A stretch of 64,000 bases of DNA from Geopseudomonas sagittaria (lineage in GTDB: Bacteria; Pseudomonadota; Gammaproteobacteria; Pseudomonadales; Pseudomonadaceae). The position numbers and the translations under genes are program-made. Below are positions 1-64,000 of the stretch, piece after piece; the first letter of the stretch is position 1; each line of letters begins with the position of its first letter. The stretch spans positions 1 through 64,000 of the forward strand of contig NZ_FOXM01000010.1 in the NCBI RefSeq assembly GCF_900115715.1, in the 5' to 3' direction. Under the pieces are notes generated by a model, which saw only the letters and a list, made by a program, of their open reading frames with translations, did no database searches and was not told the origin of the DNA.

Positions 1-205
1 GCGGATTGCCGAGCAGGCGATCCACACGCTTGATGGCGTGCTTGGGGTAGGCCTGCCCCGGCAACGAGCGTCCCAGCGCCGTCAGGGTCAGGCGCTGACC
101 TTGTAGCAAGGCGCTGACGCAAGCCATGAGTGCGGTCAGGCGGCGAGCGTGAATGGTCGGCAGTGCTTGAGCGAACGCGGTATGTAAAAATTGGACGGCC
201 TGCAT
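1..205 (-). CDS. IS4-family transposase, N-terminal part (runs off window)
   Basis: Reading the minus strand from ATG at 205 gives an open frame that is still open at base 1, so only about 68 N-terminal residues are visible. The residues around 50-68 (KHAIKRVDRLLGN) match the conserved N-terminus of IS4-group DDE transposases as I know them. The catalytic DDE domain lies outside the window, so activity cannot be judged. The leader carries a long inverted repeat (198-262), a common way for IS4/IS10-type elements to block read-through translation. Family assignment rests on this short motif only. Confidence 0.65.
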   Translation of the reverse strand, partial: MQAVQFLHTAFAQALPTIHARRLTALMACVSALLQGQRLTLTALGRSLPGQAYPKHAIKRVDRLLGNP

Positions 206-262
206 GGGGAACGGGTGTGGTGGCTATGTTTGGCGACAACCACCGTGCCCGCCCATGCAGGC
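198..262. repeat. Inverted repeat in transposase leader
   Basis: GCCTGCATGGG at 198-208 is repeated as its reverse complement at 252-262. On the minus strand it lies across the transposase start codon and would fold the leader into a hairpin that hides the start from outside transcripts. Confidence 0.6.
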
Positions 263-296
263 ATCTTCAAGCCCTATCCTTTTGATTCGTAAAGAT

Positions 297-333
297 TTTT
301 TGTGGGGATTCCTCAGAATCTGTCCCCTTTCTT
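297..333. mobile_element. Probable end of the IS element
   Basis: The DNA between the transposase start and the truncated attC-like site contains a run reading GGGGACAGATTC (minus strand, ending near 330) and a small palindrome GATTC-CTCA-GAATC. This is where IS-like sequence gives way to cassette sequence. The far IS end is outside the window, so the terminal repeat and any target duplication cannot be confirmed. Confidence 0.35.
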
Positions 334-337
334 TCTT

Positions 338-371
338 ATTTTACGAGCGATTTTAACCATTTGTTAGCCAT
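338..371 (-). repeat. Truncated attC-like recombination site
   Basis: Minus strand, directly after the stop of the T5orf172 gene: GGCTAACAAATGGTTAAAATCG, the R''-L'' half of an integron attC site. The matching L'-R' half is missing; the IS sequence begins where it should be. The site is read as broken by the IS insertion or an associated deletion. Confidence 0.45.
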
Positions 372-381
372 TGAGAGGTTG

Positions 382-837
382 TCAGGGCTCATCAGACAGG
401 AATCTGGCAAATTCTAGGTCGTGAGGGACTGGCTCAAAGAGTGCCTGGATATCTGACTCATACATTTTTGTCAGTACTCCAAGGTTAATTCTGCTGGGGC
501 TGGCGAACTTTTGCTTGCACCATTCCTCCAGCATGCCGTCAATGTATTGCTCTGCTATCTCTGCATCAATCCTGAACCACTCTGACTTACTATCTTCATG
601 GTTGTTTATTCTGTAATCTTGAAATTCATAGTGAATTCCTGACTCGAATTTTTCAATTTTACCGAGGTGCTCTGGTATGTAGTAGGCGACAACCAGCGCA
701 AGACATGGATCCCCTGTGCGCAACTGCCTATATCTAACAAGAGGGTTATTAATGGTTTTGCCTATCTTGCAGCGACTGTAGTCTGCAGAACTAAGCAAAA
801 TGTATATCCAGCCGCCAGGTAAGTTTCTCATATTCAT
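382..837 (-). CDS. T5orf172 / Mug113-type GIY-YIG-like protein
   Basis: A 151-residue protein. Residues about 9-55 (WIYILLSSADYSRCKIGKT, then an arginine-centred R-x2-QL-x-TG) match the T5orf172/MUG113 branch of the GIY-YIG nuclease superfamily; known members are phage or mobile-element proteins, mostly of unproven function. The C-terminal half is acidic with no domain I recognise. The ATG lies only 3 bases from the end of the attC-like site 841-916, with no ribosome binding site between, as in many integron cassettes. A second in-frame ATG at 831 is possible. AT-rich compared with the rest of the window, suggesting transfer. Confidence 0.7.
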   Translation of the reverse strand: MNMRNLPGGWIYILLSSADYSRCKIGKTINNPLVRYRQLRTGDPCLALVVAYYIPEHLGKIEKFESGIHYEFQDYRINNHEDSKSEWFRIDAEIAEQYIDGMLEEWCKQKFASPSRINLGVLTKMYESDIQALFEPVPHDLEFARFLSDEP

Positions 838-840
838 ATA

Positions 841-916
841 GCTAACGTTTGGTTAAGGGGACGACTTTAGCCGGCCCCGAGTGAGCGAAGCGAACGGTTT
901 TAACCAGTTGCTAGGC
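841..916 (-). repeat. attC-like site between two cassette genes
   Basis: On the minus strand it runs from GCCTAGCAACTGGTTAA to CCTTAACCAAACGTTAGC: an R''-type and an R'-type core (GTTAGC) flanking inner arms that pair, with a long variable centre. It occupies nearly all the space between the stop of the nuclease-like gene (924) and the start of the T5orf172 gene (837). Length (76 bp) is within the attC range. Confidence 0.6.
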
Positions 917-923
917 TGCACCA

Positions 924-1862
924 CTAAAGTGACCAATACTTTTTTGCCAACCACTCGATATCGTCTCGATCAATAAAAAACACACTTCCGCTTAATTTCT
1001 TATCAATTTTTTCATTTATTTTTCTGACGGCATTTTCGCTTATTTTTCCGCTGATTATTATAAATAGTTCAGATATGTGATAGTTTTTTGCCTGTCCAGG
1101 CCCCTGCACTGGCATTGAGAAGGCATCATCAATTTGCGCAATTATGGTGTCGATTAATGAGTTTGCTCCACCACTGATGTCTCCGACCTTTACTTGTGCT
1201 GCGCATCTACGTGAATTTCCAAAGCGATCAAGTTCACTAAATAAAACATCTCGACCGAATTCTGTGGTTCCGTGATTGTATCTTACATGCTGGAATCCCA
1301 TCTTTTGCATCAGAGGGATTATTAATTCTTTCGTAAATACACTCTCAACAACATCGAATTCCTGTTTCCAGTAAAATCCAAGCAGCCGAGACTCCGCCTG
1401 AACTACAAGATCTTTTGCCAGTTGTAGCTTTTCTGAAATTAGATTAAATAAGTCTTCATTGTTACTAGCAATGTCGGCATAGATGAATATATCCCCATCA
1501 GCGTACTCGGAGGAAATTTTATCACCGCAATCATTAATCGTTAGCAGTTCAGAAATTTCTCTGTGCATAGCTTTGGTAGAAAGTTTTTCGCCCCAAACAC
1601 CTTCTTCTTCTCCGAATGAAATAGAGAATGAGTAACCTTCGCCCGCTCTATATATGCAGTATCTGTTCGCCTTAGGTATAAGGAGGTCTTGACTGATATT
1701 CAAGCTGGCAATTAATAGGTCAGGTAATTCGGAGGCCTTTAAGCCTTTCAAGTCCGAAAGATCACATTCGACTTCGCTCTCAAGGATCTCGCTGTGGCTA
1801 ATTAGTTTAATTTTCTTTTCGTTTATATATGCAGCAGGTGGGTTTCCGGTTATCAAAAGCAT
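924..1862 (-). CDS. PD-(D/E)XK nuclease-like cassette protein
   Basis: A 312-residue protein. Residues about 188-228 contain MGFQHVRYNHGTTEFGRD followed by AAQVKVG, the E/D...Q-x-K arrangement of Mrr-like PD-(D/E)XK nucleases, here probably the catalytic core. The N-terminal ~170 residues are acidic and unfamiliar and may be a sensor or specificity domain. No methyltransferase lies next to it, so it is not a standard restriction-modification pair. The start is 20 bases from the attC-like site 1883-1940, with AAGAGA as a weak ribosome site. A defence or anti-DNA role is inference; nuclease fold assignment is from the motif. Confidence 0.65.
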   Translation of the reverse strand: MLLITGNPPAAYINEKKIKLISHSEILESEVECDLSDLKGLKASELPDLLIASLNISQDLLIPKANRYCIYRAGEGYSFSISFGEEEGVWGEKLSTKAMHREISELLTINDCGDKISSEYADGDIFIYADIASNNEDLFNLISEKLQLAKDLVVQAESRLLGFYWKQEFDVVESVFTKELIIPLMQKMGFQHVRYNHGTTEFGRDVLFSELDRFGNSRRCAAQVKVGDISGGANSLIDTIIAQIDDAFSMPVQGPGQAKNYHISELFIIISGKISENAVRKINEKIDKKLSGSVFFIDRDDIEWLAKKYWSL

Positions 1863-1882
1863 GCGAGTCTCTTGCGTAATTT

Positions 1883-1940
1883 GCCTAAAACTGGAATTAA
1901 GCCGCCCGCTTTAGCGGATCGACTTAAACGACTTATTAGA
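1883..1940 (-). repeat. attC-like site, best preserved of the three
   Basis: Minus strand: TCTAATAAGTCG ... TTTAAGTCG, then a short GC-rich hairpin centre, then CGGCTTAA ... GTTTTAGGC. This is the R''-L''-L'-R' order of a short (58 bp) attC, very close in layout to the classical aadB attC as I recall it, with one unpaired base in the arm. It begins 4 bases after the stop codon (1945-1947) of the 180-residue gene, as expected in a cassette. Confidence 0.65.
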
Positions 1941-1944
1941 GGAT

Positions 1945-2487
1945 TTACAGCGCGAACTGTTGTAACACATTGCGAAGCCTTGATTCATGAGACTGGCTTC
2001 GCTTGCAGTTTTCCAAAAGGTCGCTGGCGAATTTTTCAAGGCCATCAAGGAAGGCCAGATATGTATCTTCAATGTGGGCGGGCACATGAGCGCCACTATC
2101 AATTTGCCTTGTTGCAGTGAAAAAGGCGAGAGCCATTGGGCTATCTTTTGGCCCCGAGCAGTACTGAATTTGTCTTGCCTTGCCGGCACTAGAAAGGTCT
2201 GATTGTGCAGTAAACGTGTGAAGAACCGAGCAGCGAGCAGCCCAGAAATCGACTTCGTTAAACTCAAGGCCGGGATAGGTAAGCATGTATTTATTTACCC
2301 AATCCTTGAATGATTGACCCGAAGCGCTAGTTTGATTTGCTGGCGCATCCAGTAGCCCCATGGAATCAATGGACGAGTAAATAACCACCATTAAATGGCC
2401 GTACAGGCTGTTAGAGTATAAAAGGTGAGTAGCCTTAAGAGTATTGATAATAAAGCAATTGATCAAGTCTTCTATATTCTGCCGCAC
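1945..2487 (-). CDS. Hypothetical cassette protein
   Basis: 180 residues from a GTG start at 2487 (GTAGAGG ten bases upstream). I recognise no domain. It is predicted soluble, with a hydrophobic patch near residues 30-45 and the stretch DFWAARCSVLHTFTAQSD around 80-98, a pattern I associate with hypothetical proteins of integron and mobile regions. Its TAA stop is next to the attC-like site 1883-1940. No partner gene shares its strand upstream before the nif terminator. Confidence 0.6.
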   Translation of the reverse strand: MRQNIEDLINCFIINTLKATHLLYSNSLYGHLMVVIYSSIDSMGLLDAPANQTSASGQSFKDWVNKYMLTYPGLEFNEVDFWAARCSVLHTFTAQSDLSSAGKARQIQYCSGPKDSPMALAFFTATRQIDSGAHVPAHIEDTYLAFLDGLEKFASDLLENCKRSQSHESRLRNVLQQFAL

Positions 2488-2697
2488 TTAGTTAAATCCT
2501 CTACCGATTAATAGACACCAATATTCACAACACCCCGAACAGGTTTGGTTAATAACATCACCAGACAGGAGAAGGGAGCCGCTCTGGTATGCGGCCTTGA
2601 GAAAGGCACTGGGTGTGAAGGTGGCTTATACGCCATGACTGCAAATCCCTTGCTTGCGGGGGTATCCAACAAGCACCGAGGGTATCGCGCGCCCCCA
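2488..2697. other. Gene-poor boundary between cassettes and nif
   Basis: No convincing gene. Base composition shifts here from AT-rich to GC-rich. A plus-strand open frame through this stretch continues antisense through lrv and is a shadow. A TTAACCAAAC stretch around 2542-2556 (minus strand) resembles the arm of the 841-916 attC-like site, but no full site can be built. Confidence 0.4.
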
Positions 2698-2699
2698 AA

Positions 2700-2736
2700 A
2701 AAGAAAACCGGGACAGCCATCGCCGTCCCGGTTCTT
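2700..2736 (-). terminator. Rho-independent terminator of the nifHDKTY-lrv operon
   Basis: Minus strand: AACCGGGAC, short loop, GTCCCGGTT, then TTTCTTTTTT. It lies 30-70 bases after the lrv stop, marking the end of this operon before the cassette region. Confidence 0.8.
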
Positions 2737-2769
2737 GAAGCGAAAATACGATTTTGTCTGCCGACCGCC

Positions 2770-3501
2770 CTACCCCAACCGCTCCTCGATCGCCCGCCGT
2801 ACCTCCGGGTCCTGCTCATCCAGCACCCGCAGCGCCTCCAGCGGCGCGTTCTCCACCGCCGCCAGGCGCACGGTCCAGTCGGGGTCGTGGAGCATGTCGA
2901 TCACGTCCTCGCCCTTGAGCCGCGAGGCGACGATGCGGCGCACTTCCGGTTCGGGGTCCTGGGCCATCAGGCCCAGGCTCATTTCCGGCAGGCGCTTGGC
3001 GACCAGCTTGCGCACCTGGCGGTCTTCGTCGCGGATGAAGCGGAACAGCCGGCCGGGGGCGATGCGCTGGACCACGTAGGCGCGCACCAGGTAGTCGCGG
3101 TCGCCGGCCATCTGTTCGAGCTGTTCGAGTGGCAGGCGGTCGGCGACGGTGATGCGCACTTCGCGGTCTTCGTCCTGCATCAGCGCGACCAGCTGCTCAC
3201 GGGGCAGGCGATAGGCGACCGCACGGCGCACCACCTCGTCGCTGTCGCGGATCAGCGGCGTGAGCGCCTCGACCGGGGCGTAGCGCACGGCGATGGCGCG
3301 GCGCTCCCAGAACGGGTCGCCGAGGTACTGCCCGGCCACCTGCGGGTTGTTGCGGAAGAAGCGGTCGATCTGCCGGCCGCTCTCCACCGCCACGCAGGCA
3401 TCGCCCGGGGTACAGCGGCCGGCCAGCAGCAGGCTGCGGTGGAAGGGGCATTCGCGGCAATCGCCAATGGGGGTGTGGTCTGGGCCTTGATCGTCGAGCA
3501 T
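2770..3501 (-). CDS. lrv: LRV iron-sulfur protein
   Basis: 243 residues. An N-terminal cysteine cluster (Cys15, Cys18, Cys30, Cys36; C-x2-C...C-x5-C) is followed from about residue 60 by roughly seven helical repeats of about 24 residues with the pattern DxDxxVRxxVAxRLP. This is the layout of the A. vinelandii leucine-rich-repeat-variant protein, shown by crystallography to pair a [4Fe-4S] domain with an LRV solenoid. Its role is unknown; context says nif-related protein binding. The start at 3501 is preferred over the longer open frame because it falls 8 bases after the upstream stop and begins the Cys domain. In A. vinelandii nifENX follows; here a terminator does. Confidence 0.85.
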   Translation of the reverse strand: MLDDQGPDHTPIGDCRECPFHRSLLLAGRCTPGDACVAVESGRQIDRFFRNNPQVAGQYLGDPFWERRAIAVRYAPVEALTPLIRDSDEVVRRAVAYRLPREQLVALMQDEDREVRITVADRLPLEQLEQMAGDRDYLVRAYVVQRIAPGRLFRFIRDEDRQVRKLVAKRLPEMSLGLMAQDPEPEVRRIVASRLKGEDVIDMLHDPDWTVRLAAVENAPLEALRVLDEQDPEVRRAIEERLG

Positions 3502-3509
3502 GCCGCACC

Positions 3510-3779
3510 TCAATCGGGGATGACTTCGGCCAGGACGATGCCGGAGGCGGCGTCGGGGTCGTTGCTCAGCACCGAGCAGTGATCGCTGGAGTTGACCAGA
3601 TAGAGGTTGAAGCGCGGACGTTCGACCAGCGGCTTGGCGTTGACCATGATGTCGTCGTCCATGCACCAGGTGAAGTGCACGCCGGGGTTGGCGCTGCGCA
3701 GGCTGGCGAGCAGGGCGTCGTCGAGCACGCCCTCCTCGGCCCGGCGAACGACGTCGTCGATTACGGCTTGGCTGATCAT
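3510..3779 (-). CDS. DUF6129 nif-linked small protein
   Basis: 89 residues, no Cys cluster or membrane segment. It sits between nifY (10 bases upstream) and lrv (8 bases downstream), the same position as a conserved small ORF in A. vinelandii and Pseudomonas stutzeri nif clusters. It contains one Cys and several acidic residues around HFTWCMDDDIMVNAKP. No function is known to me; co-transcription with nifHDK implies a nitrogenase-related role. Confidence 0.75.
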   Translation of the reverse strand: MISQAVIDDVVRRAEEGVLDDALLASLRSANPGVHFTWCMDDDIMVNAKPLVERPRFNLYLVNSSDHCSVLSNDPDAASGIVLAEVIPD

Positions 3780-3789
3780 GGCTGTGTCC

Positions 3790-4533
3790 TCATCCTGAAC
3801 TATCGGAAGTGAATCGCACGCGCTGGCCTGGCTCGGCGCCCATCGCCTTGGCCAGCCAGGGTGGTGGCGTGGTCGCCAGCACGCGCTGCAGCTCCTCGAC
3901 GATCTCGCGAGCCGGCTGCGCGCTGGCGTGCTTGATCGGGTGCACCCCGGCGCGGATCACCTTGGCCGCCGCCGGGCCGCCGATGCTGAGGGTGTAGAGC
4001 AGCTGGCAGTCGTGGAGCAGTTCGGCACGGCGGGTGTTGCGGTCGTCGTCCTCGCTGCAGGGGCCGGGCTCGCGCAGGTCGATCAGGCGGCTTTCGCGCG
4101 GCGAGATCTGGTAGATCAGAAAGCGCGCGCAGCTGCCGAAGCTGCCGTCCAGACGCTCGCCGCTGTTGGAGGCGCAGGCGATGCGCACCGAGTCGGGCAG
4201 CTCGCCGTCGCGGTAGGGCTGTACAACCGGCAGCGGCTCTTCGGGCATGCGCACGCCGCGGCCCTTGAGCAGGCCGACGGCACGCTGCAGCTGGCGCTCG
4301 GTGAGTTCCGGCTGCGGCGCCTCGTTGGGCCCCGGAGTCAGCAGCGCGGCACGCAGACGGGCCATGCGCAGCTTGCTCAGGCGGGCTTCGGTAATCGGCT
4401 CGCCGGTCACCGCCAGCAACGCGCGCAGCAGGCGCGCGGTATCCACGTCCTTGAGCTCGCGTGCCGCCAGGGCAATGCGCAGCGCCAGATGGCCCGGCAG
4501 TTGCGCAGGCCTGGACAGCGGTGGCGTGGCCAT
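3790..4533 (-). CDS. nifY: NifY, FeMo-cofactor/apo-nitrogenase binding protein
   Basis: 247 residues in two domains: an N-terminal helical domain (about 12-100) as in NafY, and a C-terminal NifX-like cofactor domain (about 115-225). The family binds apo-NifDK and/or FeMo-co during maturation. Where NafY paralogues in this window have DGHFG, NifY has DGSFG (Ser131), losing the histidine implicated in cofactor binding by NafY. Translationally linked to nifT (4-base gap). It probably acts on apo-dinitrogenase rather than as a cofactor carrier; that last point is inference from the substitution. Confidence 0.9.
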   Translation of the reverse strand: MATPPLSRPAQLPGHLALRIALAARELKDVDTARLLRALLAVTGEPITEARLSKLRMARLRAALLTPGPNEAPQPELTERQLQRAVGLLKGRGVRMPEEPLPVVQPYRDGELPDSVRIACASNSGERLDGSFGSCARFLIYQISPRESRLIDLREPGPCSEDDDRNTRRAELLHDCQLLYTLSIGGPAAAKVIRAGVHPIKHASAQPAREIVEELQRVLATTPPPWLAKAMGAEPGQRVRFTSDSSG

Positions 4534-4536
4534 GGC

Positions 4537-4758
4537 TCAGGCCTCGCCGGCCCGCTTGGCGCGCAGGGTGATCGGCAGCTTCGGCGGTGCCGAAAGCGGT
4601 TCGAGATAGTAGCTGGAGCCGTCAGCCAGGGTGACTTCGCCGCCCCAGCGCTCGGGGCTGTCGAACTCCAGCGCGGTGACGATTTCCTCCTGGTCCTTCT
4701 TGGCGATGTAGAAGGTCAGCTGACCTTTGGCGTTGTGACGAAGCATGACGCTGGGCAT
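4537..4758 (-). CDS. nifT: NifT/FixU protein
   Basis: 73 residues from ATG at 4758; the family size is about 70-80. The visible features are a basic N-terminus (MLRHNAKGQ) and an acidic, compact remainder typical of NifT. Its function is unresolved and it is dispensable in other diazotrophs. It lies after nifK across a 137-base gap that carries a strong stem-loop. A longer in-frame start at 4821 would run into that stem-loop and gives a low-complexity N-terminus, so it was rejected. Confidence 0.9.
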   Translation of the reverse strand: MPSVMLRHNAKGQLTFYIAKKDQEEIVTALEFDSPERWGGEVTLADGSSYYLEPLSAPPKLPITLRAKRAGEA

Positions 4759-4843
4759 GGCACGTTCTCCAGGAACAGGTGGCTGGCGTCGGCGGCGCGC
4801 GGCGGCCGGTGGGGCCGCCACGCGTGCGGATCGCCAGTGGAAA

Positions 4844-4871
4844 GGCCGGGGCGGACAGCGCCGCCCCGGCC
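4844..4871 (-). promoter_or_regulatory. Stem-loop after nifK
   Basis: An 11-bp perfect GC stem (GGCCGGGGCGG / CCGCCCCGGCC, 6-base loop) begins 24 bases past the nifK stop. There is no T-tract, so it is more likely an mRNA 3'-end stabiliser or attenuator between nifHDK and nifTY than a full terminator. Confidence 0.55.
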
Positions 4872-4895
4872 GGTACCACAGTCAGACAACCGACC

Positions 4896-6467
4896 TCAGC
4901 GCACCAGGTCGTAGTTGTAGTCGGTGGTCTGCATGCCACGGGTTTCCTCGTCCAGACGCTCCAGCACCGAGTTGACGATGGTGGTCAGCATCTGCATGGC
5001 ACCCTCGTAGCCCAGGGTGGTCTGGCGGTGCAGGTGGTGACGGTCGAAGATCGGGAAGCCGAGGCGGATCAGCGGGACTTCGAACTCCTTGCCCTTGTGC
5101 AGGGTGTCGCGCTGGATGAACTTGCCGTAGCTGTTGCCGATCATGAAGTCCGGCTTGTTGGTGAACACCAGCGAGCGCAGGTGCCAGAGGTCCTTGCCGA
5201 TGTAGACGGTGCAGTCCTTGCCGTACGGCGAAGCTTCCAGGATCGCATCCAGGGCCTTCTTCCAGCGCTTGCTGCCGTTGTTGCAGAGGATGTGGGTCGG
5301 CTCGCAACCCAGCTCCAGCAGGAACTTGGCCAGGCCCATGACGAAGTCCGGGTCACCCCAGATGGCAAACTTCTTGCCGTGCAGCCAGGTGTGCGAGTCG
5401 GTGATCATGTCGACCAGGCGACCACGCTCCTTTTCCAGGCTGGCCGGGATCGGCTGGCCGGTGATTTCGCTGATCTTCATCAGGAATTCGTCGGTCCAGT
5501 CCAGGCCCATCGGGATGCTCAGCTTGGGTACTTCGTGCTTCCAGGTGCCTTCGACCAGCTTCTTGGTCTTGTCCAACTGCCACGGCTGCAGCAGCAGGGT
5601 GGTGGTGGCGTTCGGCGCGTCCTTGATTTCGGCCTGGGTGGTGCCGCCGGCGTACATGCGGAACTGACCGTCAGCCGGGGTATCCAGCACCTCTTCCGGG
5701 TCGGAGAGGAAACTGTAGTCGACGTCCATTTCCTTGAGCATGCGCTTGATGACGCGGAAGTTGCCCAGGTAGGTCTCGAAGCCCGGAACGATGTTGACCT
5801 TGCCGTTGCTGCCAACGACCTTGTCTTCCATGTAGTTGAGGGTGAAGTAGCGGGCGATGCCTTCGAACATGTTGTCCCAGCCGGTCACGTGGCTGCCGAC
5901 GAAGCTCGGGGTGTGGGCGTACGGAACCGGGTAGTCCTGCTCGATGAACCCTTCCTTCTTCGAGTTGTTGATGAAGGCGTTGAGGTCGTCACCGATGACC
6001 TCGGCCATGCAGGTGGTGGACACGGCGATCATGTCGGGCTTGTAGGTCGCCTTGCAGTTCTGCAGACCGTCCTTCATGTTCTGCTGGCCGCCGAACACCG
6101 CCGCGTCTTCGGTCATCGAGTCGGATACGCAGGACACCGGCTCGCGGAAGTGGCGGTTGAAGTAGGTACGGAAGTAGGCGACGCAGCCTTGCGAACCGTG
6201 CACGTAGGGCATGGTCTTTTCGAAGCCCAGCGAGCAGAGCACCGCACCCAGCGGCTGGCAGGCCTTGGCCGGGTTGATGGTCAGCGCTTCGCGCGCAAAG
6301 TTCAGTTCCTGGTATTCCTGGGTGGTGGTCCACTGGAAGACTTCGTCGATCTTGTCCTGCGGATGCTTCTCTTCGAAGTCATCGCGCTTGCGGTCAAGCA
6401 TCTGCTTGTATTCTTCGTCGCGGAACAGCGGGTAGCTGGGTTTGATGTTGTCGACTTGCTGGCTCAT
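4896..6467 (-). CDS. nifK: Nitrogenase MoFe protein beta chain
   Basis: 523 residues, the same length as A. vinelandii NifK. With NifD it forms the alpha2beta2 dinitrogenase; its P-cluster cysteines are present at Cys70 and Cys95, with Cys153 in the expected region. The N-terminus MSQQVDNIKPSYPLF is the family's, fixing the start at 6467 (ribosome site GGAGAAG just upstream) over a longer open frame. It follows nifD after 115 bases that contain a hairpin. Expressed from the nifH sigma-54 promoter. Confidence 0.98.
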   Translation of the reverse strand: MSQQVDNIKPSYPLFRDEEYKQMLDRKRDDFEEKHPQDKIDEVFQWTTTQEYQELNFAREALTINPAKACQPLGAVLCSLGFEKTMPYVHGSQGCVAYFRTYFNRHFREPVSCVSDSMTEDAAVFGGQQNMKDGLQNCKATYKPDMIAVSTTCMAEVIGDDLNAFINNSKKEGFIEQDYPVPYAHTPSFVGSHVTGWDNMFEGIARYFTLNYMEDKVVGSNGKVNIVPGFETYLGNFRVIKRMLKEMDVDYSFLSDPEEVLDTPADGQFRMYAGGTTQAEIKDAPNATTTLLLQPWQLDKTKKLVEGTWKHEVPKLSIPMGLDWTDEFLMKISEITGQPIPASLEKERGRLVDMITDSHTWLHGKKFAIWGDPDFVMGLAKFLLELGCEPTHILCNNGSKRWKKALDAILEASPYGKDCTVYIGKDLWHLRSLVFTNKPDFMIGNSYGKFIQRDTLHKGKEFEVPLIRLGFPIFDRHHLHRQTTLGYEGAMQMLTTIVNSVLERLDEETRGMQTTDYNYDLVR

Positions 6468-6519
6468 GACTCTTCTCCTGCGCCTCACTCATCTGTGAAC
6501 GGCGCTAGCGGAAATCGGC

Positions 6520-6556
6520 CGCGGGCATGCCCTTGCTTGCAAGGGGCCGCCCGCAG
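6520..6556 (-). promoter_or_regulatory. Hairpin in nifD-nifK gap
   Basis: The 115-base nifD-nifK spacer contains a nested inverted repeat (outer CGGGC/GCCCG, inner GCCCTTGC/GCAAGGGGC) with a tiny loop. No T-run follows. It may affect message stability. Confidence 0.4.
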
Positions 6557-6582
6557 CGGACGTTGCGTACGGTTGCGGACAA

Positions 6583-8064
6583 TCAGGCGCTGACGGCGAC
6601 TTTCTCGGCGGCGGCTTCAGTCTTCTGCCAGGGAGCCTGCAGCTTGCTCCAGCACGGATTGTTCAGGGTCATGTCCATGTCACGGGCGAAGATGGCGAAG
6701 CCGTCGAAGCCGTGGTACGGGCCGGAGTAGTCCCAGGAGTGCATCTGGCGGAAGGGGATGCCCATCTTCTGGAAGATGAACTTTTCCTTGATGCCGGAAC
6801 CGATCAGGTCGGGCTTGACGCGCTTGACGAACTCTTCGAACTCGTAGCCGGTGACATCGTCGTACAGCAGGGTGGCGCTGCCCATTTCCTTCATGGTGCG
6901 GTCGTAGTCGTCGTTGTGACCGAACTCATAACCGGTACCGACCACTTCCATGCCCAGATCTTCATAGGCACCGATCACGTGGCGCGGGCGCAGGCCGCCG
7001 ATGTAGAGCATGACGCGCTTGCCTTCCAGGCGCGGACGGTACTTGGCGACGACGGCTTCCCACTCGGCCTTGTACTTGGCACACACTTCTTCGCACTTGG
7101 CCTGGATCGACTCGTCGAACTGGGCGGCGATGGCGCGCAGCGACTCGATGGTCTTGGTCGGGCCGAAGAAGTTGTATTCCATCCATGGGATACCGTACTT
7201 CTCTTCCATGTGACGGGAGATGTAGTTCATCGAGCGGTAGCAGTGCACCAGGTTCAGCTTGACCTTCGGGGTCAGCTCGATTTCGGCGATGGAGCCGTCG
7301 CCGGACCACTGGGCAACCACGCGCAGGCCCATTTCCTCGAGGAGGATGCGCGAGGACCAGGCGTCGCCACCGATGTTGTAGTCACCGATGATGGCCACGT
7401 CGTAAGGCGTGGTCTGGAAGGAGTTGTCCTCGTCGCGGGCACCCAGCACCCAGTCGCGCACGGCGTCGTTGGCGATGTGGTGACCGAGGGACTGCGACAC
7501 GCCGCGGAAACCTTCGCAACGCACCGGCACCACGGTGGTGTCGTGCTCGGCAGCCTTCTTCTTGGCGACGGCTTCGATGTCGTCGCCGATCAGGCCGATC
7601 GGGCACTCGGACTGGATGGAAACGCCCTTGTTCAGCGGGAACAGGGTTTCGACTTCGTCGATCAGCTTGGCGAGCTTCTTGTCGCCGCCGAAGACGATGT
7701 CCTTCTCCTGGAAGTCGGAGGTGAAGTTCATGGTGACGAAGGCGTTCACGCCGGTGGTGCCGATGTAGTAGTTACGGCGGCCCGCACGCGAATACTGCCC
7801 GCAGCCGACCGGGCCGTGGGAGATGTGGATCATGTCCTTGATCGGACCCCAGACCACACCCTTGGAGCCGGCGTAGGCGCAGCCGCGGATGGTCATCAGA
7901 CCCGGCAGCGACTTCTTGTTGGAGGTGATGCACTTCTTCGATTGTTCCAGGGTCGGATCGTTCGGAGACAGGTGCTTCGCGCGGTCCTTGCGGGCCTTCT
8001 CGGGATAGACTTCCAGGACTTCCTGGATGAGGCTTTCGACCTCTTCGCGTGACATACCGGACAT
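6583..8064 (-). CDS. nifD: Nitrogenase MoFe protein alpha chain
   Basis: 493 residues. The catalytic subunit carries FeMo-co: Cys275 and His442, the two cofactor ligands, and His195 are all present, as are P-cluster ligands Cys62, Cys88 and Cys154. These fall at exactly the A. vinelandii numbers when counting from ATG at 8064, which supports that start ([10 protein letters not shown]). Identity to A. vinelandii NifD is high by recall. It reduces N2 to ammonia with electrons from NifH. Preceded by two stem-loops in the nifH-nifD gap. Confidence 0.98.
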
Positions 8065-8110
8065 GGGTATGACTCCTCTTGCCTTGCGTTCATATGCGGG
8101 TAACGGATCA

Positions 8111-8137
8111 GTCGCACTGCGCACCGCGCAGTGCGAC
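8111..8137 (-). promoter_or_regulatory. nifH-nifD intergenic stem-loop 1
   Basis: A 12-bp perfect stem (GTCGCACTGCGC / GCGCAGTGCGAC) with a 3-base loop lies in the 122-base gap after nifH. It is followed in the minus direction's upstream side by a second stem-loop (8143-8163). Such structures are known to raise nifH mRNA over nifDK in other diazotrophs by partial termination or 3'-end protection. Confidence 0.65.
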
Positions 8138-8142
8138 TATCC

Positions 8143-8163
8143 GGCAGGGCCCATCTGCCCTGC
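8143..8163 (-). promoter_or_regulatory. nifH-nifD intergenic stem-loop 2
   Basis: GCAGGGC-loop-GCCCTGC, 23 bases past the nifH stop and before stem-loop 1 in the direction of transcription. No T-tract. Confidence 0.5.
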
Positions 8164-8186
8164 CCCGTCCTGCTGCAACGGTGCGA

Positions 8187-9272
<1,086 letters not shown>

Positions 9273-9327
9273 ACCCAACAAACTTCCCGATAACCACCAG
9301 CACACTCTCCAGTGAACTTTGCGCAGT

Positions 9328-9343
9328 TGTGGCAAATACGACA
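9328..9343. promoter_or_regulatory. NifA upstream activator site 2
   Basis: TGT-N10-ACA (TGTGGCAAATACGACA), about 107 bases upstream of the plus-strand sigma-54 promoter and about 170 bases from that of nifH. Confidence 0.85.
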
Positions 9344-9448
9344 ATTGTCGCGAAACAACTCGCTCCAGCCCGTCAAAGTGCGCTACGTTAAACTCCCGAA
9401 CATCAATGAATCCTTTCAAGATCAATGAGTTGTAACGATCACAAAAAG

Positions 9449-9464
9449 TGGCGCGGATATTGCG
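9449..9464 (+). promoter_or_regulatory. Sigma-54 promoter of the SIR2-like operon
   Basis: TGGCGCGGATATTGCG, with GG and GC 10 bases apart, 47 bases before the GTG start of the SIR2-like gene. Slightly weaker match than the nifH promoter. Confidence 0.75.
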
Positions 9465-9510
9465 ATTGGACACTGCAGCACTACGCCCTTATTCCCAGCA
9501 GGAGAGTCCA

Positions 9511-10407
9511 GTGAACAGCAGCCAGATAAAGGAGATCCTTGCCCAGCTCGGCAGCGGCGACGTCGTTCCCTACCTGGGCCCCGGCGTCCTCGACGGCGTG
9601 GTCGACCGCGTGAGCGGCCAGCCGATCCCCGCCGACAGCGACAGCCTGATCCTCGCCATGACCGGCGGCCAGCCGATGTCGCCGCGGCTGATGTACGAGT
9701 TCCCGCGCGCCGCCATGCACCTGGAGAACAAGAAGGGGCGCAGCTACATCGAGCGCTTCCTGACCCAGACCTACGGCGGCGACAACTGGACGCCCTCGCC
9801 CATGCACCAGTGGCTGGCCGACCTGCAGCTGCCCTACGTCATCGACTGCAACCGCGACACCCAGCTGCAGCGCTGCTATGCCGACCGTGCACACACCCTG
9901 GTGGTCGGCGCCGCGCGCCTGGCCGGCACGCCCTACCGCTTCGACCTCTACCAGGGCGAGGGCGGCCAGTACCGGCCGATCAGCCTGGCCGAGGTGGATA
10001 CGGCGCTGCCGGTGCTGTTCAAGCCGCTGGGCACGCCGCTGCCCAAGCCGAGCTTTGTTGCCTCGGATGCCGACTTCGTCGACTACATCACCGAGCTGAT
10101 GGGCGGCTTCGCCGTGCCGGCCTGGGTCAAGCTCAAGCGCCGCAACCAGCGCTACCTGTTCCTCGGCATGCCCTTCAACCGCGACACCGAGCGCATGGTG
10201 ATGAGCGACCTGATCCACGACGCCGCCACGCCGGCCGGCTGGGCGCTGATTGCCGCACCCGGCAACAGCGCGCGCAAGCTCTGCGCGCGCAAGCACGTGC
10301 AACTGATCGAGGCCGACTGGAGCAGCCTGTTTGCCCTCGGCAACCCCGCCACCGCCGCCCACGCCCCCTGCGGCGGCCTGAATCCCTTGACCGACATGAG
10401 AGCCTGA
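9511..10407 (+). CDS. SIR2-like nif-associated protein
   Basis: 298 residues from GTG at 9511, preferred because GGAGAG sits 5-10 bases upstream and the upstream in-frame region overlaps the sigma-54 promoter. Residues about 5-30 (ILAQLGSGDVVPYLGPGVL) fit the start of a SIR2-type nucleotide-binding fold, with G-x-G in place of the usual GAG. The rest has no motif I can name. A homologue sits upstream of nifH in Azotobacter-type clusters as I recall. The substrate is unknown; NAD-related or regulatory roles are guesses. Co-transcribed with the next gene (2-base gap) and, by its promoter, expressed with nitrogenase. Confidence 0.75.
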   Translation: MNSSQIKEILAQLGSGDVVPYLGPGVLDGVVDRVSGQPIPADSDSLILAMTGGQPMSPRLMYEFPRAAMHLENKKGRSYIERFLTQTYGGDNWTPSPMHQWLADLQLPYVIDCNRDTQLQRCYADRAHTLVVGAARLAGTPYRFDLYQGEGGQYRPISLAEVDTALPVLFKPLGTPLPKPSFVASDADFVDYITELMGGFAVPAWVKLKRRNQRYLFLGMPFNRDTERMVMSDLIHDAATPAGWALIAAPGNSARKLCARKHVQLIEADWSSLFALGNPATAAHAPCGGLNPLTDMRA

Positions 10408-10409
10408 CC

Positions 10410-10973
10410 ATGCTGCTGAAAACCTACGAAGCCCAAAACCTGCTGTGCAACCTGAGCGTGCTCGGTGCCACCAGCCGGATCGACACCTACGCCTTCCGGG
10501 GCGACCTGGTGCTCGAGGAAGGCGAGATCGCCGACGACGCCGGCCGCCGCCTGCCGCCGACCGCGGTGGTCAAGCAGTCCATCGTGCTGGTGAGCGGCAA
10601 CAAGCTGGCCATGGTCGCCGGCGGCCTGGTGCATCTGCGCGAGCTGCCGCTGTTCATCGAGCGCTATCGCGGCGACCTGGCCGCCGGGGTCAGCGTGCTG
10701 TTCTACGTCGAGGACCTGACCAAGGCGCTCATCACCGAGCTGGACGGCGTGCCGATGATCCTGCTGCCGCACGAGGAAGGCGCCATCTGGAACACCCTGA
10801 TGGGCGACCTGCGTCTGGACAAGGAGGACTTCAAGGGCCAGAGCGCCGAAGACAAGGTGATCACACAGTACGAAGCGCTGAAGACCTTCAAGCCCAAGCT
10901 GGAAACCGTCGCCTTCGAGACCGCCCTGACCTTCGTCAGCAAGATCCAGCGCGAGCATCGCGGTCCGGTCTGA
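10410..10973 (+). CDS. Unknown nif-coexpressed protein
   Basis: 187 residues, soluble, no recognised domain. It starts 2 bases after the SIR2-like stop, so the two are translationally coupled and probably work together. The N-terminal half looks beta-rich (LVLEEGEIADDAGRRLPP; SIVLVSGNKLAMVAGG), the C-terminal third helical and charged. No cysteine cluster is present, only one Cys near residue 13, so it is unlikely to be an iron-sulfur protein. Followed directly by a terminator. Confidence 0.7.
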   Translation: MLLKTYEAQNLLCNLSVLGATSRIDTYAFRGDLVLEEGEIADDAGRRLPPTAVVKQSIVLVSGNKLAMVAGGLVHLRELPLFIERYRGDLAAGVSVLFYVEDLTKALITELDGVPMILLPHEEGAIWNTLMGDLRLDKEDFKGQSAEDKVITQYEALKTFKPKLETVAFETALTFVSKIQREHRGPV

Positions 10974-11011
10974 TTCATTTGCTCTACAGAGTCCCGCTTG
11001 GCCTATAAGCC

Positions 11012-11041
11012 ACTCCCCCGCTCCAGGGGGAGTTTTTCTTT
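11012..11041 (+). terminator. Terminator of the SIR2-like operon
   Basis: ACTCCCCC, 6-base loop, GGGGGAGT followed by TTTTCTTT, 39 bases after the stop at 10973. Confidence 0.85.
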
Positions 11042-11048
11042 GCGCGGC

Positions 11049-11786
11049 CTACCGCGGTCGCCGCAGCGCGGTAAACGCCCCCAGCTCCCACTCGCGCAGC
11101 GCCAGCAGCAGCCCGCAGCCGTGCCGCTTGCTCAGCGGGGCGGCGAGACTCTCCTCGTGCAGTTCGGCGAACTTCTGCCGCAGCTTGCGGATCTCCGCCT
11201 GCAGGCGGGCCTGTGCCGACTCGGTGAGCATGCCGTGGGAGAACGCCAGCACCTCGTCGCTGCCGGTGAAGTCGCTGGCGAGGAAGTCGGCCAGGCCGCG
11301 GCGACGGAAGAACGCGCGGATCGGGCCGTCGGGCAGCCAGTCGAAGTCGCGCGCCACGTTGAGGCGCACGCGGTTGCCCGGCAGCAGCTGGATCAGGCGC
11401 AGGCGGTCCAGGCGCGCCAGGCGCTGGATGCACTCGGCCTCGCTCAGTCGGTATACGCCGAGGATCTCCGCCAGGGTCCACTGGTTGAGCACGCACACCG
11501 CCACCAGCAGCAGCTTCTCGTCGCCGATCAGCTCCTGTTCCTGGTCTTCACTGAGGGTGTGCAGGCGGCTTTCGCCGAGCGCCGCCTCCTGGGTCAGTTC
11601 GGCGAGGGTGAAGCCGAGCAGGTGGCTGATCTCCAGCAGTCGTTCCAGACTGAAGCGTTGCGTGGCGAACATGCGCTTGATGCTCGGCTCGGAGACGCCG
11701 AGGGCGCTGGCCAGCTCGCGGTAGGTCATGCCGTGGATCTTCAGGCGGCGCTTGAGGGTGGCCACCAGCTGGTCGAGTTCGCTCAT
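11049..11786 (-). CDS. XRE-family transcriptional regulator
   Basis: 245 residues. An N-terminal helix-turn-helix of the Cro/C1 type spans about residues 8-62 (MTYRELASALGVSEPSIKRM). The remaining ~180 residues are a helical domain of unknown ligand, with a charged coiled segment at about 195-220. It converges on the SIR2-like operon and diverges from the ceramidase-like gene, which it may control. Nothing ties it to nif. Confidence 0.8.
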   Translation of the reverse strand: MSELDQLVATLKRRLKIHGMTYRELASALGVSEPSIKRMFATQRFSLERLLEISHLLGFTLAELTQEAALGESRLHTLSEDQEQELIGDEKLLLVAVCVLNQWTLAEILGVYRLSEAECIQRLARLDRLRLIQLLPGNRVRLNVARDFDWLPDGPIRAFFRRRGLADFLASDFTGSDEVLAFSHGMLTESAQARLQAEIRKLRQKFAELHEESLAAPLSKRHGCGLLLALREWELGAFTALRRPR

Positions 11787-11902
11787 GGGAAAGTCGCATA
11801 TTCCGATACTTTGCCGGTCAGTCTACGCGCCTTTTTCCGCCAAAGTTCAACCAATTCTTGCCGGCAGGCATCCTGAGCCCGTCCATTTCAGGGAGAAATG
11901 CC

Positions 11903-12733
11903 ATGAACCGCCTGCGCCACCATCTGCCCCTCGCGCTCACCGCGCTGCTATGCATCGCTGCCCTGCTCTACGGCCCCATCGCCCAGCTGGCCAACTACCA
12001 CGCCTTCGCCGACCAGAGCGAAGTCTTCGGCATCGCGCACTTCGCCGACGTGCTGTCCAACCTCGGCTTCGCCCTGGTCGCGCTGTGGGGTCTGTGGCGC
12101 CTGGTGCCGGCGCGCCACTCGGCCGCTCTGGTTCACGGCTGGCCCGGCTACTGCCTGTTTCTCGTCGGCCTGCTGCTGACCGCCTTCGGCTCCAGCTGGT
12201 ATCACCTCGATCCCGACAACGCGCGGCTGGTCTGGGACCGCGTGCCCATCGCCCTGGCCAGCGTCGGCCTGCTCGCCGGGGTGTGGGGCGACTGCCGCCA
12301 GCGCAGCTGCGCCCTGCTCGCTGGTGTGCTGGCCGTGGCCGCGCCGCTGAGCGTCGCATGGTGGTACTGGACCGATCTGGCCGGCGCCGACGACCTGCGC
12401 CCCTACCTGCTGCTGCAGGTGCTGCCGATCGTGCTGATCCCGCTGTGGCAGTGGCTGCACGGCCGCCCGCGCGGCGAGCGCCTGGCCTTCGCTGCGGCGC
12501 TGGCGCTGTACCTGGTCGGCAAGTGCGCCGAACTGCTCGACCACCAGCTCGCCGCACTGCTCGGCCCGCTCAGCGGCCACACCCTCAAGCACCTGCTGTC
12601 CAGCGTCGCCACCGCCGTGGTGGTCGCCCAACTGGTCCGGCGCAGCCGCACGACTCTGCAGAATCCGCGCGCCCCGCTGGCCGCCGACACGGCCGCGGTG
12701 GCACCATCGCGGCACAGCACTCCCCATCACTGA
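11903..12733 (+). CDS. Ceramidase/CREST-family membrane protein
   Basis: 276 residues with about seven hydrophobic segments and an N-terminal signal-anchor. The motifs SSWYHLDPDNARLVWDR (about 97-113) and HTLKHLLSS (about 227-235) supply the Ser, Asp and His residues that bind zinc in the alkaline ceramidase/CREST hydrolases. Bacterial members act on amide-linked lipids, but the substrate here is unknown. The start has GGGAGAA 5-11 bases upstream. Only 15 bases separate it from the next lipid gene, suggesting an operon for membrane lipid turnover. Confidence 0.7.
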   Translation: MNRLRHHLPLALTALLCIAALLYGPIAQLANYHAFADQSEVFGIAHFADVLSNLGFALVALWGLWRLVPARHSAALVHGWPGYCLFLVGLLLTAFGSSWYHLDPDNARLVWDRVPIALASVGLLAGVWGDCRQRSCALLAGVLAVAAPLSVAWWYWTDLAGADDLRPYLLLQVLPIVLIPLWQWLHGRPRGERLAFAAALALYLVGKCAELLDHQLAALLGPLSGHTLKHLLSSVATAVVVAQLVRRSRTTLQNPRAPLAADTAAVAPSRHSTPHH

Positions 12734-12748
12734 GGTCAGGGAACGATC

Positions 12749-14923
12749 ATGCTCAAGACTCTCCTGCGCCGCCTGTTCCAGGCCCTGTTGCGCGTCCGCG
12801 TCCACGGCGATCCCGAGGTGTTGCGCAACCCGCGCACGCTGATCGTCGCCAACCACGAGTCGTTCCTCGACGGTCTGCTGCTCGGCCTGTTCCTGCCGGT
12901 CGACGCGGTGTTCGTGGTCCACACGCAGATCGCCAACCGCCCGCTGTTCCGCTGCCTGCTGTATTTCGTGCCGCACCTGGCGGTCGATTCGACCAGCCCG
13001 CTGGCGATCAAGCAGATCGTCAAGCTGGTGGAAAGCGGCCGGCCGGTGATGATCTTCCCCGAGGGGCGGATCACCCGCACCGGCTCGCTGATGAAGGTCT
13101 ACGACGGCGCCGCCTTCGTCGCCGCCAAGACCGGCGCGACCATCGTGCCGGTGCGCATCGACGGTGCCGCGCAGAGCTACTTCGGCCGTCTGGCCGGCGT
13201 CTATCCGCGCCGCGCGCTGCCCCAGGTGAGCATCGCCATCCAGCCGCGCCGCTACATCCCGATGCCCGCGCTGCCGTCGGCCAAGCTGCGCCGCCGGCGT
13301 GCCGGCGAGCTGCTGCGCCACATCCTCCTCGACATGCTGGTCGCCACCCGCCCGCAGCGCACCCTGTTCGAGGCCTTCCTCGAGGCCAAAGCCACCTTCG
13401 GCAGCCACTACAAGCTGGTCGAGGACATCCGCCTGCAGGAGGAGTCCTACGGCTCGCTGCTGAAGATGGCCCTGGGCCTGGCCCGCCTGATGGCGCGGCA
13501 CAGCGCGCCGGGCGAGGTGGTCGGCGTGCTCACCCCCAACGCCGCGCCGACCCTCGGCCTGGTGCTCGGTCTGTCGCTGTCCGCGCGCATCCCCGCCCTG
13601 CTCAACTACACCGCCGGCAGCGAGGGCCTGCGCGCCGCCTGCACCGCCGCCAACATCAAGACCATCGTCGCCTCGCGCACCTTCATCGACAAGGCGCGCC
13701 TCGGCCACCTGCTCGACCAGCTCGACGGCATCCGCGTGCTGTACCTGGAGGACCTCAAGCGCGAGCTGACCATCGCCGACCGCCTGTGGCTGCTCGCCCA
13801 CCTGTTCGCCCCGCGCCGCGCCGCGCTGCCCCAGCAGCCCGACGATGCCGCGCTGGTGCTGTTCACCTCCGGCTCGGAAGGCAAGCCCAAGGGCGTGGTG
13901 CATTCGCACAGCTCGCTGCTGTCCAACGTCGCCCAGGTGCGCGCGGTGGCCGACTTCACCCCGCTCGACAAGTTCATGATGGCGCTGCCGCTGTTCCACT
14001 CCTTCGGCCTGACCTGCGGCGTGCTGCTGCCGCTGGTGTCCGGCTGCAAGGTGTTCCTCTACCCCAGCCCGCTGCACTACCGGATCATTCCGGAGATCGT
14101 CTACGACCGCGACTGCACCGTGCTGTTCGGTACCTCGACCTTCCTCGCCCACTACGGCAAGTTCGCCCACCCCTACGACTTCGGCCGCCTGCGCTACGTG
14201 GTCGCCGGCGCCGAGCGCCTCAACGACGAGGTGCGCCAGCTGTGGATCGACAAGTTCGGCATCCGCATCCTCGAAGGCTACGGCGTCACCGAGTGCGCGC
14301 CGGTGGTGGCGGTCAACGTGCCGATGGCCTGCCGCCGCGGCAGCGTCGGCCAGCTGCTGCCCGGCATGCGCTACCAGCTCGAAGCGGTGCCCGGCATCGA
14401 CAACGGCGGCGCGCTGCACGTGCAGGGGCCGAACCTGATGAAGGGCTACCTGCTGTTCGACCAGCCCGGCATCATCCAGCCGCCGCCGGCCAGCAGCCCC
14501 GGCTGGTACGCCACCGGCGACATCGTCGAGTTCGACGCCGACGGTTTCCTGCACATCCGCGGCCGCCTCAAGCGCTTCGCCAAACTGGCCGGCGAGATGG
14601 TCTCCCTGGAGGTGGTCGAGCAGATCGCCGCCAGCGCCGCGCCCGGCGCCCTGCACGCCGCCTCGACGCGCAGCGACGCCGGCAAGGGCGAGGCGCTGGT
14701 GCTGTTCACCAGCGCCGCCGAGCTCGGCCGCGAACAGCTGCTCGCCGCGGCGCGCAGCCTCGGCGCCCCGGAACTGGCCGTGCCGCGCGACATCCGCCGC
14801 GTCGCCGAGATCCCCCTGCTCGGCTCGGGCAAGACCGACTACGTCACCCTCAAGCGCATGGCCGAGGCCGGCGCCGAGCGTCCCGCCATCGCGGCGGATG
14901 CCAGCCAGGACAGCCCGACATGA
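12749..14923 (+). CDS. Aas-like acyltransferase / acyl-ACP synthetase
   Basis: 724 residues, close to E. coli Aas (719). The N-terminal PlsC domain (about 1-185) has NHESFLD and FPEGRI. The AMP-binding ligase domain (about 230-700) has LFTSGSEGKPKG, YGVTECAP and the ATGD hinge region. It would reacylate lysophospholipids taken up or made by phospholipases, activating fatty acid on ACP. It overlaps the next gene at ATGA. Function by family; specificity is not visible. Confidence 0.85.
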   Translation: MLKTLLRRLFQALLRVRVHGDPEVLRNPRTLIVANHESFLDGLLLGLFLPVDAVFVVHTQIANRPLFRCLLYFVPHLAVDSTSPLAIKQIVKLVESGRPVMIFPEGRITRTGSLMKVYDGAAFVAAKTGATIVPVRIDGAAQSYFGRLAGVYPRRALPQVSIAIQPRRYIPMPALPSAKLRRRRAGELLRHILLDMLVATRPQRTLFEAFLEAKATFGSHYKLVEDIRLQEESYGSLLKMALGLARLMARHSAPGEVVGVLTPNAAPTLGLVLGLSLSARIPALLNYTAGSEGLRAACTAANIKTIVASRTFIDKARLGHLLDQLDGIRVLYLEDLKRELTIADRLWLLAHLFAPRRAALPQQPDDAALVLFTSGSEGKPKGVVHSHSSLLSNVAQVRAVADFTPLDKFMMALPLFHSFGLTCGVLLPLVSGCKVFLYPSPLHYRIIPEIVYDRDCTVLFGTSTFLAHYGKFAHPYDFGRLRYVVAGAERLNDEVRQLWIDKFGIRILEGYGVTECAPVVAVNVPMACRRGSVGQLLPGMRYQLEAVPGIDNGGALHVQGPNLMKGYLLFDQPGIIQPPPASSPGWYATGDIVEFDADGFLHIRGRLKRFAKLAGEMVSLEVVEQIAASAAPGALHAASTRSDAGKGEALVLFTSAAELGREQLLAAARSLGAPELAVPRDIRRVAEIPLLGSGKTDYVTLKRMAEAGAERPAIAADASQDSPT

Positions 14924-16797
14924 GCTCGCCCCTCGACCTGCTCAAGGCGCGCCGCTTCGGCCCGCTGTTCGCCACCCAGTTCCTCGGCGCGTTCAACGAC
15001 AACCTGTTCAAGAACGCGCTGGTGGTGCTGCTGACCTTCCAGGCCGCGCAGTGGACCACGCTGAGCATCGGCGTGCTGGCCAACCTGGCGGCGGGCATCT
15101 TCATCCTGCCGTTCTTCCTGTTCTCGGCCACCGCCGGCCAGCTCGCCGACAAGTACGACAAGGCGCGCGTCGCGCGCTGGACCAAGCTGCTGGAGATCGT
15201 CATCGTCCTGCTCGCCGGCGCCGGGTTCTGGGCGCACAGCCTGGAGCTGCTGCTCGCCGCGCTGTTCCTGCTCGGCCTGCAGTCGACCCTGTTCGGCCCG
15301 GTGAAGTACGCCATCCTGCCGCAGCACCTGCGCGAGGAAGAGCTGGTCGGCGGCAACGCGCTGATCGAGGCCGGCACCTTCGTCGCCATCCTCATCGGCA
15401 CCCTGGCCGGCGGCCTGCTCGCCGGCATCGACGACGGCAGCCGGTGGATCACCGCCGCCTGCCTGCTGGTCGCCGTGCTCGGCTACTGGAGCAGCCTCGG
15501 CATTCCCGTGGCGCCGGCGCCCGAGCCGGGCCTGAAGGTCAACCTCAACCCGCTGGTGGAAACCTGGCGCAACATCGGCTTCGCCCGCGAGAGCCGCACG
15601 GTGTTCCTGGCGATCCTTGGCATCTCCTGGTTCTGGCTGTACGGCGCGCTGCTGCTCGCCCAGTTCCCGGCCTACGCCAAGGACGTGCTGGGCGGCACGG
15701 AAACCGGGGTGACCCTGCTGCTCGGCGTGTTCACCCTCGGCATCGGCGTCGGCTCGATGCTCTGCGAGCGCCTGTCGGGCAAGCTGGTGGAGATCGGCCT
15801 GGTGCCGCTGGGCTCGATCGGCCTGACCCTGTTCGGCCTCGACCTGGCCTTTGCCTCGCCGGCCAGCCCGCCGCCCGCGCCGCTGGGCCTGGGCGCGCTG
15901 CTGCAGGCGCCCGGCACCCTGCGCGTGCTGTTCGATCTGTTCGGACTGGGACTGTTCGGCGGCTTCTTCATCGTGCCGCTGTACGCGTTGATGCAGCTGC
16001 GCTCCAACCCGGCGCACCGCGCGCGAATCATCGCCGCCAACAACATCATGAACGCGCTGTTCATGGTGATCGGCGCCGGCGCCGCGGCCGCGCTGCTGAG
16101 CGGCGGCCTGTCGATCCCCACCCTGTTCGCCGTCGCCGCGCTGTGCAACGCCGTGGTGGCGCTGTACATCTACCGCCTGGTGCCGGAATTCCTCCTGCGC
16201 TTCATCGTCTGGATGCTGGTGCACTCGGTGTACCGGCTGGACAAGCACAACGTCGAGCGCATCCCCCTGAGCGGCCCGGCGCTGTTGGTGTGCAACCACG
16301 TCAGCTACGTCGACGCCCTGGTGATCACCGCCGCCTGCCGCCGGCCGATCCGCTTCGTCATGGACCACCGCATCTTCCGCTGGCCGCTGCTGTCGTTCGT
16401 GTTCCGCACCGCCCGCGCCATCCCCATCGCCCCGGCCAAGGAGGATGCCGCGCTGCTGGACAAGGCCTACGACGAGGTGGCCGCCGCGCTGGCCGCCGGC
16501 GAGCTGGTGGCGATCTTCCCGGAAGGCCGGCTCAGCCCGGACGGCGAACTCGGCCCGTTCCGCCCCGGCACCCAGCGCATCCTCGAACGCCACCCGGTCG
16601 ATGTACTGCCCATGGCCCTGTCCGGGCTGTGGGACAGCCCGTTCTCGCACAAGGCCGCCTCGCTGCTGGAGCGCCTGCGCCGGCTGCATCCGCTGCGCCG
16701 CATCGCCCTCAGCGTGGGCGCACCGCTGCCGGCGCTGGCCGCCGAGCCGGAACGGCTGCGCGCGCAGGTGCTGGAACTGCGCGGCAGCGTGAAGTGA
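14920..16797 (+). CDS. LplT-like MFS transporter fused to PlsC acyltransferase
   Basis: 625 residues. Residues 1-420 form a 12-helix MFS domain of the lysophospholipid transporter type (LGAFNDNLFKNALVVLL at the N-terminus). Residues about 430-625 are a second PlsC acyltransferase domain with CNHVSYVD and FPEGRL. In E. coli LplT is only a transporter; here import and acylation are fused, while Aas upstream carries another acyltransferase. The ATGA overlap with the upstream gene implies coupled translation. Inner-membrane lipid repair is the likely job. Confidence 0.85.
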   Translation: MSSPLDLLKARRFGPLFATQFLGAFNDNLFKNALVVLLTFQAAQWTTLSIGVLANLAAGIFILPFFLFSATAGQLADKYDKARVARWTKLLEIVIVLLAGAGFWAHSLELLLAALFLLGLQSTLFGPVKYAILPQHLREEELVGGNALIEAGTFVAILIGTLAGGLLAGIDDGSRWITAACLLVAVLGYWSSLGIPVAPAPEPGLKVNLNPLVETWRNIGFARESRTVFLAILGISWFWLYGALLLAQFPAYAKDVLGGTETGVTLLLGVFTLGIGVGSMLCERLSGKLVEIGLVPLGSIGLTLFGLDLAFASPASPPPAPLGLGALLQAPGTLRVLFDLFGLGLFGGFFIVPLYALMQLRSNPAHRARIIAANNIMNALFMVIGAGAAAALLSGGLSIPTLFAVAALCNAVVALYIYRLVPEFLLRFIVWMLVHSVYRLDKHNVERIPLSGPALLVCNHVSYVDALVITAACRRPIRFVMDHRIFRWPLLSFVFRTARAIPIAPAKEDAALLDKAYDEVAAALAAGELVAIFPEGRLSPDGELGPFRPGTQRILERHPVDVLPMALSGLWDSPFSHKAASLLERLRRLHPLRRIALSVGAPLPALAAEPERLRAQVLELRGSVK

Positions 16798-16913
16798 AGC
16801 GCCTCGCGCCGGGCCAGGGAGTGGCTGCACCGCTGGGCCGGTAGCGGCTCGCCCGGCTGCGCGACCGGGGTATGCTCGAACGCATGGCAACTTCGCTGGA
16901 TGAAGGAGTCGTG

Positions 16914-17837
16914 ATGGACAGCCCTGCGAATCTCACCCGCCGCCGGCTGCTCGGCGCGCTCGCCGCAGCGGCCCTGCTCGGCCCGGCGCTGGGACTGGCG
17001 CGCCAGAGCGGCCCGGCCACCCGCAGCATCCCTTCCAGCGGCGAGGCCCTGCCGCTGGTCGGCCTGGGCAGCTGGATCACCTTCAACGTCGGCAACGACC
17101 GCGCCGCGCGCGACGCCAGCGCCGAGGTGATGCGCAACTTCTTCCGCGCCGGCGGGCGGCTGATCGACAGCTCGCCCATGTACGGCTCGGCGCAGGAAGT
17201 CATCGGCTACGGCCTCGCGAAGCTGGGGCATCCCGCACAGCTGTTCGCCGCCGACAAGGTGTGGATTGCCGACGGCGCGGCCGGTCGTGCGCAGATGGAA
17301 ACCTCGCGCCAGCGCTGGGGCATCCCGCGCTTCGACCTGCTGCAGGTGCACAACCTGGTGTCGTGGCAGGCGCACCTGCCGACGCTGCTGGCGATGAAGG
17401 CGGCCGGCCAGCTGCGCTATGTGGGCATCACCACCTCCCACGGGCACCGCCATGCCGAGATGGCGCGGATCATGGCCAGCCAGCCGCTGGACTTCGTCCA
17501 ACTGACCTACAACCTCGTCGACCGCGAGGCCGAGCAGCGCCTGCTGCCGCTCGCCCGCGAACACGGCATCGCGGTCATCGTCAACCGGCCGTTCCAGCGC
17601 GGCGAGCTGCTGCGCCGGCTCGACCGCCATCCGCTGCCGGCGTGGGCAGGCGAAATCGACTGCACCAGCTGGGCCCAGTTCGCCCTCAAGTTCGTCATTT
17701 CCCATCCGCACGTCACCTGCGCGATTCCCGCCACCACCCGCGTCGACCACGTGCTGGAGAACCTCGGCAGCGCCTCCGGACGCCTGCCGGATCAGGCCAT
17801 GCGCAGCCGCATGGCCGCATTCGTGGCCCAGCTCTGA
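16914..17837 (+). CDS. Tat-exported aldo/keto reductase
   Basis: 307 residues. A twin-arginine signal (TRRRLLG, then a hydrophobic stretch to about residue 32) predicts periplasmic export. The AKR tetrad is recognisable: Asp and Tyr in DSSPMY, Lys in AADK, His in LLQVHN. The start at 16914 has GAAGGAG 6-12 bases upstream and places the Tat motif at the N-terminus. NADPH-dependent periplasmic AKRs are unusual, since the cofactor must be co-exported; the substrate is unknown. Confidence 0.8.
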   Translation: MDSPANLTRRRLLGALAAAALLGPALGLARQSGPATRSIPSSGEALPLVGLGSWITFNVGNDRAARDASAEVMRNFFRAGGRLIDSSPMYGSAQEVIGYGLAKLGHPAQLFAADKVWIADGAAGRAQMETSRQRWGIPRFDLLQVHNLVSWQAHLPTLLAMKAAGQLRYVGITTSHGHRHAEMARIMASQPLDFVQLTYNLVDREAEQRLLPLAREHGIAVIVNRPFQRGELLRRLDRHPLPAWAGEIDCTSWAQFALKFVISHPHVTCAIPATTRVDHVLENLGSASGRLPDQAMRSRMAAFVAQL

Positions 17838-18511
17838 TGGCGGAGTGGTGGCTCTACGGCCCGCGCGATCTGCTGCTGTTTGCGCCGCGTACCTACTACC
17901 GGCTGTTCGAGCTCTACAACCTCGAACTGTGGCCGCTGCAGCTGCTCGCCCTCGCGCTCGGCCTGGCAGTACTGGTGTTGGCGCGGCGCGGCGGCGAGCG
18001 GGCGGGACGTGCCAGCGCCGTGATCCTGGTGCTCTGCTGGCTGTGGGTCGCCTGGGGGTTCCACTGGCAGCGCTACGCCAGCATCAACCTGGCCGCCGGC
18101 TATTTCGCCCTGGCCTTCGTCGTCCAGGCGGCGCTGCTGCTCTGGTCTGGGGTCCTGCGCGGCCGACTCGCACCGCCATCTCCCACGCGGCTGCAGAAGC
18201 GCGCCGGCCTGGTCCTGCTGCTGTTTGCCCTGCTGGTCTTTCCGGCGATCGGCCCGCTGCTGGGGAGAAGCTGGACGCAGGCGGAGCTGTTCGGCATGGC
18301 CCCCGACCCGACCGCGCTGGCCACCCTCGGCGTCCTGCTGCTGGTCGGCGGGCGGCCGGCGTGGGGCCTGTGGCCGATTCCGGTGGCCTGGTGCCTGCTC
18401 AGCGGCACGACCCTGTGGGCGATGGAAGCGCCCGACTTTGCGCTGGCGCCGCTGCTGGCGTTGCTGGCGGTCGGCCTGGCCGTCGGCGGTGCCGCGAGGC
18501 GCTCGAGGTGA
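17837..18511 (+). CDS. DUF6064-like membrane protein
   Basis: 224 residues, six or so hydrophobic helices, short loops, Trp-rich N-terminus (MAEWWLYGPRDLLLF). The start overlaps the reductase stop (TGATG), so the two are coupled. I recall this layout for the DUF6064 family of unknown function. A role as membrane partner of the reductase is inference. Confidence 0.65.
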   Translation: MAEWWLYGPRDLLLFAPRTYYRLFELYNLELWPLQLLALALGLAVLVLARRGGERAGRASAVILVLCWLWVAWGFHWQRYASINLAAGYFALAFVVQAALLLWSGVLRGRLAPPSPTRLQKRAGLVLLLFALLVFPAIGPLLGRSWTQAELFGMAPDPTALATLGVLLLVGGRPAWGLWPIPVAWCLLSGTTLWAMEAPDFALAPLLALLAVGLAVGGAARRSR

Positions 18512-18596
18512 CGCCCCCGCGCAGTCAGCCGCCACCCGCCCTCTCCCGCCGCAGCCATCTTCGTGTTGCGGCTGGGAGGATCACGCGGAACGAGGC

Positions 18597-18830
18597 TCAG
18601 AAGCCAAACTGGCCGAGGGCGGCCATCAGCACCAGCGCCAGCACGGCGAGGCCGACGCACTGGACGTAGGTCTCCTCGCGCCGGCCGCTCAACCAGCCGT
18701 GGCGGGGATACTTGCCGAGGGTGAACAGCTTCACCCAAGGCCAGCCGGCCCAGTAGCAGAGGGTGCCGAAGAACAGCTCGACGAGGATATGGGCGAGAAA
18801 GCGAGCGACCAGGGACAGCAGCTCATCCAT
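18597..18830 (-). CDS. Small inner-membrane protein
   Basis: 77 residues with two hydrophobic helices (about 8-30 and 58-76) separated by a basic loop (KLFTLGKYPRHGWLSGRREE). A conserved hypothetical in Pseudomonas by general appearance. It follows the DUF2726 gene on the same strand after 16 bases. No function can be assigned. Confidence 0.6.
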   Translation of the reverse strand: MDELLSLVARFLAHILVELFFGTLCYWAGWPWVKLFTLGKYPRHGWLSGRREETYVQCVGLAVLALVLMAALGQFGF

Positions 18831-18846
18831 TGCTTACGGGCTCCAA

Positions 18847-19575
18847 CTACCGATTCGCTTGTTTACCAAGCGGGATATAGCCCTTGCATGCGGGAAAACT
18901 GGAGCAGCCCCACAACTGTTTTCCCGCATGAGCTCCGCTCTTGACCGTGCGGAGTAGTGTCAGCCCACCACACTTTGGACAAACGGGCGCCTTATCCTGA
19001 GAGTCTGTTGCAGGCGACAATTGAGCGGTTGGATTCTGGCTCTCCATGTCGTTGGGTTTCGGCGCCGGCTCCAGCTTGATAACTGCCACCTGCTGAATGG
19101 ATTCCCGCACATCCTGAATGGTGTACGTGGCCTTCGCTACAAACCTGGCCAGCGGCAAGCCGGCTGCACGGCATGCCTCTTCCACGAAAGTGTCCCGCTC
19201 CTTGCGCCGTGCCTGTTGATGGGATGCGTCGTCCAGCTCAATGGCGCAGACGATCTCGAGGGTTTCCTTGTCGCACAACACAAAGTCGGCATGCTTGCGG
19301 TTGATTCGGTTCAGGGCAATTGTGCGGGCAGACCTGCCGATGCCGGTTCTCACCGCGAGCAGGTCTGCAAGCCGCACTTGGGCATACACACGATATTGGC
19401 CGCCAATCGCTTGCTCAAGCACGCCCAGAAATGAGCGCTCCGCAGGGGTTAGCAGACAATCCTTCTTGATGTAAGGAAACGGCTGGCCAGAGGCTCCTTT
19501 AGCGGATTTTCCCGCAGCAATGATTACTGCCATAAGCACGGCCAATACAACTACCGCAATCAGTAGCCACGTCAT
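18847..19575 (-). CDS. DUF2726 protein with C-terminal zinc ribbon
   Basis: 242 residues: an N-terminal membrane anchor (about 3-22), a DUF2726 domain (about 38-165, with ADFVLCD and AIELDDASH, resembling a PD-(D/E)XK-like core), and a C-terminal topoisomerase-type zinc finger with CPKCGG then C-x5-C (about 198-232). Proteins of this kind are thought to be nucleic-acid related, but no function is established. Membrane anchoring is clear from the N-terminal hydrophobic run. Confidence 0.75.
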   Translation of the reverse strand: MTWLLIAVVVLAVLMAVIIAAGKSAKGASGQPFPYIKKDCLLTPAERSFLGVLEQAIGGQYRVYAQVRLADLLAVRTGIGRSARTIALNRINRKHADFVLCDKETLEIVCAIELDDASHQQARRKERDTFVEEACRAAGLPLARFVAKATYTIQDVRESIQQVAVIKLEPAPKPNDMESQNPTAQLSPATDSQDKAPVCPKCGGLTLLRTVKSGAHAGKQLWGCSSFPACKGYIPLGKQANR

Positions 19576-19747
19576 CTAATTCCTCCATGAACACATAACA
19601 TCCGTGCCCCAAGTCTTCATTTACTGGATCGCAGCCACAGCATCGGCTGGGAAATGCAGGGTGATTGCATCCTTGGCGAAATGCAGGGCGGGACGTTAAC
19701 CCTCCCCCCAATGCTTGTCTACCGGTTAGACAACCTGCACGGTCAGT

Positions 19748-19796
19748 ACAAAACCAAAACGGCCGAAGCAGATCCAATCTCCGCTCCGGCCGTGGC
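19748..19796 (-). terminator. Terminator of the rnf-nafY operon
   Basis: Minus strand: ACGGCCG, 30-base spacer with its own pairing, CGGCCGT followed by TTTGGTTTTG. It lies 30-80 bases past the last nafY stop. Moderate strength. Confidence 0.6.
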
Positions 19797-19825
19797 AACT
19801 GGCGCTCAGGTCCTGCCAACGCAGT

Positions 19826-20545
19826 TCAAGCCACCTCTTCCTCCTCCCACTCGAACCGCACCCGCTCCTCCGCACTGCGCCCCAGCAGCTTGGCCAGCCA
19901 CGGCGGCGGCGAGCCGGCCATGACCTGCTGCAGCTCGGCCAGGACCTCCTCGGCGCGACCGCCATTGGGTTTCTTCAGCGGGTAGATGTTGGCGCGCACC
20001 ACCTTGGCCGCGGCCGGGCCGCCGATGGAGACGACGAACAGCACCTGGCAGTCGGCGATCTGCTCGACGCGCCAGGCGTTCTTGTCCTCGGCCAGATCCG
20101 CTTCCAGGGTCGAGCGGATGTCGATCAGCGTGCTGTCGCTGGCGCCGACCTGGTAGATCAGAAAGCGCGGGCAGGTGCCGAAGTGGCCGTCCAGCTGCTC
20201 GCCGTTGTTGGAGGCGACGGCGACGCGGATCGAACCTGCCGGAACGCTGGCCAGGACCATCGGCTGCGGCAGATCGTCGGCCACGGTCTCGCCCCAGAGA
20301 ATGCGCACGGCCTCCTTGAGGGCTTCCATTGGCGTATCGAGCAGGTCGACGTCCTCCTCCGAGCCGGCCAGGCCGATCTTCAGGTCGGTGACGGTCACCC
20401 CCTGCAGGCTCTTTTCGGTCAGCGGGCCGTTGACCTGCTGGTGGAGGATTTCCAGCAGCTGGCCCACGCTGGTGCCGGGCAGGGCCCGGGCGGCCAGGGC
20501 GATGCGCAATGCGGTGTCGCGGCTCATGCTTACAGGACTATTCAT
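19826..20545 (-). CDS. nafY: NafY paralogue 3 (apo-dinitrogenase gamma / FeMo-co carrier)
   Basis: 239 residues. The N-terminal helical domain (about 5-90) binds apo-NifDK and the C-terminal NifX-like domain (about 105-220) binds FeMo-co in A. vinelandii NafY. The cofactor histidine falls at His121, the same number as in A. vinelandii NafY, inside DGHFG. Of the three copies this is the closest to A. vinelandii NafY by recall (IAVASNNGEQLDG, ADLAEDKNAWRVEQI). The start has GGAG 8-11 bases upstream. Last gene of the rnf operon. Confidence 0.9.
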   Translation of the reverse strand: MNSPVSMSRDTALRIALAARALPGTSVGQLLEILHQQVNGPLTEKSLQGVTVTDLKIGLAGSEEDVDLLDTPMEALKEAVRILWGETVADDLPQPMVLASVPAGSIRVAVASNNGEQLDGHFGTCPRFLIYQVGASDSTLIDIRSTLEADLAEDKNAWRVEQIADCQVLFVVSIGGPAAAKVVRANIYPLKKPNGGRAEEVLAELQQVMAGSPPPWLAKLLGRSAEERVRFEWEEEEVA

Positions 20546-20630
20546 CAGCGGGCTCCTGGACGACCGGGACGGCCGTCATGGTGATTGGGTCGAGCACGGG
20601 GCAGGCAACACGGCCGGGGGAACATCCCGC

Positions 20631-21347
20631 TCAGGCGTCGTCGTCCGCCTCGGCGAAACGCAGACGTCGTTCGGCATGCTGGCCGAGCAGCTTGGCCAGC
20701 CACGGCGGCGGCGCGCTGGCCATCACCGCCTGCAGCGCGGCGAGGATCTGCGCCGCTTCGCCGCCGGCGATCTTCATGATCGGGTAGATGCCGGCGCGGA
20801 CCACCTTGGAGGCCGCCGGGCCGCCGATGGTGACTGCGTAGAGCACCTGGCAGTCGGCGATCAGGTCGCGCCGGTAGCCGTTGCGGTCTTCGGCGAGATC
20901 GGCCTCGCGGGCCGAGCGCACGTCGATCAGGGTCAGCTGCGCGCTGCTCACCTGGTAGATCAGGAAGCGCTGGCAGGAACCGAAGTGGCCATCCAGCCGT
21001 TCGCCGCAGTTGGAGGCGACGGCCACGCGGATCGAGCCCGGCGGCAGTTCCGCGAGGGGCGTGGCGCGCGGCAGCTCGCCGGGCACGCTTTCGCCCCAGA
21101 GGATGCGCACGGCCTCCTTGAAGGCTTCCATCGGCGTGTCGAGCAGGTCGACGTCGTCTTCGGAACCAGCCAGGCCGATCTTCAGGTCGCTGACGGTCAC
21201 CCGTTGCAGGGTCGACTCGATGAGCGGGGCATCGATGCGCTCGCGAAGGATCGCCAGCAACTGGCGCACGGGGACATCGGGCAGCACGCGGGCGGCCAGC
21301 GCGATGCGCAGGGCTGCTTCACGGCTCAGGGGCGCGGCAGTATCCAT
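20631..21347 (-). CDS. NafY paralogue 2
   Basis: 238 residues, same two-domain plan, His121 in DGHFG, and the segment GSEDDVDLLDTPMEAFKEAV almost identical to paralogue 3, so 2 and 3 are probably the more recent pair. The C-terminus is less acidic (FAEADDDA). GAGGAGG lies 7 bases before the ATG. Probable role as a cofactor or apo-protein chaperone; whether it serves the same target as the others is unknown. Confidence 0.88.
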   Translation of the reverse strand: MDTAAPLSREAALRIALAARVLPDVPVRQLLAILRERIDAPLIESTLQRVTVSDLKIGLAGSEDDVDLLDTPMEAFKEAVRILWGESVPGELPRATPLAELPPGSIRVAVASNCGERLDGHFGSCQRFLIYQVSSAQLTLIDVRSAREADLAEDRNGYRRDLIADCQVLYAVTIGGPAASKVVRAGIYPIMKIAGGEAAQILAALQAVMASAPPPWLAKLLGQHAERRLRFAEADDDA

Positions 21348-21368
21348 CGGTGCCTCCTCGACTGCGGC

Positions 21369-21767
21369 TTACGCCGGGTGGTGCCCTTCCCCGCCGCACG
21401 CATGCTCGTCGTGGGGCTGGCCGGGTGGCAGGGCGTCGGCGAGGAAGGCCTTGACTGCCCGTTCGGGGTCGCTTTCGCCAGTGGTGAGCAGGATCACGCC
21501 GCGCTCGCCGAGGCGCCGGGTCACGCCGTCGCCGGCACTGCCGGCAATCGCCACGTCCACCGCGTGCAGCGGGTGGCGCTCGGGCTGCGCGCAGACGTGC
21601 CACTCGTGCAGGCAGGCGTGCTCGTCCAGCTCGAGGGTGTAGGCGCCGTCCGGAGCCTCGCCCGGCCAGACGTCGAACACGCGCCAGCGGTGGGCGCGGC
21701 CGGCGTGTCCGGCCACCTGGCCCTGGCGATCGATGGCGACGGCGATCAGTCGACGGGGATCACTCAT
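21369..21767 (-). CDS. Short NifX-domain protein, His-rich tail
   Basis: 132 residues, one dinitrogenase-cofactor (NifX/NifB C-terminal) domain: AVAIDRQGQVAGHAGRAHRW carries the conserved H-x-G-x-A pattern near residue 21. The C-terminal tail HDEHACGGEGHHPA and the segment DEHACLHEWHVCAQ are His/Cys-rich and could bind metal. ATG at 21767 is preferred to GTG at 21773 because GAGGTG lies 8 bases upstream. It sits between nafY paralogues 1 and 2, its start next to the paralogue 1 stop. A cofactor or metal carrier role is inference. Confidence 0.75.
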   Translation of the reverse strand: MSDPRRLIAVAIDRQGQVAGHAGRAHRWRVFDVWPGEAPDGAYTLELDEHACLHEWHVCAQPERHPLHAVDVAIAGSAGDGVTRRLGERGVILLTTGESDPERAVKAFLADALPPGQPHDEHACGGEGHHPA

Positions 21768-21769
21768 GT

Positions 21770-22492
21770 TCACAGCACCTCAGCCGAACGGGAAAAGCGC
21801 ACGCGTTGCTCGGCGCCGTCGCCGAGCAGCTTGGCCAGCCAGGGTGGCGGCGAACCGGCCATGACCGCCTGCAGGTCGGCGAGGATGTCCGCAGCCAGGC
21901 CGCCTTCGATCCGCTTGATCGGGTAGATGTCGGCGCGCACCACCTTGGCCGCCGCCGGTCCGCCGACCGACACCACGTAGAGCACCTGGCAGTCGCGGAT
22001 CAGGTCGACGCGAAAGCCGTTCTTGTCCTCGGCGAAGTCCGCCTCCAGGGCGGAGCGCACATCGACCAGCGCCACCTGCTCGGCGCTCACCTGATAGACC
22101 AGAAAGCGCAGGCAGGAGCCGAAGTGGCCGTCGAGGTTCTCGCCGCTGTTGGAAGCGATGGCCACACGGATCGAGCGCTCCGGCAGCGTGTCGAGAACCA
22201 CCGGCTGCGGCAGATCGCTGTCCACGGTCTCGCCCCAGAGGATGCGCACCGCATCCTTGATCGCCGGCAGGCCGACGCTGATGTCCTCGCCGTCCTCCTC
22301 GCCGTCGGCGCTGGCGAAGCCGGTCTTGAGGTTGGTGACGGTCACCGTCTGCAGGCTCTCCTCGGTCAGCGGCCCCTCGATGCTCTGGTGCAGCATCTCC
22401 AGCAGGCGGCCGACGCCGATGCCGGGCAACGCCCGGGCGGCCAGGGCGATACGCAGTGCGGTCTCGCGACTCATGTTCATGGGGGTTTGCAT
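21770..22492 (-). CDS. NafY paralogue 1
   Basis: 240 residues from ATG at 22492 (GGGAGG 6 bases upstream; TTG at 22510 rejected). Same two-domain plan with the cofactor histidine at His123. The linker is longer and acidic (SADGEEDGEDISVG) than in the other two copies, so it is the most diverged. Follows rnfH by 30 bases. Confidence 0.88.
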   Translation of the reverse strand: MQTPMNMSRETALRIALAARALPGIGVGRLLEMLHQSIEGPLTEESLQTVTVTNLKTGFASADGEEDGEDISVGLPAIKDAVRILWGETVDSDLPQPVVLDTLPERSIRVAIASNSGENLDGHFGSCLRFLVYQVSAEQVALVDVRSALEADFAEDKNGFRVDLIRDCQVLYVVSVGGPAAAKVVRADIYPIKRIEGGLAADILADLQAVMAGSPPPWLAKLLGDGAEQRVRFSRSAEVL

Positions 22493-22522
22493 CAGTGGCC
22501 TCCCGGGCAAGCCAACAGCGGA

Positions 22523-22786
22523 TCAATCGTCGTCATCGTCATCGTCTTCGTCGAGCACCCGCGTGATGCGCTGGTAGATCTCCACGCGATCGCCCTCCTT
22601 CAGGCAACTGTCGAGCTTCACGAACTTGCCGAACACGCCGACCTTCTGCTTCTTCAGGTCGATCTCCGGGCAGTAGCGCAGCAGCCCGGACCGTTCGATG
22701 GCCTGCGCCACGGTGCTGCCTTCTTCGACCTGGCAGGTCAGCAGCAGCGGCTGGGGAGCAACGGCGTACACCACACCAACTTTCAT
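22523..22786 (-). CDS. rnfH: RnfH
   Basis: 87 residues with a beta-grasp (ThiS/MoaD-like) fold typical of RnfH/Rat[18 protein letters not shown] and [25 protein letters not shown]. The C-terminus ends in an unbroken run of seven Asp after Glu. Its role in the Rnf complex is not settled. Last of the seven rnf genes, 21 bases after rnfE. Confidence 0.9.
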
Positions 22787-22807
22787 GGCTTCACTCCTGT
22801 GCCGGAC

Positions 22808-23494
22808 TCATTGCAGAACCACCAGCTCGCCGTGGCTCTTGATCCTGCGCTCGGCGCGCTTGCGGTCGAGCACGCGCTTGCCGGCGAGCAGGAAGCCCAG
22901 GACGATGAACGCACCCGGCGGCAGGATGGCCAGCAGGATGCCCTGGAAGCCGGGCAGCACGGTGATCTCCAGCCACTGGAAGTGTGCGCCGAGCAGCGAC
23001 GAGGCCTGGGCGAACAGGGTGCCGCTGCCGAGGATCTCGCGGATGCCGCCGATCACCACCAGCACCCAGGTGAAGCCGATGCCCATGCCGGCGCCGTCGA
23101 GCATCGCGGGAATCACCGGGTTCCTCAGGCTGAACGATTCGGCGCGGCCGAGCACCGCGCAGTTGGTGACGATCAGCGCGATGAACAGGCCGAGCACCTT
23201 GTACATCTCATGCATCCAGGCGTTCATCGCCATGTCGATCAGGGTCACCACGCCGGCGATGATGGCGATCATCACCGGGTTGCGTACCTCGGGGGCGATG
23301 CTGTGGCGCAGCGCGGAGATGATCGCGTTGGTGCAGATCAGCACCAGGGTGGTGGCCAGGCCCATGCCCAGGCCGTTGGTCGCGGTGGTGGTGACCGCCA
23401 GCGCCGGGCACAGCGCGAGCATCTGCACCAGGGCGACGTTGTAGTCCCACAGCGCCGAGGTGAAGTAGTGCCACGGCCGTTTCGCTTCGCTCAT
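22808..23494 (-). CDS. rnfE: RnfE, membrane subunit
   Basis: 228 residues, six transmembrane helices, with [18 protein letters not shown] and [11 protein letters not shown], the signatures shared by RnfA/RnfE/NqrD/NqrE. Part of the ion-translocating ferredoxin:NAD+ oxidoreductase core that in Azotobacter drives low-potential electrons to nitrogenase. The start overlaps the rnfG stop (ATGA). Confidence 0.95.
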
Positions 23495-24168
23495 CGTTGT
23501 GCCTCCTCTGCGGTCGCGCCCAGCCGCGCGGCCTGGCGGACCTGGAACTGCAGGGCCTGCAGCACGCTCTTGACCACCGCGCGCGGGGTGATGGTGGCGC
23601 CGGCGAACTGGTCGAACTGGCCGCCGTCCTTCTTCACCTTCCACTGCACCAGCGGGGTGTTGGCCAGCGACAGGCCATCGAACGCCTTGATCCAGTCGCT
23701 GCGCGACACTTCGATCTTGTCGGCCAGGCCGGGGGTCTCCTTGTGGCTGAGCACCCGCACGCCGAGGATCTGCCCTTCGCGGCTCAGCGCGATCAGGTGC
23801 AGGATCGGACCGCCGTAGCCGATGTTGCTGACCTGGAAGGCCACCGCCACCAGATGGCCGTCCTTGCGCGCCGGATACACCTCGACCGCGCCCAGCTCGG
23901 CGTCCTGCACGGTGAAGGCGTCGCTCAGCGGGTTGTTGTCGTACAGCCGCTGCGGCAGGACCTGGCGCAGCACGGCGAGGCGGTCGGCCTCCTGCTGGGC
24001 GGTGATCTGCTCGTGGGTCAGCTGGTTGCCGAGCAGCAGCGACAGCGCTACCAGCGCGCAGATCGCCGCCAGCGACAGGCCCTGGTACTCGACCCGCGAA
24101 CGCCAGCGTTGCAGCAGCGAAGGCGGCGCGACGACCTCCTCCGCAGGGGTCAGCGTGTTCTCGCTCAT
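23491..24168 (-). CDS. rnfG: RnfG, FMN-binding subunit
   Basis: 225 residues, one N-terminal membrane helix (about 28-48) and a periplasmic FMN domain. GATIT near residue 185 is the covalent flavin attachment motif (Thr), seen as [12 protein letters not shown]. Overlaps rnfD and rnfE by 4 bases each. Confidence 0.95.
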
Positions 24169-25265
24169 GGCTTGCCCTCCTGGTTGACCGGATTGGTTTG
24201 CCGACCGATGGGCAGCGGCTTGCCACGTGCGTTGCGGCCGTAGGCGCGCGGCCGCCAGTAGCGGTCGAGCAGCGGGGTCAGCGCGTTCATGAACAGCACG
24301 GCGAAGGCCACCGCCTCGGGGAAGCTGCCCCAGGTGCGGATCACGTAGATCAGCACGCCGCTGCCGGCGCCGAACAGCAGCCGGCCGCTGCGGCTGACCG
24401 GCGAGGTGACCGGATCGGTGGCGATGAACAGCGCGCCGAGCAGCAGGCCACCGCTGGCCAGGTGGTAGAGCCCGCCGGGATAGCGCCCGGGATTGATCTG
24501 GTGGGCGATGGCCGCCAGCAGCACCACGGCGAGCAGCATGCTCAGCGGGATTTCCCAGTGGATGATGCGCCGCGCCAGCAGCCAGGCGCCGCCGAGCAGG
24601 AGCAGCAGTTCGGAGGTTTCGCCCAGGCTGCCGGCGCTGTGGCCCAGCAGCGCCGCCAGCAGGCTGAAGTCGCCGGCGAGGATCGCCTCGGCGCTGTGGC
24701 CCAGGGTCAGCTCGGTCTTCAGATGGCCCAGCGCGGTGGCGCCGCTCATGCCGTCGGCCAGTGGCGCGCCGGCGAAGGTGATCGCCAGGCCGTCGAGGAA
24801 ACCCGGCGCGCCGGCCGAACCCAGAGGCTGCGGCAGCGCCCAGCTGGTCATCTGCAGCGGGAAGGCGATCAGCAGGGCGACCCGTGCCAGCATCGCCGGG
24901 TTGAACAGGTTCTGGCCGATGCCGCCGTACAGCTGCTTGCCGATACCTATGGCGAACGCGGCGCCGCCGACGGCGATCCACCAGGGCGCCGTCGGCGGCA
25001 GCGACAGCGCCAGCAGCCAGCCGGTGAGCAGCGCCGAACCATCGAGCAGACGCGCCATCGGCTGGTCGAGCCAGCGCAGGCACAGCGCCTCGGTGGCCAG
25101 CGCGCTGGCGCAGGTCAGCAGCCACAGGTTGATCGCCGGCCAGCCGAACAGGTAGAGGCCGAACAGGGTGGTCGGCAGCAGCGCCAGGCTGACCTGCAGC
25201 ATGATGCGGTTGACCGAGGAGCGGTCGTGGGCGAAGGGCCCGGAGGCGATGTCTAGGCTACTCAT
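24165..25265 (-). CDS. rnfD: RnfD, membrane flavoprotein subunit
   Basis: 366 residues, about nine to ten transmembrane helices. [12 protein letters not shown] near residue 165 carries the threonine that holds covalent FMN in RnfD/NqrB. TDPVTSP (about 300) is another family signature. Start overlaps the rnfC stop. Confidence 0.95.
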
Positions 25266-26740
25266 GGCTTCTCCACCTCGCTGGACGCTGCGGTCTGGGC
25301 CGGTTTGGCCTTGGCGGCGGCCTTGGCTGCCTTGACCGCGGCCTTGGCGGCTTCCTCCGCCGCCAGACGCGCGGCGCGCGCCTCGGTCAGCTGGCGGATG
25401 TAATCGTTCTTGCGCGCGGCGCTGCGCCGTTCGTCCTGCTGGCCCATGGCGTGCTGGAAGTACTGCACCAGCGGGATGTGCGAGGGGCACACGTAGGAGC
25501 AGCAGCCACAGAGGATGCAGTCGCGCAGGCCGTAGTCGCTGGCCCCGTCGAGATCGTCGACGCGGGCGCGGGCGGCCATTTCCAGCGGCAGCAGGCCCAT
25601 CGGGCAGGCGTCCACGCAGCTGGCGCAGCGGATGCACGGCGAGGCCTGGTCGTTGCGCAGCTCGTGGCGCGCCAGGGCCAGCAGGCCGGTGGCGCCCTTG
25701 ATCATCGGCACCTGCGGCGAGGGCAGCGCCACACCCATCATCGGCCCGCCGAGCAGCAGGCGCGCCGGCTCCTGCTGCAGGCCACCGCAGGCGTCGAGCA
25801 GCAGCTGCGCCGGGGTGCCGATGGGCACCTCCAGGTTGCGCGGACTGGTCACGCAGCTGCCCGCCACGCTGACCACCCGCGAGATCAGCGGGCGGCCGTG
25901 GCGCAGCGCCTGCTGGATGGCGTAGACGGTGCCGACGTTGTGCACCAGCGCGCCGACCGAGGTGCTGCGCGCGTCGGCCGGCACCTCGCGGCCGGTGACC
26001 GACTGGATCAGCTGCTTGGCCGAGCCCATCGGGTACAGCGCCGGCACCGCTTCCACCTCGATGGCGCCGAACGGCTCGCTGGCCGCGCGCATGGCCGCCA
26101 GCGCCTCGGGCTTATTGTCCTCGATGGCGATCACCACCCGGTAGGCGCGCAGGATGTGCTGGATCAGCCGCGCGCCGTCGACGATGGCCTCGGCGCGCTC
26201 GCGCATCAGGCGGTCGTCGCAGGTCAGGTAGGGCTCGCACTCGCTGCCGTTGACCAGCACGGTCTTGATCTCGTGGCGGGTGCCCTGCTTGAGCTTGACC
26301 GCCGCCGGGAAGATCGCCCCGCCCATGCCGACGATGCCGGCCCGGGCGACACGGTCGGCGAGCAGCAGCGGACTCTCGGCGAAGGGATTGGCCGGCACGT
26401 CCAGCTCGATCCAGCGCTCCGCGCCGTCGCACTCGAGCACCATGCCGTTGACCGTCAGGCCGGAGGGGTGCGGGGCGAGGATCGGACCGATCTCGACGAT
26501 GCGCCCGGAACTCGGCGCGTGGATCGGCGCCGACATTTCCGCCGGTGAGCCGGCGATCAGCTGGCCCTTGAGCACCCGCTCGCCGACCCTGACCAGCGGC
26601 AGGGCCTCGGCCCCGGCGTGCTGGCGCAGCGGCAGGTAGAGACGCGGCGGCAGCGCCAGGCTGCCGATCGGCAGCGCGGCCGAGCGGTCCTTGTGGGCTG
26701 CGGGATGGATACCGCCGCGGATGCGGGCGAGATTGAACAT
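25262..26740 (-). CDS. rnfC: RnfC, NADH/Fe-S subunit
   Basis: 492 residues. The N-terminal region resembles NuoF/NqrF-like nucleotide-binding domains (GMGGAIFPAAVKL; LVNGSECEPYLTCDD); two [4Fe-4S] motifs lie near residues 375-430 (CIRCASCVDACP, CILCGCCSYVCP). The last ~50 residues are an Ala/Lys-rich helix. This is the soluble entry point for NAD(H). The start MFNLARIRGGIHP is typical of RnfC. Confidence 0.95.
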   Translation of the reverse strand: MFNLARIRGGIHPAAHKDRSAALPIGSLALPPRLYLPLRQHAGAEALPLVRVGERVLKGQLIAGSPAEMSAPIHAPSSGRIVEIGPILAPHPSGLTVNGMVLECDGAERWIELDVPANPFAESPLLLADRVARAGIVGMGGAIFPAAVKLKQGTRHEIKTVLVNGSECEPYLTCDDRLMRERAEAIVDGARLIQHILRAYRVVIAIEDNKPEALAAMRAASEPFGAIEVEAVPALYPMGSAKQLIQSVTGREVPADARSTSVGALVHNVGTVYAIQQALRHGRPLISRVVSVAGSCVTSPRNLEVPIGTPAQLLLDACGGLQQEPARLLLGGPMMGVALPSPQVPMIKGATGLLALARHELRNDQASPCIRCASCVDACPMGLLPLEMAARARVDDLDGASDYGLRDCILCGCCSYVCPSHIPLVQYFQHAMGQQDERRSAARKNDYIRQLTEARAARLAAEEAAKAAVKAAKAAAKAKPAQTAASSEVEKP

Positions 26741-26760
26741 GGCAATGCTCCGTGGTCGGT

Positions 26761-27285
26761 TCAGACGGCCTGGGGCTTGGCCCAGCGCCAGGTGTCCAGG
26801 CTCGGTGCCTGCGCGGCGAGGACGATGCAGTCTTCCGGGCAGGCGTCTAGGCACTTGCCGCAGCCGGTGCAGGCGCCGCCCAGCACGCTGTGGATCTGCC
26901 CGCTGGCGCCGACGATGGCGTCGGTCGGACAGGCGCGATAGCAGCGGGTGCAGCCGGTGCATTGCGTGGCGTCGATGCGCGCCAGCTGCGGCACGCTCAC
27001 CTGCCCGGCATCCAGGGTCACGCCTAGCAGCGCGGCGAGCTGCTCGGCCAGGGCCACGCCGCCGGGAGGACAGCAGGTAATCGCTGCCTGGCCTTCGACC
27101 AGCGCCGCGGCCGCCGAGCCGCAGCCGGGAAAACCGCACTGACCGCACTGGCTGCCCGGCAGCAGTTGCTCGATTTCCTTGACCAGCGGGTTTTCGTCGC
27201 TGACCGCGAACTTGCGCGCCGCCAGGCCCAGGCCACCGCCCAGCAGCAGGCCCATCACCGCCAGGGTCAGGATTGCCACCACCAT
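26761..27285 (-). CDS. rnfB: RnfB, polyferredoxin subunit
   Basis: 174 residues: membrane anchor (about 4-23), a four-Cys domain (CGQCGFPGCG then CC at about 47-71), and two ferredoxin motifs (CTGCTRCYRACP, CTGCGKCLDACP). It exchanges electrons with ferredoxin or flavodoxin. Placed between rnfA (41-base gap) and rnfC (20-base gap). Confidence 0.95.
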   Translation of the reverse strand: MVVAILTLAVMGLLLGGGLGLAARKFAVSDENPLVKEIEQLLPGSQCGQCGFPGCGSAAAALVEGQAAITCCPPGGVALAEQLAALLGVTLDAGQVSVPQLARIDATQCTGCTRCYRACPTDAIVGASGQIHSVLGGACTGCGKCLDACPEDCIVLAAQAPSLDTWRWAKPQAV

Positions 27286-27326
27286 CTCGCGCTCCTCGCC
27301 GGCCTCGGCCGGCCATCAGTGTCGAT

Positions 27327-27899
27327 TCAGATCAGGCCGCCGAAGCCCATGAACGCCATGGCCAGCAGGCCGGCGGTGACGAAGGCAATCGGCGCGCCGG
27401 CGAAGGCCGCCGGCACGCTGGCCAGGGCCAGGCGCTCGCGCAGGCCGGCGAAGATCACCATGACCAAGGAGAAGGCCAGCGCCGAGCCGAAGCCGAACAG
27501 CCCGGCCTGCAGCAGGCCGTGGTTGTCGCGCACGCTGATCAAGGGCACGCCGAGCACCGCGCAGTTGGTGGTGATCAGCGGCAGGTAGACGCCGAGGGCG
27601 CGGTGCAGCGGCGGGCTGACCTTGCGGATGATCAGTTCGATCAGCTGCACCAGCGAGGCGATCACCACGATGTAGGCGAGGATGCGCAGGAAACCGATGC
27701 CCAGCGGCTGCAGCACGTGGTGCTCGAGCAGCCAGCTGCTGATGCCGCCGAGGGTCATCACCAGGGTGGTGGCCACGCTCATGCCCACCGAGGGATCGAG
27801 CTTGCCGGACACCCCCATGAACGGACACAGGCCGAGGAAGTGCACCAGCACCACGTTGTTGACCAGCACGGTGCCGATCAGAAACAGCAGATAATCCAT
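27327..27899 (-). CDS. rnfA: RnfA, membrane subunit
   Basis: 190 residues, six transmembrane helices, [18 protein letters not shown] and [12 protein letters not shown], each with the Cys that binds the membrane-embedded iron-sulfur centre with RnfE. The start at 27899 ([15 protein letters not shown]) is the family's. First gene of the operon, 69 bases from the sigma-54 promoter. Confidence 0.95.
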
Positions 27900-27967
27900 A
27901 ACGACCCACCCACTTGGCTGACCTCTGCAGTGCACCCTTGTCGGGCGTGCTGCGCTGTGGGTGTATC

Positions 27968-27983
27968 TGCAGCAAGCGTGCCA
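27968..27983 (-). promoter_or_regulatory. Sigma-54 promoter of rnfA
   Basis: Minus strand TGGCACGCTTGCTGCA, correct GG-N10-GC spacing, 69 bases upstream of the rnfA start. Confidence 0.88.
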
Positions 27984-28031
27984 TGGCCCGGCGCGCCGAC
28001 GATCCGCTCGCCCAGGCCCCGGAAAGCTTGA

Positions 28032-29909
<1,878 letters not shown>

Positions 29910-29927
29910 CCCATGGAGCGCAAGCCG

Positions 29928-31493
<1,566 letters not shown>

Positions 31494-31510
31494 GTCCTCG
31501 CGGCTCCTCC

Positions 31511-31601
31511 CCCCTCTCCCATTCATGGGAGAGGGGCCGGGTCGACGGGCCGCCACACGCTCCCACCCTCACCCCAGCCCTCTCCCGCCAGCGGGAGAGG
31601 G
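31511..31601. repeat. REP-like pair of palindromes after nifA
   Basis: Two palindromes share the same arms: CCCCTCTCCCA/TGGGAGAGGGG (31511-31536) and CCCTCTCCCGC/GCGGGAGAGGG (31578-31601), joined by CCCTCACCCCAGCCC. This is a widespread bacterial intergenic repeat type. It may end the nifLA message, though there is no T-tract. Confidence 0.6.
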
Positions 31602-31633
31602 AGCAACTCTCTGGCCCCATATCGACGCGCCCT

Positions 31634-31649
31634 TGTCGCCTATCCGACA
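31634..31649. promoter_or_regulatory. NifA activator site, nifB distal
   Basis: TGTCGCCTATCCGACA, TGT-N10-ACA, about 88 bases upstream of the nifB -24 element. Confidence 0.85.
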
Positions 31650-31667
31650 AAGCCATGCCCGCGCCCC

Positions 31668-31683
31668 TGTCGGCTGCCCGACA
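31668..31683. promoter_or_regulatory. NifA activator site, nifB proximal
   Basis: TGTCGGCTGCCCGACA, about 54 bases upstream of the -24 element; both sites are followed by the same AAGCC, so they look like a duplication. Confidence 0.85.
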
Positions 31684-31736
31684 AAGCCCCTTCGACCCGC
31701 GCCAGAAACTCCTTTGAAAACAACGAGTTAACGATT

Positions 31737-31752
31737 GGGCACGGCGATTGCT
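31737..31752 (+). promoter_or_regulatory. Sigma-54 promoter of nifB operon
   Basis: GGGCACGGCGATTGCT: GG-N10-GC with correct -12 TTGC, 37 bases before the nifB start. Confidence 0.85.
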
Positions 31753-31789
31753 CAGTCTCTCGGGACTTTCTCTTTCCCGGAGACCGACC

Positions 31790-33301
31790 ATGGAACTGAG
31801 CGTACTTGGGCAAAACGAGGCGGAGCAGCACAGTGCTGGCGGTTGCTCCTCTGGATCCTGCGGCAGCACGGACGATCAGCTTTCCCAGCTGCCGGAACAT
31901 ATCCGCGAGAAGGTGCACAACCACCCCTGCTACTCGGAAGAAGCCCACCACTACTTCGCCCGCATGCACGTGGCGGTGGCGCCGGCCTGCAACATCCAGT
32001 GCCACTACTGCAACCGCAAGTACGACTGCGCCAACGAGTCGCGCCCCGGTGTGGTTTCCGAGGTGCTCGATCCGCTGCAGGCGGTGAAGAAGGTCAAGGC
32101 GGTGGCGGCGACCATCCCGCAGATGACCGTGCTCGGCATCGCCGGCCCCGGCGATCCCTTGGCCAACCCGCAGCGCACCTTCGAGACCTTCCGCATGCTC
32201 AGCGAGGAGGCGCCGGACATCAAGCTGTGCGTCTCCACCAACGGCCTGGCGCTGCCGGACTGCGTCGACGAGCTGGCCAAGCACAACATCGACCACGTGA
32301 CCATCACCATCAACTGCGTGGACCCGGAAATCGGCGCCAAGATCTACCCGTGGATCTACTGGAACAACAAGCGCATCCGCGGCGTCAAGGCAGCGAAGAT
32401 CCTCATCGAGCGCCAACAGAAAGGCCTGGAAATGCTGATCGAGCGCGGCATCCTGGTGAAGGTCAACTCGGTGCTAATCCCCGGGGTCAACGACGAGCAC
32501 CTCAAGGAAGTCAGCAAGATCGTCAAGTCCAAGGGTGCTTTCCTGCACAACGTCATGCCGCTGATCGCCGAAGCCGAGCATGGCACCTTCTACGGCGTAA
32601 TGGGCCAGCGCAGCCCCGAGCCGGAGGAGCTGCAGGACCTGCAGGACGCCTGTGCCGGCGACATGAACATGATGCGCCACTGCCGCCAGTGCCGTGCCGA
32701 TGCGGTCGGCTTGCTCGGCGAGGACCGCGGCGACGAGTTCACCATCGACAAGATCGAGGAAATGGACATCGACTACGAGGCCGCCATGGTCAAGCGCGCC
32801 GTCATCCACGCCGCAATCAAGGAAGAGCTGGACGAGAAGGCCGCGAAGAAGGCGCGTCTGGCCAGCCTGTCGGTGCCCAAGTTCGACGCCCCGGCCGGCA
32901 AGGCGCATCGCCCGGTGCTGATGGCGGTGGCCACCAGCGGCGGCGGCCTGATCAACCAGCACTACGGCCATGCCACCGAGTTTCTCGTCTACGAGGCCTC
33001 CGCCAACGGCGTGCGCTTCATCGGCCACCGTAAGGTCGACCAGTACTGCGTCGGCAACGACAGCTGCGGCGAGAAGGAAAGCGCGCTGGCCGGCAGCATC
33101 CGCGCCCTCAAGGGCTGCGAGGCGGTGCTCTGCTCGAAGATCGGTTTCGAGCCGTGGGGACTGCTCGAGGAGGCCGGCATCCAGCCCAATGGCGAGCATG
33201 CCATGGAGCCCATCGAGGAAGCGGTGCTGGCGGTCTATCAGGAAATGCTCCAGGCCGGCCGCCTGCAGCAGGACGAGGCGCCGCTGCGGGCCAACGCCTG
33301 A
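31790..33301 (+). CDS. nifB: NifB, FeMo-co precursor synthase
   Basis: 503 residues. A radical-SAM enzyme that fuses two [4Fe-4S] clusters with a carbide into NifB-co; the SAM cluster cysteines are Cys67, Cys71 and Cys74 (C-x3-C-x2-C). The C-terminal ~115 residues are a NifX-like cofactor domain (INQHYGHATEFLVYEA), as in gamma-proteobacterial NifB. Start chosen at 31790 (GGAG nearby; N-terminal Cys-rich GGCSSGSCGS typical). First gene of nifB-fdxN-nifO-nifQ-rhodanese-grx. Confidence 0.97.
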   Translation: MELSVLGQNEAEQHSAGGCSSGSCGSTDDQLSQLPEHIREKVHNHPCYSEEAHHYFARMHVAVAPACNIQCHYCNRKYDCANESRPGVVSEVLDPLQAVKKVKAVAATIPQMTVLGIAGPGDPLANPQRTFETFRMLSEEAPDIKLCVSTNGLALPDCVDELAKHNIDHVTITINCVDPEIGAKIYPWIYWNNKRIRGVKAAKILIERQQKGLEMLIERGILVKVNSVLIPGVNDEHLKEVSKIVKSKGAFLHNVMPLIAEAEHGTFYGVMGQRSPEPEELQDLQDACAGDMNMMRHCRQCRADAVGLLGEDRGDEFTIDKIEEMDIDYEAAMVKRAVIHAAIKEELDEKAAKKARLASLSVPKFDAPAGKAHRPVLMAVATSGGGLINQHYGHATEFLVYEASANGVRFIGHRKVDQYCVGNDSCGEKESALAGSIRALKGCEAVLCSKIGFEPWGLLEEAGIQPNGEHAMEPIEEAVLAVYQEMLQAGRLQQDEAPLRANA

Positions 33302-33343
33302 GCCGCTATCCGGGACAGTTCAAGCGATTCGTGGAGGTGCAAG

Positions 33344-33622
33344 ATGGCGCTGAAAATCGAGGAATCCTGTGTCAACTGCTGGGCCTGCGTGGATGTCTGC
33401 CCGAGCGAGGCGGTATCCCCGGGCGGTACGCACTTCAAGATCAGTGCGCACAAGTGCACCGAGTGCGACGGCGACTTCGCCGAGCAGCAGTGCGCGAGCA
33501 TCTGTCCGATCGAGGGGGCCATTCTGCTGGCCGACGGCAGCCCGGCCAATCCGCCCGGCTCGCTGACCGGCATCCCGCCGGAGCGCCTGGCCGAGGCCAT
33601 GCGCGAAATCCAGGCACGCTGA
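33344..33622 (+). CDS. fdxN: FdxN, 2[4Fe-4S] ferredoxin
   Basis: 92 residues. The first cluster motif CVNCWACVDVCP is near residue 9; the second is the nif-type expanded form CTECDGDFAEQQCASICP. It supplies electrons to NifB in A. vinelandii. GGAGG lies 7 bases upstream of the ATG. Confidence 0.95.
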   Translation: MALKIEESCVNCWACVDVCPSEAVSPGGTHFKISAHKCTECDGDFAEQQCASICPIEGAILLADGSPANPPGSLTGIPPERLAEAMREIQAR

Positions 33623-33632
33623 GGGCCGGGTC

Positions 33633-34079
33633 ATGACCGCCGTCGTCTTCTACGAGAAACCCGGCTGCGCCAGCAACCGCCGGCAGCAACAACTGCTGCG
33701 CGCGGCCGGTATCGACCTGCAGGTGCGCGACCTGCTCGGCGAGGCATGGAGCGCCGAGCGCCTGCGGCCCTTCTTTGCCGGGCGACCGGTGGGCGAGTGG
33801 TTCAACCGTGCGGCGCCGGCGATCAAGTCCGGCGCGCTGGATCCCCGGCAGCTGAGCGCCGAGCAGGCCCTGGCGCTGCTGCTGGCCGAGCCGCTGCTGA
33901 TCCGCCGTCCGCTGCTCCAGCTGGGCGCCGCACACCTGGTCGGCTTCGACCCGGCGGCGCTCAACGCCCTGCTGCCGGCCGCGCAGCAGCTGCCGGCAGC
34001 GCCGGATGGCGGCGACGGTTGCGCGCGCGCAGCCCACGGCCACGCCGCCTGTCCGCCACCCCGGGAGTCGCGACCATGA
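33633..34079 (+). CDS. nifO: NifO, ArsC-family nitrogenase-associated protein
   Basis: 148 residues with an arsenate-reductase/Spx-like thioredoxin fold; the single N-terminal Cys12 (EKPGCASNRRQQ) is in the ArsC position. Position between fdxN and nifQ and length match A. vinelandii NifO, reported to influence molybdenum use and nitrate effects. The C-terminus is His/Cys-sprinkled (DGGDGCARAAHGHAAC). Stop overlaps the nifQ start (ATGA). Confidence 0.9.
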   Translation: MTAVVFYEKPGCASNRRQQQLLRAAGIDLQVRDLLGEAWSAERLRPFFAGRPVGEWFNRAAPAIKSGALDPRQLSAEQALALLLAEPLLIRRPLLQLGAAHLVGFDPAALNALLPAAQQLPAAPDGGDGCARAAHGHAACPPPRESRP

Positions 34080-34657
34080 TCAGCCAGCCCCTCCCCCGCA
34101 GCGCCCAGCCGGCGCCCGCCCGGCGCAGCCCCAATCCTGGCTGGCTGGCGCAGATCCTCCTGGCCCAGCGCAACGGCCACAGTTGCCTGCCGCTGCACCT
34201 CGGTCTGGACGCGCTAACTCACGCGGCATTGATCCAGGCCAGCTTTCCCGATCTGGCCAGGCAGTACGGTAGCGCTCCGCCGCGGGCCGAGGAATGCGAT
34301 GCCCTGCGCGCGGAGTTGCTGGAGCTGCGCCGCGACGAGTGGCAGGAGCTGCGCGACCTGCTGCTCGGCGCACGACGCGGCCGCGAGGCGGAGGAAGAGG
34401 CGCTGGCCAGCATCGTCGCCGCCGCCTGCCTGGGCGGCGGCCACCTGTGGCACGACCTGGGCCTGAATTCGCGCGAACAGCTGCGCGAGCTGCTGGAATA
34501 CAACTTCCCCCAGCTCGCCAGCCGCAACGTGAACAACATGCGCTGGAAGAAGTTTTTCTACAAACAGCTGTGCGAACAGGACGGCGGCTACGTCTGCCGC
34601 TCGCCCACCTGCGAAGACTGCCCCACCTACCATGACTGTTTTGGAGAAGAGCTATGA
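34076..34657 (+). CDS. nifQ: NifQ, molybdenum donor
   Basis: 193 residues. The hallmark C-x4-C-x2-C-x5-C at Cys174, 179, 182 and 188 (CRSPTCEDCPTYHDC) holds the [Mo-Fe-S] cluster handed to NifEN/NifH. The N-terminal ~25 residues are Pro/Arg-rich and variable. Overlaps the upstream stop and the next start, so it is in a tightly coupled operon. Confidence 0.95.
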   Translation: MISQPLPRSAQPAPARRSPNPGWLAQILLAQRNGHSCLPLHLGLDALTHAALIQASFPDLARQYGSAPPRAEECDALRAELLELRRDEWQELRDLLLGARRGREAEEEALASIVAAACLGGGHLWHDLGLNSREQLRELLEYNFPQLASRNVNNMRWKKFFYKQLCEQDGGYVCRSPTCEDCPTYHDCFGEEL

Positions 34658-35013
34658 GCGACTTCAAGTGCATCAGCGTCGAACACGCCGAGGCATTGCT
34701 GCGCGGCGGGGAGAACGTGATGCTGCTGGACATCCGCGACGCCCGCGCCTACTGCCAGGGACATGACCCGCGCGCCATCCACCTCAGCGACACCACCCTG
34801 CGCTCGCTGGTGCGCTTCACCCCGCGCCAGGTGCACCTGATCGTCTACGGCGACGAGGCCCCGGCCAGCGCGGAGATGGTGCGTTTCTTCAGCGACTACG
34901 GTTTCGTCAACAGCTACAGCCTCGACGGCGGCTACGCGGCCTGGCAGGCGCGGCGCGGCCAGCAGGCCGGGATGCCGCGCCGCGCGGCCCTGTCCCTCGC
35001 CGCCCACGGCTGA
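34654..35013 (+). CDS. Rhodanese-like protein, catalytic Cys replaced
   Basis: 119 residues, one rhodanese domain closest to GlpE. The fold markers are present (LLDIRDARAYCQGH; SLDGGYAAWQ), but the active-site loop that reads CYHGNSS in GlpE reads VYGDEAP here, so Val64 stands where GlpE has its catalytic Cys65. It may bind rather than transfer sulfur. It overlaps nifQ by 4 bases (ATGA), placing it in the FeMo-co operon; A. vinelandii has a rhodanese gene in the same place. Confidence 0.85.
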   Translation: MSDFKCISVEHAEALLRGGENVMLLDIRDARAYCQGHDPRAIHLSDTTLRSLVRFTPRQVHLIVYGDEAPASAEMVRFFSDYGFVNSYSLDGGYAAWQARRGQQAGMPRRAALSLAAHG

Positions 35014-35026
35014 AAAGGAAGAGATC

Positions 35027-35350
35027 ATGCAGGTACTGGATACCGAAACGCGCATCCGCCAGCAGATCGCCGACAACCCGGTGATCCTCTACATGAAGGG
35101 CACACCCGAGGCGCCGGAGTGCGGCTTTTCCCGCGCGGCGGTGGCGGCGCTGCACAAGACCGGCAAACCCTTCGCCTTCGTCAATGTGCTGACCGCCCCG
35201 CACATCCGCGAGAAGCTGCCGAAGATCTCGCAGTGGCCCACCTACCCGCAGCTGTTCGTCAACGGCGAGCTGGTCGGCGGCTGCGACATCATCCTCGGCC
35301 TGGAAGCCGACGGCAGCCTGCCGACCTTGCTGGCCGGCGCCCCGGCCTGA
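35027..35350 (+). CDS. Monothiol glutaredoxin (CGFS type)
   Basis: 107 residues with ECGFS at 31-35 and WPTYPQLFVNGELVGGCDII, the signature of Grx4/Grx5-type proteins that carry [2Fe-2S] clusters. In this operon it is probably a nif-specific cluster carrier. GGAAGAG 6 bases before the ATG. Last gene of the nifB operon. Confidence 0.93.
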   Translation: MQVLDTETRIRQQIADNPVILYMKGTPEAPECGFSRAAVAALHKTGKPFAFVNVLTAPHIREKLPKISQWPTYPQLFVNGELVGGCDIILGLEADGSLPTLLAGAPA

Positions 35351-35358
35351 GTTGTCCA

Positions 35359-35408
35359 GCGCCGCCGCACGTGGCGTCACTCCCCGGACGCCACGTGCGG
35401 CGGCGCTG
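35359..35408. terminator. Long perfect hairpin between convergent genes
   Basis: A 20-bp perfect stem (35359-35378 with 35389-35408; arm AGCGCCGCCGCACGTGGCGT) and 10-base loop lies 9 bases after the glutaredoxin stop and 2 bases before the stop of the convergent gene. Probably a bidirectional terminator, although neither side has a T-run. Confidence 0.65.
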
Positions 35409-35410
35409 CC

Positions 35411-35686
35411 TTATGCCTCGACCTGCCCCGGCGGGACCAGGCCCAGGAACTGCGCGATATCGGCAGGCGCGAACGGCCAGCCCAGCTCGGCGCCGCTGTC
35501 CAGCCGGCGCAGCAGCGGAATGCGCAGGCCGTAGGCCGCCACCCATTCCTCCCGCTCGGCGATGTCGACCAGCTCGATCTGCACGCCCGCGGCGGCGAAG
35601 GGCATCAGCACGTCCTCGGCCTGTTCGCACAGGTGGCAGCCGAGGGTTCCGAACAGTTGGCAGGCGGGCAGCATGACATCACTCAT
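35411..35686 (-). CDS. Glutaredoxin-like (DUF836) protein
   Basis: 91 residues, thioredoxin fold, C-x2-C at Cys17-Cys20 (GCHLC) and the cis-Pro region RIPLL. A stand-alone dithiol oxidoreductase common in Pseudomonas, not nif-specific. It converges on the nifB operon. Confidence 0.85.
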   Translation of the reverse strand: MSDVMLPACQLFGTLGCHLCEQAEDVLMPFAAAGVQIELVDIAEREEWVAAYGLRIPLLRRLDSGAELGWPFAPADIAQFLGLVPPGQVEA

Positions 35687-35719
35687 GGAGAAGAAACGGC
35701 CGGCAGTTTAGCATTCGTC

Positions 35720-37765
35720 ATGCGCGTCTCGACCCCGGACGCCGACGTCCGGGAGCGGGCATCCCGTCTCACCCTGCCGGACCCTTCGCATGGAGCACTG
35801 CCGTTGTTCGTCAACCTGCTGATCATCCTGGCCGCCTCGCTGCTGGTCATCGCCCTGTTTCGCCACCTGAAACTGCCGCCGCTGCTGGCCTACATGAGCG
35901 TCGGCCTGGCGCTCGGCCCCGGCAGCCTGGGCTGGCTGCAGCACCACGAGGACATGCCGCTGCTCGCCGAGTTCGGCGTGGTGTTCCTGCTGTTCAGTCT
36001 CGGCCTGGAGTTCTCCCTGCCGCGCATGCTCGCCCTGCGCCGGGTGGTGTTCGGTCTGGGCAGCCTGCAGGTGATCGTCTGCACCCTGCCGCTGGCCGGC
36101 CTGCTGCACCTCGCCGGCCTGGCCCTGCCGGCGGCGCTGCTGATCGGCGGCGGCCTGGCGCTGTCGTCCACCGCCATCGTCACCAAGGAGCTGAGCAGCC
36201 TCGGCGAGGTGTTCAGCTCCCACGGCCAGAACTCCATCGGCGTGCTGCTGTTCCAGGACCTGGTCGCGGTGCTGCTGCTGACCATGATTCCGGTGATCGC
36301 CGGCGGCACCGAGCAGGCCTGGTACTGGGCCCTGCCGATCACCCTGAGCAAGGCCGCGCTGCTGTTCGCCGGCCTGCTGGTGGCCAGCCGCTGGCTGCTG
36401 CCGCGACTGTTCCACGAGGTGGCGCAGGCCAACGCCGCCGAGCTGTTCGTGCTGCTGGCGCTGGTCATCGTGCTGCTCACCGCCTGGCTGACCCACCTGC
36501 TCGGCCTGTCGATGGCGCTGGGCGCCTTCCTGGCCGGAATGCTGCTCGGCGAGAGCCACTATCGCCACCAGATCGAAGCCGACATCCGTCCGTTCCGCGA
36601 CGTGCTGCTCGGCCTGTTCTTCGTCAGCGTCGGCATGCTGATCGACGTCAGCCTGTTCGCCTCCCACGGCCTGCTGATCCTCGGCATGACCCTGGCCCTG
36701 CTGCTGATCAAGGGCAGCCTGGTGGCGCTGCTGGTGCGCCTGCGCGGCGGCGACAACGAGACGGCCTGGCGCAGCGGCCTGACCCTGGCCCAGGGCGGCG
36801 AGTTCTGCTTTGCCCTGGTCGCCCAGGCACAGCTGGTCAAGCTGGTGCCGGCCGAACTCAGCGGACTGATTCTCGCCGCCACCTTCTGCTCGATGGCGGT
36901 CACCCCGCTGCTGCTGCGCGCCGCGCCGCAGATGGCGGCGCGGCTGAGCAAGCGGCCGCATGCCGAAGGCCGTGCCGAGGAGATCGCCAGCGCCTGCGAG
37001 GAACACGAGCAGCATGTGCTGATCTGCGGCTTCGGCCGGGTCGGCCAGTCGATCGGCCGCTTCCTGCGCCGCGAGGGCATTCCCTTCGTCGCCCTGGACA
37101 ACGACCCGATCCGCGTGCAGGAAGCCGCCGCCGGCGAGCTCAGCGTGCACTACGGCGACTCGCGGCGCGGCGAGCTGCTGGAGGCCCTGGGCGTGACGCG
37201 GGCGCGACTGCTGGTGGTGGCCGCCGACAACCCCGCCCACGCCCTGGAGACGGTCAAGCAGGCGCGCAAGCTGTCGACGACCCTGCCGATCCTAGTGCGC
37301 ACCCGCGACGACAGCCACCTGGCCAGCCTGCAGGAAGCTGGCGCCAGCGAGGTGGTGCCGGAACTGCTGGAGTCCAGCCTGATGCTGGCCTCCCATGCCC
37401 TGGTGATGCTCGGCCTGCCGGAACGCCGGGTCCAGGCGCGCATCGACGAGGTGCGCCGCGACCGCTACCACCTGCTGCATGGCTTCTATCACGGCACCAG
37501 CGCCAACCTGCTCGACCAGCAGGGCCGCCCGCGCATCCTGCTGCACGCGGTCAACCTCAGCGCCGACGCCTACGCCTGCGGGCGCCCGCTGAACGAGCTG
37601 CGCCTGAACGAACTGGGCGTCGAGCTGCAGGCGGTGCGCCGCGCCGGCGACGAACTGGCGCTGACCGACAATCCGCTGCTGCGCGAGGCCGACGCCCTGC
37701 TGCTGACCGGCACGCTGGACGCCATCGAAAGAGCCGAAGCCCGGCTGCTGGCCGGCACCCAGTAA
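35720..37765 (+). CDS. Kef-type CPA2 cation/proton antiporter
   Basis: 681 residues: about 12 transmembrane helices (about 28-410) of the Na+/H+ exchanger fold, then a TrkA-N nucleotide-binding domain (about 440-560; VLICGFGRVGQSIGRFL) and a TrkA-C-like domain (about 590-675). Probably potassium efflux gated by a nucleotide or glutathione adduct. Start at 35720 is the first plausible ATG; a TTG further in (near 35800, just before FVNLLIILAA) is also possible. Confidence 0.85.
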   Translation: MRVSTPDADVRERASRLTLPDPSHGALPLFVNLLIILAASLLVIALFRHLKLPPLLAYMSVGLALGPGSLGWLQHHEDMPLLAEFGVVFLLFSLGLEFSLPRMLALRRVVFGLGSLQVIVCTLPLAGLLHLAGLALPAALLIGGGLALSSTAIVTKELSSLGEVFSSHGQNSIGVLLFQDLVAVLLLTMIPVIAGGTEQAWYWALPITLSKAALLFAGLLVASRWLLPRLFHEVAQANAAELFVLLALVIVLLTAWLTHLLGLSMALGAFLAGMLLGESHYRHQIEADIRPFRDVLLGLFFVSVGMLIDVSLFASHGLLILGMTLALLLIKGSLVALLVRLRGGDNETAWRSGLTLAQGGEFCFALVAQAQLVKLVPAELSGLILAATFCSMAVTPLLLRAAPQMAARLSKRPHAEGRAEEIASACEEHEQHVLICGFGRVGQSIGRFLRREGIPFVALDNDPIRVQEAAAGELSVHYGDSRRGELLEALGVTRARLLVVAADNPAHALETVKQARKLSTTLPILVRTRDDSHLASLQEAGASEVVPELLESSLMLASHALVMLGLPERRVQARIDEVRRDRYHLLHGFYHGTSANLLDQQGRPRILLHAVNLSADAYACGRPLNELRLNELGVELQAVRRAGDELALTDNPLLREADALLLTGTLDAIERAEARLLAGTQ

Positions 37766-37780
37766 GGAATCTGCCAGGAG

Positions 37781-37814
37781 CTAACAGGCCAACCAGTCAT
37801 GGTTGGCCTGTTAG
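37781..37814 (+). terminator. Terminator after the antiporter gene
   Basis: CTAACAGGCCAACC, 6-base loop, GGTTGGCCTGTTAG, 15 bases past the stop. Perfect 14-bp stem, weak T content after. Confidence 0.7.
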
Positions 37815-37973
37815 TTCACCATCAAACGGCTGGAATGCGGCAATTCTCCGCACCAATCGGCGCAGCTCATACTAAGATCACGCAATGTCATCTGACTGAC
37901 GCAATTCATTCATGCGGCTTTCACATAGAGCTGTTTCCACCTGCCCCAGCGTAAAGACTCAGGAGTATTTCCC

Positions 37974-39281
37974 ATGAACCTGACTCCGCTTGCTCGCGCT
38001 GTCGCCTTCGCGACCGTCGGCGCCGCCATGCTCGTGCCCAGCCTCGCCCAGGCGGCCTTCGTCGAAGACAGCAAGGCCAGCCTGGAACTGCGCAACTTCT
38101 ACTTCAACCGTGATTTCCGCCAGGGACATGACGACGCTCCGGCACTCGGCACCGTGACCGGCAAGGCACCGGAAGTACGCAGCAAGTCGGAAGAGTGGGC
38201 CCAGGGCTTCCTGCTGCGACTGGAGTCCGGCTACACCGAGGGCACCGTCGGCTTCGGCGTGGATGCCCTCGGCACCCTCGGCATCAAGCTGGACTCCGGC
38301 CGCGGCACCAGTGGCAGCGGCCTGCTGCTGGTCGATCGGGAAACCGGCGAAGCCCAGGACACCTTCGGCGACCTGGGCGTCACCGCCAAGGCCAAGGTCT
38401 CCAACAGCGTGCTGAAGGTCGGCACCCTGCTGCCGACCCTGCCGACCGTCACCCGCAGCGACTCGCGCCTGCTGCCGCAGACCTTCCAGGGCGCACACCT
38501 GAACTCGCTGGAGATCGACGGCCTGACCCTCGATCTGGGCATGCTCAACCGGGTCAACAACCGCGACTCGCAGGACCACGAGACGATGCTGATCACCAGT
38601 GGCGGCCGCCGTGGCATTTCCGTCGCCCCCGGCACCGACAGCGACGAATTCAACTTCGCCAGCGCCAGCTACAAGTGGAACAGCCAGCTGAGCACCGGCT
38701 ACCACTACGGCAACCTGGAAGACTTCTACCGCCAGCACATCATCAACGTGGTGCACGCGCTGCCGATCGGCGAAGACCACAGCTTCAAGAGCGACCTGCG
38801 CTACGCCCGCTCGCTGGATGCGGGCACCAGCAACGTCGACAACAAGGCCATGGGCGCGCTGTTCACCTACAGCCTGCAGGGCCACAGCCTGGGCCTGGGC
38901 TACCAGTCGATGACCGGCGAGACCGGTTTTGCCTACATCAACGGCACCGACCCGTTCCTGGTCAACTACGTGCAGATCGGCGACTTCGCCAATCGCGATG
39001 AGAAGTCCTGGCAGGCACGCTACGACTACAACTTCGCCAGCATCGGCATCCCCGGCCTGACCTTCATGACCCGCTACCTCAGCGGAGACAACGTCGATCT
39101 GGGTGCCAACCGCGCGGAAGGCAAGGAGTGGGAGCGCAACAGCGAGCTGATGTACGTGTTCCAGCAAGGCGCGCTGAAGAACCTCGGCCTGCGCTGGCGC
39201 AACGCCACCGTGCGCTCCAACTTCGCCAACGACCTCGACGAGAACCGCCTGATCGTCAGCTACACCCTGCCGCTGTTCTAG
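37974..39281 (+). CDS. OprD-family outer-membrane porin
   Basis: 435 residues, signal peptide cleaved after about residue 28 (LAQA-AFVED), then SLELRNFYFNRDFR, the OprD family start, and alternating beta-strand pattern ending in aromatic Phe (SYTLPLF), the outer-membrane insertion signal. Substrate is probably a small acid or amino acid, not assignable. Monocistronic, between two terminators. Confidence 0.88.
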   Translation: MNLTPLARAVAFATVGAAMLVPSLAQAAFVEDSKASLELRNFYFNRDFRQGHDDAPALGTVTGKAPEVRSKSEEWAQGFLLRLESGYTEGTVGFGVDALGTLGIKLDSGRGTSGSGLLLVDRETGEAQDTFGDLGVTAKAKVSNSVLKVGTLLPTLPTVTRSDSRLLPQTFQGAHLNSLEIDGLTLDLGMLNRVNNRDSQDHETMLITSGGRRGISVAPGTDSDEFNFASASYKWNSQLSTGYHYGNLEDFYRQHIINVVHALPIGEDHSFKSDLRYARSLDAGTSNVDNKAMGALFTYSLQGHSLGLGYQSMTGETGFAYINGTDPFLVNYVQIGDFANRDEKSWQARYDYNFASIGIPGLTFMTRYLSGDNVDLGANRAEGKEWERNSELMYVFQQGALKNLGLRWRNATVRSNFANDLDENRLIVSYTLPLF

Positions 39282-39295
39282 GCACCTGACCGGTA

Positions 39296-39329
39296 ACGCA
39301 GGAGCCCGCTCTCGAGCGGGCTCCTGCGT
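39296..39329. terminator. Bidirectional terminator, porin/amtB
   Basis: 15-bp perfect stem ACGCAGGAGCCCGCT / AGCGGGCTCCTGCGT with 4-base loop, between convergent stops at 39281 and 39344. Confidence 0.75.
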
Positions 39330-39343
39330 GTGCGGGACGGCGC

Positions 39344-40552
39344 TTACTCGTGGCTGGTGGCGCCGATCTTGTGGATCGACAGGTCCGCGCCGTAGTACTC
39401 CTCTTCCTGACTCAGTCGAATGCCCAGGGTGCCCTTGAGCAGGCCATACACCGCCAGGCCGCCGAGCAGCGCCACGACGATGCCCAGCGCAGTACCGATC
39501 AGCTGGCTGGTCAGGCTGACGCCGCCCAGGCCGCCGAGCGCGGTCTGCCCGAAGATGCCGCAGGCGATCCCGCCCCACACCCCGCACAGGCCGTGCAGCG
39601 GCCAGACACCGAGCACGTCGTCGATCTTCCAGCGGTTCTGGGTGGCGGTGAAGGCCCAGACGAACAGCGCACCGGCAATCGCCCCGGTGAGCAGCGCACC
39701 AATCGGGTGCATCAGGTCGGAACCGGCGCACACCGCGACCAGACCGGCCAGCGGGCCGTTGTGCAGGAAGCCGGGGTCGTTGCGGCCGACCAGCAGCGCC
39801 GCCAGGGTGCCGCCGACCATGGCCAGCAGCGAGTTGACCGCCACCAGGCCGCTGACGCCCTGCAGCGTCTGCGCACTCATTACGTTGAAGCCGAACCAGC
39901 CGACGATCAGGATCCACGAGCCCAGTGCCAGGAACGGGATGTTCGAGGGCGCGAAGGCCACCAGCTTGCCGTCGCGGTAGCGGCCGTTGCGGTGGCCGAG
40001 CAGCAGCACCGCGGCCAGCGCCAGCCAGCCGCCGACGCCATGCACCACCACCGAACCGGCGAAGTCGTGGAAGGCAGCGCCGAAGCGCGCCTCCAGCCAG
40101 GCCTGCAGGCCGAAGTTGCCGTTCCAGATCAGCCCCTCGAAGAACGGGTAGATGAAGGCGACGATCAGCGCGGTCGCGCACAACTGCGGGCCGAACTTCG
40201 AGCGCTCGGCGATCCCGCCGGAGATGATCGCCGGGATCGCCGCGGCGAAGGTCAGCAGGAAGAAGAACTTCACCAGCGCGTAGCCGTGGTCGGCGCTCAG
40301 CACGCTGGCCGGCTCGAGGAAGCTCACCCCGTAGGAGATCCAGTAGCCGACGAAGAAGTAGGCCAGCGTCGACACCGCGAAATCGGCAAGGATCTTCGAT
40401 AGGGCGTTGACCTGGTTCTTCTGCCGCACGGTGCCGACTTCGAGGAAGGCAAAGCCGGCGTGCATGGCCAGGACCATGACCGCACCGAGCAGGATGAACA
40501 GGGTGTTGGAACCATGGATCAGGGTTTCCACGGCACTATTGAGGTTTTCCAT
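39344..40552 (-). CDS. amt: Ammonium transporter (Amt/MEP)
   Basis: 402 residues, 11 transmembrane helices, with DFAGSVVVHGVGGW and PLHGLCGVWGGI, each carrying one of the pore histidines (the twin-His motif). No signal peptide; the start at 40552 (MENLNSAVETLIHGSN) fits cytosol-out topology. No glnK gene lies beside it, unlike most amtB loci, and no clear sigma-54 promoter was found upstream (best match has 9-base spacing). Confidence 0.93.
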   Translation of the reverse strand: MENLNSAVETLIHGSNTLFILLGAVMVLAMHAGFAFLEVGTVRQKNQVNALSKILADFAVSTLAYFFVGYWISYGVSFLEPASVLSADHGYALVKFFFLLTFAAAIPAIISGGIAERSKFGPQLCATALIVAFIYPFFEGLIWNGNFGLQAWLEARFGAAFHDFAGSVVVHGVGGWLALAAVLLLGHRNGRYRDGKLVAFAPSNIPFLALGSWILIVGWFGFNVMSAQTLQGVSGLVAVNSLLAMVGGTLAALLVGRNDPGFLHNGPLAGLVAVCAGSDLMHPIGALLTGAIAGALFVWAFTATQNRWKIDDVLGVWPLHGLCGVWGGIACGIFGQTALGGLGGVSLTSQLIGTALGIVVALLGGLAVYGLLKGTLGIRLSQEEEYYGADLSIHKIGATSHE

Positions 40553-41149
40553 CGGCGCAGCGCGCTCCTCTGACAAGCAGTAAGGCACCAAAGCGGATCA
40601 CTGACAGCTCGCCGCGCACTACTGGCGGGCGCGCGCACCATCCGGAAGCACTGATCACGATAGACCAGTCAGCCTGGAAACTCCGGTCAGTCAGGCCAGC
40701 TTTGGCAGCTGGTTCTTGTAAATCAAGGGGTTGAGTGCGTGTGGCGACATCCTGTCGGTCATCGCCCCGGCCCCGATGTCGGGCAGGTGCAGGTGCACAC
40801 GCATCAATCCAATGCAAGCAACATGCCGATACGCACCATCAACTGGCGGGAGTGGCGCAGCAATGTGCACTCGCCGCCCGGCAGCCGACCAGAGCGCCGC
40901 CCTCGCGCCAGACGCAGACCATCCGCGCCTGGACGCATGCCTCAATCCGGGCCTCGCGGCACCGAAAGCGCGCGTGGCGGCCCCGCGAGGCGCGGCAGCC
41001 AGGCGCCGGCAGGCCCGACGAGGCCAGCCAGGGCACCGAAAGCGGGCACGACCACGCCCACAGCGCCTCTTTCCGCCCGCCGGGGAAAGCTGGCCGCATT
41101 CTTGCTTGCTCACGCCATCCGCCCGTGTGGGTCACTGCTGGAGCCTGTT
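40553..41149. other. Intergenic region amt / EAL gene (597 bp)
   Basis: No gene supported. An open frame upstream of and in phase with the EAL gene encodes an Arg/Pro-rich low-complexity string with no homology signal, so it is treated as non-coding. Promoters for both divergent genes must lie here. Confidence 0.5.
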
Positions 41150-42370
41150 GTGTTCGATGGCCAACCGCTTGCCGTCTTCCAACCCTTTGTCGATACCGCC
41201 ACCGGCCTGATCGCCGGCGTGGAAGCCCTCGCCCGCCTGCGCGACGACCATGGCCACCTGCGCTCGGCCGGCCCGCTGTTCGCCAGCCCGCACACCGACC
41301 AGGGCGCCCTGCGCCGCCTCGACCGCCAGGTGCGCGAGCAGGCCCTGCAGCGCCTGCGACTGGCGCCGCGCGACTGGTTCCTCAGCCTGAACATCTCGCC
41401 GCGCTGGATCAGTCGCCTGCAGCCCGGCCAGCCGCTGCCGAGCCTGCGCCAGCTCGACCGGCACCAGGTCGATGCGCGGCGCATCGTCTTCGAGATCACC
41501 GAACTCGACGGCGACAGCCCGCGCCTGCTCGACGCCGTGGCGCAATACCGCCAGGCCGGCGCGCGCATCGCCGTCGACGACTTCGGCGCCGGCTATTCGC
41601 AGCTCGATCGGGTGCTGGCCCTGCAGCCGGACATCCTCAAGCTGGACATGCGCCTGTTCAAGGACGCCGCGCGCGGCGGCCCCAGCTGCGAGGTGGTCAA
41701 GGCGCTGGCGCAGATGGCGGAAAAGACCGGCTGCCAGATCATCGCCGAGGGCGTGGAGAGCGAAGCCGAACTGGATTTCGCCCTGGAGTGCGGCGCCCGC
41801 TATGTGCAGGGCTTCCTGTTCGCCGAGGGCCAGGCGCTGTTCCCGGCCGCCGACGCCTTTGCCCGCCGCTTCGCCGCCCTGCGCGACCGTTACGTGCTGG
41901 GCAAGCTGGCCGAACGCGCGCGGCTGATCGAGCTGCGCCGCCAGCTCGGCGAACTGATGGGCCGCCTGCGCCCGTGGGCGGAAAGCCGCGCCGGTGCCAG
42001 CGCCCTGCCGCTCATGAAGGAGTACCCGTGGCTGCTGCGCATCTACCAGTGCGACCGCAGCGGCGCGCAGATCACCCCGAACTTCGACCGCCAGGGCGAT
42101 GGCTGGCGCGAGGATCCCAGCTACCTGCGCCACAACTGGTCGTGGCGCCCCTACTTCCACCAGCTGCTGGCCGAGGGGCTCGACGAGTGGCGGCTGACCC
42201 TGTCCCCCACCTACCGCGACGTCACCAGCAACCAGTACTGCCTGACCGCCGGCCAGTGCATCGACCACGGCCGATGCCTGCTGCTGGTGGATATCGACGC
42301 CGCCGCCCTGAGCGCCTGCCCGCAGCCGGCCGGCCTGCACCCGGTCCCGTTCGGCCTCACCGGCTCCTGA
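41150..42370 (+). CDS. EAL-domain c-di-GMP phosphodiesterase with YkuI-like sensor
   Basis: About 406 residues from GTG at 41150 (GGAG 6 bases upstream). The EAL domain (about 1-245) retains catalytic residues: EAL in GVEALARL, Asn in LNISP, Glu in EITEL, DDFGAGYS, Lys in LKLDM and Glu in AEGVES. The C-terminal ~150 residues (YPWLLRIYQCDRSG; RPYFHQLL; SNQYCLTA) look like the PAS/Cache-type module of YkuI. Predicted cytosolic. Start is uncertain because the frame is open far upstream. Confidence 0.8.
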   Translation: MFDGQPLAVFQPFVDTATGLIAGVEALARLRDDHGHLRSAGPLFASPHTDQGALRRLDRQVREQALQRLRLAPRDWFLSLNISPRWISRLQPGQPLPSLRQLDRHQVDARRIVFEITELDGDSPRLLDAVAQYRQAGARIAVDDFGAGYSQLDRVLALQPDILKLDMRLFKDAARGGPSCEVVKALAQMAEKTGCQIIAEGVESEAELDFALECGARYVQGFLFAEGQALFPAADAFARRFAALRDRYVLGKLAERARLIELRRQLGELMGRLRPWAESRAGASALPLMKEYPWLLRIYQCDRSGAQITPNFDRQGDGWREDPSYLRHNWSWRPYFHQLLAEGLDEWRLTLSPTYRDVTSNQYCLTAGQCIDHGRCLLLVDIDAAALSACPQPAGLHPVPFGLTGS

Positions 42371-42442
42371 ACCGGCGGCGGGGCTTGCAGGCCGGCGCGC
42401 CAGCCAGCAAGCTGGAGTCTCCGCGATTGCTGAGGATCTCCC

Positions 42443-43774
42443 TTGGACTGGCACACCCTGCTTACCCGCGAACGTTTCGGCAAACCCGCACAGAGTTCGG
42501 AAGAACTCGGCCGCAGCGCCTTCCACAAGGACCACGACCGCATCATCTTCTCCGGCGCCTTCCGCCGCCTGGGGCGCAAGACCCAGGTGCATCCGGTGTC
42601 CAGCAACGACCACATCCATACCCGCCTGACCCACAGCCTGGAGGTCGCCTGCGTCGGCCGTTCGCTGGGCATGCGCGTCGGCGAGATCCTCCGCGACGCC
42701 CTGCCGCGCTGGTGCGATCCCAGCGATCTGGGGGTGATCGTGCAGTCCGCCTGCCTGGCCCACGACATCGGCAATCCGCCGTTCGGCCACTCCGGCGAGG
42801 ACGCCATCCGCCACTGGTTCCAGCAGGCCGACGAGCGCGGCTGGCTGGATGCGCTGAGCGAGGCCGAGCGCGCCGACTTCCTCGGCTTCGAGGGCAACGC
42901 CCAGGGCTTTCGCGTGCTGACCCAGCTGGAGTACCACCAGTTCGACGGCGGCACCCGGCTGACCTACGCCACCCTCGGCAGCTACCTGAAGTACCCCTGG
43001 ACCGCCCGGCACGCCGACGCCCAGGGCTACAAGAAGCACAAGTTCGGCTGCTACCAGAGCGAGCTGCCGCTGCTCGAGCAGATCGCCCGCAAGCTGGGAC
43101 TGCCGCAGCTGGACAACGAACGCTGGGCGCGCCACCCGCTGGTCTACCTGATGGAGGCGGCCGACGACATCTGCTACGGCCTGATCGACCTCGAGGACGG
43201 CCTGGAGATGGACCTGCTCGACTATCCGGAGGTCGAGGCGCTGCTGCTCGACCTGGTCGGCGACGACCTGCCGGAGACCTACCGCCAGCTCGGCCCGCGC
43301 GACTCGCGGCGGCGCAAGCTGGCGATCCTGCGCGGCAAGGCCATCGAGCACCTGACCAACGCCGCCGCGCGCGCCTTCGTCGCCCAGCATGACGCCCTGC
43401 TCGCCGGCAGCCTGGAGGGCGATCTGGTCGAGCACATGCACGGCCCGGCCAAGCAGTGCGTGCTGCGCGCCAAGAGCCTGGCGCGCGAGAAGATCTTCCA
43501 GGACAAGCGCAAGACCCTGCACGAGATCGGCGCCTACACCACCCTGGAAATCCTCCTCAACTCCTTCTGCGGCGCCGCCCTGGAGCAGCATGGCGGGCGC
43601 ACGCCGTCGTTCAAGAACCGGCGCATTCTCGATCTGCTCGGCAACAACGCCCCCGATCCACACTGGCCGCTGTACAAGGCCTACATGCGGGTGATCGACT
43701 TCATCGCCGGGATGACCGACAGCTACGCCACGGAAATGGCCCGCGAGATGACCGGCCGCTCCAGCCCGGTGTGA
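42443..43774 (+). CDS. dgt: Deoxyguanosinetriphosphate triphosphohydrolase
   Basis: 443 residues from a TTG start at 42443 (TGAGGA upstream). HD-superfamily metal residues appear in [20 protein letters not shown] and the downstream Asp. Hydrolyses dGTP to deoxyguanosine and triphosphate. Followed by a strong terminator. Sits in the same gene neighbourhood as in Pseudomonas aeruginosa. Confidence 0.93.
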
Positions 43775-43787
43775 GCCCTCCGAAAAC

Positions 43788-43828
43788 GCAAAAGCCCCGC
43801 GACACGTTCAGTGGCGCGGGGCTTTTGC
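43788..43828. terminator. Bidirectional terminator dgt/yggL
   Basis: GCAAAAGCCCCGCG, 13-base loop, CGCGGGGCTTTTGC: A- and T-tracts on both sides serve the convergent genes. Confidence 0.9.
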
Positions 43829-43841
43829 ACGAATCAGGCGA

Positions 43842-44180
43842 TCAGGCGTTGATCGACTTTTCCGGATACCAGGCGTCGGCCAGCGCGCCGATGGTGTAGC
43901 TTTCCAGCTCGCTGCGGCCCTTGAGCCAGGCGTCGACCTTGCCACGCTGCTCTTCGCTGACCGAGCCACGCTTGCCCAGGCAGACCATGCCGAACTCGTC
44001 GCAACCGATGAAGATCATGTCGTTGGCGCTGATCGCTTCCTGGAGGAACTGCTGCAGGAAGGCGTCGGCGGCCGCCTCGTCGAGGTCTTCGCGGTAGTTG
44101 AGCAGCAGCTCGAAGCCGAGTTCCTGGAACTCGTCGACACACAGTTTCTTGCGCAGACGACGGGAGCGGTTGGTAGCCAT
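43842..44180 (-). CDS. yggL: YggL (DUF469) ribosome-associated protein
   Basis: 112 residues, basic N-terminus (MATNRSRRLRKKLC) then VDEFQELGFELL, the DUF469/YggL signature. YggL binds the 50S subunit and affects assembly. Divergent from dacB. Confidence 0.9.
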   Translation of the reverse strand: MATNRSRRLRKKLCVDEFQELGFELLLNYREDLDEAAADAFLQQFLQEAISANDMIFIGCDEFGMVCLGKRGSVSEEQRGKVDAWLKGRSELESYTIGALADAWYPEKSINA

Positions 44181-44336
44181 GGGGTGAATCCTTGAACTGG
44201 TGGGGATGCGGCACTCTACCAGCTTCCGCACGGCAGGCCCATGACAGGCTGACCGTCCGGCTCGAAAAGCCACGGAATAGGGCCTTTGCGGCTTATAATG
44301 AAAAATGTCTATTCGTTCACGCATGTGAGCCTTCCC

Positions 44337-45842
44337 ATGTCGTTTCGTTCTTCCCTGTCCTTGCTCGCCAAGGTCCAGAAAATCTGCCGCCCGCTGCGCC
44401 TGCTCAGCCTGGCCGGCCTGCTGCTGCCCGCCACCCTGCCGCTGCCCGCCAGCGCCGCTACCCTGCCGCCGCGGGTGGAACAGGCGCTCAAGGCTGGCAA
44501 GCTGAACAGCGATGCGCTGTCGCTGGCGGTCATCCCGCTCACCGGCCCCGGCAGCGCCAGCTACTTCAACGCCGACGTGTCGGTGAACCCGGCCTCGACC
44601 ATGAAGCTGGTCACCACCTATGCGGCCCTCGAGCTGCTCGGCCCGACCCACCAGTGGAAGACCGCCTTCTACACCGACGGCCCGCTGCGCAACGGTGTGC
44701 TGCAGGGCAACCTCTACCTCAAGGGCGGTGGCGACCCCAAACTGACCATGGAGCGGCTGTGGCTGCTGCTGCGCGATCTGCGCAACGCCGGCGTGCAGCA
44801 GGTGCAGGGCGACCTGGTGCTGGAGCGCAGCCACTTCCGCACCGACGGCCAGACGCCCTTCGACGACGATGGCGGCGATTCGAGCAAGCCCTATCTGGTC
44901 GAGCCGGACGCGCTGATGGTCAACCTCAAAACCCTGCGCCTGATCGTCCGTGGCGAAGCCCGCGGCGCGGCCGTGCAGGTCGAGCCGCCGATCCCCTACA
45001 TCAGCATCGACAACCGGGTGAAGGTGACCGCCGCATCCGCCTGTCCGGGCTGGCCACAGGTGACCTACAACTTCCAGCCGCAGGCGGATGGCAGCCTCAA
45101 CGTGGTGGCCAGCGGGCAGATTCCGGAAGGCTGCAGCGGCCAGCGCTACCTGTCGCTGCTCGACCATCCGGCGTTCACCGGCGGCACCGTGCGCGCGCTG
45201 TGGAGCGAGCTGGGCGGCACCATCACCGGCCGCGACCGCCTGGGCGCCACCCCGGGCAACAGCCGCCTGCTGGCCCAGGCCTGGTCGCCGGACGTGGTGG
45301 AGGTGATCCGCGACATCAACAAGTACAGCAACAACACCATGGCCCGCCAGCTGTTCCTGTCGATCGGCGCGCGCCACCGCCTGCCGGGCGATGGCGACGA
45401 TGCCGCCGCCGCCTACCGGGCCATCGACCAGTGGCTGGGCCGCAAGGGCATCCGCGCACCCAACCTGGTGATCGAGAACGGCTCCGGGCTGTCGCGCCGC
45501 GAGCGCATCACCGCGCGGGAGATGGCCGCCATGCTGCACGCCGCGTGGAAGAGCCCGTATGCCGCCGAGTTCGTTTCCTCGCTGCCGCTGGCGGCGATGG
45601 ACGGCACCCTGCGCAAGCGCATGCGCAACACCCCGCTGGCCGGCAATGCGCACCTGAAGACCGGCACGCTGAACAACGTGCGCGCCCTCGCCGGTTTCAG
45701 CCGCGACGCCCAGGGCCACACCTGGGCGGTGGTGGCGATCCTCAACCACCCGCGGCCGTGGGGCGCCTCGGCGATCCTCGACCAGGTCGTCCAGGAACTG
45801 TACCGCCAGCCGGACATCCTCAGCGCCGGCCTGCAACGCTGA
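44337..45842 (+). CDS. dacB: PBP4-type D-Ala-D-Ala carboxypeptidase/endopeptidase
   Basis: 501 residues, signal peptide ending near ASA-ATLPP (about 40). Peptidase S13 motifs: S-x2-K in ASTMK, S-x-N in YSNNTMA, K-T-G in LKTGTLN. Trims or cleaves peptidoglycan in the periplasm. ATG at 44337 is chosen because a TATAAT -10 element at 44294-44299 overlaps the upstream in-frame starts. Confidence 0.92.
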   Translation: MSFRSSLSLLAKVQKICRPLRLLSLAGLLLPATLPLPASAATLPPRVEQALKAGKLNSDALSLAVIPLTGPGSASYFNADVSVNPASTMKLVTTYAALELLGPTHQWKTAFYTDGPLRNGVLQGNLYLKGGGDPKLTMERLWLLLRDLRNAGVQQVQGDLVLERSHFRTDGQTPFDDDGGDSSKPYLVEPDALMVNLKTLRLIVRGEARGAAVQVEPPIPYISIDNRVKVTAASACPGWPQVTYNFQPQADGSLNVVASGQIPEGCSGQRYLSLLDHPAFTGGTVRALWSELGGTITGRDRLGATPGNSRLLAQAWSPDVVEVIRDINKYSNNTMARQLFLSIGARHRLPGDGDDAAAAYRAIDQWLGRKGIRAPNLVIENGSGLSRRERITAREMAAMLHAAWKSPYAAEFVSSLPLAAMDGTLRKRMRNTPLAGNAHLKTGTLNNVRALAGFSRDAQGHTWAVVAILNHPRPWGASAILDQVVQELYRQPDILSAGLQR

Positions 45843-45867
45843 GCCCGTAACACTGAGCCCGCAACGA

Positions 45868-45907
45868 CAAAGCCGCCTGCCCGGGACACCGGACAGGCGG
45901 CTTTTTC
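45868..45907 (+). terminator. Terminator of dacB
   Basis: AAAGCCGCCTG(CCCGG...CCGGA)CAGGCGGCTTTTT; stem of 11 bp plus inner pairs, five T's. Confidence 0.9.
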
Positions 45908-46041
45908 ATGCCTGGCAACTCGCGCAGCCAGACAGGGTGGCCAACTCGCGCCAGCGATTGTCCGCCTTCGGCGGCGCAGGGCAGCGGTAGAAGATCGCTG
46001 CGCGAGTCTTCTACCCTACCCCTTGCGGCCAGGACACCCTC

Positions 46042-48261
46042 CTAGCGGGCAGTCAGACGCCAGGCGCGGTGGATCTTCGGGTTGCGGGCGAAGTCCGGGT
46101 CGAGGGTCTGCGCACTGATCTCCTCCACCGCATAGCGCTGCTCCAGCGCCGGATCGAGCTGGAACTTGCGGAAGTTGTTGGAGAAGTACAGCACGCCGCC
46201 CCTGGCCAGGCGCGCCATGGCCAGATCGATCAGGTGCACGTGGTCACGCTGCACGTCGAACACGCCTTCCATGCGCTTGGAGTTGGAGAAGGTCGGCGGA
46301 TCGATGAAGATCAGCTCGTATTCGTTCCGATCGGCCTCCAGCCACTCCATCACGTCGCCCTGCTCGAGCTTGTGCTTGTCGGAGAAGCCGTTGAGCGCCA
46401 GGTTGCGCCGCGCCCAGTCCAGGTAGGTCTTCGACAGGTCGACGCTGGTGGTGCTGCGCGCGCCGCCCTTGGCCGCATGCACGGTGGCGGTCGCGGTGTA
46501 GCAGTACAGGTTGAGGAAGCGCTTGCCGGCCGCCTCGCGCTGGATGCGCATGCGCAGCGGACGGTGGTCGAGGAACAGGCCGGTATCGAGGTAGTCGGTC
46601 AGGTTGACCAGCAGCTTGACGCCGCCCTCGCTGACCTCCATGAAGCGGCCCTGCTGGTCCTGGCGCTCGTACTGCTTCTTGCCGGCCTGGCGCTCGCGGC
46701 GCTTGATCACCACCCGCGCCGGATCCATGTCCAGCGCCTGGGGAATCGCCGCCAGGGCGTCGAGCAGGCGCGCCTGGGCCTTGTCCGGATCGATCGAACG
46801 CGGCGGCGCGTATTCCTGCACGTGCACCCAGTCGCGGTACAGGTCCACCGCCAGGGCGTATTCGGGCATGTCGGCATCGTACAGGCGGTAGCACTCGACG
46901 CCTTCCTTGCGCGCCCACTTGCCCAGGGTCTTGAGGTTCTTCTGCAGGCGGTTGGCGAACATCTGCCCGCCCTCGGACAGGCGTGCCGGTTCGCTGCGCA
47001 CCGCCGGCGGACGCTCGACCAGCTGGCCGCCGATCATCCGCGCCTGGCTCGGCACCGGCTGCGTGGCCGACTCGTTGCGCCCGGTGACGAACTGCTCGGG
47101 CAGCACCTTGAACAGCAGCAGCTTGCACGGCAGCGCGCCGTTCCAGAAGGCGTACTGCTTGTGGCTGCGGATGCCCATGCGCTTGCCCAGCTCCGGGGCG
47201 CCGGTGAATACCGCCGCTTCCCAGTTCAGGCACGCCTGGCGCAGGCGCTCGCCGAGGTTCTGGTAGAGATACAGCAGGCTGGCTTCGTCGCCGAGGCGCT
47301 CGCCGTAGGGCGGGTTGCACACCACCAGGCCCTTCTGGTTCTGGTCCGGACGCGGCTCGAAGGTGGCCAGTTCGCCCTGGTAGATCTTCACCCACTCGGC
47401 CAGCCCGGCGCGCTCGACGTTGTTGCGCCCCGGCTGGATCAGGCGCGGATCGGCCTCGTAGCCACGGATCCACAACGGCTCGCGGGCCAGGCCGGCGGCG
47501 GCGCGCGCCTCGGCTTCCTCGTGGAGTTTCTTCCAGATGGCCGGCACGTGACCGAGCCAGTTGGAGAAGCCCCACTTCTCGCGCTTGAGGTTGGGGGCGA
47601 TGTCGGCGGCGATCATCCCCGCCTCGACCAGGAAGGTGCCGACACCGCACATCGGGTCGGCCAGCGCGCCGCCCTCGGCGGCGATGCGCGGCCAGCCGGC
47701 ACGGATCAGGATCGCCGCGGCGAGGTTTTCCTTGAGTGGCGCCGCACCCTGCTGCAGGCGGTAGCCGCGCTGGTGCAGGCTGAAGCCGGACAGATCCAGC
47801 GACAGCACCAGCTCGCCGCGCTCGAGACGCGCGTGGATGCGCAGGTCGGGCTCGTACTTGTCCACCGACGGGCGCTCGCCGGACGCGGTGCGCAGGCTGT
47901 CGACGATGCCGTCCTTGACCTTGAGGGCACCGAAGTGGGTGTTGTCGATGCCGGCGCCACGCCCGGAGAACTCCACCGCCAGGCTGCCAGTGGGCAGCAT
48001 GTGCTCGCTCCAGTCGATCGAGCGCACCGCCTCGTAGAGCATCTCGGCGTTGTCCACCGGGAAGCGGCCAAGGACCAGCAGCACACGGTTGGCCAGGCGC
48101 GACCACAGGCACAGGCGATAGGCGGTTTCCAGGCTGCCCTGGCCCTGCACGGCGGCCACCTGCGAGCGTCCCTCGAGCAGGCCCAGTGCGTTGGCCTCCT
48201 CGAGCAGCAGGGTTTCCAGGCCCTTGGGACTGGTGAGAACGAGTGGGTACAGATCTGACAT
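46042..48261 (-). CDS. rlmL: RlmKL 23S rRNA methyltransferase
   Basis: 739 residues. RlmL part (about 1-395): THUMP domain, then a methyltransferase with CNPPYGERLG, making m2G2445. RlmK part (about 440-739): LNLYCYTATATVHAA and FIDPPTFSNSK, making m7G2069. A longer upstream start is rejected; ATG at 48261 gives MSDLYPLVLTSPKGLE, the family N-terminus. Confidence 0.95.
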   Translation of the reverse strand: MSDLYPLVLTSPKGLETLLLEEANALGLLEGRSQVAAVQGQGSLETAYRLCLWSRLANRVLLVLGRFPVDNAEMLYEAVRSIDWSEHMLPTGSLAVEFSGRGAGIDNTHFGALKVKDGIVDSLRTASGERPSVDKYEPDLRIHARLERGELVLSLDLSGFSLHQRGYRLQQGAAPLKENLAAAILIRAGWPRIAAEGGALADPMCGVGTFLVEAGMIAADIAPNLKREKWGFSNWLGHVPAIWKKLHEEAEARAAAGLAREPLWIRGYEADPRLIQPGRNNVERAGLAEWVKIYQGELATFEPRPDQNQKGLVVCNPPYGERLGDEASLLYLYQNLGERLRQACLNWEAAVFTGAPELGKRMGIRSHKQYAFWNGALPCKLLLFKVLPEQFVTGRNESATQPVPSQARMIGGQLVERPPAVRSEPARLSEGGQMFANRLQKNLKTLGKWARKEGVECYRLYDADMPEYALAVDLYRDWVHVQEYAPPRSIDPDKAQARLLDALAAIPQALDMDPARVVIKRRERQAGKKQYERQDQQGRFMEVSEGGVKLLVNLTDYLDTGLFLDHRPLRMRIQREAAGKRFLNLYCYTATATVHAAKGGARSTTSVDLSKTYLDWARRNLALNGFSDKHKLEQGDVMEWLEADRNEYELIFIDPPTFSNSKRMEGVFDVQRDHVHLIDLAMARLARGGVLYFSNNFRKFQLDPALEQRYAVEEISAQTLDPDFARNPKIHRAWRLTAR

Positions 48262-48678
48262 GCAGTAATCCAGGGGCAGGGCCCGTAATGGCCAGAGGGC
48301 GGAGCCCGTAATGGGTAATTGATTGTAACGCCGGGTTACAGGCAACCCTTCGTCGGAAGATGGCCGCCGGCAGTGGCGACCCTCCTCAAAGTGTTCAGTA
48401 TCGGTACAAAGTCTGCCACAACGCGAGCCAGCGGGTGCGCCAGGCGATGGCCGAGGCGACTTCTTATAGTCTAGATACCATTTTGATTAAGCCCTTATGA
48501 CAAAACGATCATTCACAGGATCGTGGGCATTGGTTAGAACTGAACTCAGTCCGCAGCCGCAAGAGCTGCGGAATTTGCTCGCCACGCCGGCAGCGGGCAG
48601 CACGCAAGTGGCAGACAATCTGCCTGGCCTCCAAGAGGCCAACGGGACAGTACAGTCAACGAACGAGGGCAATACCCG
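48262..48678. other. Intergenic region rlmL / rmf (417 bp)
   Basis: Holds the divergent promoters; a TATAGT -10-like element near 48463 could drive rmf, giving a leader of about 200 bases. A 61-residue open frame inside it (48497-48682) is not supported: no family, and it overlaps the rmf start. Confidence 0.5.
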
Positions 48679-48894
48679 ATGAGAAGACTTAAGCGTGATC
48701 CGTTGGAAAGAGCCTTTTTGCGCGGTTATCAGTATGGCGTCAGCGGGAAATCCCGTGACATGTGCCCCTTCACCCTTCCCACCGCTCGCCAGGCCTGGCT
48801 CAGCGGCTGGCGCGAAGGGCGTGTCGACAACTGGGAGGGCATGACCGGCGCCGCCGGCGTTCATCGTCTCAACGAGCTACACGCTGTCGGCTGA
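48679..48894 (+). CDS. rmf: Ribosome modulation factor
   Basis: 71 residues, basic: LKRDPLERAFLRGYQYGVSGKSRDMCP and WLSGWREG match RMF. Dimerises ribosomes into 100S particles in stationary phase. GAGGGC upstream of the ATG. Confidence 0.95.
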   Translation: MRRLKRDPLERAFLRGYQYGVSGKSRDMCPFTLPTARQAWLSGWREGRVDNWEGMTGAAGVHRLNELHAVG

Positions 48895-48943
48895 ACCTGA
48901 CTCCGGTTCAGCCCACCAACACCGGCTTTTTCCATCCATCCTC

Positions 48944-48975
48944 GCCAGGGCTCCTTCGGGAGCCCTGTTCTTTTC
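48944..48975 (+). terminator. Terminator between rmf and pyrD
   Basis: CAGGGCTC-CTTCG-GGAGCCCTG then TTCTTTT; serves rmf. Confidence 0.85.
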
Positions 48976-48986
48976 CGGCTCGCCGC

Positions 48987-50009
48987 TTACGGCTTGCCGG
49001 ATGCCGCGATGGCATCCACCGCGGCACGGATCAGCGCCGGCCCCTTGTAGATGAAGCCGGAGTAGATCTGCACCAGGCTGGCACCGGCGGCAATCTTCTC
49101 CGCCGCATGCACGCCCTCGGTGATCCCGCCCACCGCAATGATCGGCAGACGCCCCGCCAGCTCACCGGCCAGCACGCGGACGGTGTGGGTGCTCTTGTCG
49201 CGCACCGGCGCACCGGACAGGCCGCCGGCCTCGTCGGCATGCGCCAGCCCTTCGACGCCCTCGCGACCGAGGGTGGTGTTGGTGGCGATCACCGCATCCA
49301 TGCCGGTGTCCAGCAGGGCGCGGGCGACCAGCACGGTTTCCTCGTCGCTCATGTCCGGGGCGATCTTGATCGCCAGCGGCACGCGGCGGCCATGGCGCGC
49401 GGTCAGCTCTTCCTGGCGCACGCGCAGGGCCTCGAGCAGCTGCTTGAGCGAGTCGCCGAACTGCAGGCTGCGCAGGCCGGGGGTGTTCGGCGAGCTGACG
49501 TTGACCGTCACGTAGCTGGCATGGGCATAGACCTTGTCCAGGCCGATCAGGTAGTCGTCCACCGCGCGCTCGACGGGGGTATCGAAGTTCTTGCCGATGT
49601 TGATGCCCAGCACGCCGCGATACTTGGCCGCCTGGACCCGCTCCAGCAGGTGATCGACGCCCTGGTTGTTGAAGCCCATGCGGTTGATGATCGCCTCGGC
49701 CTGCGGCAGGCGGAACAGCCGCGGCTTGGGATTGCCCGGCTGCGGCCGCGGGGTGACGGTGCCGATCTCGATGAAGCCGAAGCCCAGCTGGGCAAAGCCG
49801 TCGATGGCGTCGCCGTTCTTGTCCAGACCGGCCGCCAGGCCGACCGGATTGGGGAATTCCAGGCCCATCACCGTCACCGGCAGGCGCGGGGTCTGGCAGA
49901 CCAGGCGATTGAGGCCGAGTCGGCCACCGGCACCAATCAGGTCGACAGCCAGTTCGTGGGAGGTTTCCGGATTCAGTTTGAACAGCAGCTCGCGAGCCAG
50001 AGCATACAT
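48987..50009 (-). CDS. pyrD: Dihydroorotate dehydrogenase (quinone)
   Basis: 340 residues, class 2 Pyr[17 protein letters not shown] with catalytic Ser, KIAPD and IAVGGI FMN-binding segments. Membrane-associated via the N-terminal helices ([19 protein letters not shown]). Oxidises dihydroorotate to orotate in pyrimidine synthesis. Confidence 0.96.
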
Positions 50010-50242
50010 GGGCAGGGGTCATCAGCAGGTCATCGGGGCGCAGATTATAGCCCAGGCGCCGCTGCCGGGCGAAGTCGCCGCCGCCCATCCGAAAGCGGCC
50101 GTTTCCGGCACCAGCGATGCGCCAGCATTTTTTCGCAAGGCGAAGTCGGTTAATCTTGACGTCTGTTAGGCCGCTGCCGGCAGGCGCCATCCGCCACAGC
50201 ACCTATAACTTATCTGTATGCAGGAAGCATTCAGGCGTGCAC

Positions 50243-51109
50243 ATGTCCTCTTTTTCTCTGATCGATCGTCTTGCAGGCATGCTCGGCCTCTTCGGCCTGG
50301 CGCGTCGCGGCAGTCAGCAGCTGCGCGAGCAGGCTGCCCGCCTGCGCCTGCCTTTCGGTCCGCTGCCGGAAGTACCGGACAGCATCTGGTGGCAGGAGGG
50401 CCCACCGTTGCAGCGCCTGGCCGATCTGCCCCGCAGTGCGCTGTCCGGGCCGGTCCAGGAGGACAAGGCGGCGGCTCACGCGGCACTGCGCGCCCTGATC
50501 ACCCTGAACGCCCGGCCGATCAGCGAGTTCGACCTGCGCTGGGTCGACGGTCTCGGCGGTGCAGCCGAGCCGGGCGCCCGCTTCACCCGCTTCGAGGACT
50601 ATGCGGCCTCACCGGCCTGCCGCAGCATCCGCCTGATCAGCTACAAGGACTTCAGTCGCACCCTGGCGCAGGCCCTGCCGCATCACGCCAGCGGCGAAAC
50701 CCTGCACCTGCGCCAGGCCAACTGGCGCGGGGAGCGCTACTTCTGGAGCGGCGAGCAGGCGCCGCAGGCCTTCGCCTGTGCGGTCGCCTATGCCCGGCGT
50801 CGCGGCCTGACCCTGCAGATGCCGGCGGTGCTCAGCGAATACCGCCTCAACCGCGGCGGGCTCGAGCAGCTGGAAAGCGGTTACCACGTCCTCGCCATGC
50901 CCGCCGCCGCCTGGAGCGATGCGCGCTTCATGCGCCTGCTGCTCACTGGCATGCCCTACTCGCGCCTGGCCCTCCTGCGCGACAGCGGCGGCCCGGAGTT
51001 TCTCCTCCTGCCGCGTACCCAGAGCGAGGCCAACGCCCTCGGCGAGGGGCTGCGCGAGGCCGGCGCCGCCGACGTCTGCGCCTGGCTGCGCGCCCTGCTG
51101 CCGAACTGA
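50243..51109 (+). CDS. DUF6685-like conserved hypothetical
   Basis: 288 residues, no membrane segment, no recognised catalytic motif. Trp/Arg-rich patches (SIWWQEGPPLQRLADLP; RGERYFWSGEQAPQAF) suggest a folded soluble domain. The name is from general memory of Pseudomonas proteins of this type. It converges on the GGDEF-EAL gene. Confidence 0.6.
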   Translation: MSSFSLIDRLAGMLGLFGLARRGSQQLREQAARLRLPFGPLPEVPDSIWWQEGPPLQRLADLPRSALSGPVQEDKAAAHAALRALITLNARPISEFDLRWVDGLGGAAEPGARFTRFEDYAASPACRSIRLISYKDFSRTLAQALPHHASGETLHLRQANWRGERYFWSGEQAPQAFACAVAYARRRGLTLQMPAVLSEYRLNRGGLEQLESGYHVLAMPAAAWSDARFMRLLLTGMPYSRLALLRDSGGPEFLLLPRTQSEANALGEGLREAGAADVCAWLRALLPN

Positions 51110-51122
51110 CTCCGGCCTTCAG

Positions 51123-54100
51123 TCAGGCCGGCACAGCGGCCTGTTCACGCGCCAGCCGCACCTGCGCCAGTGCCGCAGGCACCGGCCGGCCGCACAGGTA
51201 ACCCTGCACCGCATCGCAACCCAGCGACCGCAGCAGCTCCAGCTGGCTCGCATTCTCGACGCCCTCGGCCACCACCCGCAGATCCAGACCCTGGCCCATG
51301 GCGATGATGGTGGCGACGATCTTGTCGGCCCGCGCGTCCTGGCCCAGACCGTCGATGAAGCTCTTGTCGATCTTCAGCTTGTCGATGGGGAAGCGGCTCA
51401 GATAGGCCAGCGACGAATAGCCGGTGCCGAAGTCGTCCACCGCCAGCTGCACGCCGAGCGCCTTGAGCTCGCCCAGACGCTCCTGGGTTTCCAGATTCTG
51501 CGCCATCAGCGCGCCCTCGGTGATCTCCAGCTCGAGCAGCTCGCCGGGCAGGCCGCTGTCCGCCAGCGCCTGGCGCACCAGTTCGACCACGTCCAGGTGC
51601 TGGAACTGGCGCGGTGACAGGTTGACGCTGACCGGCACCTTGTCCAGGCCGGCCGCGCGCCAGCGCACCGCCTGGCGGCAGGCCTCGTGCAGCACCCAGT
51701 CGCCGAGAGCGAGGATCAACCCGGTCTCCTCGAGCAGGGGAATGAACACCGCGGGCGAAACCCCCTCGCCACTTTCCGGACGCCAGCGCACCAGCGCCTC
51801 GAAGCCGAGGGTCCGGCCACTGGCGACATCCACCTGCGGCTGGTAGTACAGCTCGAACTCCTCCGCGGTGATCGCCCGGTGCAGGCGGCTTTCCAGGGCC
51901 TGGCGGTTTTCCGCGGCGCGGGTCAGTTCCAGGGTATGGAACTGGTAACCGTTGCGGCCGTTCTCCTTGGCCTGATACATGGCCACATCCGCACAGCGGA
52001 TCAGCTCGGCCATTTCCTGACCATCGTCGGGGAACAGGCTGATGCCGATGCTGGCGCCGACGAACAGCTCGTGGCCGCTGCCGACGCGGAACGGCTGCTG
52101 CAGCAGGTTGATCAGGTCCTGGGCGACCAGCGCCGCCTCCTCCGGGTGACCGATGCCCTCGAGGATCAGCAGGAACTCGTCGCCGCCGAGGCGGGCGAAC
52201 ATGTCCTCGGCGCGGATGCGCTGGCACAGGCGGCGGGCGATCAGCACCAGCAGCTCGTCGCCCACCGAGTGGCCGAGACTGTCGTTGACCCGCTTGAAGC
52301 CATCGAGGTCGAGGAACAGCACCGCCACCTTGCAGTGCTGGCGACGGGCGCGCTCGATGGCGCTGTTGAGATGCGACTGCACCAGGATGCGGTTGGGCAG
52401 CTCGGTCAGCGGGTCGTAGTGGGCCAGACGCTCGAGCTGCGCCTCGGACTCCTTGAGCTGGGAAATGTCGCTGAATACCGCCACATAGTTGGTCAGCTTG
52501 CCCTTGTCGTCACGCACCGCGCTGATGCTGTGCCACTGCGGGAACACCTCGCCACTCCTGCGCCGGTTCCACACCTCGCCCTGCCAGTGGCCATCGGCGA
52601 GCAGGGTATCCCACATCTCGCGGTAGAACTCCTTGCTCTGCCGGCCGGAGCTGACGATGCTGGGATTGCGCCCGAGCACCTCGTGCTCCTCGTAGCCGGT
52701 GATGTCGCAGAAGGCGCGATTGACCGCAATGATCTGCGGACTGGTGTCGGTGATCACCACCCCCTCGCGGGCACTGGTGAACACCGCCGCGGCATGCCGC
52801 AGCTTCTCGTCGCTCACCTTGCGCGCGGAAATGTCGATCAGCAGGCTCTCGAGCCAGGTCGCCTCGCCGCTCGAGTCGCGATGCACGCGGGTATAGTCCT
52901 CGACCCACAGATAGCTGCCGACGCCGCTGCGGATGCGGTATTCGAGGACGAACTCGGGGCGCAGTTCGTGGATGCTGCGCTCGACCTCGGCGAGGACCTG
53001 CGCCAGGTCGTCGGGGTGGATCAGCGTGGTAAACCAGCGCGGGCCATCAAGCAGGCTGTCCACCGAGTAACCCCAGCGCTCGACGTTCTCCGACACATAC
53101 TGCAGCGGCCAGCCGGTCTGCACCTTGCGGCGCAGCATGACCATCGGGCTGGCCACCACCGCATCCACCACCGCCTGGACGGTTTCGCGGTCCTTGTAAC
53201 GCTGGGTCACGTCCAGCAGGGTGCCGATGATCGCCGGCATGCCATCCAGCTCGATGCGGGTACCAAAGGCCTCGGCCATGAACTCGCGACCAGTGCGGGT
53301 CAGCGCGCGGAACTCGTAGTGCGCCGACACCAGCTCGCCGCGCTCGCGCCGTTCGAGCATCTCGCAGACCAGCGCGCGGTCACTCTCGCAGACCAGATCC
53401 AGCAGCGAACGGGCCACCAGTTCCTGCGGCTGGTAGCCGAACCACTCGGCCAGGCGCGGGTTGGCGTACTCGAAGTGGCCGTCGCGCAGCACGTAGACCC
53501 CCACCAGCGACTGTTCGACCAGACCGCGGAAGCGCGCCTCGTTGGCCTGCAGCTCGGCGCCGGCATCCAGCTCCGCCTGGATGTCGAAGGCGCTGCCGAG
53601 GTAGCCACTGAACTGGCCATCACGCCCGACCAGCGGCTCGCCGTGCAGCTGCATCCAGTGGTGGCGACCGGAGCGCGTGCGCAGACGCAGGCGCATGGCA
53701 AAGGCCTCCCCGCACGCCCCCTGGCCGGGCCCCAGCAGCGACTCGAGGCGGGCGCGGTCGTCCGCGTGCAGCGCCTGCCACCATCCCTCATGCAGGCTCT
53801 CGGCCTGACTGAGGCCGGTGAAGTGGCTCCAGGCGGCGTTCACGTAGACACAGCGTTGCTGCGCATCCACCTGCCAGACCGGGCTGGGGATGCAGTTGAG
53901 CAGGTATTGGTTGTAGTCACGCGCGCTGATCACCCGCTGCATCAGGGCGCCGAACTCGGCAGCCAGCTGCCCGACCTCGTCGCCGCCGAGCACCGGCAGC
54001 GTGTCGATCCGTCCGCTGCTCAGGTGGCGGACATCCTGGAGCAGCTCCTCGATGCGATCGGTGAGCAGCCGCTTGAGCAACCAGGCCAGCAGCACGGCCA

Positions 54101-54659
54101 TCAGCAACAGCGGCAGCAGCAACAGGAGCAGCTGGTTGCCGGTACGCGACCAGGCGTGGGCGCGCAGGGTATCGCTGCGCATGGCCAGCACCACCATGCC
54201 CTGCCCCGGCGCCGCGGGGTCTTCCACCAGCGGGTAGCCGCCGATCAGCAACTCTTCCCGCTCCAGCCAGTGCAGGTGATTGTCCGCCCCCTGTTCACGC
54301 TCGTGCAGCAGCCGCTCGATGGCCGGGACGCTCAGCGGCATGCGTGCGGCGCCCTGCGGCAGACTGAGGGTACGCATCTGCCCGGCATCGTCGAGCACCG
54401 CCGCGTAGACCAGCGCAGGATGGTTGAGGTGCTCGGAGAACAGGTGGCCGACCCGGTCGGTCGTCTCGGGGCTGCCCTGGCCCAGTCCGCTGGCCAGGAA
54501 GTGGCCGATAAAGTCGGTGGTGGTTTCCAGCTCGCCCATCGCCTCCTGCAGCGAGTGGCGATAGACCGACACCACCTGATAGACGGAGACCAACAGGCCG
54601 AAGCAGAGAAAGGCACTCAGCAGCAACGCACGCAGAGTGAACAGGCGACTCATCCGCAA
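51123..54659 (-). CDS. Membrane PAS-GGDEF-EAL c-di-GMP protein
   Basis: 1178 residues. Two membrane helices (about 8-33 and 175-195) flank a periplasmic sensor; a HAMP-like linker follows, then about four PAS domains (about 245-740), GGDEF (LGGDEF near 880) and EAL (FEALVRW near 990) with DDFGTGYSS and AEGVE intact. Both domains look catalytically competent, so the protein could make or degrade c-di-GMP depending on signal. ATG at 54653 is an equally good start. Confidence 0.92.
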   Translation of the reverse strand: MRMSRLFTLRALLLSAFLCFGLLVSVYQVVSVYRHSLQEAMGELETTTDFIGHFLASGLGQGSPETTDRVGHLFSEHLNHPALVYAAVLDDAGQMRTLSLPQGAARMPLSVPAIERLLHEREQGADNHLHWLEREELLIGGYPLVEDPAAPGQGMVVLAMRSDTLRAHAWSRTGNQLLLLLLPLLLMAVLLAWLLKRLLTDRIEELLQDVRHLSSGRIDTLPVLGGDEVGQLAAEFGALMQRVISARDYNQYLLNCIPSPVWQVDAQQRCVYVNAAWSHFTGLSQAESLHEGWWQALHADDRARLESLLGPGQGACGEAFAMRLRLRTRSGRHHWMQLHGEPLVGRDGQFSGYLGSAFDIQAELDAGAELQANEARFRGLVEQSLVGVYVLRDGHFEYANPRLAEWFGYQPQELVARSLLDLVCESDRALVCEMLERRERGELVSAHYEFRALTRTGREFMAEAFGTRIELDGMPAIIGTLLDVTQRYKDRETVQAVVDAVVASPMVMLRRKVQTGWPLQYVSENVERWGYSVDSLLDGPRWFTTLIHPDDLAQVLAEVERSIHELRPEFVLEYRIRSGVGSYLWVEDYTRVHRDSSGEATWLESLLIDISARKVSDEKLRHAAAVFTSAREGVVITDTSPQIIAVNRAFCDITGYEEHEVLGRNPSIVSSGRQSKEFYREMWDTLLADGHWQGEVWNRRRSGEVFPQWHSISAVRDDKGKLTNYVAVFSDISQLKESEAQLERLAHYDPLTELPNRILVQSHLNSAIERARRQHCKVAVLFLDLDGFKRVNDSLGHSVGDELLVLIARRLCQRIRAEDMFARLGGDEFLLILEGIGHPEEAALVAQDLINLLQQPFRVGSGHELFVGASIGISLFPDDGQEMAELIRCADVAMYQAKENGRNGYQFHTLELTRAAENRQALESRLHRAITAEEFELYYQPQVDVASGRTLGFEALVRWRPESGEGVSPAVFIPLLEETGLILALGDWVLHEACRQAVRWRAAGLDKVPVSVNLSPRQFQHLDVVELVRQALADSGLPGELLELEITEGALMAQNLETQERLGELKALGVQLAVDDFGTGYSSLAYLSRFPIDKLKIDKSFIDGLGQDARADKIVATIIAMGQGLDLRVVAEGVENASQLELLRSLGCDAVQGYLCGRPVPAALAQVRLAREQAAVPA

Positions 54660-54825
54660 GCTCTCCAGGGCAGAATTCTTCCACTAAGGCGATGAAAGCC
54701 GGTTCGGCGTATGCCAGGCAAACACTCCGCGGGCGCGGACGACGGGAAATCGAGGTGCACGAGGTTGCCGCTGTTGCTCAACGCTTCCGACGGCACACTT
54801 TGCATGCACCTGCGACAGAAATGCA

Positions 54826-54855
54826 AAAGGGTCACTCCTTAAAGCGTAACCCTTT
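54826..54855 (-). terminator. Terminator of tRNA-Arg(CCU)
   Basis: Minus strand AAAGGGT, loop of 16, ACCCTTTTG. Weak to moderate; 18 bases past the tRNA 3' end. Confidence 0.55.
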
Positions 54856-54872
54856 GATTTACATCAAGAACT

Positions 54873-54949
54873 TGGTGCGCGAGGGGGGATTCGAACCCCC
54901 GACCTACCGCTTAGGAGGCGGTCGCTCTATCCAGCTGAGCTACAGGCGC
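54873..54949 (-). tRNA. tRNA-Arg (anticodon CCU)
   Basis: 77 bases with encoded CCA. Anticodon loop TCCTAAG on a CCGCC/GGCGG-type stem, T-arm GGGGGTTCGAATCCCCC, D-arm AGCTCAGCTGGATAGAGC. Two non-pairing positions in the acceptor stem (5-68, 6-67) are apparent; I believe this is normal for the Pseudomonas gene. Confidence 0.93.
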
Positions 54950-55278
54950 ACACGGCCGGCGATGTTAAACGAGGCGCTGCGACTTGTCATGCCCCGGCGG
55001 CACACATGGCTGCCTGATGTGGCCGATGCACGTCAGCCGATGCGGCAATGCAGAACCATTCGCAATTCCGGGACCGGCAACTGGCCATGGCTGCAGCCAG
55101 GGGGCACACTCGCGCCTCAGGCAATTTCGGAGAAAAACCATGCACAGGAATGCAATGGAAAGGAACAACGGCGGAGCAGAGCTTCGGGAGATGAACGCAC
55201 GCCGGAAACTGCGGTCATAACGTCGTTACCTCGCATCCTCATCAGCAAACCTACTGCCCAACCGGTTATCGACAGCCT
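54950..55278. other. Upstream region of amrZ (329 bp)
   Basis: No gene seen. Short open frames here overlap the tRNA and have no support. The start-proximal part is a leader for amrZ; I cannot identify a promoter with confidence. Confidence 0.4.
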
Positions 55279-55581
55279 ATGAAACAGAGTCCCCCCTCTC
55301 GCTCCAGCCGCAGCGCCGACAAGTTTGTCGTGCGGCTGCCCGAGGGCATGCGCGCACGCATCGCCGAAGTGGCCCGCCACTACCACCGCAGCATGAACTC
55401 CGAGATCATTGCCCGCCTGGAAAAGACCCTGCTGGCCGAGGGCAACCTGCCGAGCGAAACCGCCAGCGCGCCGACCCATACCGAACTGCATCCCCACGAG
55501 CATCAACTGCTCCAGCACTTTCGCCGCCTGCCGCAGCCCCAGCAGAGCGCGCTGATCGCCCTGCTCAACGTCAAGGGCTGA
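55279..55581 (+). CDS. amrZ: AmrZ/AlgZ ribbon-helix-helix regulator
   Basis: 100 residues (AmrZ of P. aeruginosa 108). The Arc-type RHH (about 14-52) reads [21 protein letters not shown] and [13 protein letters not shown], nearly identical to AmrZ, and the C-terminal tetramerisation tail ([20 protein letters not shown]) is kept. In Pseudomonas it activates alginate genes and represses flagella and some c-di-GMP genes. Alginate is essential for Azotobacter encystment, which would make this a key regulator; that link is inference. Confidence 0.9.
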
Positions 55582-55596
55582 CCCCCGCAAGCAAAA

Positions 55597-55624
55597 AGGC
55601 CCCCCGGCTTGCACCGGGGGGCCT
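55597..55624. terminator. Bidirectional terminator amrZ/oadB
   Basis: AGGCCCCCCGG, 6-base loop, CCGGGGGGCCT, with an A-run on the left that becomes T's for the minus-strand oadB message. Confidence 0.85.
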
Positions 55625-55658
55625 GTTCAGCGACGGCCGCACGCGGCTCGCCAGGGCC

Positions 55659-56795
55659 TCAACCGACGAAGTTGAGCAGCACCCCCGCAGCCACCGCAGA
55701 ACCGATCACCCCGGCCACGTTCGGCCCCATGGCGTGCATCAGCAGGAAGTTCTGCGGATTGGCCTCGAGGCCGACCTTGTTCGACACCCGCGCCGCCATC
55801 GGCACCGCCGACACGCCGGCCGAGCCGATCAGCGGATTGACCTTGTGGGTGCTGAACAGGTTCATGAACTTGGCCATCAACACACCCGCCGCCGTACCGC
55901 CGCAGAAGGCGATCATGCCCAGCACCAGGATGCCGAGGGTCTTCAGCTGCAGGAAGGCATCCGCCGACAGCTTGGAACCCACGGTCAGGCCCAGGGCGAT
56001 GGTGACGATGTTGATCAGCGCGTTGCGCGAGGTGTCGGCCAGACGCTCGACCACCCCGGCTTCGCGCAGCAGGTTGCCGAAGGCGAACATGCCGATCAGC
56101 GGCGCGGCATCCGGCAACAGCATGCCGATCAGCACGCACAGCACCAGCGGGAAGACGATCTTCTCGACCTGGCTGACGTGGCGCAGCTGCGACATGACGA
56201 TCGCGCGCTCTTCCGGCGTGGTCAGTGCGCGCATGATCGGCGGCTGCAGCAGCGGTACCAGAGCCATGTAGGAGTAGGCCGCCACGGCGATCGGACCGAG
56301 CAGCTCCGGTGCCAGCTTGGAGGTCACGAAGATCGAGGTCGGCCCGTCCGCCCCGCCGATGATGGCGATGGAGGCCGCTTCCTTGAGGGTGAACTCCATG
56401 CCCGGAATGCCCATCGCGGTGAGCGCCAGGGCGCCGAGCAGGGTACCGAAGATACCGAACTGCGCCGCAGCGCCGAGCAGCAGGGTCTTCGGGTTGGCCA
56501 GCATCGGACCGAAGTCGGTCATCGCCCCCACACCCATGAAGATCAGCAACGGAAACACGCTGGTCGGCAGACCGACTTCATAGAACAGGTGCAGCAGACC
56601 GGCGCCTTCGGCCATGTTCGCCACCGGAATGTTGGCGAGAATCCCGCCGAAACCGATGGGGATCAGCAACAGCGGCTCGAAGCCCTTGCGGACCGCCAGG
56701 TAGATCAGGCCGATGCACACCGCCATCATCAGCGCCTGACCCGGCTCCAGATGATAGAGGCCGGTGCTCTGCCACAGCTTGAGAAGCTTTTCCAT
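55659..56795 (-). CDS. oadB: Sodium-pumping decarboxylase beta subunit
   Basis: 378 residues, about nine to ten transmembrane helices, with [20 protein letters not shown] and [19 protein letters not shown], signatures of OadB/GcdB. Couples decarboxylation of carboxybiotin to Na+ export. Starts 10 bases after the oadA stop. Confidence 0.93.
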
Positions 56796-56805
56796 GCGCC
56801 GCTCC

Positions 56806-58587
56806 TCAGCCGATGGTCAGCAGGGTTTCGCCCACTGCCACGGCATCGCCGACCTTGACGTTGACGCTGCCGACTTGGCCAGCACGGAAGGCGCGAATCT
56901 CGGTCTCCATCTTCATCGCCTCGAGGATGATCACGATCTGACCCTCCTCCACCGCTTCGCCCGGCTGCACCAGCACCTTGAAGATGTTGCCGGCCAGCGG
57001 CGCATTCTGCGGCTCGCCCGCCCCGGCCGGAGCCGCAGCTGCAGCCAGCGCCGCCGGTGCCGCCGCGCCGCCGAGTGGCTTGATGCCCTCGATGTCGCCG
57101 CCTTCATTGACCTGCACCACGAAGGACTTGCCGCTGACTTCGACGGTATACACCTCGGGCTTGCCGGCCTCGCGCGGCGCGCTTTCCTTGCCGTTCGGCG
57201 CCGGTTCGAAGGCCGCCGGATTGCCGCGGTTCTCCAGGAACTTCAGGCCGATCTGCGGGAACAGCGCATAGGTCAGCACGTCGTCGATCGCGTCGGCGGC
57301 CAGCTTGAAGCCCTTGTCGCTGGCCAGTTGCTTGAGTTCGGCGGTGAGCTTGTCCATCTCCGCCTCGAGCAGGTCGGCCGGACGGCAGGTGACCGGGTCC
57401 TCGCCGCACAGCACGCGGGCCTGCAGCTCCTCGTTGAACGGTGCCGGCGCCGCGCCGTACTCACCCTTGAGCACGCCGGCAGTTTCCTTGGTGATCGACT
57501 TGTAGCGCTCGCCGGTGAGCACGTTGATCACCGCCTGGGTACCAACGATCTGCGAGGTCGGGGTCACCAGCGGAATGAAGCCGAGGTCTTCGCGCACCCG
57601 CGGGATCTCCGCCAGCACCTGGTCGAACTTGTCCTGGGCACCCTGTTCCTTGAGCTGGCTCTCCATGTTGGTGAGCATGCCGCCCGGCACCTGGGCGACC
57701 AGGATGCGCGAATCGACGCCCTTGAGGTTGCCCTCGAACTTCGCGTACTTCTTGCGCACTTCGCGGAAGTAGGCGGCGACCTCTTCGAGCAGCTCGAGGT
57801 TGAGGCCGGTATCGCGCTCGGTGCCCTGGAAGATGGCCACCACCGACTCGGTCGGCGAATGGCCGTAGGTCATCGACAGCGAGGAGATGGCCGTATCGAC
57901 GTTGTCGATCCCCGCCTCCACCGCCTTGACGATGGCTGCGGTGGACAGGCCCGCCGTGGCGTGGCACTGCATGTGGATCGGAATCGACAGGCTGGCCTTC
58001 AGGCGCGACACCAGCTCGAAGGCGACATAGGGATTGAGGATGCCGGCCATGTCCTTGATCGCCACGGAGTCGGCGCCCATGTCCTCAATCTGCTTGGCCA
58101 GGTCGACCCACATCTCCAGGGTGTGCACCGGGCTGGTGGTGTAGGAAATGGTGCCCTGGGCATGCTTGCCGACATTCTTGACGGCCTGCAGCGCGCGCGC
58201 CAGGTTGCGCGGATCGTTCATCGCGTCGAACACGCGGAACACGTCGACGCCATTGAACGCCGCACGCTCAACGAACTTGTCCACCACGTCATCGGCGTAG
58301 TGACGGTAGCCCAGCAGGTTCTGCCCGCGCAGCAGCATCTGCTGCGGCGTCTTCGGCATGGCCTTCTTCAGCGCACGAATGCGTTCCCACGGATCTTCGC
58401 CGAGATAGCGGATGCAGGCGTCGAAGGTGGCGCCGCCCCAGGACTCCAGCGACCAGAAGCCGACCTGATCGAGCTTGGGCGCGATCGGCAGCATGTCCTC
58501 GAGGCGCAGACGGGTGGCGAGGATGGACTGGTGCGCGTCACGCAGCACCACATCGGTAATGCCGAGCGGCTTTTTCACGTCAGTCAT
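56806..58587 (-). CDS. oadA: Oxaloacetate decarboxylase alpha / carboxyltransferase-biotin subunit
   Basis: 593 residues: carboxyltransferase barrel ([29 protein letters not shown]), a linker with Ala/Pro repeats, and a C-terminal biotinyl domain with EAMKMET (biotinylated Lys about 559). Pseudomonads use a similar pair as pyruvate carboxylase subunit B; here neighbours oadB and a small oadG-like gene favour the Na+ pump. Confidence 0.92.
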
Positions 58588-58620
58588 GACGACATGACTC
58601 CTTGAGCAATGACTCGTGAT

Positions 58621-58878
58621 TCAACCGCGGCGGGCGCGGTGCTGATGGATGGCGGCCTGGATCGCGGCCAGCAGTTCGGCATCCGGCTGTGGCGCCGGCG
58701 CGGGCTGCGACCGGACCGTGCGGGCAGCGGCAGGCTGCGGCACGGCAGGAGCAAGCCGGGTGATCAGCCACGACATCACGCGGATGGCGCCGATCAGAAG
58801 GACGAGGAAGGCAAACACGAAACCCATGCCGAACAGCATGAGTTCAACGCCTTCCATAAGCAGTTGGCCCGAGGTCAT
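58621..58878 (-). CDS. OadG-like gamma subunit
   Basis: 85 residues: one N-terminal membrane helix (about 8-38, MLFGMGFVFAFLVLLIG) and a Pro/Ala/Gln-rich tail ending HQHRARRG. This is the layout of the OadG gamma subunit, which anchors the complex. ATG at 58878 gives MTSGQLLMEGVELM; the upstream in-frame start is rejected. First gene of the oad operon. Confidence 0.8.
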   Translation of the reverse strand: MTSGQLLMEGVELMLFGMGFVFAFLVLLIGAIRVMSWLITRLAPAVPQPAAARTVRSQPAPAPQPDAELLAAIQAAIHQHRARRG

Positions 58879-59044
58879 GTAGGCTCTGACTCCCTGAAAC
58901 TGGCAGTTCGTTGTTGGAATGGAAGATCCGCGCACACGCGGACCGGACAAAACCCACCGAACTTACCGGGAAAAGCGCCCTCGGACAATAGTCTGATTGA
59001 CCGTCGCCTGCCCAGGCGATCCATGCAGGGGCGCGACACTGGAG

Positions 59045-60487
59045 CTACATCAGGAACAGCGTGGCCAGACCGAGGAAGATGAAGAAGCCGCCACTGTCGG
59101 TGACCGCGGTGATCATCACGCTGGCCCCCATCGCCGGGTCGCGCCCCAGACGCAGCAGGGTCATGGGAATCAGCACGCCCATCAGCGCGGCCAGCAACAG
59201 GTTGAGGGTCATCGCCGCGGTCATCACCGCGCCCAGCGACCAGCTGCCGTACAGGTACCAAGCCACTGCACCGATCACCCCGCCCCACACCAGGCCGTTG
59301 ATCAGACCGACCCCCAGCTCCTTGCGCAACAGGCGCATGGTGTTGCCGGTACCCACCTGATCCAGCGCCATGGCACGCACGATCATGGTGATCGTCTGGT
59401 TGCCGGAGTTGCCGCCGATGCCGGCGACGATCGGCATCAGCGCGGCCAGCGCCACCAGCTTCTCGATCGAACCCTCGAACAGGCCGATCACCCGCGAGGC
59501 CAGGAAGGCGGTGATCAGGTTGACCGCCAGCCAGGCCCAGCGGTTGCGCAGCGACTTCCACACCGAGGCGAAGATGTCTTCCTCCTCGCGCAGACCCGCC
59601 ATGTTCAACACTTCGTTCTCGCTTTCCTCGCGGATCAGGTCGACCATCTCGTCGATGGTCAGACGACCGATCAGCTTGTCGTTCTTGTCCACCACCGGCG
59701 CGGAAATCAGGTCGTAGCGCTCGAACGCCTGGGCCGCATCGTAGGCATCCTCGTCGGGATGGAAGGTCACCGGATCGGTGGCCATCACCTCGGCCACCTT
59801 CTTGTCCGGATCGTTGACCAGCAGGCGCTTGACCGGCAGCACGCCCTGCAAGACGCCGTCGTAGTCGACCACGAACAGCTTGTCGGTATGCCCGGGCAAC
59901 TCCTTGAGTCGGCGCAGGTAGCGCAACACCACCTCGAGGCTGACGTCGTCGCGGATGGTGACCATCTCGAAGTCCATCAGCGCACCGATCTGGTCCTCCT
60001 CGTAGGACAGCGCCGAGCGCACCCGCTCGCGCTGCTGCGCATCGAGGGACTCCATCAGCTCGTGGACCACGTCGCGCGGCAGCTCCGGCGCCAGGTCGGC
60101 CAGCTCGTCGGCGTCGAGGTCGCGGGTGGCGGCGAGAATCTCGTGATCGTCCATGTCGGCGATCAGCGTCTCGCGCACCGCATCGGAGACTTCGAGGAGG
60201 ATGTCGCCGTCGCGCTCGGCCTTGACCAGCTGCCAGACGGTCAGACGGTCGTCGAGCGGCAAGGCTTCGAGGATATGGGCGATGTCGGCGGGGTGGAGAT
60301 CGTCGAGCTTGCGCTGCAACACGGCCAGATTCTGGCGGTGCACCAGACTCTCCACCAGCTCCTGGTGGTCGCCCTCCTGACGCTGGGCCAGCTGCTCGAC
60401 CAGCTTGTGCCGGTGCAACAGCTCGATCACCAGAGCCAGGCGCTCCTGCAAGCTTTCCTGCGGCTTTTTAACTTCGGCTTCGGTCAT
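59045..60487 (-). CDS. mgtE: MgtE magnesium transporter
   Basis: 480 residues: N-domain (about 30-145), two CBS domains (about 150-275) and five transmembrane helices (about 310-480) with GIGGNSGNQ and PMTLLRLGRDPA motifs. Cytosolic domains gate the channel by Mg2+. No YkoK/M-box riboswitch is visible upstream. Confidence 0.95.
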   Translation of the reverse strand: MTEAEVKKPQESLQERLALVIELLHRHKLVEQLAQRQEGDHQELVESLVHRQNLAVLQRKLDDLHPADIAHILEALPLDDRLTVWQLVKAERDGDILLEVSDAVRETLIADMDDHEILAATRDLDADELADLAPELPRDVVHELMESLDAQQRERVRSALSYEEDQIGALMDFEMVTIRDDVSLEVVLRYLRRLKELPGHTDKLFVVDYDGVLQGVLPVKRLLVNDPDKKVAEVMATDPVTFHPDEDAYDAAQAFERYDLISAPVVDKNDKLIGRLTIDEMVDLIREESENEVLNMAGLREEEDIFASVWKSLRNRWAWLAVNLITAFLASRVIGLFEGSIEKLVALAALMPIVAGIGGNSGNQTITMIVRAMALDQVGTGNTMRLLRKELGVGLINGLVWGGVIGAVAWYLYGSWSLGAVMTAAMTLNLLLAALMGVLIPMTLLRLGRDPAMGASVMITAVTDSGGFFIFLGLATLFLM

Positions 60488-60777
60488 GATGGCGCACTCC
60501 CTGTCCCCCAGTGGCGGGACGCGCACCGGAGGCGATCAATCTTTCAAGATGCAGACGAACAATCGCGGTTCGCTATGACTACTGGGTAATTCCATGGCTG
60601 GATGTCCACACAACCCGCTGGGGGCAGATAAGCGCAATGTTAGCATTTGCCTGCTGCCGCACGAGCAACAAATCTCTGCCGGAATCGCCGGCCAACGCTG
60701 CCACGGCGAGCACGCGAAACGCGCATGACTCGCCAGCCGAGCCACCGGAAAAGCCGGGGCTCGCCAAAAAAAAGGCA
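60488..60777. other. Region between mgtE and tRNA terminator (290 bp)
   Basis: No gene. The mgtE promoter must lie here. Short open frames in both directions have no support. Confidence 0.45.
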
Positions 60778-60811
60778 AAAAAAAGGCCTGCATCGCTGCA
60801 GGCCTTTTTCG
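60778..60811 (-). terminator. Terminator of the tRNA-Arg pair
   Basis: Minus strand AAAAAGGCCTGCA-GCGA-TGCAGGCCTTTTTTTT: strong stem and T-run, just after the first tRNA-Arg(ACG). Confidence 0.93.
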
Positions 60812-60814
60812 ATA

Positions 60815-60891
60815 TGGTGCACTCAGGAGGATTCGAACCTCCGACCGCCCGGTTCGTAGCCGGGTACTCTATCCAGCTGAGCTATGAGTGC
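60815..60891 (-). tRNA. tRNA-Arg (anticodon ACG), copy 1
   Basis: 77 bases, CCA encoded. Anticodon loop CTACGAA on CCCGG/CCGGG stem; acceptor GCACTCA pairs with TGAGTGC. Same sequence as copy 2. Confidence 0.97.
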
Positions 60892-60956
60892 GATTGTGAT
60901 GTTTAGCCAGATCACCTCTGGATTGACCCTGAAGCCTTGGCTGCAGGGTCGAATAA

Positions 60957-61033
60957 TGGTGCACTCAGGAGGATTCGAACCTCCGACCGCCCGGTTCGTA
61001 GCCGGGTACTCTATCCAGCTGAGCTATGAGTGC
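60957..61033 (-). tRNA. tRNA-Arg (anticodon ACG), copy 2
   Basis: 77 bases, identical to copy 1 across the whole gene; 65 bases separate the two copies. Transcribed before copy 1. Confidence 0.97.
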
Positions 61034-61138
61034 ACTGGGTGGTGCGCATTATAGGCTCTGTCTTTCGACAGTCAAGATGTTTTTGCTATACGATTCAATC
61101 ACTTACGCAATCGAACAACATCTCTACCGGTAATGTTT

Positions 61139-61231
<93 letters not shown>

Positions 61232-61304
61232 GCAACACGGGGCGTACTATACCCAAGCAAACCCCGCTTTGCAAAGCCCTGATTCGCTAAAAAGCGAAAA
61301 AAAA

Positions 61305-61490
61305 TCAATGGCTTGGTTCTTCGTCCTTCTCTTTCTGGATGCGCTGGTAGATTTCCTCGCGGTGCACGGCGACTTCCTTCGGGGCATTGACACCGATGCG
61401 CACCTGATTGCCCTTCACTCCCAGCACGGTCACAGTGACATCGTCACCGACCATCAGGGTCTCTCCAACCCGGCGAGTCAGAATAAGCAT
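61305..61490 (-). CDS. rsmA: CsrA/RsmA translational regulator
   Basis: 61 residues starting [17 protein letters not shown], the invariant CsrA/RsmA N-terminus with Leu4 and Arg44-region contacts ([10 protein letters not shown]). Binds GGA-containing leaders and represses stationary-phase and alginate functions in pseudomonads and Azotobacter. Sits between lysC and tRNA-Ser as in Pseudomonas. Confidence 0.97.
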
Positions 61491-61634
61491 TCCTTTTCTC
61501 CTTGTACCTGTTTCAGGACAGCTGTCTGCAAGATAAAAAAACGACCACAACCGGCAAGCTCGAAACCTGCCGGCTATGGCCCAAGTATTGACCAGTGCCG
61601 CCAGAATAAAAGCCGGCGGCCCAACCAAAAACGA

Positions 61635-61662
61635 CAAAAGGCGCGGAAGTCCGCGCCTTTTG
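61635..61662 (-). terminator. Terminator of lysC
   Basis: CAAAAGGCGCGG-AAGT-CCGCGCCTTTTG; perfect 12-bp stem, four T's. Confidence 0.85.
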
Positions 61663-61673
61663 CTCGGGAAACG

Positions 61674-62909
61674 TCACTCGGCCTGACGGACCGGCGCGTC
61701 CAGATCGAAAGCGGTATGCAGGGCACGCACGGCCAGCTCGAGGTACTTCTCCTCGACGACCACGCTGACCTTGATTTCCGAGGTGGAGATCATCTGGATG
61801 TTGATGTTCTCCTTGGCCAGGGCTTCGAACATGCGGCTGGCCACGCCGGCGTGGGAGCGCATGCCGACGCCGACGATGGACACCTTGGCGATGTCGGTGT
61901 CGCCCGACACTTCGCGCGCCCCCATGGCATCGGCGGTCTGCTTGAGCACGCCCAGCGCCTTGTCGTAGTCGTTGCGGTGCACGGTGAAGGTGAAGTCGGT
62001 GGTGTTATCGTGCGCCACGTTCTGCACGATCATGTCCACTTCCACGTTGGCCGCGCTGATCGGGCCGAGGATCTTGAACGCCACACCGGGGGTGTCCGGC
62101 ACGCCGCGAATGGTCAGCTTGGCTTCGTCGCGGTTGAAGGCGATGCCGGAGATGATCGGCTGTTCCATGGATTCCTCTTCATCGATGGTAATGAGGGTAC
62201 CCGGACCCTCCTGGAAGCTGTGCAGCACGCGCAGCGGAACGTTGTACTTGCCGGCGAACTCCACCGAGCGGATCTGCAGCACCTTGGAGCCGAGGCTGGC
62301 CATTTCCAGCATCTCCTCGAAGGTGATCTTCTCCAGGCGCTGCGCCCGGGCCACCACGCGCGGGTCGGTGGTGTAGACGCCATCGACGTCGGTGTAGATC
62401 TGGCACTCGTCGGCTTTCAGCGCCGCCGCCAGGGCCACGCCGGTGGTGTCCGAGCCGCCACGACCGAGGGTGGTGATGTTGCCCTGCTCGTCGACACCCT
62501 GGAAGCCGGCGACCACCACCACGCGACCGGCCGCCAGCTCGCCACGCAGGCGCTGGTCGTCGATCTCGAGGATGCGCGCCTTGGTGTGCGCGCTGTCGGT
62601 GAGGATGCGCACCTGGTTGCCGGTGAAGGACACCGCCGGCACGCCGCGCTGAATCAGCGCCATGCTGAGCAGCCCGATGGTGACCTGCTCGCCGGTGGAG
62701 ATGATGGCGTCCAGCTCGCGCGGATCCGGCTGCGGCATGACCTGTTTGGCCAGCTCGATCAGACGGTTGGTCTCGCCACTCATGGCCGAGACCACGACCA
62801 CGATGTCATGTCCCGCCGCGCGGAACTTCTTCACCTTGTCGGCCACCTGCCCGATGCGCTCGACGCTGCCGACCGAGGTGCCACCGAATTTCTGTACGAT
62901 CAATGCCAT
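61674..62909 (-). CDS. lysC: Aspartate kinase
   Basis: 411 residues. N-terminal kinase domain begins MALIVQKFGGTSVGSVERI; two ACT domains follow (about 262-335 and 345-411; NINIQMISTSEIKVS). First step of the lysine/threonine/methionine route, feedback-controlled. ATG at 62909 is fixed by the family N-terminus. Confidence 0.97.
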   Translation of the reverse strand: MALIVQKFGGTSVGSVERIGQVADKVKKFRAAGHDIVVVVSAMSGETNRLIELAKQVMPQPDPRELDAIISTGEQVTIGLLSMALIQRGVPAVSFTGNQVRILTDSAHTKARILEIDDQRLRGELAAGRVVVVAGFQGVDEQGNITTLGRGGSDTTGVALAAALKADECQIYTDVDGVYTTDPRVVARAQRLEKITFEEMLEMASLGSKVLQIRSVEFAGKYNVPLRVLHSFQEGPGTLITIDEEESMEQPIISGIAFNRDEAKLTIRGVPDTPGVAFKILGPISAANVEVDMIVQNVAHDNTTDFTFTVHRNDYDKALGVLKQTADAMGAREVSGDTDIAKVSIVGVGMRSHAGVASRMFEALAKENINIQMISTSEIKVSVVVEEKYLELAVRALHTAFDLDAPVRQAE

Positions 62910-62970
62910 TTGGATGCCGCCTAAGCGCAAAAAAGTCGCCCATTAAACCCACCAGGCCTGCGCCTGCCAA

Positions 62971-62996
62971 GAGCCCGCCGGGCGCCGGGCGGGCTC
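62971..62996 (-). terminator. Possible terminator of alaS
   Basis: GAGCCCGCC(GGGCGCC)GGGCGGGCTC hairpin in the 102-base alaS-lysC gap; no T-run, so it may act as an attenuator. Confidence 0.45.
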
Positions 62997-63011
62997 GGTG
63001 ATGGGCGGTTG

Positions 63012-64000
<989 letters not shown>

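Follow-up and report, generated by a model that had tools for sequence, protein, structure and literature searches.

NafY-type helper proteins deliver the metal cofactor to nitrogenase. The N-domain of NafY binds apo-NifDK, and its His121 binds FeMo-co (PMC8496260). The rnf1 operon of Azotobacter chroococcum and of A. vinelandii has been reported to end in NafY and Avin_50900 (PMC4465626). For Pseudomonas stutzeri A1501, PST1322 (nifY2) and PST1323, located 3' of rnfH, were reported to be up-regulated 21.7- and 13.7-fold, respectively, under nitrogen fixation (PMC2820453). A. vinelandii NafY and NifY were reported not to bind jointly to apo-NifDK (PMC6016461), and the NifX-domain proteins of this organism (NafY, VnfY, and AnfO) have been discussed as sorters or escorts of different cofactors (PMC11938142). 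In the cyanobacterium Leptolyngbya, a nifX nafY double mutant has been described, built to examine redundancy (PMC6428710). NafY, NifY, and NifX overlap in diazotrophs, and the extent to which they can replace one another is still a live question.

Relatives of the species analyzed here usually carry one NafY-type copy. The window (the whole 64,000-nucleotide stretch from Geopseudomonas sagittaria) carries three, designated A, B, and C in the order read from rnfH, with a NifX-fold gene, P2, between A and B (Table 1). Both Pfam domains, DIMCO_N and Nitro_FeMo-Co, scored above their cut-offs in each of the three proteins. The cofactor His was found in the HFG motif of the core domain in all of them (H123 in A, H121 in B, and H121 in C). 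Residues H121, C125, D154, and C166 (A. vinelandii numbering) were identical in 14 of 14 aligned rows (4 A, 3 B, and 7 C). NafY genes are also recognized by their position in the rnf operon 3' of rnfH; A adjoins rnfH, and B and C lie further along the same run. From these sequence features, A, B, and C are predicted to bind FeMo-co and apo-NifDK. The first-pass annotation had described three full-length two-domain copies with a conserved cofactor His, an interposed NifX-like gene with a His/Cys tail, and a near-identical linker in two copies. These observations were confirmed; the two copies are B and C, whose N-domains and linkers resemble each other more than those of A.

Table 1. Positions of the array genes, related genes, and candidate transcription signals in the window.
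Feature	Position	Strand	Description
NafY-A	21770..22492	-	Pseudomonas/Stutzerimonas-type NafY (from the tree), adjoins rnfH; DIMCO_N 114.8 bits, Nitro_FeMo-Co 60.8 bits; His123
P2	21369..21773	-	NifX-fold (predicted), single domain; additional conserved His, His/Cys tail
NafY-B	20631..21347	-	N-domain and linker of Azotobacter type; core diverged; fastest-evolving copy
NafY-C	19826..20545	-	Orthologue of A. vinelandii NafY
NifY	3790..4533	-	Separate two-domain relative, 3' of nifHDK
NifB	31790..33301	+	NifX-like domain at C-terminus
rnfH	22523..22786	-	Final rnf gene ahead of the array; 30-base gap to NafY-A
rnfA, B, C, D, G, E	22808..27935	-	Gene run ending in the array
Intrinsic-terminator-like hairpin	19759..19793	-	Directly 3' of NafY-C; 14 pairs, T-rich tail
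-24/-12-like site	27968..27983	-	5' of rnfA; 1 mismatch to consensus
NifA-type upstream element TGT-N10-ACA	28090..28105	+	rnfA-nifL region, at the start of the longest nifL ORF

The array appears to be an extension of the rnfABCDGEH operon and is probably co-transcribed with it. Of the rnf genes, rnfA, B, C, and E were NCBIfam matches; rnfD and rnfG were located by tblastn to relatives and named from gene order. The gaps along the run from rnfH are 30, -4, 21, and 85 bases, the 4-base overlap between the end of A and P2 holding for an assumed GTG start of P2. A plausible ribosome site precedes each array gene. The scan of positions 19500-28400 yielded no terminator-like hairpin within the array. 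The two sites found there compare with a mean of 3.0 in shuffled sequences, so the terminator argument rests on position, not number. Four -24/-12-like sites occur in the window, against 2.0 expected, and a pattern with stricter spacing gave no site at the rnfA position. The TGT-N10-ACA element occurs five times, against 6.2 by chance, and all five copies precede nifH, rnfA/nifL, or nifB; the true start of nifL is probably further inside its longest ORF. By number, the promoter-type sites are not commoner than chance.

P2 has the predicted fold of NifX and the NafY core (1P90/NifX). Its score against Pfam Nitro_FeMo-Co was 21.6 bits, under the gathering cut-off of 26.3. P2 differs from NifX proper (TIGR02663; PDB 9IAN) in giving no TIGR02663 match up to E = 1 and in having extra invariant His and Cys residues, namely His56, 59, 67, 70, and 121 and Cys126 across 14 homologues. 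Its identity to three Azotobacter rows was 73-75%. By position, P2 is the homologue of Avin_50900 and PST1323, and it is the usual partner of A in the order rnfH-NafY-P2. Its proposed role is that of a small operon-encoded carrier of clusters or metal.

For the tree, only hits spanning the model were kept and the rows used stopped before L094, giving 87 of 118 distinct rows. A, B, and C fell with NafY rows within a 61-row group (support 100/98), and the NifY rows lay outside it except for the long-branch L030. B and C were placed inside an 18-row clade with Azotobacter and Azomonas NafY (100/99), with A outside. The diagnostic columns of B differed between its domains: the N-domain held 0 A-state, 44 C-state, and 7 other cells, and the core 11, 9, and 4, respectively. 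The A-state core residues of B mostly look ancestral because outside rows carry them too. Approximately unbiased (AU) p-values are given uncorrected, from two tests in the full-length set and seven in the domain set (core and N-domain). On the core, the groupings B+C+Azotobacter (p 0.225), B+A (p 0.244), and B+A+L063 (p 0.489) were not rejected. A C-type N-domain spliced onto an A-type core would be possible for B but is unneeded, given these core states and unrejected topologies.

These trees bear on how the array arose. The first-pass annotation had proposed stepwise duplication, and recent tandem copying of one NafY gene in this lineage would account for the tandem layout and for the N-domain and linker type common to B and C. 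Grouping B with the C copies of the genus was indeed not rejected at full length (p 0.38) or on the N-domain (p 0.12). However, a single A+B+C clade was rejected (p-AU 9.5e-6), which refutes a recent duplication for A, and A grouped with L063 outside the Azotobacter type. When the core alone was tested, placing B among the C copies of the genus was rejected (p 0.008; uncorrected, from a set of seven tests). Moreover, same-letter copies are 73-97% identical across species, versus 61-66% among A, B, and C within the window, and the linker common to B and C characterizes Azotobacter/Azomonas/Geopseudomonas-type NafY rows rather than recording a local copy event. Recent duplication is accordingly very improbable. 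A is an ancestral-type NafY at its usual site, C belongs to the Azotobacter type as the orthologue of A. vinelandii NafY, and the copies are of unequal age. B probably split from the Azotobacter type at an older date and has changed faster, with a branching point that varies by the region tested. How A came to lie beside C is a separate matter of origin that does not compete with the functional readings. A transfer from a Stutzerimonas-like or Azomonas-group donor, instead of retention from an ancestor with both types, has a chance somewhat short of even. It would fit the sister relation of A to L063 (96/82), a MAG that we placed in the Azomonas group, whose RnfC groups with Stutzerimonas (SH-aLRT 90) and whose NifL groups with Azomonas (98). 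It would also fit the NifY split, with the window, P. linyingensis, and P. benzenivorans on the Pseudomonas side and four other genomes of the genus on the Azomonas side, and the clear mobility of nif/rnf segments in this group. Two points speak against it. A stands where NafY normally does, 3' of rnfH and accompanied by its usual P2, and relative to the rpoB root of the genus it is found on the window/P. linyingensis side as well as on the P. oryzagri side.

DIMCO_N was borne by 23 of 398 genomes in the family sample, 24 of 369 in the class sample (23 over the cut-off), and 16 of 390 in the order sample; the samples overlap, one survey counts a single genome twice (G402 and G1010), and its match in G050 is a 29-residue stretch (E 0.008). 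More than two DIMCO_N genes over the cut-off were found only in G000, G009, and G085. The extra matches of G224 are two contig-end pieces taken as one gene, and the third match of G1010 is below the cut-off. Seven of the eight genomes of the genus that were covered were DIMCO_N-positive, and C was found in all seven: A-P2-B-C in two (window and G009), A-P2-C in one (G085), P2-C in one (G077), and C alone in three (G025, G050, and G061). By species, the complete set is present in P. oryzagri and P. benzenivorans besides the window, and other relatives have A-P2-C, P2-C, or C alone. The contig scan for NafY loci covered the best 78 distinct loci of 186 relatives, and further tandem sets could be missed. 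The first-pass annotation had considered that relatives might share an ancient, already described set. The arrangement is indeed old in close relatives, but only some carry it complete, and no description of it was found among the open-licence papers listed.

The relatives also show possible traces of loss. In P. linyingensis, a truncated NafY start of 54 bases lies in B's place 3' of P2. It scored 73 with window B (47/54; best of 50 shuffles, 31) and matched P. oryzagri B best (88, 56/64). It is called B by place more than by letters, since two C copies, one from strain K1 (81, 54/63) and one from P. oryzagri (75, 54/62), outscored window B. The leaders 5' of C were alike in K1 and G077 (score 61, shuffled maximum 26), and neither matched that of the window significantly (25 vs 34 and 29 vs 31). 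The end of A may also have left a remnant in G077, but the match is suggestive at most: with window A the score was 29 against 25 for shuffles, and A of P. oryzagri, the nearer relative, gave no match there (23 against 29). In the rpoB comparison, the window genome pairs with P. linyingensis, and the partner of P. benzenivorans is P. tumuqii. Nevertheless, dS between the window and P. benzenivorans was 0.09 (A), 0.14 (P2), 0.12 (B), and 0.21 (C), versus 0.42 for rpoB; the nifL of P. benzenivorans is tumuqii-like (dS 0.20). These synonymous distances, together with rpoB, indicate that the block moved between the genus and P. benzenivorans. Probably the full set dates from early in the genus, several lines have since lost members of it, and it was transferred as one block.

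With the gene content, coding integrity, tree positions, conserved residues, predicted P2 fold, and transfer signal established, we favor a reading with one NifX-fold partner and three functional NafY escorts that differ in age and are partly redundant for Mo nitrogenase, the array being set early in the genus, trimmed, and block-transferred (probability about 0.6). Each copy would dock on cofactor-less NifDK through its N-domain, hold FeMo-co at the conserved His of its core domain, and depart once the cofactor enters NifDK. Given no sign of a V or Fe-only nitrogenase, all three would serve the Mo enzyme as partly redundant FeMo-co escorts. The individual functions can be proposed as a core copy (C), a second escort (A), and the copy with most freedom to change (B). 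The extra copies might also compete rather than help, since A. vinelandii NafY and NifY were reported not to be together on apo-NifDK (PMC6016461).

The functional alternatives are weaker to different degrees. A neutral surplus, giving only dosage or nothing and on its way to loss, would suit the patchy retention across the seven genomes, the truncated NafY in P. linyingensis, and B, which has the highest dN/dS and the longest stem in the tree. The 15 A/B/C coding stretches read, however, contain no stop codons, and dN/dS (simple Nei-Gojobori counts, in the pairs computed) was 0.15-0.28 for A, 0.28-0.50 for B, and 0.28-0.44 for C. The idea that one or more copies are pseudogenes, raised in the first-pass annotation, is rejected on the same data. 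The A copy of P. oryzagri also shares 86% identity with that of the window species, and A, P2, and B accompanied the exchange with P. benzenivorans; a neutral surplus is unlikely. B might instead be a re-purposed escort that retains the NifDK-docking domain and the cofactor His but, with a changed cofactor-path wall, holds another cluster state, such as a precursor or damaged cofactor, with P2 possibly handing over metal or cluster by means of its extra His. All three B-bearing species have S173T (Ser in 57 of 57 other NafY rows) and replace Lys191 by Met, Met, and Leu, and B may hold a different cluster state because the cofactor-path wall is changed in all three. On this reading, the genes would form a short relay or quality-control line handling FeMo-co in a single-nitrogenase organism. 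Clustering of the B changes near the cofactor was not significant: two of six B-specific core residues (160 and 173) lie near FeMo-co versus about 1.2 expected, from a hand count of about 27 of 132 positions (PMC8496260). Such re-purposing is improbable. Separate nitrogenases or cofactors (Mo, V, Fe-only) for the copies, a version of the specialization for different cofactors suggested in the earlier annotation, would match the discussion of A. vinelandii NifX-domain proteins as cofactor sorters (PMC11938142), but His121, Cys125, and Asp154 are identical across the copies. Searching the genome (rated 99.8% complete) for AnfG_VnfG (PF03139), the one subunit searched, gave no match; the control search matched 1 of 14 genomes, Methanosarcina acetivorans. 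Specialization for alternative nitrogenases was rejected on this basis and can hardly apply, and the enzyme most likely served by the extra copies is Mo nitrogenase.

In this one organism, which shows no sign of alternative nitrogenases, three naturally occurring NafY variants that differ in age lie together at a single locus. Relatives lacking one, two, or all extra genes can be compared with it directly to learn what the linker, the cofactor path, and P2 contribute. The variants are natural part choices for engineering nitrogenase assembly and a natural test bed for the helper's role.

Among the open-licence papers listed by full-text search (titles and abstract starts), no multi-copy NafY array was found, and an apparent gene name nafY2 in the text of PMC6345978 is a citation mark. 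The triple array appears new among these papers, in which only two separate NafY genes are reported, NafY-1 and NafY-2, named in one nif region of Dechloromonas aromatica RCB (PMC2907700). As described there, the two genes do not form a tandem pair: nifB is the neighbor of NafY-1, NafY-2 is 3' of nifHDKT, and by position NafY-2 may be what others call NifY. P. stutzeri A1501 resembles the present locus in having rnfH, a NafY-type gene, and a further gene in one reported NifA/RpoN operon. Its nifY2 (PST1322)-PST1323 pair probably corresponds to A-P2, judging from position and Stutzerimonas loci such as L064. B and C do not appear in the published listing, where PST1324, PST1325, and then nifH come next (PMC2820453). 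Avin_50900 and Achr_39330, reported as a "nitrogen-fixation related protein", resemble P2 by position (PMC4465626); the Azotobacter homologue comes after a C-type NafY, whereas P2 here comes after an A-type one. A. vinelandii NafY (Avin_50910; structures 2KIC and 1P90) shares the two domains, the His121 motif, and the site 3' of rnfH with the genes described here. C is 78% identical to it and falls in a common clade, B departs from it by S173T and the loss of Lys191, and A has another linker type, two residues longer. A. vinelandii has one NafY, whereas the present array holds three divergent copies.

The naf array is of mixed age: one of its NafY copies is ancestral-type, another is Azotobacter-type and the third is diverged. 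Between 22.8 and 19.8 kb on the minus strand, rnfH is followed by NafY-A (A), the single-domain NifX-fold gene P2, NafY-B (B) and NafY-C (C). DIMCO_N and Nitro_FeMo-Co scored above the Pfam cut-offs in all three NafY genes. In a phmmer search of the PDB, NafY-C matched A. vinelandii core NafY (1P90) and N-NafY (2KIC), then NifX. Gene order and domains thus confirmed the run of three NafY genes and a NifX-like gene described in the first-pass annotation, which had also placed the cofactor His correctly (121, 121 and 123). Seven Nitro_FeMo-Co matches were found in the G. sagittaria genome: six within the window and one on another contig, taken to be NifX.

Features of the naf array and its surroundings
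Feature	Coordinates	Strand	Remark
RnfA	27327-27935		
RnfH C-terminal end	22523-22560		acidic run, nearly all Asp
NafY-A	22492-21770	minus	
P2	21773-21369	minus	
NafY-B	21347-20631	minus	
NafY-C	20545-19826	minus	
DUF2726 protein	18847-19575		directly past the array; zinc-ribbon-like tail (below Pfam cut-off)
aas segment	12749-18611		between nifH and the array; acyl-ACP ligase/acyltransferase (aas), aldo/keto reductase and neighbours; P. linyingensis matches the whole stretch, P. oryzagri and genome G077 only as far as 16.8 kb; P. benzenivorans lacks it between the corresponding genes
NifY	3790-4533		
LRV_FeS leucine-rich-variant protein	2770-3666		adjoins nifY

The three copies had been attributed to stepwise duplication. 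This account was replaced, since forcing A, B and C into one clade cost 81 log units (p-AU 9.5e-6, uncorrected). A tree built from 87 NafY and NifY rows contained an 18-row clade (100/99) made up of NafY from Azotobacter and Azomonas, the three B rows, and the C rows found in the genus and in P. benzenivorans. The A rows (four species, 100/97) lay outside it and paired with L063 (96/82), a MAG assigned to the Azomonas group on its match to G039. B and C do share a linker, as had been remarked, and constraining B with the C copies of the genus was not rejected (p 0.38). This LAGSEEDVDLLDTP-type linker, two residues shorter, is also that of Azotobacter and Azomonas, and so marks a NafY type older than the genus; the longer FASADGEEDGEDI-type linker of A is common to L063, P. 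tumuqii, Stutzerimonas and Billgrantia. The N-domain of B alone grouped with the Azotobacter type (100/100), and its union with A was rejected (p 0.0018). For the B core alone, joining the C copies of the genus was rejected (p 0.008); placements with A, with A plus L063, or with the Azotobacter type as a whole were allowed. The simplest reading is an early split of B from the Azotobacter-type stem, followed by fast evolution.

DIMCO_N was present in seven of the eight genomes sampled from the genus. The full A–P2–B–C set occurs in the window genome and P. oryzagri (G009), A–P2–C in P. linyingensis (G085), P2–C in G077, and C alone in G025, G050 and G061. P. benzenivorans (L047) also carries A–P2–B–C. 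Among the best 78 distinct loci of 186 relatives, tandem full-length NafY genes were found only in L047, L048 and L052. The Linyingensis clade, including P. linyingensis and P. oryzagri, is denoted g_Pseudomonas_K and proposed as Geopseudomonas in the section of PMC10797017 cited here. In an rpoB tree of 26 genomes, the window genome was sister to P. linyingensis (100/100), and P. benzenivorans, which lies outside the genus, paired with P. tumuqii (100/99). With A–P2–B–C on both sides of the rpoB root of the genus, an early set with later losses is the shortest account. Downstream of P2, P. linyingensis retains the same leader as at B and then a truncated NafY start. Aligned to a 54-base stretch of window B, this remnant scored 73, whereas 50 shuffles reached 31 at most; it matched P. 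oryzagri B best (88, 56/64). The C copies of strain K1 (81) and P. oryzagri (75) both exceeded window B, so the remnant is called B by position, not by sequence. L060 (P. syringae GR12-2) has rnf, NafY, NifY and a P2 83-85% identical to that of the window; in the rpoB tree it joined P. benzenivorans and P. tumuqii (81/99), and the species name may therefore be doubtful.

Recombination could also have spread the set. The window and P. benzenivorans differed by a dS (simple Nei-Gojobori counts) of 0.42 at rpoB; for A, P2, B and C the values were 0.09, 0.14, 0.12 and 0.21, and for nifH, nifD and nifK they ranged from 0.08 to 0.12. P. linyingensis, although the sister species, was farther from the window at rnfE, A, P2 and C (0.20, 0.22, 0.24, 0.30) than P. 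benzenivorans was (0.09, 0.09, 0.14, 0.21), whereas at rnfG, rnfD, nifL and nifY the window was nearer P. linyingensis. The nifL of P. benzenivorans was 0.20 from P. tumuqii versus 0.44 from the window. This pattern shows that recombination moves the rnf-naf-nif block, the most likely direction being out of this genus and into the P. benzenivorans line. The window genes of 12.9-18.3 kb are absent from the P. benzenivorans block. Window RnfA shares 96.9% identity with its counterpart in strain K1 (L050) but 87.4% with that of the sister species P. linyingensis, which points to local recombination. Among the NifY rows of the 87-row tree (loci L044, L047, L046, L038-L040), those from the window, from P. 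linyingensis and from P. benzenivorans joined Pseudomonas/Stutzerimonas NifY, and those from four other genomes of the genus joined Azomonas.

The naf coding stretches contained no stop codons. For the pairs computed, dN/dS was 0.15-0.28 for A, 0.10-0.25 for P2, 0.28-0.50 for B, 0.28-0.44 for C and 0.13-0.44 for NifY. Against 57 other NafY rows, B had eleven shared residues present in at most one of them. One of the eleven is S173T (Ser in 57/57 other rows); B also replaces Lys191 by Met, Met and Leu. As a set, the changes in B showed no significant concentration near the cofactor. Ser173 lies on the His121-Cys196 path, near FeMo-co by NMR (PMC8496260). In six of eight C rows (seven of the genus plus P. 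benzenivorans), Ser124 is Thr; Ser124 contacts homocitrate in simulation (PMC8496260). We take C as the probable core copy because it occurs in every DIMCO_N-positive genome examined in the genus. The suggested specialisation of the copies found no support beyond Mo nitrogenase, as AnfG/VnfG had no match in the G. sagittaria genome (completeness 99.77); room for it is left only within Mo nitrogenase.

Gaps along the run from rnfE-rnfH are 21, 30, -4, 21 and 85 bases, with a plausible ribosome site ahead of each gene. A hairpin with a T-rich tail, terminator-like, lies 3' of NafY-C; none was found inside the array. Upstream of rnfA are a TGT-N10-ACA element and a -24/-12-like site (one mismatch). 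Neither motif exceeds its chance count, and a search requiring fixed cores at -24/-12 found no site there, so only the motif positions carry weight as evidence.

In A. vinelandii, NafY and NifY each separately bind cofactor-less NifDK and depart at cofactor insertion, according to the portion of PMC6016461 cited here. By analogy, the three NafY copies would do the same apo-NifDK escort job for the single Mo nitrogenase. We met no functional study of P2 in the open-licence literature. The P. stutzeri A1501 report (PMC2820453) gives the order rnfA...rnfH-nifY2-PST1323; the run is induced during nitrogen fixation, and boxes for NifA and RpoN precede rnfA. The last genes of the rnf1 operon in A. 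chroococcum and A. vinelandii are reportedly NafY and Avin_50900 (PMC4465626), the latter being the homologue of P2 by position. P2 is thus an already known gene of the standard rnf operon and A–P2 the standard gene order, to which B and C are the additions here.
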